Virus record (IMG/VR): IMGVR_UViG_3300021957_000115
Location: 1 to 38,096 of that record
From: a virus
Direction: 5' to 3' (one strand)
DNA length: 38,096 nt
In this document: piece by piece, positions 1-38,096 of the stretch
Position numbering within the stretch: the first letter of the stretch is position 1
Layout: each line of letters starts with the position of its first letter
Notes under the pieces: model-generated
The model's input: only the letters and a program-made list of their open reading frames with translations
Database searches by the model: none
Told to the model about the DNA's origin: nothing
Program-made: the position numbers and the translations under genes

Positions 1-1291
1 AACCTGAAATTACAGGAACAGAACCAGAAGCCCCAGCTTCAACAATAGTTGTTCCTTTAGTAACTATAGTTGCTTTACCTTTATTAAATAGCTTCTGTTC
101 TTGCTCAACGTTTAACATTGAGTAATCGCTATCTACCTTATCAACTTCTTTAGACAAGCACTTATTGAGAGGGACAACTTCGGTATAAACCCCAGTTGAA
201 CTAGCTGAAGCAGTTCCTTTATTTAAAATTACAGGGGATGATCCTGACGCATCGACCTTCTTTACAATCTTTTCACCAACATCAACAATGCTTGCGTTAC
301 CTTTAGTGAAAAGCTTGCGGGTTAACGTTTCAGAAAGAATCGACCAGTAGTTGTCAACTTTAGTAACAGCCCTAGAAAAAAGCTTGTTAATAGGAGAAAC
401 CTCAGTGTAAACACCAGTTGACGTTGTTACATCAACCCCATCCACTTCTTCAGTAGTAGAAGTTGGTGCTGTCCCGCCCGTTCCAGCGTCAACAATCGTG
501 CTTGATGTATCAATCATCTGACAAGATCCGCTGTCATACACCTGACCCTCAAGAGGTTGATCCAGCATGGATGCATTGGCGTCTTTTTTGCTAACCTCTT
601 CAGAGAAGTCGCAATTCATCGAATTAGTGACGGTATATTGACCATTCTCATCAATTCCAGTGGTCTCATCTGCATCACTAGACAAAATAACTTTAGAGGT
701 TGTCTGGTCTAAGTCTCCTGTAAGAGGATTTAAGACGTAAGATGTCTTTGTGCAAAACTTCTCAAACTTCCTTACAAGCAAAACATACAAGCTGTCTAAG
801 TCCTGATCTTCAACACGAACAATATCCTGACCTGTAAAGAGGAAATCAACAAATTCAGGATTAAAAGATTTATCTGGATCAGGCGCCCCAGCAGCAATAT
901 GTAAAGACCCACCTTCACCATCATCTTCAGGAAAATACTCCTTAACATCCTCCCTCTTAATAAAATAAGTCCGAGTATATGAAGGAAATCCACCCTGAGT
1001 AGCAGAAGGTTCTTTATATTCAAAATTATAAGCCCCTTGATCCGACCTGTCAGCAGCATAATACCACTTAACCCAGCCATTCCCATCAGCACTTGTTACA
1101 TGAACAAGCTTGTGGTTGGCGTATTCCCCGTCCTTAGAATTATAAGACTCACCATATACAGGAGTCTTCCAAGCCTTCAAAGTGCTGTCAACCTGTATAT
1201 AAAATACAACATCGTCAACATCAGGGGTTGAATACCTTAATACTGGATGTCTTGCTGGGGAAGGGTTTTTTTCTCTTCGTGATTTAGGCAT
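1..1291 (-). CDS. Repeat-containing fibre-like phage protein, 3' end beyond window
   Basis: A minus-strand frame stays open from ATG at 1291 to the left edge, giving at least 430 residues with no stop; I translated it by hand. The N-terminal ~210 residues look globular (start MPKSRREKNPS, several aromatic-rich stretches). After that, a 74-residue unit repeats in tandem: copies begin near 421 and 199 with S-T-G-V-Y-T-E-V, and a diverged copy lies upstream near 640. Each unit ends in a small-residue stretch such as DASGSSPV. It is the last gene of the late operon, after lysis-type genes, a place where fibre or other virion-surface proteins are common. Function is inferred from position and repeats only; I recognise no named family. 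No Shine-Dalgarno is seen. Confidence 0.75.
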   Translation of the reverse strand, partial: MPKSRREKNPSPARHPVLRYSTPDVDDVVFYIQVDSTLKAWKTPVYGESYNSKDGEYANHKLVHVTSADGNGWVKWYYAADRSDQGAYNFEYKEPSATQGGFPSYTRTYFIKREDVKEYFPEDDGEGGSLHIAAGAPDPDKSFNPEFVDFLFTGQDIVRVEDQDLDSLYVLLVRKFEKFCTKTSYVLNPLTGDLDQTTSKVILSSDADETTGIDENGQYTVTNSMNCDFSEEVSKKDANASMLDQPLEGQVYDSGSCQMIDTSSTIVDAGTGGTAPTSTTEEVDGVDVTTSTGVYTEVSPINKLFSRAVTKVDNYWSILSETLTRKLFTKGNASIVDVGEKIVKKVDASGSSPVILNKGTASASSTGVYTEVVPLNKCLSKEVDKVDSDYSMLNVEQEQKLFNKGKATIVTKGTTIVEAGASGSVPVISG

Positions 1292-1341
1292 GATTAAATG
1301 AAGTGTAGAATACTAATATGCAATATGTGTTTTCAAATTGG

Positions 1342-1662
1342 TTACTTGTTTACACCTTTCCTTAGAGCGTCCTCAATAATTTCATCTTTCCTGTTTATAA
1401 CAGTATCTTTCTGTTCAATGATCTTAATAAGAGCATCGTGGTGTAGCTTCCGTTCTTCGCGGTCTTCCTTTTCCCCCTTGCGGCGGTTCTTTTCCATCCA
1501 GACGCTAAACGCCCCAAGGGCTACCGTCATCATACCCAATGCTCCGTATTGCCCTGCTATGTGTGTGAAATCTGTAGTTCCTACTAAGTCTACGTTAGTG
1601 GCTATACTGGCAATCATTAAGGAGGTTACAGGAAATAAAGGTATGTTCATAGGAGCGGTCAT
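1342..1662 (-). CDS. Holin-like small membrane protein
   Basis: A 106-residue protein with a hydrophobic N-terminal half (two short apolar stretches, roughly residues 5-25 and 34-55) followed by a highly charged C-terminal half predicted as a coiled coil (KNRRKGEKEDREERK onward). Small size, N-terminal membrane segments and a charged tail are typical of phage holins. It lies 11 bp downstream of the amidase gene, which supports a role in letting the amidase reach the peptidoglycan. Holins share little sequence, so the call rests on architecture and neighbours. It could instead be another small inner-membrane lysis or exclusion protein. Confidence 0.55.
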   Translation of the reverse strand: MTAPMNIPLFPVTSLMIASIATNVDLVGTTDFTHIAGQYGALGMMTVALGAFSVWMEKNRRKGEKEDREERKLHHDALIKIIEQKDTVINRKDEIIEDALRKGVNK

Positions 1663-1673
1663 TGTGTTAAAGG

Positions 1674-2366
1674 TTAAGATGCTGTGCGCTGCTTGACGGC
1701 ATTGATATATGTTTCAGCAAAAGCTTGTATTCCAAGTTCATCGACGCGCATAAGATGGCTCATGTTGGAGCAATCAAAAGGCTCAGTCAATACAATAGGA
1801 CACTTGCAAGCCCACAGGCTTCTGCCACCGCGATCATTCTTACCCCTTGGCAAGAGCTTGGATTTCCTAGTGGTGGTCTTCATGAGCCGCGCAAACGCTT
1901 TTAAAAGGTTCTTTGCCATACTAGCCCCCTTCTTGGAGCTAACGTAATGTGCCATCTCAACACGACCTGCCTGTGCCAACCAATTAAAATGTAGCTCCAA
2001 AGCCCGATCTGGATTCCATCGGTTCACTCGGCTATAAACCTCGTCGATCTGAAGGGAATAGCTACTTATGGGTTTGCGATAGAATACCTTAACTTGTATC
2101 TCATCATCGTAAGAGGCAAGAGCAACCATCTCTTTAGCCACCAAAGAGTTAAACTCAAACTCACTCTTACCCACTGGGTGGGGCGCGTATGCTCCTGTAG
2201 CTTTGCTGTTATGCCCTACAACCACGGCGACCTTAATGCGACCCTTAGAAGATGATGGGCTGTATTGCGGGAGTAGGCTACGCAAAAAATCCACAACCTT
2301 ATCCATCGGCTTATTCTCAGCCAACCAAATTGCTTTCCATACGTCAGATTTAGATACTGGTTTCAT
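1674..2366 (-). CDS. N-acetylmuramoyl-L-alanine amidase (Amidase_3-like endolysin)
   Basis: This is probably the phage endolysin, cutting the amide bond between MurNAc and L-alanine of peptidoglycan. The 230-residue protein shows the zinc amidase pattern: VVVGHNS with His52, the E-F-E-F-N element with Glu71, LELHFN with His126, and LTEPFDCSN with the likely catalytic Glu195. I chose ATG 2366 (MKPVSKSDVW): the frame is open further upstream to 2462 but that part lies in the DUF1353 gene, and starting at 2366 leaves only a 17-bp overlap. It sits between DUF1353 and the holin-like gene, a lysis cassette. There is no signal peptide, so export would need the holin. Confidence 0.82.
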   Translation of the reverse strand: MKPVSKSDVWKAIWLAENKPMDKVVDFLRSLLPQYSPSSSKGRIKVAVVVGHNSKATGAYAPHPVGKSEFEFNSLVAKEMVALASYDDEIQVKVFYRKPISSYSLQIDEVYSRVNRWNPDRALELHFNWLAQAGRVEMAHYVSSKKGASMAKNLLKAFARLMKTTTRKSKLLPRGKNDRGGRSLWACKCPIVLTEPFDCSNMSHLMRVDELGIQAFAETYINAVKQRTAS

Positions 2367-2772
2367 TGCTGTAGAATTTAGCTTTGCACTTCCTCCATCT
2401 CGCCCAGCCCCCAACACGGACAGAACTAAAATACATCTGCCGCGTAAAGAAGCCAACACCATACTGCTTCATGTATAGAAGGAAGAGGCTGTCGGCGTGA
2501 CCTCGCTTCAATTGGAACGGGCAGTCAGACCTATAAAGATAATCATGCAGAATACCTGCATAGATATAGTAAGGACTTTTACTAAAGATGCTCTGAAACA
2601 TCTTAGGAATACTCAACCCGTCACTCAGGAAACCCTTCGGGATGTTTATCTCTGCGCCCTTGTGGAGCTTGAATCTCAGCACACCACTAGACCAAAACAC
2701 GCGCTCCTTGCCGATAAAGGCGGTGGAAAGCACGTTTCTTGGTAGGCATGGGTCTGTAGTTACTTTGGGCAT
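2350..2772 (-). CDS. DUF1353 family phage protein
   Basis: A 140-residue protein with the DUF1353 signature: I-P-K-G-F-x-S-D-G-L-S-I-P-K around residues 45-57, then A-G-I-L-H-D-Y-L-Y-R near residues 73-82, and a C-terminal helix ending R-x-M-Y-F-S-S-V-R-V-G-G. The conserved Asp and His residues could bind metal. DUF1353 proteins are common in tailed phages next to lysis or tail genes; their activity is unknown to me. Here it overlaps the amidase start by 17 bp and follows a lipoprotein gene by 2 bp, so the cluster is probably co-transcribed. Confidence 0.8.
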   Translation of the reverse strand: MPKVTTDPCLPRNVLSTAFIGKERVFWSSGVLRFKLHKGAEINIPKGFLSDGLSIPKMFQSIFSKSPYYIYAGILHDYLYRSDCPFQLKRGHADSLFLLYMKQYGVGFFTRQMYFSSVRVGGWARWRKCKAKFYSNETSI

Positions 2773-2774
2773 GA

Positions 2775-3047
2775 CTACTTGGAGTCAGATACTTTTTCGG
2801 GTGCGCGTAGTTTAAAGAACAGGCTAGGCTTCGACCAAGGCTGAAACCTTAGCCCAGCCTTAGAGCCTGACTGAGTTCTGTATGTAACGGAGCCGCTAAT
2901 CGGCATAGAGCAAGACGCAAAGCATAGAAGGAAAAGAACACCGACCGTTGCTAGGAGTAGCATCTGGATGATCTTCCCCACAAGACGTTGCTTGTAAGTA
3001 GGTCGCCCACAAAACTCTAGGATCTCGTCTGGTATTCTTTCCCTCAT
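2775..3047 (-). CDS. Small predicted lipoprotein, possible spanin component
   Basis: A 90-residue protein with a basic N-terminal region, a hydrophobic segment at about residues 29-45 and a lipobox-like F-A-S-C ending at Cys46, followed by a short polar tail. The ~28-residue region before the membrane segment is long for a classical lipoprotein signal, so it may instead be a single-pass inner-membrane protein. It is packed tightly (2-bp gaps) in the lysis cluster, where small lipoproteins often act as spanins on the outer membrane. That role is inference from context; sequence identity gives no support. Confidence 0.6.
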   Translation of the reverse strand: MRERIPDEILEFCGRPTYKQRLVGKIIQMLLLATVGVLFLLCFASCSMPISGSVTYRTQSGSKAGLRFQPWSKPSLFFKLRAPEKVSDSK

Positions 3048-3049
3048 AA

Positions 3050-3538
3050 TTACTTATCGTATTGTTTAGTTGCCAAAAAATATTCGTCCATGTCCTCTTC
3101 GTCAATATCGAGAGAGGGGATTGCAATCATCGCCTGAACTAATGAATGCCCACGCTCAATAGTAGAAGCATGTTTCCATCCAGCCTGTGTTGCAACTCGC
3201 GTATCTTCGTCGGGAATGCCCGCGATGACAGTTTCGATCATGGCGGTTTTACCTACAATGTCTAAAACAGCCTTTAGCTTCCACATGTCCACTACGTCAG
3301 GCACAACTGGTGCAACCGCAGGAAATGGTTCTGGTTCTGGGAAAACATGACCTTCAACTGGAGAGAGTCCCATTGACTCTAGGAACTCAGCTTGAGAGTC
3401 ATAGAGATCAATGTCAGCCTCACGTCCTGCTGGGATGTGAACCCGTGCTGGATCAATCTCGGTGACTGTGTAGCGGGTGTGATTGACGGTGACGTAATCT
3501 CCGTCCTTGTCTTCTTTAGTTGTGTAATATTTTTGCAT
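3050..3538 (-). CDS. Conserved phage-type protein of unknown function
   Basis: A 162-residue acidic protein. The N-terminal ~60 residues form a small domain (YYTTKEDKDGDYV), then a proline-rich linker (PEPEPFPAVAPVVP, around 68-81) leads to a helical C-terminal part that starts W-K-L-K-A-V-L-D-I-V-G and ends E-D-M-D-E-Y-F-L-A-T. The second part resembles short helical domains in phage structural proteins, but I cannot name the family. It overlaps the methyltransferase gene by 23 bp, so translation of the two is likely coupled. Confidence 0.65.
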   Translation of the reverse strand: MQKYYTTKEDKDGDYVTVNHTRYTVTEIDPARVHIPAGREADIDLYDSQAEFLESMGLSPVEGHVFPEPEPFPAVAPVVPDVVDMWKLKAVLDIVGKTAMIETVIAGIPDEDTRVATQAGWKHASTIERGHSLVQAMIAIPSLDIDEEDMDEYFLATKQYDK

Positions 3539-4022
3539 AGCGTGTGTTAGGTATGAGTTCGTGATCGTGTTGGGCTAGGTATTTAGCCACTGAGGGATAA
3601 TGTGCGTCATGAACAAGGAGACAGCCACCAGCGCGGAGCATGGAGAGTGCTTTGTCGCAGTCGTTCTTGGTGTGTTCGTAGTCATGGTTTGCATCGACTA
3701 CCACAAGATCACATGGAGGAATGACTGACGGATCAAACGTCATGGAGTCTTCCGTGAGTTGAGTGATGTTATCAAACTTGTGGAACTTGTAAAATTGCCC
3801 AAGGTCTTTGTTCGGTTGTATTTCTAGGTGCAGACCTTCGCCGCCGTTAGGCAGGTCAAGTGTCCATACGTGGTCGGCAACTTCGGCAAGGCAAGCAGTG
3901 GTGAAACCATGGTAGGTTCCAAACTCAAAGACGTTGCCCGTCTCCCGAAACTCTACAGCCTGTGACGCTGCAAAGTCACGTTCGACCTGCTTACCTGTGT
4001 TATTGTAATTAGCGCATTTCAT
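3516..4022 (-). CDS. Class I SAM-dependent methyltransferase
   Basis: A 168-residue Rossmann-fold methyltransferase of the Methyltransf_24 type. The glycine-rich motif I is F-E-F-G-T-Y-H-G-F-T-T (about residues 32-42), motif II is W-T-L-D-L-P, and the motif IV/post-IV region reads D-L-V-V-V-D-A-N-H-D-Y near 105-115, followed by G-G-C-L-L-V-H-D-A. Relatives often modify sugars or small molecules and are found in phage and glycan clusters. The substrate is not visible; modification of a virion component or surface glycan is one guess. It is only 1 bp downstream of the LRR protein gene. Confidence 0.78.
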   Translation of the reverse strand: MKCANYNNTGKQVERDFAASQAVEFRETGNVFEFGTYHGFTTACLAEVADHVWTLDLPNGGEGLHLEIQPNKDLGQFYKFHKFDNITQLTEDSMTFDPSVIPPCDLVVVDANHDYEHTKNDCDKALSMLRAGGCLLVHDAHYPSVAKYLAQHDHELIPNTRYAKILHN

Positions 4023-4023
4023 A

Positions 4024-5229
4024 TTAACTATTTAACCAGATGTATCCCTTGTCATCGCCCGTTGCGAGCCATGTTTCAAACTCTGCGGAACCTATGTTGC
4101 CGCCGTATGAGATAACCCCCGTTGCGGTTGTGGCGAGGGAATCTACAAACGCGATCAATGCCGCTTCGGTCAGGTCGTTGTCACCGATGTCGGAGCCTAC
4201 TGCTCCATAATACTCAAAGCTAAGGTCAACGCCCGTTGCTAGTAGAGAGGTCAAGGAGTTGTTGTAGCAATACAGAAGGGTCAATGCCGTCAAGCCCGAA
4301 GCATCAAGTGAGGTCAAGGAGTTTTCGTAGCAATACAGAGTGGTCAATGCCGTCAAACCCGAAACATCGAGTGAGGTCAAGGAGTTGTTGTTGCAAAACA
4401 GAGTGGTCAATGCCGTCAAGCCCGAAGCATCAAGTGAGGTCAAGGAGTTGTTGTAGCAAAACAGAAGGGTCAACTCCCCTTTCTTGCCGCTAGAGGCACT
4501 GGTAGCACTCCAAATGTAAATTTCCGTGGGTGCGCCGCCATTGTGTGGGATGGATAGATAAACGCTGGTATCTGCCGCAATGGCTCCATAGACAGGTGCG
4601 CCTCCGTCCACTGAGTAACAGATGCCCGTAGCCGACTCCGTGCCATCATGTTTTACCGTGACGGATAAGTTGCTGGTCTTTGTGCTGACCATTCTGACGA
4701 TACCTGCTGGGTTCCCTGCTGGTATGTCGGAGAGTTTCGCGTTTTTACTGCCCCCGTCTACAGTGACGTTAAATTGCCAACTGGTAGGCAAAGATTCCCC
4801 TCCCCCTCGATACTCCATCACCTGCCCCGTGTCCTCGGTCTTATAAACGGTGCCGACTGCCACACCTGTCAGGGCATAGGCGGCTTCTTTGTTGGCGATA
4901 GAGGTTACACCCTCTTGAAAGGATACAAACTTGTCTGGATGGGTCGAAGGAAGATCTCCAGCATTAGCACCACCCGCAGCAACACGCCACGAAGCACCTT
5001 CTGCATAGACGATCTCACCCTCTGAGTATGACTTAGATGAGTCGATAGGTTCTGCGTCTTGCTTTGCCTCAAGCTCTGAAAATTTATCAAGAATAGATTT
5101 AGCGGCCAAGGCTTTCTTTGATTGCAAAGAATCAATCCACTTAGCGTCACCACCAAGGTTGTCGGTTATCTTCTCTAAAATATCAGAATCTGTATCGGTT
5201 TTATGTGGAAGGGGATCAGGATGTGCCAT
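4024..5229 (-). CDS. Fibre-like protein with leucine-rich repeats
   Basis: A 401-residue protein. Residues 60-105 look like a fibre/appendage attachment domain (Y-S-E-G-E-I-V-Y-A-E-G-A-S-W-R), residues 110-250 are beta-rich, and residues 258-341 hold four 21-residue leucine-rich repeats of pattern NNSLTSLDASGLTALTTLYC, the last one degenerate. The C-terminal ~50 residues form a separate domain. LRRs bind protein or glycan surfaces, so a receptor-binding or virion-decoration role is plausible. The repeats are nearly identical in DNA, unlike most ancient LRR arrays. The gene follows the capsid gene terminator and starts ATG 5229 with no SD. Confidence 0.75.
   Translation of the reverse strand: MAHPDPLPHKTDTDSDILEKITDNLGGDAKWIDSLQSKKALAAKSILDKFSELEAKQDAEPIDSSKSYSEGEIVYAEGASWRVAAGGANAGDLPSTHPDKFVSFQEGVTSIANKEAAYALTGVAVGTVYKTEDTGQVMEYRGGGESLPTSWQFNVTVDGGSKNAKLSDIPAGNPAGIVRMVSTKTSNLSVTVKHDGTESATGICYSVDGGAPVYGAIAADTSVYLSIPHNGGAPTEIYIWSATSASSGKKGELTLLFCYNNSLTSLDASGLTALTTLFCNNNSLTSLDVSGLTALTTLYCYENSLTSLDASGLTALTLLYCYNNSLTSLLATGVDLSFEYYGAVGSDIGDNDLTEAALIAFVDSLATTATGVISYGGNIGSAEFETWLATGDDKGYIWLNS
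4207..4458 (-). repeat. 63-bp tandem repeats encoding LRR units
   Basis: Four consecutive 63-bp units encode residues 258-341 of the fibre-like protein. The first three are almost identical in DNA, each containing the plus-strand words GTCAAGGAGTT and TCAATGCCGTCAA; the fourth has diverged. The period is a multiple of three, so unit gain or loss keeps the frame. Confidence 0.85.
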
Positions 5230-5262
5230 AATAAAAGTGTTTTAAAAAATTTGAAAAAGAAC

Positions 5263-5303
5263 AACAAACCCCCTCCTACCACAAGGATAAAAGAGGGCTT
5301 GTT
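5263..5303 (-). terminator. Intrinsic terminator after the major capsid gene
   Basis: On the minus strand an AACAAGCCCTCT arm pairs with GAGGGGGTTTGTT (one mismatch), followed by a U-rich tract (GTTCTTTTTC). It lies 11 bp after the capsid stop and before the LRR gene, so it would end or attenuate the abundant capsid transcript. Confidence 0.75.
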
Positions 5304-5313
5304 GAGTTAAGGG

Positions 5314-6579
5314 TTAAGCAAGAACATCGTCAACAGCAAGGCTCAGAGGAGCAACTTGATGAATGAATACAACACCGCGCTCAGGGTGGCGGGTCTGGAA
5401 TCCATTAACGATCTTACCACGGAAGTATCCTAGAGTCCCATCAGGGTTCGTATCACGATCCTTAATGTTATTGAAGATATACTCACCAGCGTAGTTTTGA
5501 GCTTTAAACTTAGCTCGTCCTACAGCACTAAGCGGAGCAGGAACAAGACAATCAAGGACAGAAGTCACAAGGATTGCTCCCATCTCGTAGTTTGCGTTCT
5601 TATACTCAGAACGAATAGAGCCGTCAGCAGCGTAAGCTCGCTCCTCAAACCAACCGTTCATGGTAGAAACCAGAGGGAAGGTATCAGAACCGTCAGCGCC
5701 AACAACAGCTGCGTCAGTATATTCAGCATCACCAGACTCATACTTCGTAAAGCGGCGTGGCTGAGGATCAATAACGTGAGCGTAACCACCATAAGTATGA
5801 GTGATACCAAGACCCTTAAGAAGGATGTCGGCATGACCAGAGTTACGGAAGTCCTCGCGGATCTCAGAATTGCCCTTACGAATATAAGAACTGTGCTCAG
5901 CAGAAGTTACAAGCTTGTAGATGTATCCACCACCAGATTGTGCAACACCAGCTGTGCCAGCATTTTCACGGTCAAGATCAATATGAATACTATCCAGCAT
6001 GGATTGAGTCATGATTGAAGCAGGGATTTCATCAGCAAAGATTGCATCTCCGTTGTTATACGAAGTAACATCATTAACAACGCTAGTCTCGCCAGTAGTG
6101 ACAAAGCCAGTAGCTGTAGGGATGATCTTAGAATCACAAGCTGCAGCGTAAGACATACGGTTACGGCGTAGCATGTATTCCTTGGTCATTTGCTCAAGAG
6201 TGCGAGTAACATTACCAAGTTGCTCGTCACGCTTCCACTTAACACGAAGGTCTTCCACACAAAAGTCTGGAGACTCGATAGCTTTAGCAGCGAGGTTGGT
6301 TGTTCTTACAGTCTGAGCGAATGTAGCTGATTCAGTTACAGGCAAACAAATGTTGTTTGTGCCTGGGGTAGTCGAAGACACATATTGCGTCCAAGCCTTC
6401 TCTGTATCGGGGAAGCTGCGCTCCCAGCGAACATTACTGATTACGTGTCCGATTTGACCTTTCCAAGTCTTTTTACGGATTTGACTGAGCCAAGGGCTCG
6501 ACGGTGTTACTAGAGCATCAATGATGCCAGTAAGCCTTTGCGTTTCTTCCTGTAGGAAGTTTTCTATTTCATTAGCCAT
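5314..6579 (-). CDS. Major capsid protein (probable)
   Basis: A 421-residue protein without signal or membrane segments, placed directly after the scaffold gene, where tailed phages keep the major capsid gene. Its composition (long N-terminal helical region MANEIENFLQEETQRLTG, then beta-rich regions and a compact C-terminal domain) fits an HK97-fold capsid subunit, but I see no diagnostic motif, so the call depends on gene order. It has its own promoter-like site and palindrome upstream and terminators on both sides, as expected for a gene that needs very high expression. Start ATG 6579 lies after an A/T-rich leader lacking an SD. Confidence 0.78.
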   Translation of the reverse strand: MANEIENFLQEETQRLTGIIDALVTPSSPWLSQIRKKTWKGQIGHVISNVRWERSFPDTEKAWTQYVSSTTPGTNNICLPVTESATFAQTVRTTNLAAKAIESPDFCVEDLRVKWKRDEQLGNVTRTLEQMTKEYMLRRNRMSYAAACDSKIIPTATGFVTTGETSVVNDVTSYNNGDAIFADEIPASIMTQSMLDSIHIDLDRENAGTAGVAQSGGGYIYKLVTSAEHSSYIRKGNSEIREDFRNSGHADILLKGLGITHTYGGYAHVIDPQPRRFTKYESGDAEYTDAAVVGADGSDTFPLVSTMNGWFEERAYAADGSIRSEYKNANYEMGAILVTSVLDCLVPAPLSAVGRAKFKAQNYAGEYIFNNIKDRDTNPDGTLGYFRGKIVNGFQTRHPERGVVFIHQVAPLSLAVDDVLA

Positions 6580-6744
6580 AGTATTAGTTTGTTATAAGTT
6601 AGTTTTTGCCTCTAAAGCATGAATTTTACAATACGAAGAGACGAATTGTTCATAGTGAATCATAAAGATTCTTTAGAGAGGTGTAACGTAACCAAGCAAT
6701 ACGGAAGACTAATTTAGTAGCTGTTTTCTTAAGCTCGCAAAACG

Positions 6745-6772
6745 ATTAACATATATTGACATACACAGTCAA
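6745..6772 (-). promoter_or_regulatory. Promoter-like site for the capsid gene
   Basis: On the minus strand TTGACT (6772-6767) is separated by 16 bp from GTTAAT (6750-6745), a fair sigma70-like pair. The -35 overlaps a palindrome TTGAC-N7-GTCAA at 6756-6772, which could be an operator. It lies just downstream of the scaffold terminator, where a fresh promoter is needed. Confidence 0.5.
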
Positions 6773-6795
6773 CATCTTTTTTAATGTTCCTTTAA

Positions 6796-6846
6796 AAAAA
6801 AATAAAGCCCTGCCCCCACAAAATGAACAAAAAAGAGGGCAGGGCT
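6796..6846 (-). terminator. Strong intrinsic terminator after the scaffold gene
   Basis: On the minus strand GCCCTGCCCTC (6845-6835) pairs with GGGGGCAGGGC (6817-6807), followed by TTTATTTTTTTTT. This is a textbook stem plus U-tract and separates scaffold from capsid transcription. Confidence 0.88.
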
Positions 6847-6886
6847 TACACAACAGCGTTAACTGTCATGTTCCCCACATAGGAAA

Positions 6887-8182
6887 TTATATGTTCATAG
6901 ATTTCATTCTTTCTCCCAAAGCATCGGACAAGCTCATGTTACTATTAAATGAAGGAGAAGCTGGAGGCGAAGCTGCTGTCTTAGAAACAGATGGAGGAGA
7001 AACCGCCTTGTTCCTATTCACCAATGCCCTAAGTTTTGCTATCTCAGAAGAGAAATCTGAGTTTTGTCTCATCAAATGAGGAACGGCAGTAAGAGCAAAA
7101 GCTCCTAAGCCTTGGATTTCTGGATCATTCTTAAAATCAAGATCGTGGCTGTCAGCTATAGCTTTCGACCAATCCTCATTATTTGTGCCATCCTCGTTAA
7201 GAAACGCCCCAATCTTACCCTCGTATTCAGAGAAAGAATTGTTAACGTGATCTCTGTAAACGCTCTGCTCCTGCTCGGACATGTAAGCGTCACGAGCTTC
7301 TTGCTGTGCTCTGCTCTCACTAAGTCGCTCTTGAGCAGTAGAGCGAAGATTCGACTCAAAATGAGTCAAATTCAGCATCTCATCAGCTTTATTGAAAATA
7401 GTATTAACATCACGAGGGCTAATATTATAACTATCAACAAGATTTTGAATGTTCGCGTCCTGAGTGGCTTTGTCACCCGCAGAAATAGCCTTCAAGATGC
7501 TACCTTCTGGAATAGAGGCTGAAGCCTCAATGTTCTTGGCTGTTGAAGCAATATTCTGATACGGAATCTCAATCTGATTCCTATATTCAGGAGTTGCCTG
7601 AAAGTCAAATAAAGCCAGTTTGTCTTGAGCTTCTTTAAGAGCAACCTCAACTTGGGCTACCCTTTCAGCTTTCGCTGAAATTTCCTGCATCTCGGGGGTC
7701 GTAATAGAACCGCTCTTAAGTTGAGCGTTCTCCTCCTTGAGACTTTTGTTTTCACCTCTGATCTCTGCCCATTTAAGTCCTTGGTTAGGATTTTCATAGA
7801 GCTCTTTGATTTCAGAGAGAATATCATCATTGGAAGATTCTTCTAAAGCATCATCTTTGTCGGATGAGGCTTCGGTGTCGTCAGTTGAATCCTCTGGAGC
7901 GACCTCGGGATCAGGTTCTGGAGTAGGCTCTGGCTCTGGTTCCTTTTCAGGTTCTGGCTCCTTATCTGGATCATACAGCTCGTCTGGGTCGTAATCTGGA
8001 TCGTTAGCCAAAAAAGGCTCATCCATACCAACAGAATCACTATTTGATTCCTGTGGTTCACCTTGTCCTTCAGAATCAGCCTCAACTCCAGCAGGGTTGC
8101 CCTCGTTGGCGAAAAAATCGCCAATTCGGTCACTCTGGTCAGACATAGCTTCTTCTCCTGTCGTTATTTCTTCGTTTTCCAT
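6887..8182 (-). CDS. Capsid scaffolding protein (probable)
   Basis: A 431-residue, strongly acidic protein. Residues 1-120 are low-complexity Asp/Glu/Pro/Ser (repeated PEPEKEPEPEP), residues ~125-190 form a coiled coil (EIRGENKSLKEENAQLKSG), followed by a helical middle and an Ala/Ser/Pro-rich stretch near residues 400-420. Acidic, coiled-coil proteins between portal and capsid genes are typically scaffolds that guide procapsid assembly and are then removed. No protease motif is visible. Start ATG 8182 follows an A-rich leader without SD. Confidence 0.72.
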   Translation of the reverse strand: MENEEITTGEEAMSDQSDRIGDFFANEGNPAGVEADSEGQGEPQESNSDSVGMDEPFLANDPDYDPDELYDPDKEPEPEKEPEPEPTPEPDPEVAPEDSTDDTEASSDKDDALEESSNDDILSEIKELYENPNQGLKWAEIRGENKSLKEENAQLKSGSITTPEMQEISAKAERVAQVEVALKEAQDKLALFDFQATPEYRNQIEIPYQNIASTAKNIEASASIPEGSILKAISAGDKATQDANIQNLVDSYNISPRDVNTIFNKADEMLNLTHFESNLRSTAQERLSESRAQQEARDAYMSEQEQSVYRDHVNNSFSEYEGKIGAFLNEDGTNNEDWSKAIADSHDLDFKNDPEIQGLGAFALTAVPHLMRQNSDFSSEIAKLRALVNRNKAVSPPSVSKTAASPPASPSFNSNMSLSDALGERMKSMNI

Positions 8183-8204
8183 ATCGTTTGTTTATTTTAA
8201 TGAT

Positions 8205-8492
8205 TTAATCTAAAATTCCGTTATAAGATCCATCATGGACTTCATCCTCAAGCATCAAGTCTTCATCAATCTCCTCATCGGGCAAGCCATTGGAGAACAT
8301 CTTAATATCACGAATGAAGCTTTTCACTGCACTTTCTGCAATGTAACGCTCGGCTTTGCTCTGCAAATCGTCATCAAGGTTCATTAAACATGAATCATTA
8401 AAACGATTTAGCATATAAATATATGCAGGATTTAATTCAAGCTCTTTAAAAGAATGAATCAGGCTATCTAGTTGTTCTTTGTCTTTATTCAT
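8205..8492 (-). CDS. Small acidic helical protein between portal and scaffold genes
   Basis: A 95-residue, mostly helical and acidic protein (ends EEIDEDLMLEDEVHDGSYNGILD). It lies 3 bp after the portal stop and 22 bp before the scaffold start, so it is part of the head operon and may help head assembly. I do not recognise a family. Confidence 0.6.
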   Translation of the reverse strand: MNKDKEQLDSLIHSFKELELNPAYIYMLNRFNDSCLMNLDDDLQSKAERYIAESAVKSFIRDIKMFSNGLPDEEIDEDLMLEDEVHDGSYNGILD

Positions 8493-8495
8493 AAA

Positions 8496-10844
8496 TTAGC
8501 TTCTCTTGATCTTGCTCGCCGTATCAGCATCAGCCAACTTCATCTTCTGCAGGCTCTCTTCCTGATTCTGAATCAACTTCTGCTTATGAAGCATATCAAT
8601 GTGAGCAATCTCACGAGACTTCTTCTCAGCATCCAGCATGTTCTCTGTCTGCTTGCGCTCAATGGCAATTTGTGCCTCAGCCTCCTTCACTTGCAGCTTC
8701 ATCTGCTCAACTTGTGCTTTAGCCTCCGCTGCTGGATCACCAGCTCCCTCCTGAGCGCCTTGAGCTTGCATCTGAGCTTCTTGTTCAGCTTGCTCACGCT
8801 GCATCTTCTCTCGCTCCCTGATGCCGTTATTGAGGTATTCACCAATCTGCTGAATCTTTTGTTCATACATATTAAGTTCATCATTCTGCTCATCGGGAAC
8901 AGCGGTAAGTTTAATGGTCGCAACAGCGTGTTCATAAACAACCTCCATCCTATTAGTAAAGTCAATAAGTTCTAATTGACCCTCTTCGACAGCCTGAATA
9001 GCTTCCTCCATAGGCTTAATGTGTTCTCTAAGGTGGACAATGTGAACTTCACTATTGCTAGGCTCAATCCATGTTCCCTCCATTAGGTCGTTATTCTCAA
9101 GAATAGCAAACCTCACATCAATAATCTCACGAGGACGATCTTCAAAGTTTAAGTAACGCTTAGCGTTTTGAACGCCAAACCCGTGTATTGCCCTGTCCTT
9201 ATTAAAGTTGGCGCGACCAACATCATCCATCTCCTGATAAAGGGTTGCTCCAGACTCAAACTCAGCACTACGAGCAGCTTTACTGCCAGCACCAACAGGA
9301 ATACTGGTTCTGGTTTCATGTCTGTCTATCATGCCAAAAGCCTCAGCGGGGACACCTTGATCAATGCAGGCTTTCTGCATGACCATAGCCATTCGCCCAC
9401 AATCGGTGGTTTCGTCAATAATCTCAGCAAAAGCTCTTACGCAACTCTCAGACATCAATGATCGCCAAGGTCGTGAAAATAACAACCGAGCACCATCATT
9501 AAGGCTGTTGAAATGCTCAAGAGCGCTTCCAACCTCCAAGCTTGATCGTCTGTCTTGCTTATTACTAAACACGCTAGACATAGAGCTAGATGCGCTCTTA
9601 GCCGCTAATTGCATATCTAAACGATCAATGACTGGTGATGCAATCTTAGTTAAATCTGGAGTGTGCTGATCCTTAATGGCGATATACTGATTAGGAACAA
9701 ACTGTGCAGGGCCAGCATTCAAGAAAGGCATCGAATTAATCTCTTTCTCGGAAGGAGCGCGATATTTAGTCCTCATTCCATCAATAGAAGCATCAAGCTC
9801 AGCACTCTGCATCAAGTTCTTAGCCATAACCTGAGGGTAAAGCTGAAAACCTATAGCTCTAATAGTATAGATGTTACCTTTAGTGCCTGTATTGTAAGGA
9901 AATATCTGTAAAGCCTGACCAATGTTATCATAAGCATTCAATCTCTTATAAAGAAACCCATCACCAGATCTAGCATCAGAATCTTCAAAATCATCAGATT
10001 TAGAGTTCTTCGTAAAAATATAATAGCTAACCGTGCCGTCATTCTCCCTCACCCACATATAACTTACGTTAATGGGATGAAAACTACCAGCCTCGTCATC
10101 CAAGTCGTTCGCTTTGCTTTTCTCTTGAGAATCCTCAGCGTTGTCGTCGTCATAAAGCTGGTCTTCATCCCCGCCATTCAGGGCAGCCCTTATAGCACTT
10201 GGATTCCAACCCATGTCTACTGCAGCCTGCTCGTTTTCAAGAATGTCAGCAAGTCTAGATCTGCCAATCTGACCATCACAAGATGTCATCTCAACTGAAT
10301 CACAATGAGCCTTTGTTTTTCGAGGAAACTTAAACTCACGAAGACCAGCGCCTTGCCATTGCCATGTATATTTGTCCTCAAAAAAACCAATGCCCACTCC
10401 TTGAAGTAGAAATTGATTAACCAATAGACCGTAATTAAAGAAACCGCCGTCCCAACTTCTGATCAGCTTAGTAAACTCATCAGACATAATGCGCTCAAAC
10501 TGCTGTTTTTCCTCAGGGGCGTATGACCCGCGATTCAGTTTAATGGGAACAAGATGTTCAGGGCTTTCAAAACCATCAATAAAAGAAGTCTCTGCCTCAC
10601 CAACGGCACGAGCTAAATCACCAAAGTTGATATTAAAGCGACCCTTTTGACCGCTACGGGAAAGCATAGCGCTGTTAAGAGGAGGTTTAAAGTCATGCAA
10701 ATCTTGAACCTTCGCCCTGTTTCGCTCAGATGGCCGATCATCTTCAGCTAAACGATTAACAATTGCCCTAGCTTGGTCTACGCTCTTTAGGCGCTCTCCT
10801 TTTTCTTGAAACTCAACATCACCAACCTCTTCTGTATCTTTCAT
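8496..10844 (-). CDS. Portal protein
   Basis: A 782-residue protein that would form the dodecameric ring at the head vertex through which DNA enters. The N-terminal ~600 residues have the alpha/beta pattern of phage portals. Residues ~600-780 form a long helical/coiled-coil tail rich in Gln, Glu, Lys and Ala (EREKMQREQAEQEAQMQAQ), like the extended barrel of P22-type portals. The length is near that of podovirus portals rather than the ~450 residues of lambda or SPP1 types. Position between terL and scaffold supports the call. The start ATG 10844 lacks an SD. Confidence 0.82.
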   Translation of the reverse strand: MKDTEEVGDVEFQEKGERLKSVDQARAIVNRLAEDDRPSERNRAKVQDLHDFKPPLNSAMLSRSGQKGRFNINFGDLARAVGEAETSFIDGFESPEHLVPIKLNRGSYAPEEKQQFERIMSDEFTKLIRSWDGGFFNYGLLVNQFLLQGVGIGFFEDKYTWQWQGAGLREFKFPRKTKAHCDSVEMTSCDGQIGRSRLADILENEQAAVDMGWNPSAIRAALNGGDEDQLYDDDNAEDSQEKSKANDLDDEAGSFHPINVSYMWVRENDGTVSYYIFTKNSKSDDFEDSDARSGDGFLYKRLNAYDNIGQALQIFPYNTGTKGNIYTIRAIGFQLYPQVMAKNLMQSAELDASIDGMRTKYRAPSEKEINSMPFLNAGPAQFVPNQYIAIKDQHTPDLTKIASPVIDRLDMQLAAKSASSSMSSVFSNKQDRRSSLEVGSALEHFNSLNDGARLLFSRPWRSLMSESCVRAFAEIIDETTDCGRMAMVMQKACIDQGVPAEAFGMIDRHETRTSIPVGAGSKAARSAEFESGATLYQEMDDVGRANFNKDRAIHGFGVQNAKRYLNFEDRPREIIDVRFAILENNDLMEGTWIEPSNSEVHIVHLREHIKPMEEAIQAVEEGQLELIDFTNRMEVVYEHAVATIKLTAVPDEQNDELNMYEQKIQQIGEYLNNGIREREKMQREQAEQEAQMQAQGAQEGAGDPAAEAKAQVEQMKLQVKEAEAQIAIERKQTENMLDAEKKSREIAHIDMLHKQKLIQNQEESLQKMKLADADTASKIKRS

Positions 10845-10861
10845 AATATTTTAAATTTAAA

Positions 10862-11971
10862 TTAAACGCTGTGGTCTATACGATCAACATCTTTAGCTTT
10901 GGCGTTAATTCCGTAAGCTTTAGAGGTGGACTTATCTGATTGCTTTTTCGCCTCACGGCTAATAGCTGTCTTTTTAGAGGCTTTCTTCTTGGCTTTCTTT
11001 GCTGTTTTCTTTTTTGCCTTTTTAGAAGAAGCTTTCTTTTTCTTCTTCAGTTTATCGTAAAGTTCCTTTCCGTGAAGCTTAATAAATGTTAAATGATGCA
11101 TTTTGCTAAATTCTTCCATCAAAAGATCATCATTTGGCAATTTTTCAACAGTTTTCTTTGAAATAGACTCTTCTTTTGTCTCTGAAATAGATTTTGAGAG
11201 CTCACCAAGCACATCTGGAATAACTTCAGGCTCAGGAATAACCTCAGGAGCAACAAATTCAGCTAATTTCTCTTCAGTCTCATCAGAAACCTCATCAGGA
11301 ACATCTTTGATGTGTTTTTCTGCCTTTTTCTCTTTGTGGGTGGCTAAACCCTTAATGATTTTAGACATAAACTCTTTTTCATCACCAAAATCCAAATCAC
11401 TAAAAGGAAGTGGGTAGCTAAGCAAATCCCCCTTATACGAGCGAGCGGCGCGAGAAAAAGGATAGCATTTAGCGTTAACAGCCTGAAATACCACCCCTTC
11501 AGAAAAGAAAGAGTAATCCAAGACACAAACGCCACTTAAATAATCATAACCGTCACTATTCTGTCTAGTCTCTCCAATAAAACTCTTTTCTGAATGCATC
11601 GTTGCCACTGTCTCGACGGTTTTACCCCATCCCTTCTCTAATGGCTCACAACCAAAAGGAATATAAACAAAACGACCTTGACCTTTAATTGAACGAACAG
11701 CCCTACATAATATATTATTATGATAAGCTGAAAAACTAATGCGATCAGAACGAAGCGTAGGATACATTATAGGGATCAACTCATGACCCTCACCAATCAA
11801 ATTCAGCATGTCACTAAACTTAGCCAGCTTCTCTCTACTGCCATTAGGAACAACCAATTTTAATTTATCACAAGACCTAAATCCATACTTTTTAAAGCTC
11901 TTCATTAACCCCTCAAAAGCCTTTAAAGGGTTGTCAATATCTGGTTGCGCGTAAATTGTAACTATGTCCAT
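10862..11971 (-). CDS. Possible glycosyltransferase-like protein with lysine-rich histone-H1-like tail
   Basis: I chose ATG 11971 (MDIVTIYAQP): it has a clear Shine-Dalgarno, AGGAGG seven bases upstream, the only strong one among the phage genes, whereas ATG 12007 would have none. Residues 1-195 form one alpha/beta domain whose start and spacing suggest a GT-A-like glycosyltransferase, though no DxD motif is obvious. Residues 215-300 are acidic/proline-rich linker. Residues 304-350 are extremely Lys/Ala-rich (KKKKKASSKKAKKKTAKKAK), like histone H1 tails, and could bind DNA or a polyanion. It lies between terL and portal, an odd place for such a protein. The function is unresolved. Confidence 0.65.
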   Translation of the reverse strand: MDIVTIYAQPDIDNPLKAFEGLMKSFKKYGFRSCDKLKLVVPNGSREKLAKFSDMLNLIGEGHELIPIMYPTLRSDRISFSAYHNNILCRAVRSIKGQGRFVYIPFGCEPLEKGWGKTVETVATMHSEKSFIGETRQNSDGYDYLSGVCVLDYSFFSEGVVFQAVNAKCYPFSRAARSYKGDLLSYPLPFSDLDFGDEKEFMSKIIKGLATHKEKKAEKHIKDVPDEVSDETEEKLAEFVAPEVIPEPEVIPDVLGELSKSISETKEESISKKTVEKLPNDDLLMEEFSKMHHLTFIKLHGKELYDKLKKKKKASSKKAKKKTAKKAKKKASKKTAISREAKKQSDKSTSKAYGINAKAKDVDRIDHSV

Positions 11972-12013
11972 ATGACTCCTCCTACAGACTAAAAACAAAG
12001 ATGTCAATAAAAT

Positions 12014-13939
12014 CTACCACTCTAAATCCATATCGCCTCCACCACCGCCTCCCCAAGAAAGACCTGTATCGTCCCAAGCATCACTGTCAATAGACTCATA
12101 TGACCTCGACCAGACCTCCTTAGAAGACTCGTCAACATCAACGTTTTCCATCTCTCCAAGCAAACCAAGCTTAACGCAAAGCTCAACCAAAATAATTAAA
12201 GTGTCAGCAATGTCGGGGCTCTTACCCGTCCTCAGCTTCATCAACTTCTTACTCTCGACTTTTAATTTAGCCCCCCGCATCTCATCCCACTGCCTTTGAC
12301 AAAGCTCCTGAACAATCTCACTCGTAAGACCCCTAATCCTTCCTTCACGTATCAACCCCTTACACCTAGCCCACAACTCAGTAACCCTATTAGCATAAAC
12401 CTCGCTGGCAAGTCTAGGATCAATAGGACTAATAGGAAGCTCACTAGCCTTCCCCCCAAACATAACCCCCATAGGCAAACTACTCCATTCACTCACAACA
12501 ATGTCCCTAAAAGGAATACCCGCCCCAGTCATATCAAACGCAAAATGACTAGCTGGAATCCCCTCCTTAACACAACGCTCACGAATGTATCGAATAGAGC
12601 TATAACTCCTGCTCACATCCTCATTATCAATATCGTCTTTTATAATATCCAGATCCGTAACCTCCAAAACGCTCTTACCATCAATCTTAACAACACGGCC
12701 TTTAATCAAAGGAAACCTGTCTCCTCCCTGAGTGAAAGCAGGATCACCAGCCAAAACCAACTCCTCTCTACTCCCCTTGTCTATCTCGCTCTTATCAACA
12801 GGCGTGTCAGCCCTGCCCTTCATTACTTCACCCTCATTAAACACAGTCTCATCACTACTCCCAGAAAACCAAAAAGCCTTATACATCCGAAAGAAATACC
12901 TACTCCTCTCACCAAACTCACGCCGAGCATGATTAATATCCCTCTCTTTAGGCAACCAAGGGTATATCACCCTCCCCGCCTTCATATTAGGACTCTTCTC
13001 ACTATCAAACCTTAAACAAATACCCCTAGATGTCTCCCACTCCATGTCAAGCTCACTCACACTAGCCCAACCATTCATAGGCTTACAAAACACACCAAAC
13101 GCATCATGATAACTATTGGGGTTACTAGCCGCCTTCATCTCAAACCACGTATTATTACTAAGGTTACTATAACAACCATTAACCACACTCACAGGCAACT
13201 CAGAGAGCTCATCCAACATCGTAAAAAACCTCTCCTGCTTCAACCCCAAAAAGTTACTGTCAATCTCCTGACCAGCACCACCAGCAGCAGGCATCAACAA
13301 CACCCCAGTGTCCTCAGTTAAGTCCCCATCCATATTAACCCCTTTAATAACACAGTCACTATAAACCATCTTTCCGGGAAAATCCTTCTGCCACAACTCA
13401 TTCACACTCCTCCATATACGCATCTTAGCCATCTTCATAGTCGTAGAGGTGGCAATAACCTTCGTCTTCTGAGGCCAACACAAATACATCACTATAGCAT
13501 AAACAGCCATCGCATCACTCTTCCCAGAAGACGCACACCCAGCCAAAGCACAATACCTATTCCCCAACATCCCCACCATCATCCTCTCACACCACTCATT
13601 CCATATAACCTTCCTCGTGCTCTTCCCATTCTCATTCCACAACAAATCCACCACCCTCTTAAAATAAACAAACAACTCCTCACCACTAGGCCAACTACCC
13701 CCCTTACTATCATCATACTCAGGCTTCAAAAGCAACTTCCCACCCTCCCCCTCATCAAAATACGCCATCGCCAACATATACAAATTCCTCTCCATCTCCC
13801 CAAAAATACGCACATCCCACAACTTCCCCTCCCACTCCATATGAAACTCATCCACCATAACACCATCAGGAACAGGAAAATAAGAACTCTCCCACTCATA
13901 CAAACCAGCCACGCCCTTCCCCGCATTCAAATTACTCAT
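12014..13939 (-). CDS. terL: Terminase large subunit
   Basis: The 641-residue protein (start ATG 13939, preceded by a weak TAGGGG SD; a TTG two codons earlier is less likely) is the ATP-driven packaging motor and head-filling nuclease. The ATPase shows Walker A G-C-A-S-S-G-K-S at 134-141 and Walker B F-F-T-M-L-D-E at 238-244. The RNase-H-fold nuclease half has Asp399 (AGDPAF), Asp469 (AFDMTG) and Asp579 (PDIADTL). Packaging uses the portal two genes downstream and the small terminase, here separated by a plus-strand island. The coding strand is strikingly rich in G and poor in C compared with neighbours. Confidence 0.93.
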   Translation of the reverse strand: MSNLNAGKGVAGLYEWESSYFPVPDGVMVDEFHMEWEGKLWDVRIFGEMERNLYMLAMAYFDEGEGGKLLLKPEYDDSKGGSWPSGEELFVYFKRVVDLLWNENGKSTRKVIWNEWCERMMVGMLGNRYCALAGCASSGKSDAMAVYAIVMYLCWPQKTKVIATSTTMKMAKMRIWRSVNELWQKDFPGKMVYSDCVIKGVNMDGDLTEDTGVLLMPAAGGAGQEIDSNFLGLKQERFFTMLDELSELPVSVVNGCYSNLSNNTWFEMKAASNPNSYHDAFGVFCKPMNGWASVSELDMEWETSRGICLRFDSEKSPNMKAGRVIYPWLPKERDINHARREFGERSRYFFRMYKAFWFSGSSDETVFNEGEVMKGRADTPVDKSEIDKGSREELVLAGDPAFTQGGDRFPLIKGRVVKIDGKSVLEVTDLDIIKDDIDNEDVSRSYSSIRYIRERCVKEGIPASHFAFDMTGAGIPFRDIVVSEWSSLPMGVMFGGKASELPISPIDPRLASEVYANRVTELWARCKGLIREGRIRGLTSEIVQELCQRQWDEMRGAKLKVESKKLMKLRTGKSPDIADTLIILVELCVKLGLLGEMENVDVDESSKEVWSRSYESIDSDAWDDTGLSWGGGGGGDMDLEW

Positions 13940-13957
13940 AAACAACCCCTACCACAA

Positions 13958-13983
13958 TTCCCTTCAGGGAACGATTTTTTTTT
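13958..13983. other. Small hairpin with adjacent T/A run upstream of terL
   Basis: TTCCC (13958-13962) pairs with GGGAA (13967-13971) around a TTCA loop, followed by nine T on the plus strand. Only plus-strand reading gives a terminator shape, yet no plus-strand gene ends here; in the terL leader it may be a structural element near the ribosome site. Confidence 0.45.
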
Positions 13984-14016
13984 GCGATTTCTAAACAACA
14001 CAAAATAAACCGCCTT

Positions 14017-14046
14017 TATATACATGAATTTTATTTTTCATCCCAA
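14017..14046 (-). promoter_or_regulatory. Promoter-like site for the terL operon
   Basis: On the minus strand TTGGGA (14046-14041) and TATATA (14022-14017) are spaced 18 bp apart, about 80 bp before the terL start. Matches are moderate, so this is only a candidate. Confidence 0.4.
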
Positions 14047-14195
14047 AACAAACCCCTCACACATTTCCCCCCACACTCTTTTCCACAAAGTCGCTTTGGC
14101 AAAATAAAAACCCACATAGTTCCATAGTAGGTTCATGGTAGCTCGGTGTAGGATGTCCCCCAAGCAAGACACCCGCCGCCCCTTCAGTTCTCTAC

Positions 14196-14257
14196 GCTGT
14201 CTGTGTGTGCTGTCTGTGTGTGTGCTGTTGTCTGCTTGCCTGTCCTCTGTCTGTCTC
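14196..14257. repeat. CTGT/GTGT microsatellite
   Basis: About 60 bp made mainly of CTGTCTGTGTG words, with no reading frame of interest. Slippage here would change the spacing between the two divergent transcription units. Confidence 0.8.
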
Positions 14258-14331
14258 ATTGTATTACATAGCTCTGTATGTATCAGCGCTCTTGCTGTTC
14301 ACATACATTAACCAACAACCAATACAATACA

Positions 14332-14484
14332 ATGAAGACATATGAGATCGTCATCATAGCTTGCTTGTCTTTCATGGCTGGCATGATGATCCTACACGCC
14401 ATTAGCCATGAGCGTAAGATGGCTAAGCTCCGCTCGGAGTCACTCAATCGTCGAGTGGCGCGCTTCCACGCTAAGAGGAAGTAA
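14332..14484 (+). CDS. Short single-pass membrane protein
   Basis: A 50-residue protein: hydrophobic residues 4-23 (I-V-I-I-A-C-L-S-F-M-A-G) then a strongly basic tail ending ARFHAKRK. Positive charges after the segment suggest an N-out, C-in orientation. It is the first gene of the island and starts at ATG 14332 (an in-frame upstream start at 14278 would add 18 poorly supported residues). Function unknown. Confidence 0.6.
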   Translation: MKTYEIVIIACLSFMAGMMILHAISHERKMAKLRSESLNRRVARFHAKRK

Positions 14485-14529
14485 TTACCGCCACACCTGA
14501 GCAAGTGTCTAAACTGCTCATATTCTATC

Positions 14530-14703
14530 ATGAAAAACACAATAAAGGTTGCTCTAGTGCTCGCCACACTAGGGTTATTAACAACCTTCATAGGCAAGGC
14601 TCTTGACGGCTTAGAAGCTAATCAAGAGCAACAACAAGAGCTCCGTGAAAGGGGCTCTTACTACAGGTGCTACGGCACTATGAAAGGATACTCAGATGAG
14701 TAA
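14530..14703 (+). CDS. Short membrane-anchored protein
   Basis: A 57-residue protein with an N-terminal hydrophobic segment (residues 4-22, T-I-K-V-A-L-V-L-A-T-L-G-L-L-T-T-F) and a Gln/Glu-rich helical tail. Its stop overlaps the next gene's start in the string ATGAGTAA, suggesting translational coupling. The tail NQEQQQELRERG looks like a short coiled coil. Function unknown. Confidence 0.6.
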   Translation: MKNTIKVALVLATLGLLTTFIGKALDGLEANQEQQQELRERGSYYRCYGTMKGYSDE

Positions 14704-14905
14704 CCTAGATGAGTTAATAGCTAATGCTGATGACAGCCCTAGCACACCTGTCTCAGGATGGGTGATCAATCTAAGGACACGGCAACGCCTAAAAGTCCTT
14801 GATTTTAATAGAACGCATGTGCGCTTGTGGGCAGCATACAGTGTTACCTTCAAAGTCCCACTAAAAACGTTCTGGGAGCGTTACATCCCAGCTCACTACG
14901 AGTAA
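14696..14905 (+). CDS. Small unknown island protein
   Basis: A 69-residue soluble protein, N-terminally acidic then beta-rich (W-V-I-N-L-R-T-R-Q-R-L-K-V-L). It overlaps the preceding gene by 8 bp. I recognise no family. The GC-rich codon use matches the other island genes. Confidence 0.6.
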   Translation: MSNLDELIANADDSPSTPVSGWVINLRTRQRLKVLDFNRTHVRLWAAYSVTFKVPLKTFWERYIPAHYE

Positions 14906-14920
14906 CAACCATAGACCTAC

Positions 14921-14971
14921 AGCTCTCCTCACGAGGGGAGGGCTGAAGTCTGTCGTTAATTCCAATGACAG
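14921..14971 (+). promoter_or_regulatory. Two consecutive hairpins in an intergenic gap
   Basis: AGCTCTCCTC pairs with GGGGAGGGCT over ten positions (14921-14944, loop ACGA, including two G-U pairs). A second smaller stem CTGTC/GACAG follows at 14949-14971. No U tract follows, so a terminator is unlikely; an RNA element controlling the GTG-start gene at 14987 is possible. Confidence 0.55.
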
Positions 14972-14986
14972 AACACCACTGATATT

Positions 14987-15358
14987 GTGAGTGCAAAAAC
15001 AAAGGCCACCGATAACCAAGGAGCCAAAGCCGCCCGTGCATCTAAACCTGAAGCAAAGCGTCCAGTGAAAGCTGGCGAGGTTCAGGTTCAAATCTACCTG
15101 AAGTATTACTACTTCAAGGTAGACAGCTCTCTCTCTGAGAGCATCAGGTTGACTCAAATCAACCATCTCCGCGCTTCCAAGCGCAAAGCCCCCAATGGCT
15201 CCAAAGGCTACAGGGCTGCCGCAGCGGACCTCATCCATGAGCGTCTCATCGCACCTTGGAAGAACCGCGCCACCTCTCCTAATGGGAGCAAGGTGGAGTT
15301 TGGAAGCCCTGCTACCAAGGGTTACACCGTGCCGTTCTCCATCGTATGCTTTGGCTAA
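14987..15358 (+). CDS. Basic unknown island protein, GTG start
   Basis: A 123-residue protein starting at GTG 14987; no ATG upstream fits. Residues 1-30 are Ala/Lys-rich and disordered (SAKTKATDNQGAKAARASK), then a beta-rich core with Y-L-K-Y-Y-Y-F-K-V. The basic N-terminus could bind nucleic acid, but no family is recognised. Its stop codon lies inside a long hairpin. Confidence 0.65.
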   Translation: MSAKTKATDNQGAKAARASKPEAKRPVKAGEVQVQIYLKYYYFKVDSSLSESIRLTQINHLRASKRKAPNGSKGYRAAAADLIHERLIAPWKNRATSPNGSKVEFGSPATKGYTVPFSIVCFG

Positions 15359-15413
15359 GAAGCTGCAGGGAAGCTCTGGAGCGCCCCCACAGCGTTCTGG
15401 AGCTTCTTTAGCC
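15353..15413 (+). promoter_or_regulatory. Long stem-loop over the stop codon
   Basis: GGCTAAGAAGCT pairs with AGCTTCTTTAGCC (one-base bulge), enclosing an inner stem of GAGCGC with GCGTTC. The preceding gene's TAA stop lies in the outer stem. No U tract follows. It could terminate weakly, protect the transcript's end, or couple translation to RNA stability. Confidence 0.6.
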
Positions 15414-15430
15414 ACCAACCAACTAATACC

Positions 15431-15619
15431 ATGAGCGATTCATCAACATGGGCGAGGGTCATCCCTCCCACCGTATGGAGCAAATATGAATCCCTGTGTG
15501 CAGAGCTAGACTACTGGCGTAAGCAAGGGGACAAGGAAGAAATGAAAGCCGTAGCTGAGCACCTTCAGCACTTATTAACAGTCTATCCAGACCAAGAGCG
15601 CTGGAACCAACGATACTAA
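15431..15619 (+). CDS. Small unknown island protein
   Basis: A 62-residue, mostly helical soluble protein with a central amphipathic helix (ESLCAELDYWRKQGDKEEMK). It starts with ATG at 15431 after the stem-loop and lies 4 bp before the next gene. No family recognised. Confidence 0.6.
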   Translation: MSDSSTWARVIPPTVWSKYESLCAELDYWRKQGDKEEMKAVAEHLQHLLTVYPDQERWNQRY

Positions 15620-15623
15620 ACCA

Positions 15624-15896
15624 ATGAGCAATAAACTGACACCACAACAAATAGCAGACGACGCACTGAGCTGCTGTAACACCACTCAAGACGCCTCAGG
15701 GTTTATTGAGTATTACTACCAAAGCACCCCTGAGAGCATCAGGGGGGAAGCACAAATCTTGCTGGGCCATTCCAAGATGGCTGAGCAGGAAAACGAGCGT
15801 GACGCTGCACGCAGGGATTATGAGCCGTCATGGGAAGACTGCTACCCTGATCCATGGGCAGACGACTACGCAGCAATCATTAACGGAGAACTATAA
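15624..15896 (+). CDS. Small acidic unknown island protein
   Basis: A 90-residue protein, N-terminal helical part (T-P-Q-Q-I-A-D-D-A-L-S) then an acidic C-terminal part rich in Tyr, Trp and Asp (YEPSWEDCYPDPWADDYAA). It may be an accessory protein; no motif allows a function. It lies 8 bp upstream of the next gene. Confidence 0.6.
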   Translation: MSNKLTPQQIADDALSCCNTTQDASGFIEYYYQSTPESIRGEAQILLGHSKMAEQENERDAARRDYEPSWEDCYPDPWADDYAAIINGEL

Positions 15897-15904
15897 TTAT
15901 CACC

Positions 15905-16345
15905 ATGAGCAAAAACAAAACGCCGAGCGACAACGCAGGCAAGACAATTAAGGAGCACGTAAAAGCCTTCTGCGTATGGCCTGATGGCACCTCCTGCCAC
16001 ATCGAAGAGCTGGAGCAAATGCTCCACTTCATGAGCGATGACTACCGTCTAGAGCATGATGACCCCAACGAGCAACCAGAGCCGCTTACTGAGAGCGAGC
16101 AGGAACGCTTCAGTAAAGAGCTTGAAGATTACTCTGAGCCCAACGAGCATGTCAACAACATGCCTGACGAGCGCAGGCAACGGGTGATAAGCAAATACTA
16201 CAAATGCTTAGAGCCTGTTTTCGGAGGAGGATTCATGTTCTCCACCATAGGAGCATACAGCATATCAGCAGAGGAGTTGCGCATCATCGCTGACTACATC
16301 GACGAAAAAGAGGAGAACGAGCACGAGATCCCCCCTGTTCATTGA
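15905..16345 (+). CDS. Acidic unknown protein ending the island
   Basis: A 146-residue acidic protein with a helical N-terminal half rich in Glu/Asp and a C-terminal helix (I-S-A-E-E-L-R-I-I-A-D-Y-I-D-E-K). It is the last gene before the non-coding stretch. I recognise no family. Confidence 0.6.
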   Translation: MSKNKTPSDNAGKTIKEHVKAFCVWPDGTSCHIEELEQMLHFMSDDYRLEHDDPNEQPEPLTESEQERFSKELEDYSEPNEHVNNMPDERRQRVISKYYKCLEPVFGGGFMFSTIGAYSISAEELRIIADYIDEKEENEHEIPPVH

Positions 16346-16474
16346 GGTTATCTAATTCCACATTCACAAGCATCGGAAGCGACTCAAAACAATGAGCAAA
16401 GTGAGTAAATCTTGGTTTCTTTGTGGATATTGAGTCCTGAGCAGGAAAAAGGGTGTATGGGAGTGAGTGTTGAG

Positions 16475-16483
16475 TGGTATAAT
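16475..16483 (+). promoter_or_regulatory. Extended -10 promoter-like site without a following gene
   Basis: TGGTATAAT matches the extended -10 consensus (TGnTATAAT). No good -35 is seen and no plus-strand gene follows for over 1.1 kb, so a short non-coding RNA would be the product if it works. Confidence 0.35.
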
Positions 16484-16790
16484 ATGGGTATTGCGGGGAG
16501 TGGTTGGAGCTGTATATTTTGGGGAATTTGGGTAAATTTGGAGTATATGGAATGAGTCAAACTGCAATATAGTCGATAATGCTAACAGAAAGAGTCTAAC
16601 TGCTTAAAAAAAAGTATAGTCTAGAAGTGTTGGTATTAGGGCGTTAGAGAGGTATTTGAAATAAAGATCTTTACACGAGTGGTGGGTCGGGAATAGGCTA
16701 AGCGTAGCGAAGGAGTGAACGTAGAGAGCGACTGAGCTGCGAAGTAAGGTAATACTTATAAAGTATAGCTTATATGAATGGTGATGTCAC

Positions 16791-16880
16791 TGAGTCTTCT
16801 AATTGAGTCTTCTCATTGAGACTTCTGATTGAGTCTTGTATATGAGACTTAACATGAGACTTCTGATTGAGATATTTGTC
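16791..16880 (+). repeat. Seven 13-bp direct repeats (iteron-like array)
   Basis: Copies begin at 16791, 16804, 16817, 16830, 16843, 16855 and 16868, spaced 13 bp except one at 12 bp. The consensus is TGAGWCTTCTNAT with W either A or T. Such close tandem repeats beside a terminase gene suggest DNA-binding-protein sites (origin iterons or a pac-type site). Confidence 0.85.
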
Positions 16881-16921
16881 GAATATGTCGCTTCGCTCCC
16901 TTGTATTTTGTAATGAGTGAA

Positions 16922-17470
16922 TTAATCCACATCGATTATCACTGGTTTATGTTTAGCTGAAGTGAAGTTTGTATCTATGATTTGATCTTTGGATTGATCG
17001 TCATCTAGGTTGAGTGTTCTTCTGGCTACTGCGTCTATCTTCTCTAGGTCGAAAGCCGACTTAATTTTGAGTCCACCATCTGCCTTTAGTTCGGCTAGAG
17101 CGTTGAGTGTGATGTCGAGGATATCTGATTGGTAGTCGATAGTGGATTTGGCTTTTTTGACTACTAGTTTCTCGGCTGGTGTAAGTTCTTGATGAGCTTT
17201 ATTTCTATGAGAAGAGAGTTTTTTACATTCTAGAGGATTGTTTTCTAGGTGTTCTTCTAGTTGTCTTGCCTTTGTGGTGGTGAGCCATTTGTTATTTTTG
17301 ATTCTGCATTTAAGGATTGGAGCTGGGATGTTCCATTTGTCTGCTACATCCTGAATTGAGCAATTGTGTGCTTCGTAGTCGTCTCTGATGCATTCCCAAG
17401 TGGAATCGGTGAAATCGCTCCAATCGGCGTAAGGGAGTCCCTTGTCGTTCTCTTTATAGTTCTCGTTCAT
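16922..17470 (-). CDS. terS: Probable terminase small subunit
   Basis: A 182-residue protein with an N-terminal helix-turn-helix-like region (about residues 33-63: C-S-I-Q-D-V-A-D-K-W-N-I-P, then a basic patch R-I-K-N-N-K-W) and a helical C-terminal half (N-A-L-A-E-L-K-A-D-G-G-L-K-I-K-S). This fits small terminases, which bind the packaging site and load the large terminase. It lies on the minus strand, like terL, but about 3 kb upstream of it, with a plus-strand island in between. A general DNA-binding regulator is the alternative. Confidence 0.55.
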   Translation of the reverse strand: MNENYKENDKGLPYADWSDFTDSTWECIRDDYEAHNCSIQDVADKWNIPAPILKCRIKNNKWLTTTKARQLEEHLENNPLECKKLSSHRNKAHQELTPAEKLVVKKAKSTIDYQSDILDITLNALAELKADGGLKIKSAFDLEKIDAVARRTLNLDDDQSKDQIIDTNFTSAKHKPVIIDVD

Positions 17471-17526
17471 GTGGTGATAGAATCACAAATGGTAGTTTAA
17501 TGCAAGAAGAGAGCTTCTATGGTTGT

Positions 17527-17560
17527 GTTGGCGCTTCGCGCTCGGACTTCGTCCTCTTGG
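17527..17560 (+). repeat. 34-bp double micro-hairpin repeat, copy 1
   Basis: The unit holds two four-base stems with TTC loops, GCGC-TTC-GCGC then GGAC-TTC-GTCC, and ends in TCTTGG. Copy 1 lies between terS and the 650-aa gene. Confidence 0.9.
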
Positions 17561-17661
17561 ACTTGGTGAAATTTTTAAATATGGAAATGCTGGATGCATG
17601 TTCCTGTTGAAGGGTTGGCTATCCCCTGAAAGGTAGTCAGAAACTAAAATTATTATCAAAA

Positions 17662-19614
17662 ATGAAAACTAATAGTTATAAGGATTGGGTTGCTAGTCAG
17701 CCGTTAAAAACAAAGCCGAATGGATTGCCATACCGTAATGGGAGTCATGAATTTCAGCTTGGATCATTGAGGGAGAACCTCCTTGGTAGCGAAAGTCGTG
17801 TGAATACAGCAAAAGCACGAATCATGGTAAATAAAGAGCGTTGTGAAGCAGAAAACGCCCTTGAAGATGTTAACCACGAGGCAGAGAAGGCGAAAAGGAA
17901 GCTAGAAAGAGAATACACACCATCCAATGATGGTAAGCGTCAGCTTGATATGTATATCACTGGAGAAGCTAGTCCATCAGACAAAGAGCGTCGAGACATG
18001 CTTGACAGTATAAAGCTGGTGGCAGACAGGGCTGGAGTGCCTATGGATGGCATAAAAGACAAAAAGAGTGTCTGTGAGGCGCTTTCATACGTCTCTAAGC
18101 CTTACTTGGCTGAGAAAGAGCATAATACGCTAGAAAAGTCGGGCAATCTCGAAGATGAGATCCTGAACACGCCAGAAAACAAGCTGAACTGGATTGACGT
18201 TGATGATTCAGCGTCTCTGGACATATGGAACAAGCTAGAAGATGAGCGTAGAACGAAAGAGTGGTTAGCTTTGAAGCCAAGTCTTAGCTATTGGATAGTG
18301 AAGATTGAGTATAAAGGCAAGATCATCACACGTCACTATGAGGACAACAAACTACTCAACAAGTTCATAGCTCGTTGTGGGAGAACAGAGAACATTGAAA
18401 TAATCTCTGTCCTACGAGGAGAGTTTCTGGTAAGAGCCGTCATTCCTGCGTTTGGAATCGACTATCACCAGTGTTGGACAACCGAGAAGGGTGTGCGCAA
18501 GCTTGCCACTTGGAAAAACTACACAGAAGCGCGTAGTTTCGTCTATGCACGGATTGTTCAGAAGAACTGCCCTGATTTCAAGGGTAGCCTTGCCAACTAT
18601 CAGCACACAAAGAAAGCAGTTGATGATCTCTGTGAAGCGAAAGGCGTGAGATTGGAAATGAGTCTCTGCGATATTCAATGTAAAGAGCGTAAGGTTGAAA
18701 CCAAGACCTTGGTGTTTGGCATTCACAGGAAGCTTACAGAATCAACTAGATACGCTGAATACAGCAAGGCGCAGAACAAAGCATTGCTGGAGAAAGCGCA
18801 GGTTGGAGACGATGCTAGTAAGTTTAATGAATACATCCTCAGAAATGCTGACGGGTGTGATGATAAGAACGCGCTGAACCATTATGATCTTGAGAAGGCC
18901 ATAATGAATGGAGCATTTGATACAGAAGACTTGATTGCCTCCACATTTGAGCATGAAGATGATACACAGAATGATGATGAAGTTGAAGATCTTCTGGATG
19001 ATGTATCCAACATGGAATACTACTCATGGGAGTCGCAGAAGTTGCAAAAGCAATATGGCTTCAAACGATCTGAAGTATCAGAAGCCGCATGGAGTTACAT
19101 CCAGCTTCACAAAGAATACGGCAGGTTCGACATTGTTGATGAGTGTATTGACAAAGATGAAAGCGATTTTGAGCTTACATACGAGATTGCCCAAAGCATA
19201 TGGGAAGGAGGCTGGTTCAACCCAGAACACGCCAACAAGTTGTTTGGAACATTCTGGAATGACAAAGAAGGCAACAAAAGGAGGGGTAAATACCTCTACA
19301 GAACGCTAGATGAACTGATCAAAAACGATTACTTTGAGACATGCGTTCAGTCTGCCAAAGATGAATATGAAGATGCTCAACAAAAGCATTTCTCGATTGT
19401 CTGCGATAAGTGGTCGCCTCTACACATCAAGAAGCTTTGGGGTAAGACCAAAGGAGAGATGGATGAAGCGATGATAAAACTAAGCATAACAAAACTCCTG
19501 AACTCGTCCCACGATGAAGGATCAAATGAATGGGACGAAACCATAAGAACAGCCGTTTGCGAGAAAGCTCAGATGCTAGAGCAATATCACGGATACAAAG
19601 CTGTATATGGCTAA
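17662..19614 (+). CDS. Large unknown phage protein (650 aa)
   Basis: I do not recognise this 650-residue protein. Residues 1-50 resemble the N-terminus of several phage DNA-metabolism proteins only loosely. Residues 45-110 are a charged coiled coil (EAENALEDVNHEAEKAKRK). Residues 210-370 form a mixed alpha/beta core with a cluster of aromatic and Cys residues, and residues 430-460 are acidic (D-D-E-V-E-D-L-L-D-D-V). No catalytic motif was found. It stands alone between 34-bp repeats, with long gaps on both sides, so it may be an independently regulated or mobile cassette. Confidence 0.75.
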   Translation: MKTNSYKDWVASQPLKTKPNGLPYRNGSHEFQLGSLRENLLGSESRVNTAKARIMVNKERCEAENALEDVNHEAEKAKRKLEREYTPSNDGKRQLDMYITGEASPSDKERRDMLDSIKLVADRAGVPMDGIKDKKSVCEALSYVSKPYLAEKEHNTLEKSGNLEDEILNTPENKLNWIDVDDSASLDIWNKLEDERRTKEWLALKPSLSYWIVKIEYKGKIITRHYEDNKLLNKFIARCGRTENIEIISVLRGEFLVRAVIPAFGIDYHQCWTTEKGVRKLATWKNYTEARSFVYARIVQKNCPDFKGSLANYQHTKKAVDDLCEAKGVRLEMSLCDIQCKERKVETKTLVFGIHRKLTESTRYAEYSKAQNKALLEKAQVGDDASKFNEYILRNADGCDDKNALNHYDLEKAIMNGAFDTEDLIASTFEHEDDTQNDDEVEDLLDDVSNMEYYSWESQKLQKQYGFKRSEVSEAAWSYIQLHKEYGRFDIVDECIDKDESDFELTYEIAQSIWEGGWFNPEHANKLFGTFWNDKEGNKRRGKYLYRTLDELIKNDYFETCVQSAKDEYEDAQQKHFSIVCDKWSPLHIKKLWGKTKGEMDEAMIKLSITKLLNSSHDEGSNEWDETIRTAVCEKAQMLEQYHGYKAVYG

Positions 19615-19634
19615 TAACAAGACACAAGGGCTTC

Positions 19635-19668
19635 GTTGGCGCTTCGCGCTCGGACTTCGTCCTCTTGG
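19635..19668 (+). repeat. 34-bp double micro-hairpin repeat, copy 2
   Basis: Identical to copy 1 over the 34 bp by my reading, and it shares three extra bases with copy 3 on the left side. Confidence 0.9.
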
Positions 19669-19746
19669 TTAAAAGTGTAATGATTGGTTATCAAGAAGTC
19701 GGCAACTTGAGGTTATTCCTTGGGTTGTTGGCTTCAGCCATTCTTC

Positions 19747-19780
19747 GTTGGCGCTTCGCGCTCGGACTTCGTCCTCTTGG
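19747..19780 (+). repeat. 34-bp double micro-hairpin repeat, copy 3
   Basis: Same unit as copies 1 and 2, 112 bp after copy 2. After each copy the flanking sequence diverges immediately. Confidence 0.9.
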
Positions 19781-19866
19781 TATATTTTGAAAGATTTGAG
19801 ATTAGAAATTGGTTCGCATCTGATCCTCCAAAAACAAAGAACTACAATTATTAAAAAAAAAACATT

Positions 19867-20283
19867 ATGAGCACTGAAAACAAAAAAACAGAACGTAGCA
19901 ATGACTACATCGTATTAGCTTCTTACTCACAGAAGCCATTATCACAACTCCAGACCCTTGGAGAGCAACTCAGCAAGCGTTTCGGCGTTGAGGGATGCAA
20001 AATCGTAACAGATGATAAATCTGAAGCTAAAAGAGGCACCATCAAAGCAGATGATGTCCGAGGAAAAATCCTCGTAGGAAACATGATCCCTTCATACTTG
20101 GCACAAGCGGCCGACGAGGTGATTGAGGTAAACTGCCAGCAGTTCTTCAACACACCAGAACGGTTCATCAAGGAATACACTGACGAAGAAATCGGTGGAC
20201 TACTTAGCTATGATCGAAGCTACAAAGTGGTAAAAACACCACTAAGCAAGCATCTTCCAGTAGGAGCAGAAAAAAGCATGTAA
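19867..20283 (+). CDS. Unknown alpha/beta phage protein
   Basis: A 138-residue protein of alternating helices and strands. Residues 69-86 (G-K-I-L-V-G-N-M-I-P-S-Y-L-A-Q-A-A-D) look like a strand-loop-helix of a small Rossmann-like fold and faintly recall the core of Csx16-type ring nucleases; the characteristic N-terminal His motif of that family is missing, so I do not assign it. It begins at ATG 19867 in an A-rich leader. The distance to the next gene is short and holds a hairpin. Confidence 0.6.
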   Translation: MSTENKKTERSNDYIVLASYSQKPLSQLQTLGEQLSKRFGVEGCKIVTDDKSEAKRGTIKADDVRGKILVGNMIPSYLAQAADEVIEVNCQQFFNTPERFIKEYTDEEIGGLLSYDRSYKVVKTPLSKHLPVGAEKSM

Positions 20284-20293
20284 ACTTAACAAA

Positions 20294-20325
20294 AGGGGGG
20301 GCTGAAAAGTCCCCTCTTATATTTA
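20294..20325 (+). terminator. Terminator-like hairpin
   Basis: AGGGGGGGCT pairs with AGTCCCCT around a GAAA loop, with a two-base bulge, followed by TCTTATATTTAT. It ends the preceding gene, and the tail runs to the start of the next gene. Confidence 0.5.
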
Positions 20326-20327
20326 TT

Positions 20328-20714
20328 ATGGGATTAGACCAATACCTTTGCTGCAGGCCTAAAGGTCTCACAAAAAAGCAAAAACAAGAAGACAATTCAG
20401 ATGAGTTGATTTATTGGCGCAAGGCTAATGCAATTCATAAATATTTCACTGAACTACATGATCTCCCTGATGGAGATAACTGCCAAGAAATAGAAATCAC
20501 CAAAGAAAACTTAGAAGACTTAAGTAACCTTTGCCAGAGAGCTATAGATAATAAAGGAAAAGAAATTCTACCCACTGAGTCAGGATTCTTCTTTGGTGGA
20601 ACAGAATACGATGAATATTATTTCATGAGCCTTGAGAGAACGATAAAAGAGCTTCAACCAGTCATCAATGATTGGAATGAAGACAATGAATATTACTATT
20701 TCGCTTGGTATTAA
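20328..20714 (+). CDS. Conserved phage protein (MGLDQYL...YWRKAN family)
   Basis: A 128-residue protein starting MGLDQYL, then E-L-I-Y-W-R-K-A-N near residues 25-33, and P-T-E-S-G-F-F-F-G-G-T-E-Y-D-E-Y-Y-F near 82-99. This set of motifs is widespread in phages and prophages as a small protein of unknown function; I know of no proven activity. The Tyr/Trp/Phe-rich end may be structural. It follows a terminator-like hairpin. Confidence 0.75.
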   Translation: MGLDQYLCCRPKGLTKKQKQEDNSDELIYWRKANAIHKYFTELHDLPDGDNCQEIEITKENLEDLSNLCQRAIDNKGKEILPTESGFFFGGTEYDEYYFMSLERTIKELQPVINDWNEDNEYYYFAWY

Positions 20715-20968
20715 AATTTTCTATATAGAATATCAGAGAAAGCTGATAGGTGAAAAACATTTCAGTATCAACCACTGCCCCAGCGGGTAGCAGGTGAAAT
20801 GAAAAGTCAGAAACCACAAAAACCGATGGAGTTGCGTTATCAACCCTCATGGAAATCCGAGTCTGATCCCAGAGCATCCTGAAACGCCTCACATATGAGA
20901 AAATACGCACGAGTAAACGTGTAAAAAACCGACTTGTCATTGTCATTAAAAGACGTTTTTGGAAGGGA

Positions 20969-20999
20969 TTGACCTCTCTTTCGTTAGTGAGATTATCAT
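20969..20999 (+). promoter_or_regulatory. Weak promoter-like site for the winged-helix gene
   Basis: TTGACC (20969-20974) is 19 bp from TATCAT (20994-20999), longer than the usual 17 bp. It lies about 90 bp before the gene. Confidence 0.3.
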
Positions 21000-21030
21000 A
21001 TTAGTCATGTGATTATTCTTAGTGAAACAA

Positions 21031-21063
21031 GGGGCAGCTAGAAGCAGTTACAACTAGCTGTCC
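21031..21063 (+). promoter_or_regulatory. Hairpin 25 bp before the winged-helix gene start
   Basis: GGGGCAGCTAG pairs with CTAGCTGTCC, leaving a 12-base loop, followed by TTATAAAAATTTAAAC and the start codon. It could be a leader attenuator or a 5' stabilising structure. Confidence 0.6.
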
Positions 21064-21088
21064 TTATAAAAATTTAAACAAAAAACCA

Positions 21089-21376
21089 ATGAAAACATAT
21101 TATAACACAACAAACGAAAAAGGCGGCGATCTGCGTAAAAATATATCTAAAGCAAACTATCAAAACCTAAGAGTGATGGAACTGTTCCAAGATAAGTCCA
21201 GTGAAAGCGCATATTCACCATCACAAGTAATGCATCTAGCACTACCAGACGCGCCTATAACTAGCGTAAGGAGAGCTATGAGCACCCTTACCAAAGCAGG
21301 ATACCTGACTAAGACACAAGATAAAAGATACGGTATATACGGCAGACTAGAGTATATATGGAAACTGTCAGAGTAA
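21089..21376 (+). CDS. Winged helix-turn-helix phage protein
   Basis: A 95-residue protein of a phage family that combines G-G-D-L-R-K-N near residue 12-18, N-L-R-V-M-E-L-F, S-P-S-Q-V (residues 43-47), P-I-T-S-V-R-R-A-M-S-T-L-T-K-A-G-Y-L (residues 56-73), and a C-terminal wing G-I-Y-G-R-L-E-Y-I-W-K-L. The recognition-helix-like R-R-A-M-S-T-L suggests DNA binding, probably as a transcription regulator. Its upstream hairpin and promoter-like site make it the likely head of a unit. Confidence 0.75.
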   Translation: MKTYYNTTNEKGGDLRKNISKANYQNLRVMELFQDKSSESAYSPSQVMHLALPDAPITSVRRAMSTLTKAGYLTKTQDKRYGIYGRLEYIWKLSE

Positions 21377-21791
21377 ATCGAACACAAATTTAAAACATGT
21401 CTAGCCACAAAGAGATCAGGGGGAGTTCCCTCAGGGTTATATGAAGCATCGTTGGCGACCAGCATGAGACAACAAATGGAAGTTATGAACCCTGAGCAAT
21501 CCGTGTCTAGATTAATTACCTAGATGACGGATTAATTTTTCATCGAATTGAGATCTACCGAGAGGCGATTTCAAAGCGTTTACGCAAAAGAAACAGAATG
21601 GTAAGTGATACATTAAGATGAAGGCGTGCTCAGAATTATGGCACTACTTCTTAATTGTGGGTGGCAAATCTGAGCTACTAGTCCCACAAGATGTATCTGA
21701 AAAAATACTAAACCCGCATCAGGATAAGGCCTATTACCCTTGGTAGATTTCAATTCAATGAAAGAACAACAAACAAAAGCTAAAAAAGACA
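21377..21791. other. 415-bp gene-poor stretch
   Basis: No gene of 60 or more codons is supported. Two short frames could be genes or gene remnants: an open frame without a clear start around 21518-21620, and an ATG frame of 42 residues at 21618-21746. There are no obvious repeats or strong hairpins. Confidence 0.5.
21618..21746 (+). CDS. Possible 42-residue gene
   Basis: ATG 21618 opens a frame starting MKACSELWHYF and ending DKAYYPW. It follows another frame-like stretch without a start, so it may be a fragment of a decayed gene. There is no SD; the support is only the open frame and unremarkable amino-acid composition. Confidence 0.25.
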   Translation: MKACSELWHYFLIVGGKSELLVPQDVSEKILNPHQDKAYYPW

Positions 21792-22205
21792 ATGGATCAA
21801 AAAACGATAATGCTTGCTAAAAAAGCAATGGAGAAAAGGGGAATCAAATCAAACCACGCAAAACAAAATAAAAAGAAAATAAACAAAACGACAAGCCCAC
21901 CAGAAAACATCCTCAGACCACAATCCCCAAGAATGTGGATTCAATTTGTTTTCAAAACAAGAAAAATCAACGAACAGGTTCTTGATATTGAAGGTAGCTG
22001 GATAGTAAAACTACCCCAAAAACCAAAAACTCCAGCAAAATACATAGTAACAACAAAAAGCCACTCAGAAGCTGTAAAAATTCAAGACAAACACATAAAA
22101 GCATCAGGATACACATATGAAGAACTAATCGAAGGGCTAGAGGGGAAAAACAAAGAAAAAGCAAAATTCAAAGCAAAGCACAAAAAAGTATTCAATCTAA
22201 TTTAA
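21792..22205 (+). CDS. Basic unknown phage protein
   Basis: A 137-residue, very basic protein (N-terminal KKAMEKRG, AKQNKKKINK). Residues ~45-85 are beta-rich with a W-I-Q-F-V-F motif and the rest is helical with many Lys/Glu. A nucleic-acid-binding role is possible from charge alone. It lies 8 bp before the next gene. Confidence 0.6.
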   Translation: MDQKTIMLAKKAMEKRGIKSNHAKQNKKKINKTTSPPENILRPQSPRMWIQFVFKTRKINEQVLDIEGSWIVKLPQKPKTPAKYIVTTKSHSEAVKIQDKHIKASGYTYEELIEGLEGKNKEKAKFKAKHKKVFNLI

Positions 22206-22213
22206 TTTAAAAA

Positions 22214-22603
22214 ATGAACAAAACAAAAATAACCGCAGAGATAGATATTTATGATGAGTTTCTGAACGACATCATCACAAACACAGTAGAATCAGCAGCC
22301 ATAAACTACTGGGCTGAATTGAAAAACTACATTGTGGATTTAAACGGTCAGACACCATCTGTTCTTATACGAGAAGATGAAGAAGGGGCATTTGAAGAAG
22401 AGCTCGGGGAATGGGTAACCGTAGACAAAGATTTCATCATAAAAGGCATCGAAAAAATCGTAAACAACAAACTCCAAGTGAGTGATTCTATGCATAAAGA
22501 AATTTTAACAGGAGTTTACAATAATGATGGATCATATATTGATATAGAATGCTGTGATTGCATTATCCAAGCAGCAATGTTTGGAGAGCTAGTATATGGA
22601 TAA
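22214..22603 (+). CDS. Conserved phage protein (A-I-N-Y-W family)
   Basis: A 129-residue acidic protein. V-E-S-A-A-I-N-Y-W near residues 25-33 and a C-terminal I-D-I-E-C-C-D-C-I-I-Q-A-A-M-F-G-E-L-V-Y-G fit a widely distributed small phage family whose members start with an INYW-like box and end in D-x-x-x-Q-x-x-x-F-G-E. Function unknown. It overlaps an alternative start for the next gene. Confidence 0.65.
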   Translation: MNKTKITAEIDIYDEFLNDIITNTVESAAINYWAELKNYIVDLNGQTPSVLIREDEEGAFEEELGEWVTVDKDFIIKGIEKIVNNKLQVSDSMHKEILTGVYNNDGSYIDIECCDCIIQAAMFGELVYG

Positions 22604-22619
22604 TTTAAAAACAAAAAAA

Positions 22620-22793
22620 ATGGAAATAGATATATCAATAAGAACCTTAGCGTTAAGCATATACAAAGAATGGTTTAACAATTATCTAAGCATAGAAGTT
22701 TTTGCAGAAAAAAACGGCTTAGAGAAAGAACACGCCAAAGAGCTATTAGGCGTATGCAGGAAAATTGCTTACACTCATGATCCAAGCAAATAA
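22620..22793 (+). CDS. Small helical unknown protein
   Basis: A 57-residue protein (I chose ATG 22620, MEIDISIRTLALSI, because it follows the same A-rich leader as neighbours; ATG 22596 would add eight residues and overlap the previous gene). It has a helix-turn-helix-like core S-I-E-V-F-A-E-K-N-G-L-E-K-E-H-A-K-E-L-L-G, which could be a small DNA-binding or antirepressor-type domain. Confidence 0.6.
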   Translation: MEIDISIRTLALSIYKEWFNNYLSIEVFAEKNGLEKEHAKELLGVCRKIAYTHDPSK

Positions 22794-22830
22794 AAAAATT
22801 AAGTTCCCCACACACAGGAACAAATGAAGT

Positions 22831-22868
22831 GACAGGAGGTAAGCTTGTAAGAATAGCTGCCTCCTGTC
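22831..22868 (+). promoter_or_regulatory. Perfect nine-base-pair hairpin before a gene start
   Basis: GACAGGAGG (22831-22839) pairs perfectly with CCTCCTGTC (22860-22868) around a 20-base loop; two AGCT words in the loop can extend it. It lies 16 bp before ATG 22885. It contains an SD-like AGGAGG buried in the stem, in a set of genes that otherwise lack SDs. No U tract follows. Confidence 0.6.
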
Positions 22869-22884
22869 TTCAACTTTAACAACA

Positions 22885-23196
22885 ATGGAATATACACAGC
22901 AAGCTAGTAAGCCAGATTGGTATCAATCAGATGATTCCAAACTTTATTTTGCATCAACCTCTGGATCATCACCATTCAATGAATGGTATGAATTTAATGA
23001 CGAAAAAGATGCAATAGATTTTATAAATGAACAATTTGAATCAGCGTCATACACAGACAACATGATAATGCACAACGGTGTATTGTATCACCTTGACGAT
23101 ACGCTCATTGATGATGACTGCGAGATTATAGGAATCAAGCCCAATGCTGTAATCAATGACTTCCAAGCCGCTGTTGATTTTGAATCAAGATTTTAA
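22885..23196 (+). CDS. Small acidic unknown protein
   Basis: A 103-residue acidic protein with a central beta/alpha part (Y-F-A-S-T-S-G-S-S-P-F-N-E-W-Y-E-F) and an N-terminal polar segment. I do not recognise a family. It is 11 bp upstream of a conserved phage gene and probably belongs to the same transcript. Confidence 0.6.
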   Translation: MEYTQQASKPDWYQSDDSKLYFASTSGSSPFNEWYEFNDEKDAIDFINEQFESASYTDNMIMHNGVLYHLDDTLIDDDCEIIGIKPNAVINDFQAAVDFESRF

Positions 23197-23207
23197 TTTA
23201 TAAAACA

Positions 23208-23924
23208 ATGAGTGAAACAGTCGAATATAGAGGATACAAAATAAATATCCATCAAGACGAGTGGAATGATGAAAATCCGCGCGAGTGGTGCAATTTGGGC
23301 ACATTGGCACTAAACAATAACTTTTGGGCTGAGGAAAATATATCATCTACAGATGAACTATATGAAAACCTGCTAGAACATGAAGAAATACGCCCTTGGA
23401 TTGCACAAGATCAAGATTATTGCGGGTATAGTATTGACCATGACAAGGCACAAAAAAACCTAGAAAAAAAATACATATTGTTGCCAGTATATAGATACGA
23501 ACATGGGAATGTTTGCTATAATACAAGCGGCTTTTCTTGCCCTTGGGATAGTGGAATGAACGGTTTTATCTATGTGAGTAAAGAAAAAGTAAGAGAAGAA
23601 TATGGCATTAAAAACATATCCCCCGCATGGGTGCAAAAGATCAAAGGTTATTTGGAAAATGAAGTAAAAACTTTTAGCGATGCAGCGAGTGGAGAAGTGT
23701 ATGGGTATCATATTGAAAACCATGAAGGGGAACAATTAGATAGTTGTTATGGCTTCTATGGATATGATCACGAAAAAAGCGAGCTATTGCCACAAGCTAA
23801 AAATGCAATTGATCATGAAATAAATGGTTACAAAAAATATAATGTTCAACACTTAAAAGAAATGATCATTAACCATGTGCCATTGAATAGCAGAGTAGGT
23901 GAATTGATAACTATACCAGCATAA
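23208..23924 (+). CDS. Conserved phage protein (PREW...WDSG...GEVYGY family)
   Basis: A 238-residue protein. Recognisable boxes are Y-R-G-Y-K-I-N-I-H-Q-D near 6-16, N-P-R-E-W-C-N-L-G-T (24-33), L-L-P-V-Y-R-Y-E-H-G (91-100), W-D-S-G-M-N-G-F-I-Y-V-S, and S-G-E-V-Y-G-Y-H-I plus S-C-Y-G-F-Y-G. This pattern occurs in many phages and plasmids in accessory modules. Function is unknown to me. It may be involved in counter-defence or DNA metabolism, but that is only guilt by location. Confidence 0.75.
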   Translation: MSETVEYRGYKINIHQDEWNDENPREWCNLGTLALNNNFWAEENISSTDELYENLLEHEEIRPWIAQDQDYCGYSIDHDKAQKNLEKKYILLPVYRYEHGNVCYNTSGFSCPWDSGMNGFIYVSKEKVREEYGIKNISPAWVQKIKGYLENEVKTFSDAASGEVYGYHIENHEGEQLDSCYGFYGYDHEKSELLPQAKNAIDHEINGYKKYNVQHLKEMIINHVPLNSRVGELITIPA

Positions 23925-23972
23925 CCCGCTCTAGAATAAAAGAAATTAACGAAAAGATAACAAAACAAACAA

Positions 23973-24287
23973 ATGGAAAAAACAACTAAAATCAAACAAG
24001 TAGGGATCTTCGCTACACCTGAAGACATGAAGTCTCACCAAGAATATCTTAGTTTATTTAACGGCTCGGGATCCGCACATGTAGCGCAGACATGTGCATG
24101 GACAACATGGAACCTAGCCTCAAAGCTCACAGAAGCTCCAAAAGACAGCTATAACATCACATTAACAAAACGAGAAGTGAATATTTTAATTTCCAATCTA
24201 GACACCGCCGTGGCATGGGGCGCCAGTGGTGAGCACAAAAAAGAGCTAATCAAGCTAAGTGAAGAATTTAATACTATAATAGATTAA
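23973..24287 (+). CDS. Small unknown protein
   Basis: A 104-residue protein with a Trp/Ser/Ala-rich middle (V-A-Q-T-C-A-W-T-T-W-N-L-A) and a helical end. No family recognised. It is separated from the YDSEGNET gene by 24 bp. Confidence 0.6.
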   Translation: MEKTTKIKQVGIFATPEDMKSHQEYLSLFNGSGSAHVAQTCAWTTWNLASKLTEAPKDSYNITLTKREVNILISNLDTAVAWGASGEHKKELIKLSEEFNTIID

Positions 24288-24311
24288 ATATAAAAACAAA
24301 CTAGCAAATCA

Positions 24312-24707
24312 ATGAAAAAACTAAGTGAAGTATATAAGGAACTAGGGATTGCATTTACATTCCCAATCAAGATTGAAAACGAAGCGAGCAAAGTGACATA
24401 CTTCGAAGAAAGCAGCGACGGCTACTGGCACAAGTATGAGTATGACTCAGAAGGCAATGAGACCTACCACGAAACCAGCAACGGCTGCTGCTGGAAGAGA
24501 AAGTATGACTCAGAAGGCAATGAGACATACTACGAGAACATCCAAGGCTACTGGTATAAGAATGAGTATGACTCAGAAGGTAAGGAGACATACTCCGAGA
24601 ACAGCGACGGCTACAAGAAGGGAACACCGCGATCAGCCAAGACCTGCGAGGGTAAAGTTGTAGAGGTGGACGGCGTGAAGTATGAAATGAAAACAATCAA
24701 CAACTAA
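24312..24707 (+). CDS. YDSEGNET-repeat protein, copy A
   Basis: A 131-residue protein. After a 25-residue start (MKKLSEVYKELGIAFTFPI), residues ~33-96 hold three 21-residue repeats with core K-x-x-Y-D-S-E-G-N-E-T-Y, resembling YD/Rhs-type or similar phage accessory repeats, then a C-terminal cap V-E-V-D-G-V-K-Y-E-M. The last 231 bp are nearly identical to gene copy B. The function is unknown; repeat surfaces often bind a partner protein. Confidence 0.7.
   Translation: MKKLSEVYKELGIAFTFPIKIENEASKVTYFEESSDGYWHKYEYDSEGNETYHETSNGCCWKRKYDSEGNETYYENIQGYWYKNEYDSEGKETYSENSDGYKKGTPRSAKTCEGKVVEVDGVKYEMKTINN
24477..24707 (+). repeat. 231-bp direct duplication, left copy
   Basis: Matches 25863-26093 with only two mismatches by my reading. 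The offset is 1386 bp, and the copies flank a small gene and the tetrapeptide-repeat gene. Confidence 0.9.
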
Positions 24708-24721
24708 AAAAATAAACAATT

Positions 24722-25009
24722 ATGAACAACATAGATGAAATAGCAGGAGAGCTAAAAGCATGCACGGCTACTGACGACCCAGTAGCAGAGTGCTTCGAAC
24801 ATTTTAATCAAATAAGCGAGGACATGCGTGTGGTAACCGAACATATTAAACAAAAGTGTAGTAGATATACACGCCAAGCAGAACCCCCTACAGAAATTTG
24901 CGATGACCCGATCGCGGAAACCCCGTTAATAGGGCAGTTGCTAGATGTAAACATCGCCATGGCAGGGCATCTAAGAAACCTAGAAGATTTACGAAACAGA
25001 TTAGTATAG
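24722..25009 (+). CDS. Small helical unknown protein
   Basis: A 95-residue mainly helical protein with charged and Cys/Ala-rich parts (E-C-F-E-H-F-N-Q-I-S-E). It ends just 2 bp before the start of the tetrapeptide-repeat gene. No family recognised. Its place between the two repeat genes suggests it belongs to the same cassette. Confidence 0.6.
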   Translation: MNNIDEIAGELKACTATDDPVAECFEHFNQISEDMRVVTEHIKQKCSRYTRQAEPPTEICDDPIAETPLIGQLLDVNIAMAGHLRNLEDLRNRLV

Positions 25010-25011
25010 TG

Positions 25012-25764
25012 ATGAAAATACCAACACTGGAAGAAATATCAAAGGTTGCGACGTTTGGATATGACGAAGACGGAAAGCTAGTCTTAACAAAGTTGAAAAC
25101 TGACCTGATAGGCAACCACATAGGCAACCACATCGGCAACCGCGAAGGCATCCACGACGGCGACCACTACGGAAACCACTACGGCGACCATGTCGGAAAC
25201 CACTACGGCAACCACAAAGGAAGCCACTACGGCAACCACAACGGCATCCACGAAGGCGACCACGTCGGCAACCACGAAGGCAAACACAAAGGTAACCACT
25301 ACGGCGACCATGAAGGCTACCACATCGGCGACCACGTCGGCGACCATGAAGGCTACCACGTAGGCAACCATGAAGGCCACCACATCGGCGACCACGTCGG
25401 CGACCAAGAGGGCGACCACGAAGGCAACCACCACGGCGACCACAAAGGAAGCCACTACGGCAACCACCACGGCGACCACAAAGGAAGCCACTACGGCGAC
25501 CACTACGGCAAACACAAAGGAAGCCACTACGGCATCCACGAAGGCATCCACTGGGGCGACCACTACGGAAACCACATTGGCAAGCACGAAGGTAAACACG
25601 AGGGTAACCACGTCGGCAACCACGAAGGCGACCACGTAGGCAGCCACTACGGTGACCACTACGGTGACCACAGAGGCGACCACAACGGCATCCACGAAGG
25701 CGACCACGTAGGCTACCACGTCGGCAAACACGAAGGCAAAACTTACAACCCAAAAACAAAATGA
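25012..25764 (+). CDS. Tetrapeptide-repeat protein, 52 G-x-H-x units
   Basis: A 250-residue protein. Residues 1-33 form an ordinary N-terminal segment (starts MKIPTLEEISKVATFGYDED). Residues 34-241 are 52 contiguous tetrapeptides of pattern G-x-H-x, for example GNHI, GDHV, GSHY; 50 of 52 have His in position three (exceptions GNRE and GDQE). The end is GKTYNPKTK. His every fourth residue suggests a metal-binding or beta-helix-like fold, but I know no family. Start chosen at ATG 25012 over GTG 25009. The stop overlaps the start of copy B (ATGA). Confidence 0.85.
   Translation: MKIPTLEEISKVATFGYDEDGKLVLTKLKTDLIGNHIGNHIGNREGIHDGDHYGNHYGDHVGNHYGNHKGSHYGNHNGIHEGDHVGNHEGKHKGNHYGDHEGYHIGDHVGDHEGYHVGNHEGHHIGDHVGDQEGDHEGNHHGDHKGSHYGNHHGDHKGSHYGDHYGKHKGSHYGIHEGIHWGDHYGNHIGKHEGKHEGNHVGNHEGDHVGSHYGDHYGDHRGDHNGIHEGDHVGYHVGKHEGKTYNPKTK
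25111..25734 (+). repeat. 12-bp tandem repeat array (52 units)
   Basis: 624 bp with 12-bp periodicity. Frequent units are GGCAACCAC and GGCGACCAC followed by a variable codon. The position-three codon is nearly always CAC, whereas the last codon of each unit varies. Unit gain or loss keeps the frame. Confidence 0.9.
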
Positions 25765-26093
25765 AAAAACTAAGTGATACACTAAAAGAAATGGGAGTGA
25801 AATTTACCATCCCAATCAAGATTAAAAATGAAGCGGGCAAGGTGACATACTTCGAAGAAAGCAGCAACGGCTGCTGCTGGAAGAGAAAGTATGACTCAGA
25901 AGGCAATGAGACATACTACGAGAACATCCAAGGCTACTGGTATAAGAATGAGTATGACTCAGAAGGTAAGGAGACATACTCCGAGAACAGCGACGGCTAC
26001 AAGAAGGGAACACCGCGATCAGCCAAGACCTGCGAGGGTAAAGTTGTAGAGGTGGACGGTGTGAAATATGAAATGAAAACAATCAACAACTAA
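25761..26093 (+). CDS. YDSEGNET-repeat protein, copy B
   Basis: A 110-residue paralogue of copy A with one fewer 21-residue unit. The 18-residue starts are similar but diverged (MKKLSDTLKEMGVKFTIPI), while the last ~77 residues are identical to copy A. The start overlaps the stop of the tetrapeptide-repeat gene (ATGA), so the two are likely translationally coupled. Confidence 0.7.
   Translation: MKKLSDTLKEMGVKFTIPIKIKNEAGKVTYFEESSNGCCWKRKYDSEGNETYYENIQGYWYKNEYDSEGKETYSENSDGYKKGTPRSAKTCEGKVVEVDGVKYEMKTINN
25863..26093 (+). repeat. 231-bp direct duplication, right copy
   Basis: Nearly identical to 24477-24707; recombination between the copies would delete 1386 bp including the tetrapeptide-repeat gene. 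Confidence 0.9.
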
Positions 26094-26099
26094 ACTACA

Positions 26100-26387
26100 A
26101 TGAAAAATAAAAAAACATGGATGCTACTTATTGCATCAGCAATACTACTGTCACTAAACAGTTGTGCAGACAGCGTAAGCCCCGATCAAATAGCTTCAAT
26201 GAAACAGGTAGGATTTCTACATGGATTGTTTCACGGAGCCATACTGCCATTTGCATGGGTGGTGAGCCTATTCTCTGAAAGCACAGCCATCTACGCGACA
26301 TACAATAACGGAGGATGGTATGACTGGGGATTTATAACAGGCATAACCTGCACTATCGGTGGATCAATTAATAAATCAAACAATTAA
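26100..26387 (+). CDS. Predicted lipoprotein with membrane segment
   Basis: A 95-residue protein with a signal of the form L-L-I-A-S-A-I-L-L-S-L-N-S-C (lipobox Cys22), then F-L-H-G-L-F-H-G and N-N-G-G-W-Y-D-W-G-F-I-T-G. This pattern (GWYD..F plus GLFHG) also occurs in small bacterial lipoproteins, so it may be a host-derived or superinfection-type gene. It would be lipid-anchored, with a membrane-associated middle. Function unknown. Confidence 0.6.
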   Translation: MKNKKTWMLLIASAILLSLNSCADSVSPDQIASMKQVGFLHGLFHGAILPFAWVVSLFSESTAIYATYNNGGWYDWGFITGITCTIGGSINKSNN

Positions 26388-26398
26388 AAACAAACATC

Positions 26399-26671
26399 AT
26401 GGAAATAATAACTATGGCACTAGCACTAATACTGTCTGTATTAGCCCTCATATACCTCGTAGTAACCTTTCTTCTGCCATTCTACGTCCGCAGGACAATG
26501 GTGGTAGCAGAAAAAATGGATGCAAAATCCATGTTGCTCGACTCAAAGATAGCGGCAATTGAACAATTGCAAAAAGCACAGCTGGCTGCATTAAACTCCC
26601 TGATTGAGATCCAATGGGAAATCAAGAATCAAACTCAAGCTTCTGCCAGCACGAATCAGGATAGTGCTTAA
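26399..26671 (+). CDS. Small membrane protein with coiled coil
   Basis: A 90-residue protein with an N-terminal membrane segment (residues ~7-30, A-L-A-L-I-L-S-V-L-A-L-I-Y-L-V-V-T-F-L-L) and a helical, Gln/Ala-rich cytoplasmic tail (A-A-I-E-Q-L-Q-K-A-Q-L). Its last 50 bp overlap the 3' end of the opposing minus-strand gene. Confidence 0.6.
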   Translation: MEIITMALALILSVLALIYLVVTFLLPFYVRRTMVVAEKMDAKSMLLDSKIAAIEQLQKAQLAALNSLIEIQWEIKNQTQASASTNQDSA

Positions 26672-27212
26672 GAGATTTGGCTGTGTGCTCCTTAATGCTC
26701 AAAGGCATATGAACAAGAGAGCGCAAAGCACAACCACACACAGCGCACCCCTTCAATTCAGAATCACGAGAAGTAGAAGCACCCTTGGTCATTTTTAAAA
26801 TTTGAGGAAGAATATTAGAACAGCCAAAACAACCAACTACAGGAACATTCTTAGGACAAGAAGAACAAATAGAAGCTCTCTTTTCAGCAACAGCAGAAGT
26901 AACAAGACTGCCCTTGTTTCTTTTCCATCTCTTCATTGCTGTATAAAACTGATGAAGATCGCCAAGAGAAATCTTTCTTACAGAAATGTCAGTCTCGTGA
27001 CATCCATCCAAAAGATGCTTGTTACAAAAAGATGTTGCCAAGCGATCTTTCCAGTTAGGCCTCAAGTCCCCACCTTCACGACTTCTAATCTTATAAACTT
27101 CTTTGACATAATGATTAAAGCTTGTAGCGACAATCTCGTAACCTTGCTCATCTAAAACCAAAGGACGAGAAAAACCAAATTTTTCATTGTATCTGAATGT
27201 CTTCATGCACAT
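26622..27212 (-). CDS. Cysteine-cluster protein, probably zinc-binding
   Basis: A 196-residue protein whose C-terminal part carries Cys clusters: I-C-S-S-C-P, C-F-G-C-S, C-A-V-C-G-C, and a final C-W. The spacing resembles tandem zinc-ribbon-like sites, and similar R-x-x-I-C-x-x-C-P proteins occur in phages of diverse hosts. Starts at 27212 or ATG 27206 (MKTFRYNE) are equally possible. It is the only minus-strand gene in this plus-strand region: the 3' end overlaps the membrane-protein gene by 50 bp, and only 13 bp separate its start from the HNH gene, so the promoters must overlap coding sequence. Confidence 0.72.
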   Translation of the reverse strand: MCMKTFRYNEKFGFSRPLVLDEQGYEIVATSFNHYVKEVYKIRSREGGDLRPNWKDRLATSFCNKHLLDGCHETDISVRKISLGDLHQFYTAMKRWKRNKGSLVTSAVAEKRASICSSCPKNVPVVGCFGCSNILPQILKMTKGASTSRDSELKGCAVCGCALRSLVHMPLSIKEHTAKSLKHYPDSCWQKLEFDS

Positions 27213-27225
27213 TTAATAAACACAC

Positions 27226-27765
27226 ATGAAAAAAGAAAACAATAATGATTTTAGAGGATTCGCTACAAAAAGCCAATTTATGAGCTTCATAAGAAGCGGT
27301 TTAAGAAGAATGTGGTCTAGGCAATACCCTCCACGTAGAGTGTTCGCTTCACAGAACCTATCTCTAGTCCCTTTAGGAAGAAACGGCAAACTTATAAAAG
27401 GAGGTCTGTGCGAACACTGTAAAGAAACGTTTAAAGCTTCTGAACTAGAAGTAGATCACATTAAGCAAAACCACAAACTTACAGAAATTCAACACATATC
27501 AGAATATTGCAATAGCCTGTTTTGTGAAATAAGCAACATGAGATACCTCTGCAAACCCTGCCATAAAATAATAACCTACTCAGAACGTCACGGAATAAGC
27601 ATTGAAGAAGCAAAAGCTGAAAAACAAGCAATATCATTCTCAAAACTTCCAGTAGAAAAACAAAAAAAGCTATTAAAAACATGGGGGGTGATGGAAGATT
27701 CAATCACCAACGCCAAGAAAAGAAGAGCAACAGCTAAAAAATACTACACAAAAACAAACAAATGA
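27226..27765 (+). CDS. HNH endonuclease
   Basis: A 179-residue protein with a clear HNH motif: C-E-H-C (Cys62, Cys65), V-D-H-I near residues 76-79, then N104, C109 and C112 in the form N-M-R-Y-L-C-K-P-C-H. The cysteines likely hold a zinc ion and the DHI/N/H set is the one-metal active site. HNH nucleases in phages range from homing endonucleases to packaging nicking enzymes. Here it sits upstream of the PD-(D/E)XK nuclease, overlapping it by 4 bp, so recombination/DNA processing is likely. Confidence 0.85.
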   Translation: MKKENNNDFRGFATKSQFMSFIRSGLRRMWSRQYPPRRVFASQNLSLVPLGRNGKLIKGGLCEHCKETFKASELEVDHIKQNHKLTEIQHISEYCNSLFCEISNMRYLCKPCHKIITYSERHGISIEEAKAEKQAISFSKLPVEKQKKLLKTWGVMEDSITNAKKRRATAKKYYTKTNK

Positions 27766-28673
27766 AACTAAAAATAGAAATAAAAGCAGAAAAAGGAATC
27801 TACGAAAATATAACTCCGTGGAAATACTTCGCATTAAAAAACGCAAAAAAAGATGATCTAGAGTATATCATCCCAAGCAAATCAATGCTGACTAAGTTCA
27901 GCGAAAACCCAGAGAAGTGGATCACAAACCCACCCTTCATCAAAACAGCATCAATGACAGAGGGTTCATTGCTGGATTGTATGCTTCTCACACCTCAATT
28001 AATAGAGACTGAATTTATCGTAAAACCAGAAGATGCCCCAAGAAGGCCAACACAAGCTCAAATCAATGCTGAGAAAAAATCAGATAAGGCTAAAGAATCT
28101 ATAGAATATTGGGAAAAGTTTGATTTAAGATCAAAAAACAAAGAGGTAATTACAAAAAACCAAGTAGCTAATGCTAAAAAAGCATTGAAGAAAATCAAAG
28201 CCAATAAAAAATGCAATGAAATTGTAGAAAACTCAAGCAAACAAGCCGTGTGTATTGCTGAATACAGAGGATTCCTTGTAAAGGGAATGTTTGACATGAT
28301 CCCCGATGAAAACGGAGAGTCGGGTGATTCAATCGTCGACCTCAAAAGAACCTCTGCATTCGCTCCTAGAGCCTTCTCAGGCATCATAAGGAAATTTAAG
28401 TATCACTGGCAGGCAGGACTATACAGGTGGCTATACAAAGAAGCTACGGGCAAAGAGAGACAAAAATGGAAGTTCATGATAAGTGATGCAGAAGATCCAT
28501 ACGGATGCGGATTGCTGACAATGCATGAAGACGACATCAAAAGAGGAGAAGACGAAGTATTTGAAGCTCTAGACCAATACATTGACTGCATTGAAAAACA
28601 AAACTTCCCCAACCCTTATAATAGAGAAAAAGAGCTCACCATCAAAAGCTTCTCAGACATATTTAACGACTAA
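27762..28673 (+). CDS. PD-(D/E)XK nuclease (RecE/DUF3799-like exonuclease)
   Basis: A 303-residue protein of the PDDEXK_1/DUF3799 type. G-S-L-L-D near residue 68-72, then K-G-M-F-D with Asp178, D-L-K with Asp193 and Lys195, and the H-W-Q-A-G-L-Y box near 215-221 make up the active site. It is likely an exonuclease for phage recombination or end processing. The start overlaps the HNH gene stop (ATGA). In the same frame, reading after the stop shows a further coding-like stretch of about 43 codons (see findings). Confidence 0.8.
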   Translation: MKLKIEIKAEKGIYENITPWKYFALKNAKKDDLEYIIPSKSMLTKFSENPEKWITNPPFIKTASMTEGSLLDCMLLTPQLIETEFIVKPEDAPRRPTQAQINAEKKSDKAKESIEYWEKFDLRSKNKEVITKNQVANAKKALKKIKANKKCNEIVENSSKQAVCIAEYRGFLVKGMFDMIPDENGESGDSIVDLKRTSAFAPRAFSGIIRKFKYHWQAGLYRWLYKEATGKERQKWKFMISDAEDPYGCGLLTMHEDDIKRGEDEVFEALDQYIDCIEKQNFPNPYNREKELTIKSFSDIFND

Positions 28674-29158
28674 AGTAATAAGGATGATTCGGACGGAACA
28701 TTATACGCAATCATCAAACGGCTAGAAGAGTTCCGAGAACCTAGCTATCCTCACCATCAAAAGCAATCTGCTGTAAGAAAAATCAAAAAAATTAAAGAAA
28801 GGTCTTGAACGAGAATTAATTCTATGATTAATTCCCCCCGAAAGCTACTTCGCGGCGGTAATCAAAACCTTTGGAATTTGAGCCTTAAAGCTCCTTAAAA
28901 CCCAACCAGAAAGCTGCCGCGAAACACTTTCATCTGGTTGGGTTTTTTTATACCCTCCAGCTGTTCAATAAGTGCAACAGTAAAACGCTTCTCTATAGTC
29001 TGACAAGGGCAAGTGACATCACGAAAGCGATCCACTTGTTTGATACGAGACTCTAAAAAGAACAAAAGTATCAAGGGGGTTCTCCTTCTCGCCACTGTAG
29101 CAAGCCTACGGGGGGAGGGGGGGTAGTGAGAAAAATAAAAAGAACACAATAAAAAACA
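28674..29158. other. Structured intergenic stretch with terminator
   Basis: 485 bp without a firm gene. From left to right: an in-frame coding-like remnant (to 28808), an AGAATTAATTCT palindrome near 28812-28823, a CGCGGC element that can pair with the terminator loop, a strong terminator, and a G-rich patch near 29108-29124. A 59-codon minus-strand frame ending inside the terminator stem is an alternative reading. Confidence 0.6.
28897..28949. terminator. Strong, possibly bidirectional terminator
   Basis: AAAACCCAACCAGA pairs with TCTGGTTGGGTTTT around a 22-base loop, followed by a T run on the plus strand; the minus strand also has a U-containing tail. The loop contains GCCGCG, complementary to the upstream CGCGGC at 28851-28856. 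Confidence 0.88.
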
Positions 29159-29359
29159 ATGACAACAAAAGAGCTAAAAAAATACGTAGGAAAAGAAGTT
29201 ACAGTTGAACATAACCACGATGGGCACACAACCATGGAGGGATGGGAGCTTGAACACGTAAATGGTGACACGTTCCGAATTGGAGACTTACAATTTACAC
29301 CGCAAAACATAGTTAAATCCAGAATGTCGAAAAATTACGGTGCAATAACGATAGAATGA
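29159..29359 (+). CDS. Small unknown protein
   Basis: A 66-residue beta-rich protein (E-V-T-V-E-H-N-H-D-G-H-T-T). It overlaps the start of the next gene by 4 bp. Short His-rich stretch NHDGHTT may bind metal; otherwise unrecognised. Confidence 0.6.
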   Translation: MTTKELKKYVGKEVTVEHNHDGHTTMEGWELEHVNGDTFRIGDLQFTPQNIVKSRMSKNYGAITIE

Positions 29360-29736
29360 AAAAAATGAAACACAAACAAGTCACACAAATCTACGACAAG
29401 GTAAAAAAACTATGTGGAGAAATTCCCCATAAGGAAATTAATTTTGGCGATCAAGTCACAATTAAGCAATATTGGACGCTAAGAGCGGGCGCGATGGGCT
29501 TTCAAGTGCACACAATTATGCATGATTATAGAGGCAAACACATAACAGTTTTCCACGGGAAAACATGCGGGACAGGTTATTGCAAAGAATCAGAAAGCTA
29601 TGATAGCGCAATAAATGCAATGGGTATCAGAACAAAAAAGGATACAAGCAAAAAACCGAGCGAAATATCTCACAAATACCATGTGGGAGGAAATTACTAC
29701 TTTGTTCCAAAATCAGAAATTCGCAAATACAAATAA
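29356..29736 (+). CDS. Small basic unknown protein
   Basis: A 126-residue basic protein with a mixed alpha/beta pattern and the box Y-H-V-G-G-N-Y-Y-F near the end. Its 4-bp overlap with the previous gene suggests coupled translation. No family recognised. Confidence 0.6.
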   Translation: MKKMKHKQVTQIYDKVKKLCGEIPHKEINFGDQVTIKQYWTLRAGAMGFQVHTIMHDYRGKHITVFHGKTCGTGYCKESESYDSAINAMGIRTKKDTSKKPSEISHKYHVGGNYYFVPKSEIRKYK

Positions 29737-29750
29737 ACCACTACAAAACA

Positions 29751-29996
29751 ATGAACGAAAACAAAACGATAATAAAGATAGCAAAACGGGCAAAAGAAGA
29801 CATCAATAACAACATCGATGTTTTTGATACATTCATGAACCTGTCCGAGGTCAATAAACAAAACCCACTAAACTTAAAAGCAATGCTTAAAGCTCCTCTA
29901 GACCAATTGGCACACGACATTTATGGCATTGATCAACACCTAAACAAAAAAACAGGGAAACTCGAAAACTGTTTTCTTCCCAGATACGCTAAATAG
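29751..29996 (+). CDS. Small helical unknown protein
   Basis: An 81-residue, mostly helical, soluble protein (E-D-I-N-N-N-I-D-V-F-D-T-F-M-N-L). It is followed directly by a cluster of micro-hairpins. No family recognised. Confidence 0.6.
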   Translation: MNENKTIIKIAKRAKEDINNNIDVFDTFMNLSEVNKQNPLNLKAMLKAPLDQLAHDIYGIDQHLNKKTGKLENCFLPRYAK

Positions 29997-30034
29997 GTCG
30001 CTTCGCTCCAAGCAGGCTTCGCCCGCCCTTGGGC
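29996..30034 (+). repeat. Micro-hairpin cluster related to the 34-bp repeat
   Basis: Contains GGC-TTC-GCC and GCCC-TT-GGGC stems and the word GTCGCTTCGCTCC, which also occurs at 16889. It uses the same stem-TTC-stem design as the 34-bp repeats but is not a copy of them. Confidence 0.65.
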
Positions 30035-30052
30035 AAGATTGAATTAACGATT

Positions 30053-30439
30053 ATGAACAAAGAAACAACAGAAGAAGAAAAGATACTTTACAGTTACATA
30101 TTAAATAAAGAAGACTGGGTGCATGAAGATGAAATACAAGAAGAACTAGGCTTTTCACTTAAAAGTATTATTCGATTCCAAGAACAGTCAGAAGGGCAAA
30201 TCATACTCAAGCATTGCCAGCTAAACATGATAACCCTTAAAGCCACTGTAAACGCCACAGAAGACGAAGTAAGCACAGCTTTAAAAAACGTTGTGTCTGT
30301 TATTAAAAAACTCTACAAAGAACGAGACGGACTCATAGTAGCAAGACAAAACAAAAGAGGAATCAATAACGAAAAAAAACGAACATTCGTTATCAAAAAC
30401 AGTAAGAAACACCAGAAACACAAAAAATCTCTATCCTAA
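30053..30439 (+). CDS. Unknown phage protein in the replication region
   Basis: A 128-residue protein. I take ATG 30053 (MNKETTEEEKIL); the frame extends further up to a TTG inside the micro-hairpin cluster. Residues 10-45 could be a winged-helix-like segment (W-V-H-E-D-E-I-Q-E-E-L-G). The C-terminal tail is very basic. It lies 46 bp before the SSB-like gene. No confident family. Confidence 0.6.
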   Translation: MNKETTEEEKILYSYILNKEDWVHEDEIQEELGFSLKSIIRFQEQSEGQIILKHCQLNMITLKATVNATEDEVSTALKNVVSVIKKLYKERDGLIVARQNKRGINNEKKRTFVIKNSKKHQKHKKSLS

Positions 30440-30485
30440 AAAGGAACAGAAAACAAAACAACAAACATGAAATAATAACAAGACC

Positions 30486-31124
30486 ATGAAACTAGAAAGT
30501 AACAAAAAAAGCTCATCATTTGAGCCAATATCAGAAGACCTACACGAAGCAGTGTGTATCGGTTCAATCGGAATCGGTAAGCAAACATTCGTGTATAACG
30601 GAGAAACCAAGATCCTAAACAAAATGCTCCTATTATGGGAAATCCCAAAAGAGCGAAGAGAATGGGAGAACAAAGAGGGTGAAAAATTTGAAGGGCCAGC
30701 AACCATTTCAAAAGAATACACAGTAAGCTTCAATGAAAAATCAAACCTAGTAAAAGACCTCAAGCAATGGCTTGGTGAAAAAGACTTTGAAGGTTTTGAC
30801 ACCGACGACTTAGTTGGTCAAAGCTGCCGATTGATGATTGGACACTCAAAAGGAAAAAACCAGAACGCAGACAAAACATATGCAAACGTGACTGGTATTT
30901 CCAAGTATAAAGGAGATCCCATCGAACCAGAACAAGAGCTTGTGTGTTACAACCCAGAAAACCACACTGAAGAGTCCTTTTCAAAACTCAAAGAGTGGAT
31001 TCAGAAAAAAGTAATCCTTGCTGATGGAACATGCCCACATGTGGAAGGAAACAAAACTGGAGACATCCCCAAAAGCAATCAAAGTGAAATCACTGAGCCC
31101 CAAAAAGAGGATATTCCATTTTAA
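30486..31124 (+). CDS. Single-stranded DNA-binding protein (phage SSB-like)
   Basis: A 212-residue protein whose N-terminal ~140 residues look like an OB-type fold (A-V-C-I-G-S-I-G-I-G-K-Q, then L-L-L-W-E-I, then G-Q-S-C-R-L-M-I-G and Y-A-N-V-T-G-I-S). The C-terminus ends E-D-I-P-F, the acidic-aromatic tip by which SSBs recruit partner replication enzymes. It sits in the replication region ahead of the helicase genes. A strong terminator follows. Confidence 0.8.
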   Translation: MKLESNKKSSSFEPISEDLHEAVCIGSIGIGKQTFVYNGETKILNKMLLLWEIPKERREWENKEGEKFEGPATISKEYTVSFNEKSNLVKDLKQWLGEKDFEGFDTDDLVGQSCRLMIGHSKGKNQNADKTYANVTGISKYKGDPIEPEQELVCYNPENHTEESFSKLKEWIQKKVILADGTCPHVEGNKTGDIPKSNQSEITEPQKEDIPF

Positions 31125-31163
31125 ATAATTTCAACTAAAAGTTGGATGTTGTGATAATAGTGC

Positions 31164-31200
31164 GACCCCTCATCTGGTAAAATAGGTGAGGGGTCATTTT
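31164..31200 (+). terminator. Intrinsic terminator after the SSB gene
   Basis: GACCCCTCATCT pairs with AGGTGAGGGGTC (one G-U pair), followed by ATTTT. It lies 40 bp after the SSB stop and ends this transcript. Confidence 0.88.
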
Positions 31201-31238
31201 CATCAAAAACCTGATTAAATCAAAGATACAAATATCAT

Positions 31239-31466
31239 ATGAGCACAAGAGAAGTAGAAACAACAATATTTGACGATGACGACAATGCTATACACATAAA
31301 AGCGATTTTGATTGAAGGAATGAAAGGAATGAAAGATGTATATGGACTGCAAGAAACCCCAGATGATGAAGATGAAGTAGAAATCATAGAATCAATAAAC
31401 GAAAAAGAAGAACACGTAGAACTAACACAAGAACAACTCGACAAAGCAATAAGTGAACTAAACTGA
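31239..31466 (+). CDS. Small acidic unknown protein
   Basis: A 75-residue highly acidic protein (F-D-D-D-D-N near residue 11, E-T-P-D-D-E-D-E-V-E). It begins the unit after the SSB terminator and lies 5 bp before the next gene. DNA-mimic character is possible from charge, but there is no other evidence. Confidence 0.6.
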   Translation: MSTREVETTIFDDDDNAIHIKAILIEGMKGMKDVYGLQETPDDEDEVEIIESINEKEEHVELTQEQLDKAISELN

Positions 31467-31471
31467 AAAAT

Positions 31472-32209
31472 ATGAAAAACAACGAAATCGTAAAAAAAGT
31501 AAAAGCTGACGAAAAGCTAGGAAACGTAATTCTTTTTGGAGAAAAAGGAGAAAAGCAGATTCTTGAAATAACAGGGAGAGAAAAAACCATTTACAGTAAA
31601 ACAAAGCTATACATCAATATAGATGAAGAAAAAACACCTACGATTCACAGCCTACAAAAGATAACAAGAAAAGGGCTAAAAGAAGTTGTTTCCTACATAC
31701 ATGAAAAATTCATGGGAACAAAAAAAGAAGAGCTCAAAGCCCTTACAGGACTAAAGGAATGGAGCTCACCCGAAAGTGATTTATGGATATATTATGGAGA
31801 AAACAACGCAAACAGCATAATGGAATTATATGATCGTAGATTCACAAACTACTCATTAGAGCCCGTGTGCATTGACAGTATAAACGTAATGACAATTGAA
31901 GAGCTAAAAAAACGAGTAGATTTATATTATGAAACCACCTTCAATCAAAAACCAGAGGAAATAACCAAAGAAAGATATTGGGAAATGCTAGAAGTGCTTC
32001 CACCTGTCAGATGGGAAAACAATGTTTTTTATGTTGCAGAAGCATACGTAGGATACATCCACTCAATGTTCTGTAAATTAAACGACAGGTATTTTGAAGC
32101 CCTAAGAGACGTTAATAAAACAAGCAACGCTGACTTCATTCTTGAATGCCAAATGCTAATAAACGAGCAGGAAGAGTGTGAACAAGAAAAGAACGCCGAA
32201 AACAACTAA
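31472..32209 (+). CDS. Unknown phage protein, DUF1419-like box
   Basis: A 245-residue protein. Most of it is unrecognised. Near residues 170-185 it has W-E-M-L-E-V-L-P-P-V-R-W followed by N-N-V-F-Y-V-A-E, a box recalling DUF1419-type phage proteins, but the match is short. It lies 5 bp after the previous gene and 12 bp before the next. Confidence 0.6.
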   Translation: MKNNEIVKKVKADEKLGNVILFGEKGEKQILEITGREKTIYSKTKLYINIDEEKTPTIHSLQKITRKGLKEVVSYIHEKFMGTKKEELKALTGLKEWSSPESDLWIYYGENNANSIMELYDRRFTNYSLEPVCIDSINVMTIEELKKRVDLYYETTFNQKPEEITKERYWEMLEVLPPVRWENNVFYVAEAYVGYIHSMFCKLNDRYFEALRDVNKTSNADFILECQMLINEQEECEQEKNAENN

Positions 32210-32221
32210 AAACAATATATC

Positions 32222-32494
32222 ATGGACGAACCAACACCAAAAGAAGCCTATCAACAAGGCTACAACGCAAAAATAACAGATAACCCACCAAAATGGGAGC
32301 TTGCTCTCATTGAAGAATGGTTCAAAGGAAGAGACGACAAATGCTATGATTTACATTTTGAAGATTCATTCAAAGAACAAATGTTAGCCTATGAAACTGG
32401 TTACCTAGACGCTGAAGCGGGTATAGTAGACCATCCACGAAGCACCTCAGACAAAGCTTACCTTGAAGGGGTGAAAGAATTTACAGCAACCTAA
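32222..32494 (+). CDS. Small acidic unknown protein
   Basis: A 90-residue acidic protein rich in aromatic residues (Y-Q-Q-G-Y-N-A, Y-E-T-G-Y-L-D-A-E-A-G). No family recognised. It lies in a dense unit of plus-strand genes before the GHKL-like gene. Confidence 0.6.
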   Translation: MDEPTPKEAYQQGYNAKITDNPPKWELALIEEWFKGRDDKCYDLHFEDSFKEQMLAYETGYLDAEAGIVDHPRSTSDKAYLEGVKEFTAT

Positions 32495-32501
32495 AAAGTC
32501 A

Positions 32502-32795
32502 ATGAACAAGCCATTAGAACTAAAAGACGGAAGAATAAAAGTCACTAGATACCGATTCAATCAGATAAAGAAACTAGAATCTGCAACTGAAATAATTAAA
32601 ATAATGGAATACCTAGTAAAAGCCCAAGAAGAAGAAATATCAGCCCATCAATACAATAATTACATGGAAAAAGTAAGTATTTTTCTACTTAAACCAGTCA
32701 AAATTAAAAGTAATGAAGCAAAAATACAAAAATGGATTTCAGGGCTAATAACAAAGGTTAACAACTACAAAGAAGATCACATCTTCATCATTTAA
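32502..32795 (+). CDS. Small basic unknown protein
   Basis: A 97-residue basic, helical protein (Y-R-F-N-Q-I-K-K-L-E-S-A). It ends directly before the GTG start of the next small gene. No family recognised. Confidence 0.6.
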   Translation: MNKPLELKDGRIKVTRYRFNQIKKLESATEIIKIMEYLVKAQEEEISAHQYNNYMEKVSIFLLKPVKIKSNEAKIQKWISGLITKVNNYKEDHIFII

Positions 32796-32948
32796 GTGAA
32801 AACAAAAACCTTAGAATTTGATCTAAGTCAATCTGCTGAATCAGATGCATTTGGCAACGTCTGTAAATCATTAAACCAAAACGGCATCCCTTATTCTGTC
32901 TCCAATAGTGGATGCTTAGCAATTATCACCATCGGAGACGGATATTAA
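32796..32948 (+). CDS. 50-residue unknown protein, GTG start
   Basis: GTG 32796 opens a 50-codon frame (MKTKTLEFDLSQSAESDAFG, ending IITIGDGY) that fills the space between its neighbours exactly: 0 bp to the previous stop and 4 bp to the next start. It has a beta-rich, soluble composition. Its fit between packed genes supports it; no family is known to me. Confidence 0.55.
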   Translation: MKTKTLEFDLSQSAESDAFGNVCKSLNQNGIPYSVSNSGCLAIITIGDGY

Positions 32949-32952
32949 CATT

Positions 32953-33360
32953 ATGGACAGCAGAGACACATGCCACGAATACATTTGGTGGACATCAATC
33001 GACAAAAGGAAGCGAACAGCAAAGCCAAAAAAAGGAATCTTTTCTGACGGAGAACTATTCACAGAGAAAAGCATTCCTTTTGAATTTGATGTTTGCCACA
33101 CATGCCAAGGAGACGGGAGCTATGTCAACCCCTCCATTGATAGTCATGGCCTCTCAGCAGATGAATGGAATGAATGGGATGAACAGGAACGGAATACATA
33201 CATGAACGGAGGATATGACATCAAATGCAGGCTCTGTTCAGGACAGAAAGTAATCCCCTATCCCTCAGAGCTTAAACATCAGCAACAACTAGAAGAACAC
33301 TACGCAGAAATGCACAGCTACCAAGAAGAACAAGAATCAGAGCGCCGTATGGGCTGCTAA
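32953..33360 (+). CDS. Conserved phage protein with zinc-finger-like Cys pairs
   Basis: A 135-residue protein with C-H-T-C-Q-G-D-G-S-Y-V-N-P-S-I-D near residues 48-63 and C-R-L-C-S-G near 92-97. The two CxxC pairs and the V-N-P-S-I-D box match a widespread small phage family with a DnaJ-like zinc finger (rubredoxin-like pairs). Function unknown; a regulatory or DNA-interaction role is plausible. Confidence 0.75.
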   Translation: MDSRDTCHEYIWWTSIDKRKRTAKPKKGIFSDGELFTEKSIPFEFDVCHTCQGDGSYVNPSIDSHGLSADEWNEWDEQERNTYMNGGYDIKCRLCSGQKVIPYPSELKHQQQLEEHYAEMHSYQEEQESERRMGC

Positions 33361-33398
33361 ACAAATCACTAAAAAACAAAAAACAAAAAAACAACAAC

Positions 33399-34607
33399 AT
33401 GAACAACACACTAACATTCGTCAACAAGCTAGAACTAGACCCTATCTCATTCTCTGTAATGGGAGCTTCTGTCAAAGGAGACGACTCAGCCATTGGATTC
33501 TTTGGATCAGGGTTAAAATACGCCATTGCAGTTATGCTAAGGCACAACGTTGATTTCAACATCAAAACCCACGGGAAAGAATACAAGTTTTACTCTGAAA
33601 AAAGGAGTTTCCGAGGTGAAGATATTAATCTCATCCTGTGCAATGAGAAGGAACTTGGTTACACAACTGAGTTTGGAAAAACATGGACACTTGAGCAAGC
33701 ATTCAGAGAGCTTTATTGCAACACTCTTGACGAAGGAGGAAAGGTAGGAGTTGGTGGAGAAGTCAACGCTGATCACCAAACGGTTATTTCTGTAAACGAC
33801 CACAGGATGAACGAACAATACAGCAATAGGTGGGAAAACTTTCTTTTCCATAGCGATCCAATATGGAGCAATGATAAAGGTCAAATCCACGCACCAAAAA
33901 CAAACAACCAAAACAACAAGTATTACAAGGGTGTTAAAGTAGGGGCGTCAAACCAAGAAATGCTGTTTCAATACAACATCACTAAAGACTGCAAGCTCAC
34001 TGAGGACAGGACTCTTAAATACCAATTTGAGTGGGATGATTCCGTGGCTGATGTAATCTTAACCCTCAGAGACAAAAAGATTCTCAACCGCATCCTAAAA
34101 AGAGGCGAAGAAACGTTTGAGGGAGAGCTTAGCTACTCCGAGTTTTCCGTAGACAGGAATGCGTCAGAAGAATTTATTGAGGTGGCAAACGAACTAAACA
34201 AGAAGGGAAAGTTGAAAAATAGAAATTTGATTTCCGTTTTACAAGCCAAAAACCCCACCAAGGTAGAAGATCAAGCCGAAGACCTCACCAAAAAAGAAGA
34301 GATGATCCTTAAAGATTGCTACTCAATGCTGGAGGCAGCAGGGTATTACACACAAGGCTTCCCGTTGATTAAATTCAAATCTGAAAACACATCTTTACTT
34401 GGACTGGCTAAGGATGGAAAAATCTTCATTGAGTCTAAATGCTTCAAATTAGGGCCGAGAGAGTTGGCTGTAACCATTCTAGAAGAGTTTTTCCACCTTA
34501 AATCTGGTCTAAGCGACATGACAAGACCGTTCCAGAACTTCATTTTTGAACAGCTTGGGGAGAAAATTGAACAAATAAGGGATCTCAAAGAAAAGTTGAA
34601 CCGTTAA
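33399..34607 (+). CDS. Conserved phage protein, possible GHKL-like ATPase with EExxH C-terminus
   Basis: A 402-residue protein of a widely distributed phage family. Its N-terminal box I-G-F-F-G-S-G-L-K-Y-A-I-A (residues 32-44) resembles the glycine-rich loop of GHKL ATPases, and R-E-L-Y-C-N-T-L-D-E-G-G follows at 103-114. The C-terminal part has E-E-F-F-H-L-K-S-G at 362-370, a metalloprotease-like EExxH, then D-x-T-R-x-F-Q-N. Both assignments are inferred. The family has no established function known to me. Confidence 0.72.
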   Translation: MNNTLTFVNKLELDPISFSVMGASVKGDDSAIGFFGSGLKYAIAVMLRHNVDFNIKTHGKEYKFYSEKRSFRGEDINLILCNEKELGYTTEFGKTWTLEQAFRELYCNTLDEGGKVGVGGEVNADHQTVISVNDHRMNEQYSNRWENFLFHSDPIWSNDKGQIHAPKTNNQNNKYYKGVKVGASNQEMLFQYNITKDCKLTEDRTLKYQFEWDDSVADVILTLRDKKILNRILKRGEETFEGELSYSEFSVDRNASEEFIEVANELNKKGKLKNRNLISVLQAKNPTKVEDQAEDLTKKEEMILKDCYSMLEAAGYYTQGFPLIKFKSENTSLLGLAKDGKIFIESKCFKLGPRELAVTILEEFFHLKSGLSDMTRPFQNFIFEQLGEKIEQIRDLKEKLNR

Positions 34608-34625
34608 GTTACACTAAACACTTCA

Positions 34626-35240
34626 ATGAAATTGATTGATGAAATACTTCGTGAGCGCATAAATAAAATAGCAGATGAATACAATTCACGAAAAGATATT
34701 GAATTTAAAATAAATCAAGCGGGTATCGAAGAAATGCTATTATCCGCTAAAAACAAAATAATAGAATCGCTTCTAAGTGAGTTCACGGACGGACAGTTAA
34801 GAGTTCTTGCCTTTAAAAATAAGAATAAAAAGGCTTCTAAGACCTTTAAAGAGGACTTTAGTGAAACAACACCGAAAGACATCCAAGAAGCCGTAGAAGC
34901 CGCGCACGGGGCAAACAGAGCCACCCTAAGTGACGTTGAAGAGTTCAATGATCAGTGGATGAAATTACCCGTGCCAATAAAAGGCAGAAACGCACCAATT
35001 TCTCCATCAATCAAAGAAAAATTCAGAACGAGAATGAAAAGCCGATTCTTTAGAGAGAATTGGAAAGAAGGAATGGAAGCCATGAGCACTGACCCATTCT
35101 GTCTCGGGGACAACGATAGAAACTGGGTTGCTGATAAAGCTTACTTTCTAAAACCAGACACACTAGAAAGACTGCTAAACAGAAAAGATGCAAGAAAATC
35201 AAAAAGCGTAGAAAAGAAAATACCAAACCAGTTTAAATAA
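34626..35240 (+). CDS. Helicase-loader-like replication protein (probable)
   Basis: A 204-residue protein. The C-terminal ~70 residues, with F-C-L-G-D-N-D-R-N-W-V-A-D-K-A-Y-F-L and T-L-E-R-L-L, match the C-terminal box found in phage replication initiators and helicase loaders (G-x-N-x-x-W-x-A-D). The N-terminal half is helical and charged. The gene sits just before the replicative helicase, which it may load. The family name is uncertain. Confidence 0.6.
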   Translation: MKLIDEILRERINKIADEYNSRKDIEFKINQAGIEEMLLSAKNKIIESLLSEFTDGQLRVLAFKNKNKKASKTFKEDFSETTPKDIQEAVEAAHGANRATLSDVEEFNDQWMKLPVPIKGRNAPISPSIKEKFRTRMKSRFFRENWKEGMEAMSTDPFCLGDNDRNWVADKAYFLKPDTLERLLNRKDARKSKSVEKKIPNQFK

Positions 35241-35285
35241 CGCCAAAGATCAACCACCCGCCGAACAAAAAGACGACTTTAAATC

Positions 35286-36611
35286 ATGTCACACAAAAGT
35301 ATGCCGTGGGAAAAAGAACCCACACCACACAGCACATCAATTGAAAAATCAGTATTGTCGTGCCTATTCCAATATGAGGATTTGCCAGAAGAGGGAACTA
35401 TCAACAAAAACCTATTCTTTCACCCAGCACATCAAATAGTTTATGAAGAAATCAAAAAGCTTAGAAGACCAATAGATATTATTGTTCTGGTTCAAAAATT
35501 AACAGAAGAAAAAACAATAGCAAATGTTGGTGGAGCATCAGGAATTACTGAGATATTTACTTATCAGCCAACATCAACCAACTTTAGCTCACACTTAACA
35601 AAATTACATCAATACGCAGCAAGAAGACAGGCCATTAAAGCAGCACTAGAACTGCTAGAGTCAGCATACGACATGTCTGACGATGAGATGTATATAGAAA
35701 AAACAAGAATACCAATGGAGAAGGTGGCTGAAGTAGCTGAAGCGGCATCACCATCAAGAAGCAGGGAAGATATTGTAGTTGCAGTAATAGAAAGATTTGC
35801 TGAGAGGGTTCAAAACAAAGAATCCATTATGGGCTGGCTAACTGGAATCTATGAAATAGACGAAACATTCAAAGGACTACACCCCAAACAAATATTTATT
35901 GTAGGAGGTTTCCCTACATCAGGAAAAACAGTAATGGCAATTCAGTCATTATTCAACATAGCAAACAAAGGAGTTCCAACCCTAATGCTGTCACTAGAAA
36001 TGCCAGCTGAGGGAATCGCAAACCGAAACCTGATAATAGCATCTGAAGTTGAAGCAGAAGCTGTTAACGACCCACACGAATACGCCAGAAAAAAAGGAAA
36101 AGAAGGAATAACCAAAAACCAACTAAGCAGAATCAGAGAAGGTGCAAGAAAACTAAAAGAAACCCCAATCTTTTTTGAAGATCCAACAGGAGCAAGGCTA
36201 TCAACCATATGCATCCTAATAAGAAAGCACGTCAAAAAAAATAACGTAAGAGTCATAGCTGTAGACTACATACAACTAATCAGGGGGCCGAAAGGATTAA
36301 CAAAAGAACAAGAAATGGCAGCATGTTCACACGCATTCCAAGCACTAGCAAAAGAACTAAATGTTTGTATCATTCTCCTCTCACAACTAAACAGAGACGG
36401 GAACCATAAATATGCTGAGGCAATTAATGAAGACGCAGACGCAGCTGTAAATATAGCTCAAATACTCGACAAGGAATCAGAGGACTACCAGAAACACATA
36501 GGTTTATCTGTAAAAAAAGACAGACACGGAGGATCAACAGGAGCGTTCTTAAATGTAATACTAGACAAAGAGTTTTTAAAGTTTAGAACAAAACTACCAC
36601 AAGACAAATAA
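35286..36611 (+). CDS. Replicative DNA helicase, DnaB-like
   Basis: A 441-residue DnaB-type helicase. Residues 15-120 form the DnaB N-terminal domain (S-I-E-K-S-V-L-S-C-L, then F-F-H-P-A-H-Q-I-V-Y-E). The RecA-fold motor shows Walker A G-G-F-P-T-S-G-K-T (207-215), Walker B V-I-A-V-D-Y-I-Q (323-330) and L-S-Q-L-N-R (365-370). It would unwind DNA at the phage fork and act with the SSB and the loader-like protein. The length is slightly below bacterial DnaB (about 470). Confidence 0.92.
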   Translation: MSHKSMPWEKEPTPHSTSIEKSVLSCLFQYEDLPEEGTINKNLFFHPAHQIVYEEIKKLRRPIDIIVLVQKLTEEKTIANVGGASGITEIFTYQPTSTNFSSHLTKLHQYAARRQAIKAALELLESAYDMSDDEMYIEKTRIPMEKVAEVAEAASPSRSREDIVVAVIERFAERVQNKESIMGWLTGIYEIDETFKGLHPKQIFIVGGFPTSGKTVMAIQSLFNIANKGVPTLMLSLEMPAEGIANRNLIIASEVEAEAVNDPHEYARKKGKEGITKNQLSRIREGARKLKETPIFFEDPTGARLSTICILIRKHVKKNNVRVIAVDYIQLIRGPKGLTKEQEMAACSHAFQALAKELNVCIILLSQLNRDGNHKYAEAINEDADAAVNIAQILDKESEDYQKHIGLSVKKDRHGGSTGAFLNVILDKEFLKFRTKLPQDK

Positions 36612-36615
36612 GATT

Positions 36616-36813
36616 ATGCCAAAACTACCAAGAAACGGAACAAAGCGATACACCAAGCGAAGCGAACAACGTGATTGGACAGGGAAGAACACCCTCCCCA
36701 TTAGCACTTCCAACCAAGATGTAGATCATAAAAAGTTTTCAGCATCCCCATTATGGTGTCCAGATTGCGGGTTTGGAAAAAACTCATGCAAATGCAAAAA
36801 AGAACCAAAATGA
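36616..36813 (+). CDS. Small zinc-ribbon-like protein
   Basis: A 65-residue basic protein with C-P-D-C-G-F-G-K-N-S-C-K-C near the C-terminus, a four-Cys cluster resembling a zinc ribbon. The N-terminal half is basic and disordered. It lies 4 bp after the helicase and overlaps the next gene (ATGA). Confidence 0.65.
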   Translation: MPKLPRNGTKRYTKRSEQRDWTGKNTLPISTSNQDVDHKKFSASPLWCPDCGFGKNSCKCKKEPK

Positions 36814-37352
36814 ACGAACACAAAACAATACAAGAATGGCTAGACTATCGACACCCCGACATCTGGAAAACACTAAGCCCTAAAACAAAAGAACTTCTAG
36901 AAAAAGATCATCCAGTAGACGTTTTTGATGAAGCTGTCGACTACGCGGATAGTCATAACGCCAGCAACCAGCATAAAGCAGGCCTCGCCTTCTACTTAGA
37001 AGCTTCAGAATCTGAAAGAAAAGCCGCGCGAACCTGCCTAAAAGACGAATATAAATTCCAAGAGCTAAATCCTCTTAATTTAATGTGCAACCACAACTTC
37101 CACATTATAATGAACAGATATAATAAAACTGTTAAGCAAGATTTAAAAAATCTATACAGCACACTGAAAGAAGACACGCAATCGGAAAAAAGCGACCTTA
37201 AAAAAGAAGTAGATTTAATCAGAAAAGCCGCAAATGAAACCGAAGATCAGAATATAAAAAAAATCTTAGAAGACAGCGCATCAAATCTAGAAAAAAAAGC
37301 CCAAAAATGGCTAAAGCATATAGTGAAATATCGTAAAAACCTAAACATATGA
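36810..37352 (+). CDS. Unknown helical phage protein
   Basis: A 180-residue protein starting at ATG 36810 (MNEHKTIQEWLDYRHPDIW), which overlaps the zinc-ribbon gene stop; an upstream in-frame ATG at 36753 is less consistent. The central part has a Cys-poor helical core and the C-terminal 80 residues form a highly charged coiled coil (E-V-D-L-I-R-K-A-A-N-E-T). No family recognised. Confidence 0.65.
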   Translation: MNEHKTIQEWLDYRHPDIWKTLSPKTKELLEKDHPVDVFDEAVDYADSHNASNQHKAGLAFYLEASESERKAARTCLKDEYKFQELNPLNLMCNHNFHIIMNRYNKTVKQDLKNLYSTLKEDTQSEKSDLKKEVDLIRKAANETEDQNIKKILEDSASNLEKKAQKWLKHIVKYRKNLNI

Positions 37353-37537
37353 AAATAACACTACAAGAAACACAAACTACCCAGCTAAAAACAAGACCAG
37401 CTAAAACCGTTTCAATTGAAATACAAACAGACGAACCAGAATACAAAACAATACTGAACGAACTTTTGTTACCCGCGCTATCAGCGCTAGGATACAACGA
37501 GACGGCACTCGCTAAAATCACATTTGACGACGAGTAA
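37349..37537 (+). CDS. Small unknown protein
   Basis: A 62-residue protein beginning MKITLQETQTTQLKTRPAK, Thr-rich at the N-terminus and with a helical end. Overlaps the previous stop (ATGA). No family recognised. Confidence 0.55.
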   Translation: MKITLQETQTTQLKTRPAKTVSIEIQTDEPEYKTILNELLLPALSALGYNETALAKITFDDE

Positions 37538-37552
37538 CAAACAACCAACGAT

Positions 37553-37825
37553 ATGAAAAAAGATAAAACAAAAACCAAACTAAGCGGCAAGCTGTCGGGT
37601 GTTTCGGAGGGATTAAAGATAGGCTCGTTTGGCTTTGTGGATAACTACAATCTAAAATGTGGGACTGATGGAGTCATGAGAGTGAAAGACGGCAGGACAC
37701 TAGATGAATACATAAATAGCCCAAGCATGGTTAAAGCCAGAAAAGACGGGGAAACAAACCATGACGATTGGATTTTAATTACAGCCACTAACTACGAGCG
37801 AGGATGCATTCCACACTGTGCATGA
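37553..37825 (+). CDS. Small basic unknown protein
   Basis: A 90-residue basic protein with G-S-F-G-F-V-D-N-Y-N-L-K-C-G-T-D-G near residues 24-40 and a Cys-containing end. The reading frame stops just before the next gene. No family recognised. Confidence 0.55.
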   Translation: MKKDKTKTKLSGKLSGVSEGLKIGSFGFVDNYNLKCGTDGVMRVKDGRTLDEYINSPSMVKARKDGETNHDDWILITATNYERGCIPHCA

Positions 37826-37861
37826 AAGATTGTTACGCGAACGCTAAGAACTGACACGACT

Positions 37862-38096
37862 ATGAATAATCCACTACACACTCAAAACGAAATCGAAAGC
37901 GACTGGAATGGGATGAAGCCTAGCAACGGAGAGGCGGCGAATAGTCGTTGTCCAGCTTCGGCTGGTTCGGTGCTTACGCTGCGATTCAATGATGGAACAG
38001 AGCGTGACTACACCGAAGAGGACTTCAATAAACTCAAATCCACAGGGATGCTATGGGAGTTCCACCATGATGCCCCGATGAAATTTACACCGAACG
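37862..38096 (+). CDS. Unknown gene running off the right edge
   Basis: ATG 37862 opens a frame of at least 78 residues (MNNPLHTQNEIESDWNGMKP) with no stop before the window end. It contains a CCAGC-TTCG-GCTGG stem, a coding-region version of the UUCG-type hairpin seen elsewhere. Family and full length are not visible. Confidence 0.6.
   Translation, partial: MNNPLHTQNEIESDWNGMKPSNGEAANSRCPASAGSVLTLRFNDGTERDYTEEDFNKLKSTGMLWEFHHDAPMKFTPN

What the first reader, a model, noticed from the sequence alone, without database searches (positions are those of the whole stretch)
25012..25764. Protein made of 52 G-x-H-x tetrapeptides
Residues 34-241 are one uninterrupted array of four-residue units with Gly first and His third in 50 of 52 copies; the fourth position varies widely (Y, V, E, K, I, N). 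I know no phage or bacterial family of this kind. A histidine every four residues, with glycine at every turn, could stack on one side of a beta-helix-like rod and bind divalent metals or an acidic partner, or drive condensation. Only the 33-residue N-terminus and the short tail look like ordinary protein. The codons are highly biased at CAC and GGC, so the array may have expanded recently.
Basis: partly seen in the sequence, partly recalled or inferred. Interest (0 to 1): 0.85.

Follow-up and report, generated by a model that had tools for sequence, protein, structure and literature searches.

The report
Phage histidine-core tetrapeptide-repeat rods
A phage gene encodes a protein of 52 four-residue units (glycine-x-histidine-x) that proves to belong to an uncatalogued family found in many unrelated phages, predicted to fold as a thin rod lined with histidines whose outer surface changes quickly, probably to bind some host or phage partner early in infection.

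Summary
It is not an orphan. Scans of viral contigs gave 29 distinct array genes with 7 to 58 units, all starting with a 31-38-residue helix-plus-hairpin cap; eight of 17 contigs re-searched hold at least two. Pfam, NCBIfam, PADLOC and the PDB have no such family; PHROGs gives only a weak array-type match. AlphaFold2 predicts a beta-solenoid: two-residue strands (His-x) joined by Gly-[Asp/Asn] turns (pLDDT 76.5, cap 80-90), closest in shape to bactofilin and MpAFP beta-helices. Gly and His are frozen and synonymous sites change little, while positions 2 and 4 are highly diverse. A relative with 96% identical flanking DNA carries a re-shuffled array end. The genes mostly sit in early replication/recombination modules. 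Best reading: an early cytoplasmic beta-solenoid binding protein, acidic outside, perhaps a decoy for DNA-acting proteins. The function is inferred; metal binding is untested. The fold class is known; the repeat and family are new.

The parts
25012..25764 (+). GxHx array gene, 250 aa plus stop
   Evidence: homologues
25012..25110 (+). N-terminal cap, residues 1-33 (helix 6-12, strands 13-17 and 23-28 in the model); same plan in all 29 homologues, under purifying selection
25111..25734 (+). 52 tandem 12-nt units coding G-[D/N]-H-x; predicted beta-solenoid
25735..25761 (+). C-terminal tail GKTYNPKTK, shared with L010/L093 and L011
24312..24707 (+). neighbour: 21-aa YDSEGNETYYENxxGYW repeat protein; homologue in Verrucomicrobia phage P8625 (51%) and two copies beside the arrays of L003
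25761..26093 (+). second copy of the YDSEG repeat gene, start overlaps the stop of the array gene; absent from the near-identical relative L093
27226..28673 (+). HNH endonuclease and exonuclease VIII-like (DUF3799/PDDEXK) genes downstream: early DNA-metabolism module

Best explanation
The protein is a member of a new family of phage early proteins that fold as a capped right-handed beta-solenoid rod. Each G-[D/N]-H-x unit is one short side of the coil: Gly-[D/N] makes the turn, His points into the core as a stacked ladder, position 4 points outward. The coil is probably four units (16 residues). The N-terminal helix and hairpin cap the rod. The exposed positions vary by unit loss, gain and reshuffling while the core is frozen, so the rod presents an acidic, quickly changing binding surface. 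I propose that it binds a host or phage protein in the cytoplasm early in infection, most likely as an inhibitor or decoy of a DNA-acting protein such as a defence nuclease or host recombination enzyme, in the manner of other acidic beta-helical DNA mimics. Shown here: repeat, family, cap, conservation pattern, net acidic arrays, gene context. Predicted: the solenoid. Inferred: inward histidines, coil size, partner binding, counter-defence role.
For: AlphaFold2 on a gap-free alignment of 24 members: pLDDT 76.5, cap 80-90, strand-strand-turn-turn repeated every four residues through the whole array; the full-length model agrees. Structural second look: bactofilin 6rib Z 10.6, rmsd 2.1, 87 residues; MpAFP 3p4g Z 15.1, rmsd 3.0, 217 residues. 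Residue ratios in those alignments fit about 16 residues per coil (inference). Over 779 units: Gly 779, His 722 with L/F/R/I among the main substitutes, position 2 D/N 67%, position 4 almost free but nearly lacking A, S, G, P. Diversity per codon base: Gly third 0.26 and His third 0.23 against 0.70/0.53/0.60 in codon 4 and 0.60 in base 1 of codon 2. L093, 96.5% identical over the next 536 nt, has about ten identical units, then units that differ only in position-4 codons (GTC to TAC, GTA to TAC) and fewer units. All 29 arrays are net acidic, -0.08 to -1.0 charge per unit. Neighbours: Erf annealase plus exonuclease directly downstream in L009, L046, L070; exonuclease VIII in L011 and here; exonuclease near L106; Erf near L072; primase-helicase in L044; phage RNA polymerase and SSB in L057 and L090; Cas4-type exonuclease and endonuclease in L047 and L075.
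Against: Foldseek finds no significant match, so the fold rests on one predictor and on middling Z values. A core made almost only of Gly and His is unusual and might be unstable without a ligand. Identical position-4 residues are enriched at a lag of three units (z +4.2), which does not fit a four-unit coil. No defence or anti-defence family matches. Early-module location is common for small phage genes of any function. The array difference in L006 lies at a contig end and may be an assembly effect.
Confidence: 0.35

Rival explanations
1. Metal-dependent rod: the inward histidine ladder binds Zn, Ni, Cu or Fe, so the protein folds on, stores or withholds metal during infection.
For: 722 of 779 units have His at the same position; a polar Gly/His core would gain from metal; phage spike tips with His-bound iron are known (own knowledge).
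Against: Position 3 is replaced by L, F or I in stretches of L070 and near the caps of L022, L057, L068 and L026, as expected of a packing position; no metal transporter or metalloenzyme lies beside it. Not testable here.
Confidence: 0.2
2. Accessory scaffold of the phage's own replication or recombination machinery: the rod binds the annealase, exonuclease or primase encoded next to it.
For: Immediate, sometimes overlapping, position before Erf/exonuclease, exonuclease VIII or primase-helicase genes.
Against: The neighbouring enzyme differs between phages (Erf, RecE-like, Cas4-like, primase, RNA polymerase) while the cap stays alike; the fast-changing surface does not suit a conserved partner; some members lie near a small terminase gene (L004).
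Confidence: 0.17
3. Virion or tail component, like the G-N-[F/Y]-x arrays in cyanophage structural proteins.
For: The nearest GenBank phage look-alikes of the mixed-core member are cyanophage structural proteins, and one member weakly matches a tail-fibre PHROG.
Against: Matches cover the array only, not the cap; the gene lies among early genes, while terminase and endolysin lie on the other strand of the other half; members are small, without tail-fibre domains.
Confidence: 0.08
4. Nearly neutral by-product: a 12-bp repeat that expands by recombination and makes a disordered, dispensable protein.
For: Variable length (7-58 units), tandem gene copies, lineage-specific codon signatures.
Against: Gly and His stay fixed across arrays while exposed positions diversify beyond synonymous sites; the cap is under purifying selection; AlphaFold2 gives an ordered repeat.
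Confidence: 0.1

Closest known systems
Pentapeptide repeat proteins (PF00805; MfpA, Qnr, AlbG)
   Same: Short tandem units with consensus [STAV][DN][LF][STR][G] (PMC8145042); ours read as [DN]-H-x-G is the same pattern less the first residue. Right-handed beta-helix; acidic members mimic DNA.
   Different: Four residues per unit, not five; His in place of Leu/Phe; no PF00805 match; different cap.
Bactofilins
   Same: Best structural neighbour of the higher-confidence model (6rib Z 10.6).
   Different: No Pfam bactofilin match; bactofilins have a hydrophobic core and polymerise (own knowledge); ours has strict 4-residue repeats and an N-terminal cap.
MpAFP RTX-type calcium beta-helix (3p4g)
   Same: Long regular beta-helix made of short repeats, Z 15.1 with the full-length model.
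   Different: Nineteen-residue repeats with calcium-binding xGTGNDxUx turns and an ice-binding face (own knowledge); neither is in our sequence.
Cyanophage G-N-[F/Y]-x structural arrays (S-RIM2, C48C1)
   Same: Tetrapeptide units with Gly first and an aromatic third residue.
   Different: Part of large proteins; the match does not include the cap; irregular; only array-level similarity.
SSSVEAR and GDQL repeat proteins of other phages and prophages (MW202485, prophiGD102-1)
   Same: Small-unit repeat proteins in early regions, one of them close to recT and an exonuclease.
   Different: Different repeat and flanking domains; E-values of 1e-6 to 1e-12 are driven by low complexity.

Membership tests
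Pentapeptide repeat protein | At least eight contiguous five-residue units A(D/N)LXX | tested here: not met
   Strict period of four over 52 units; no PF00805 match among 29 members
Pentapeptide repeat protein | Right-handed quadrilateral beta-helix | tested here: inconclusive
   Beta-solenoid predicted; sides per coil only inferred; coordinates not available
Bactofilin | Bactofilin sequence family | tested here: not met
   No Pfam bactofilin match at E 0.1 in 29 members
Bactofilin | Right-handed beta-helix core | tested here: inconclusive
   VIA Z 10.6, rmsd 2.1 over 87 residues; no significant Foldseek match
Bactofilin | Filament formation | not testable with these tools
   Needs purified protein
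RTX / MpAFP-type calcium beta-roll | GTGND-type calcium-binding turns | tested here: not met
   Motif absent from the translation
GxxxG helix (FliH-like glycine zipper) | Score above the family cut-off; helical repeat | tested here: not met
   NCBIfam 18.2 bits against a cut-off of 192; model is strand, not helix
   29 distinct genes
DNA-mimic counter-defence protein | Acidic surface; binds a DNA-acting protein | tested here: inconclusive
   Net acidic in 29/29; binding not testable here

The most novel reading that the evidence does not exclude
Phages carry a repertoire of recombination-shuffled beta-solenoid binders whose core is a continuous stack of histidines, folded or locked by metal, and whose outer face is re-drawn between near-identical phages to follow changing host targets: a phage counterpart of a variable binding scaffold.
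Probability: 0.12. Interest if true: 0.88.

Novelty: new variant of a known kind. Interest (0 to 1): 0.62.

Why it matters
If right, a four-residue repeat is among the shortest units to build a beta-solenoid, and this one has a histidine core. That is a clear test case for protein design and metal-dependent folding. The family also offers a natural set of rods of 7 to 58 units with frozen cores and variable faces in early phage genes, where host-takeover and counter-defence proteins are often found, so partners could be sought directly.

Tried and rejected
Phage and plasmid GenBank look-alikes are low-complexity matches or unannotated frames (Kineococcus GSHP frame, Nocardia frame antisense to a region beside a DUF6745 gene, Streptomyces) and were set aside after inspection. 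The single GTDB hit L016 is a phosphatase-like protein sharing FGYDEDGK only; that scan used six peptide patterns and is no proof of absence from bacteria. Plasmodium P230 in the PDB is a GEEV repeat with no relation. FliH and TrAA12 matches are far below cut-offs or composition-driven. A diversity-generating retroelement was considered because position-2 codons look like AAC mutated at A, but His CAC codons, equally exposed, hardly vary. Antifreeze function was considered from the MpAFP match and rejected for lack of any regular flat face. N-cap scans found no cap joined to a different repeat. The N-cap alignment of all members was too diverse to scan. Foldseek against PDB and BFVD gave no match at E 0.001. 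Literature searches found no paper on such a repeat. The window's terminase has no match in GenBank phages, so the host is unknown; the P8625 link only hints at Verrucomicrobiota.

Full report
Observation. The ORF at 25012-25764 on the + strand reads 250 residues without interruption. Residues 34-241 are 52 tetrapeptides with Gly first in all and His third in 50. Shuffled versions of the protein never gave more than four strict units in a row against 27 observed. The window is a 38,096-base IMG/VR virus record with no end repeats. Its left half holds terminase and endolysin on the minus strand; the array lies in the right half among small early genes, upstream of an HNH endonuclease, an exonuclease VIII-like gene and a DnaB-type helicase.

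A family, not an orphan. A protein scan of viral contigs gave nine relatives at 52-75% identity. Altogether 29 distinct array genes with a recognisable start were collected. All begin with a 31-38-residue cap of the same plan: an acidic helix, then a hairpin ending in a motif like L-x-A-D-[LIF]-x-G, followed by 7 to 58 units. Eight of 17 contigs re-searched hold two separate array genes, some adjacent, some kilobases apart or on opposite strands, and L068 holds three. Pfam, NCBIfam and PADLOC contain no such family above their cut-offs. PHROG 22557, of unknown function, matches ten members, and in the window protein only weakly and over the array. Near-relatives of the window are rare in the collection: two exact-match scans with window DNA returned only L093 and L052.

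The frame is translated and the cap is selected. In the arrays the first two bases of Gly codons never vary, and His codons vary mainly in the third base.

Fold. AlphaFold2 on the full protein with a gappy alignment gave pLDDT 67.6 and a strand pair every four residues. On a nearly gap-free alignment of caps plus about 21 units, pLDDT rose to 76.5, with the cap at 80-90 and the pattern EE-- unbroken to the end. In both models the strand residues are His and position 4, and the turn is Gly plus position 2. Foldseek found no significant match, but VIA-align placed right-handed beta-helices at the top: MpAFP 3p4g, Z 15.1, rmsd 3.0 over 217 residues for the long model and bactofilin 6rib, Z 10.6, rmsd 2.1 over 87 residues for the short one. 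Left-handed hexapeptide helices aligned only with rmsd above 10, which suggests the model is right-handed. One observation does not fit: identical position-4 residues are over-represented at a lag of three units (z +4.2) and not at four.

Which way residues point. Over 779 units, position 1 is always Gly, position 3 is His in 722 with L, R, F and others making up the rest, position 2 is D or N in two thirds, and position 4 accepts almost any large residue but hardly ever A, S, G or P. In L070:3352-3897 and near the caps of L022, L057, L068 and L026, position 3 is often F, L or I. A position that swaps between His and large aliphatic or aromatic residues while its neighbours vary freely is best read as facing the core. 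Written as [DN]-H-x-G, the unit is the pentapeptide repeat [STAV][DN][LF][STR][G] (PMC8145042) without its first residue. That is a resemblance in pattern, not membership: the period is four and PF00805 does not match.

How the array evolves. Each array has its own codon signature: Asp and Asn are GAC/AAC in the window, L003 and L011, GAT/AAT in L009, L004 and L070, largely independent of contig G+C. This points to amplification from a founder unit in each lineage. Yet amino-acid positions 2 and 4 are far more diverse than synonymous sites of the same 12-mers: base diversity 0.26 (Gly third) and 0.23 (His third) against 0.70, 0.53 and 0.60 in codon 4. The closest relative, L093 (flank 96.5% identical over 536 nt), shares about ten units exactly, then has units that differ from the window only by a Val-to-Tyr codon, then a shorter, different set of units, then the same tail; it also lacks the YDSEG gene that follows the array in the window. 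L006 and L004, 99.6% identical, differ at the 3' end of their second array, but this lies at the end of the L006 contig and could be an assembly effect. Whole-codon changes without synonymous ones suggest reshuffling between units followed by selection on the outer face; short-read assembly error is a caveat.

Context. In L009, L046 and L070 the array gene is directly followed by an Erf-type annealase and a RecE/YqaJ-like exonuclease; in L011 by exonuclease VIII; in L106 an exonuclease and in L072 an Erf lie close; in L044 a primase-helicase follows directly; in L057 and L090 a phage RNA polymerase, an SSB and a primase-helicase; in L047 and L075 an endonuclease and a Cas4-type exonuclease. 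L004/L068 (near a small terminase gene), L022, L026 and L003 are exceptions or unclear. The enzymes differ, so a fixed partner among them is less likely than a function common to early genes. All 29 arrays are net acidic.

Mechanism. The best-supported account is a capped, right-handed beta-solenoid with a Gly/His core and an acidic, diversifying exterior, made early and acting in the cytoplasm by binding. A decoy or inhibitor of DNA-acting host proteins is my leading guess by analogy with MfpA/Qnr-type beta-helices and other phage DNA mimics; no tool result here shows a partner. Metal binding by the histidine core remains open and is easily tested. Confidence: family and repeat, near certain; solenoid fold, about 0.7; decoy or inhibitor role, about 0.35.

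Host. Unknown. The flanking YDSEG repeat gene has a 51% identical homologue, gp42, in Verrucomicrobia phage P8625, which infects a marine Puniceicoccales strain (PMC4642752); P8625 itself has no GxHx array.

Noticed in passing
window 24312-24707 and 25761-26093: Two paralogous genes with 21-aa YDSEGNETYYENxxGYW repeats flank the array; the same family lies in two copies near the arrays of L003 and as gp42 in Verrucomicrobia phage P8625, so two different short-repeat families travel together.
   Followed up: partly
window 4024-5229 (-), repeats at 4247-4473: A 401-aa protein in the left half has 63-nt repeats reading CYNNSLTSLDASGLTALTTLF, a leucine-rich-repeat-like array in a possible tail or receptor-binding gene.
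   Followed up: no
L070 5087-5335 (-): Possible small protein made of MALA/MAVA-type tetrapeptides beside GxHx arrays in the same contig; may be another tetrapeptide-repeat family or a chance frame.
   Followed up: no
L013 2338-3507 (MW202485): SSSVEAR/W repeat protein close to recT and an exonuclease: another short-repeat family in an early recombination module.
   Followed up: no
GxHx arrays of 25 members: Identical position-4 residues recur at a lag of three units (z +4.2) while position 2 does not; not explained by a four-unit coil or by simple amplification.
   Followed up: partly
L026 2509-2997 (-): Protein with VSRETMDNRG / VSRETMGN tandem repeats between two GxHx arrays of the same contig.
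   Followed up: no
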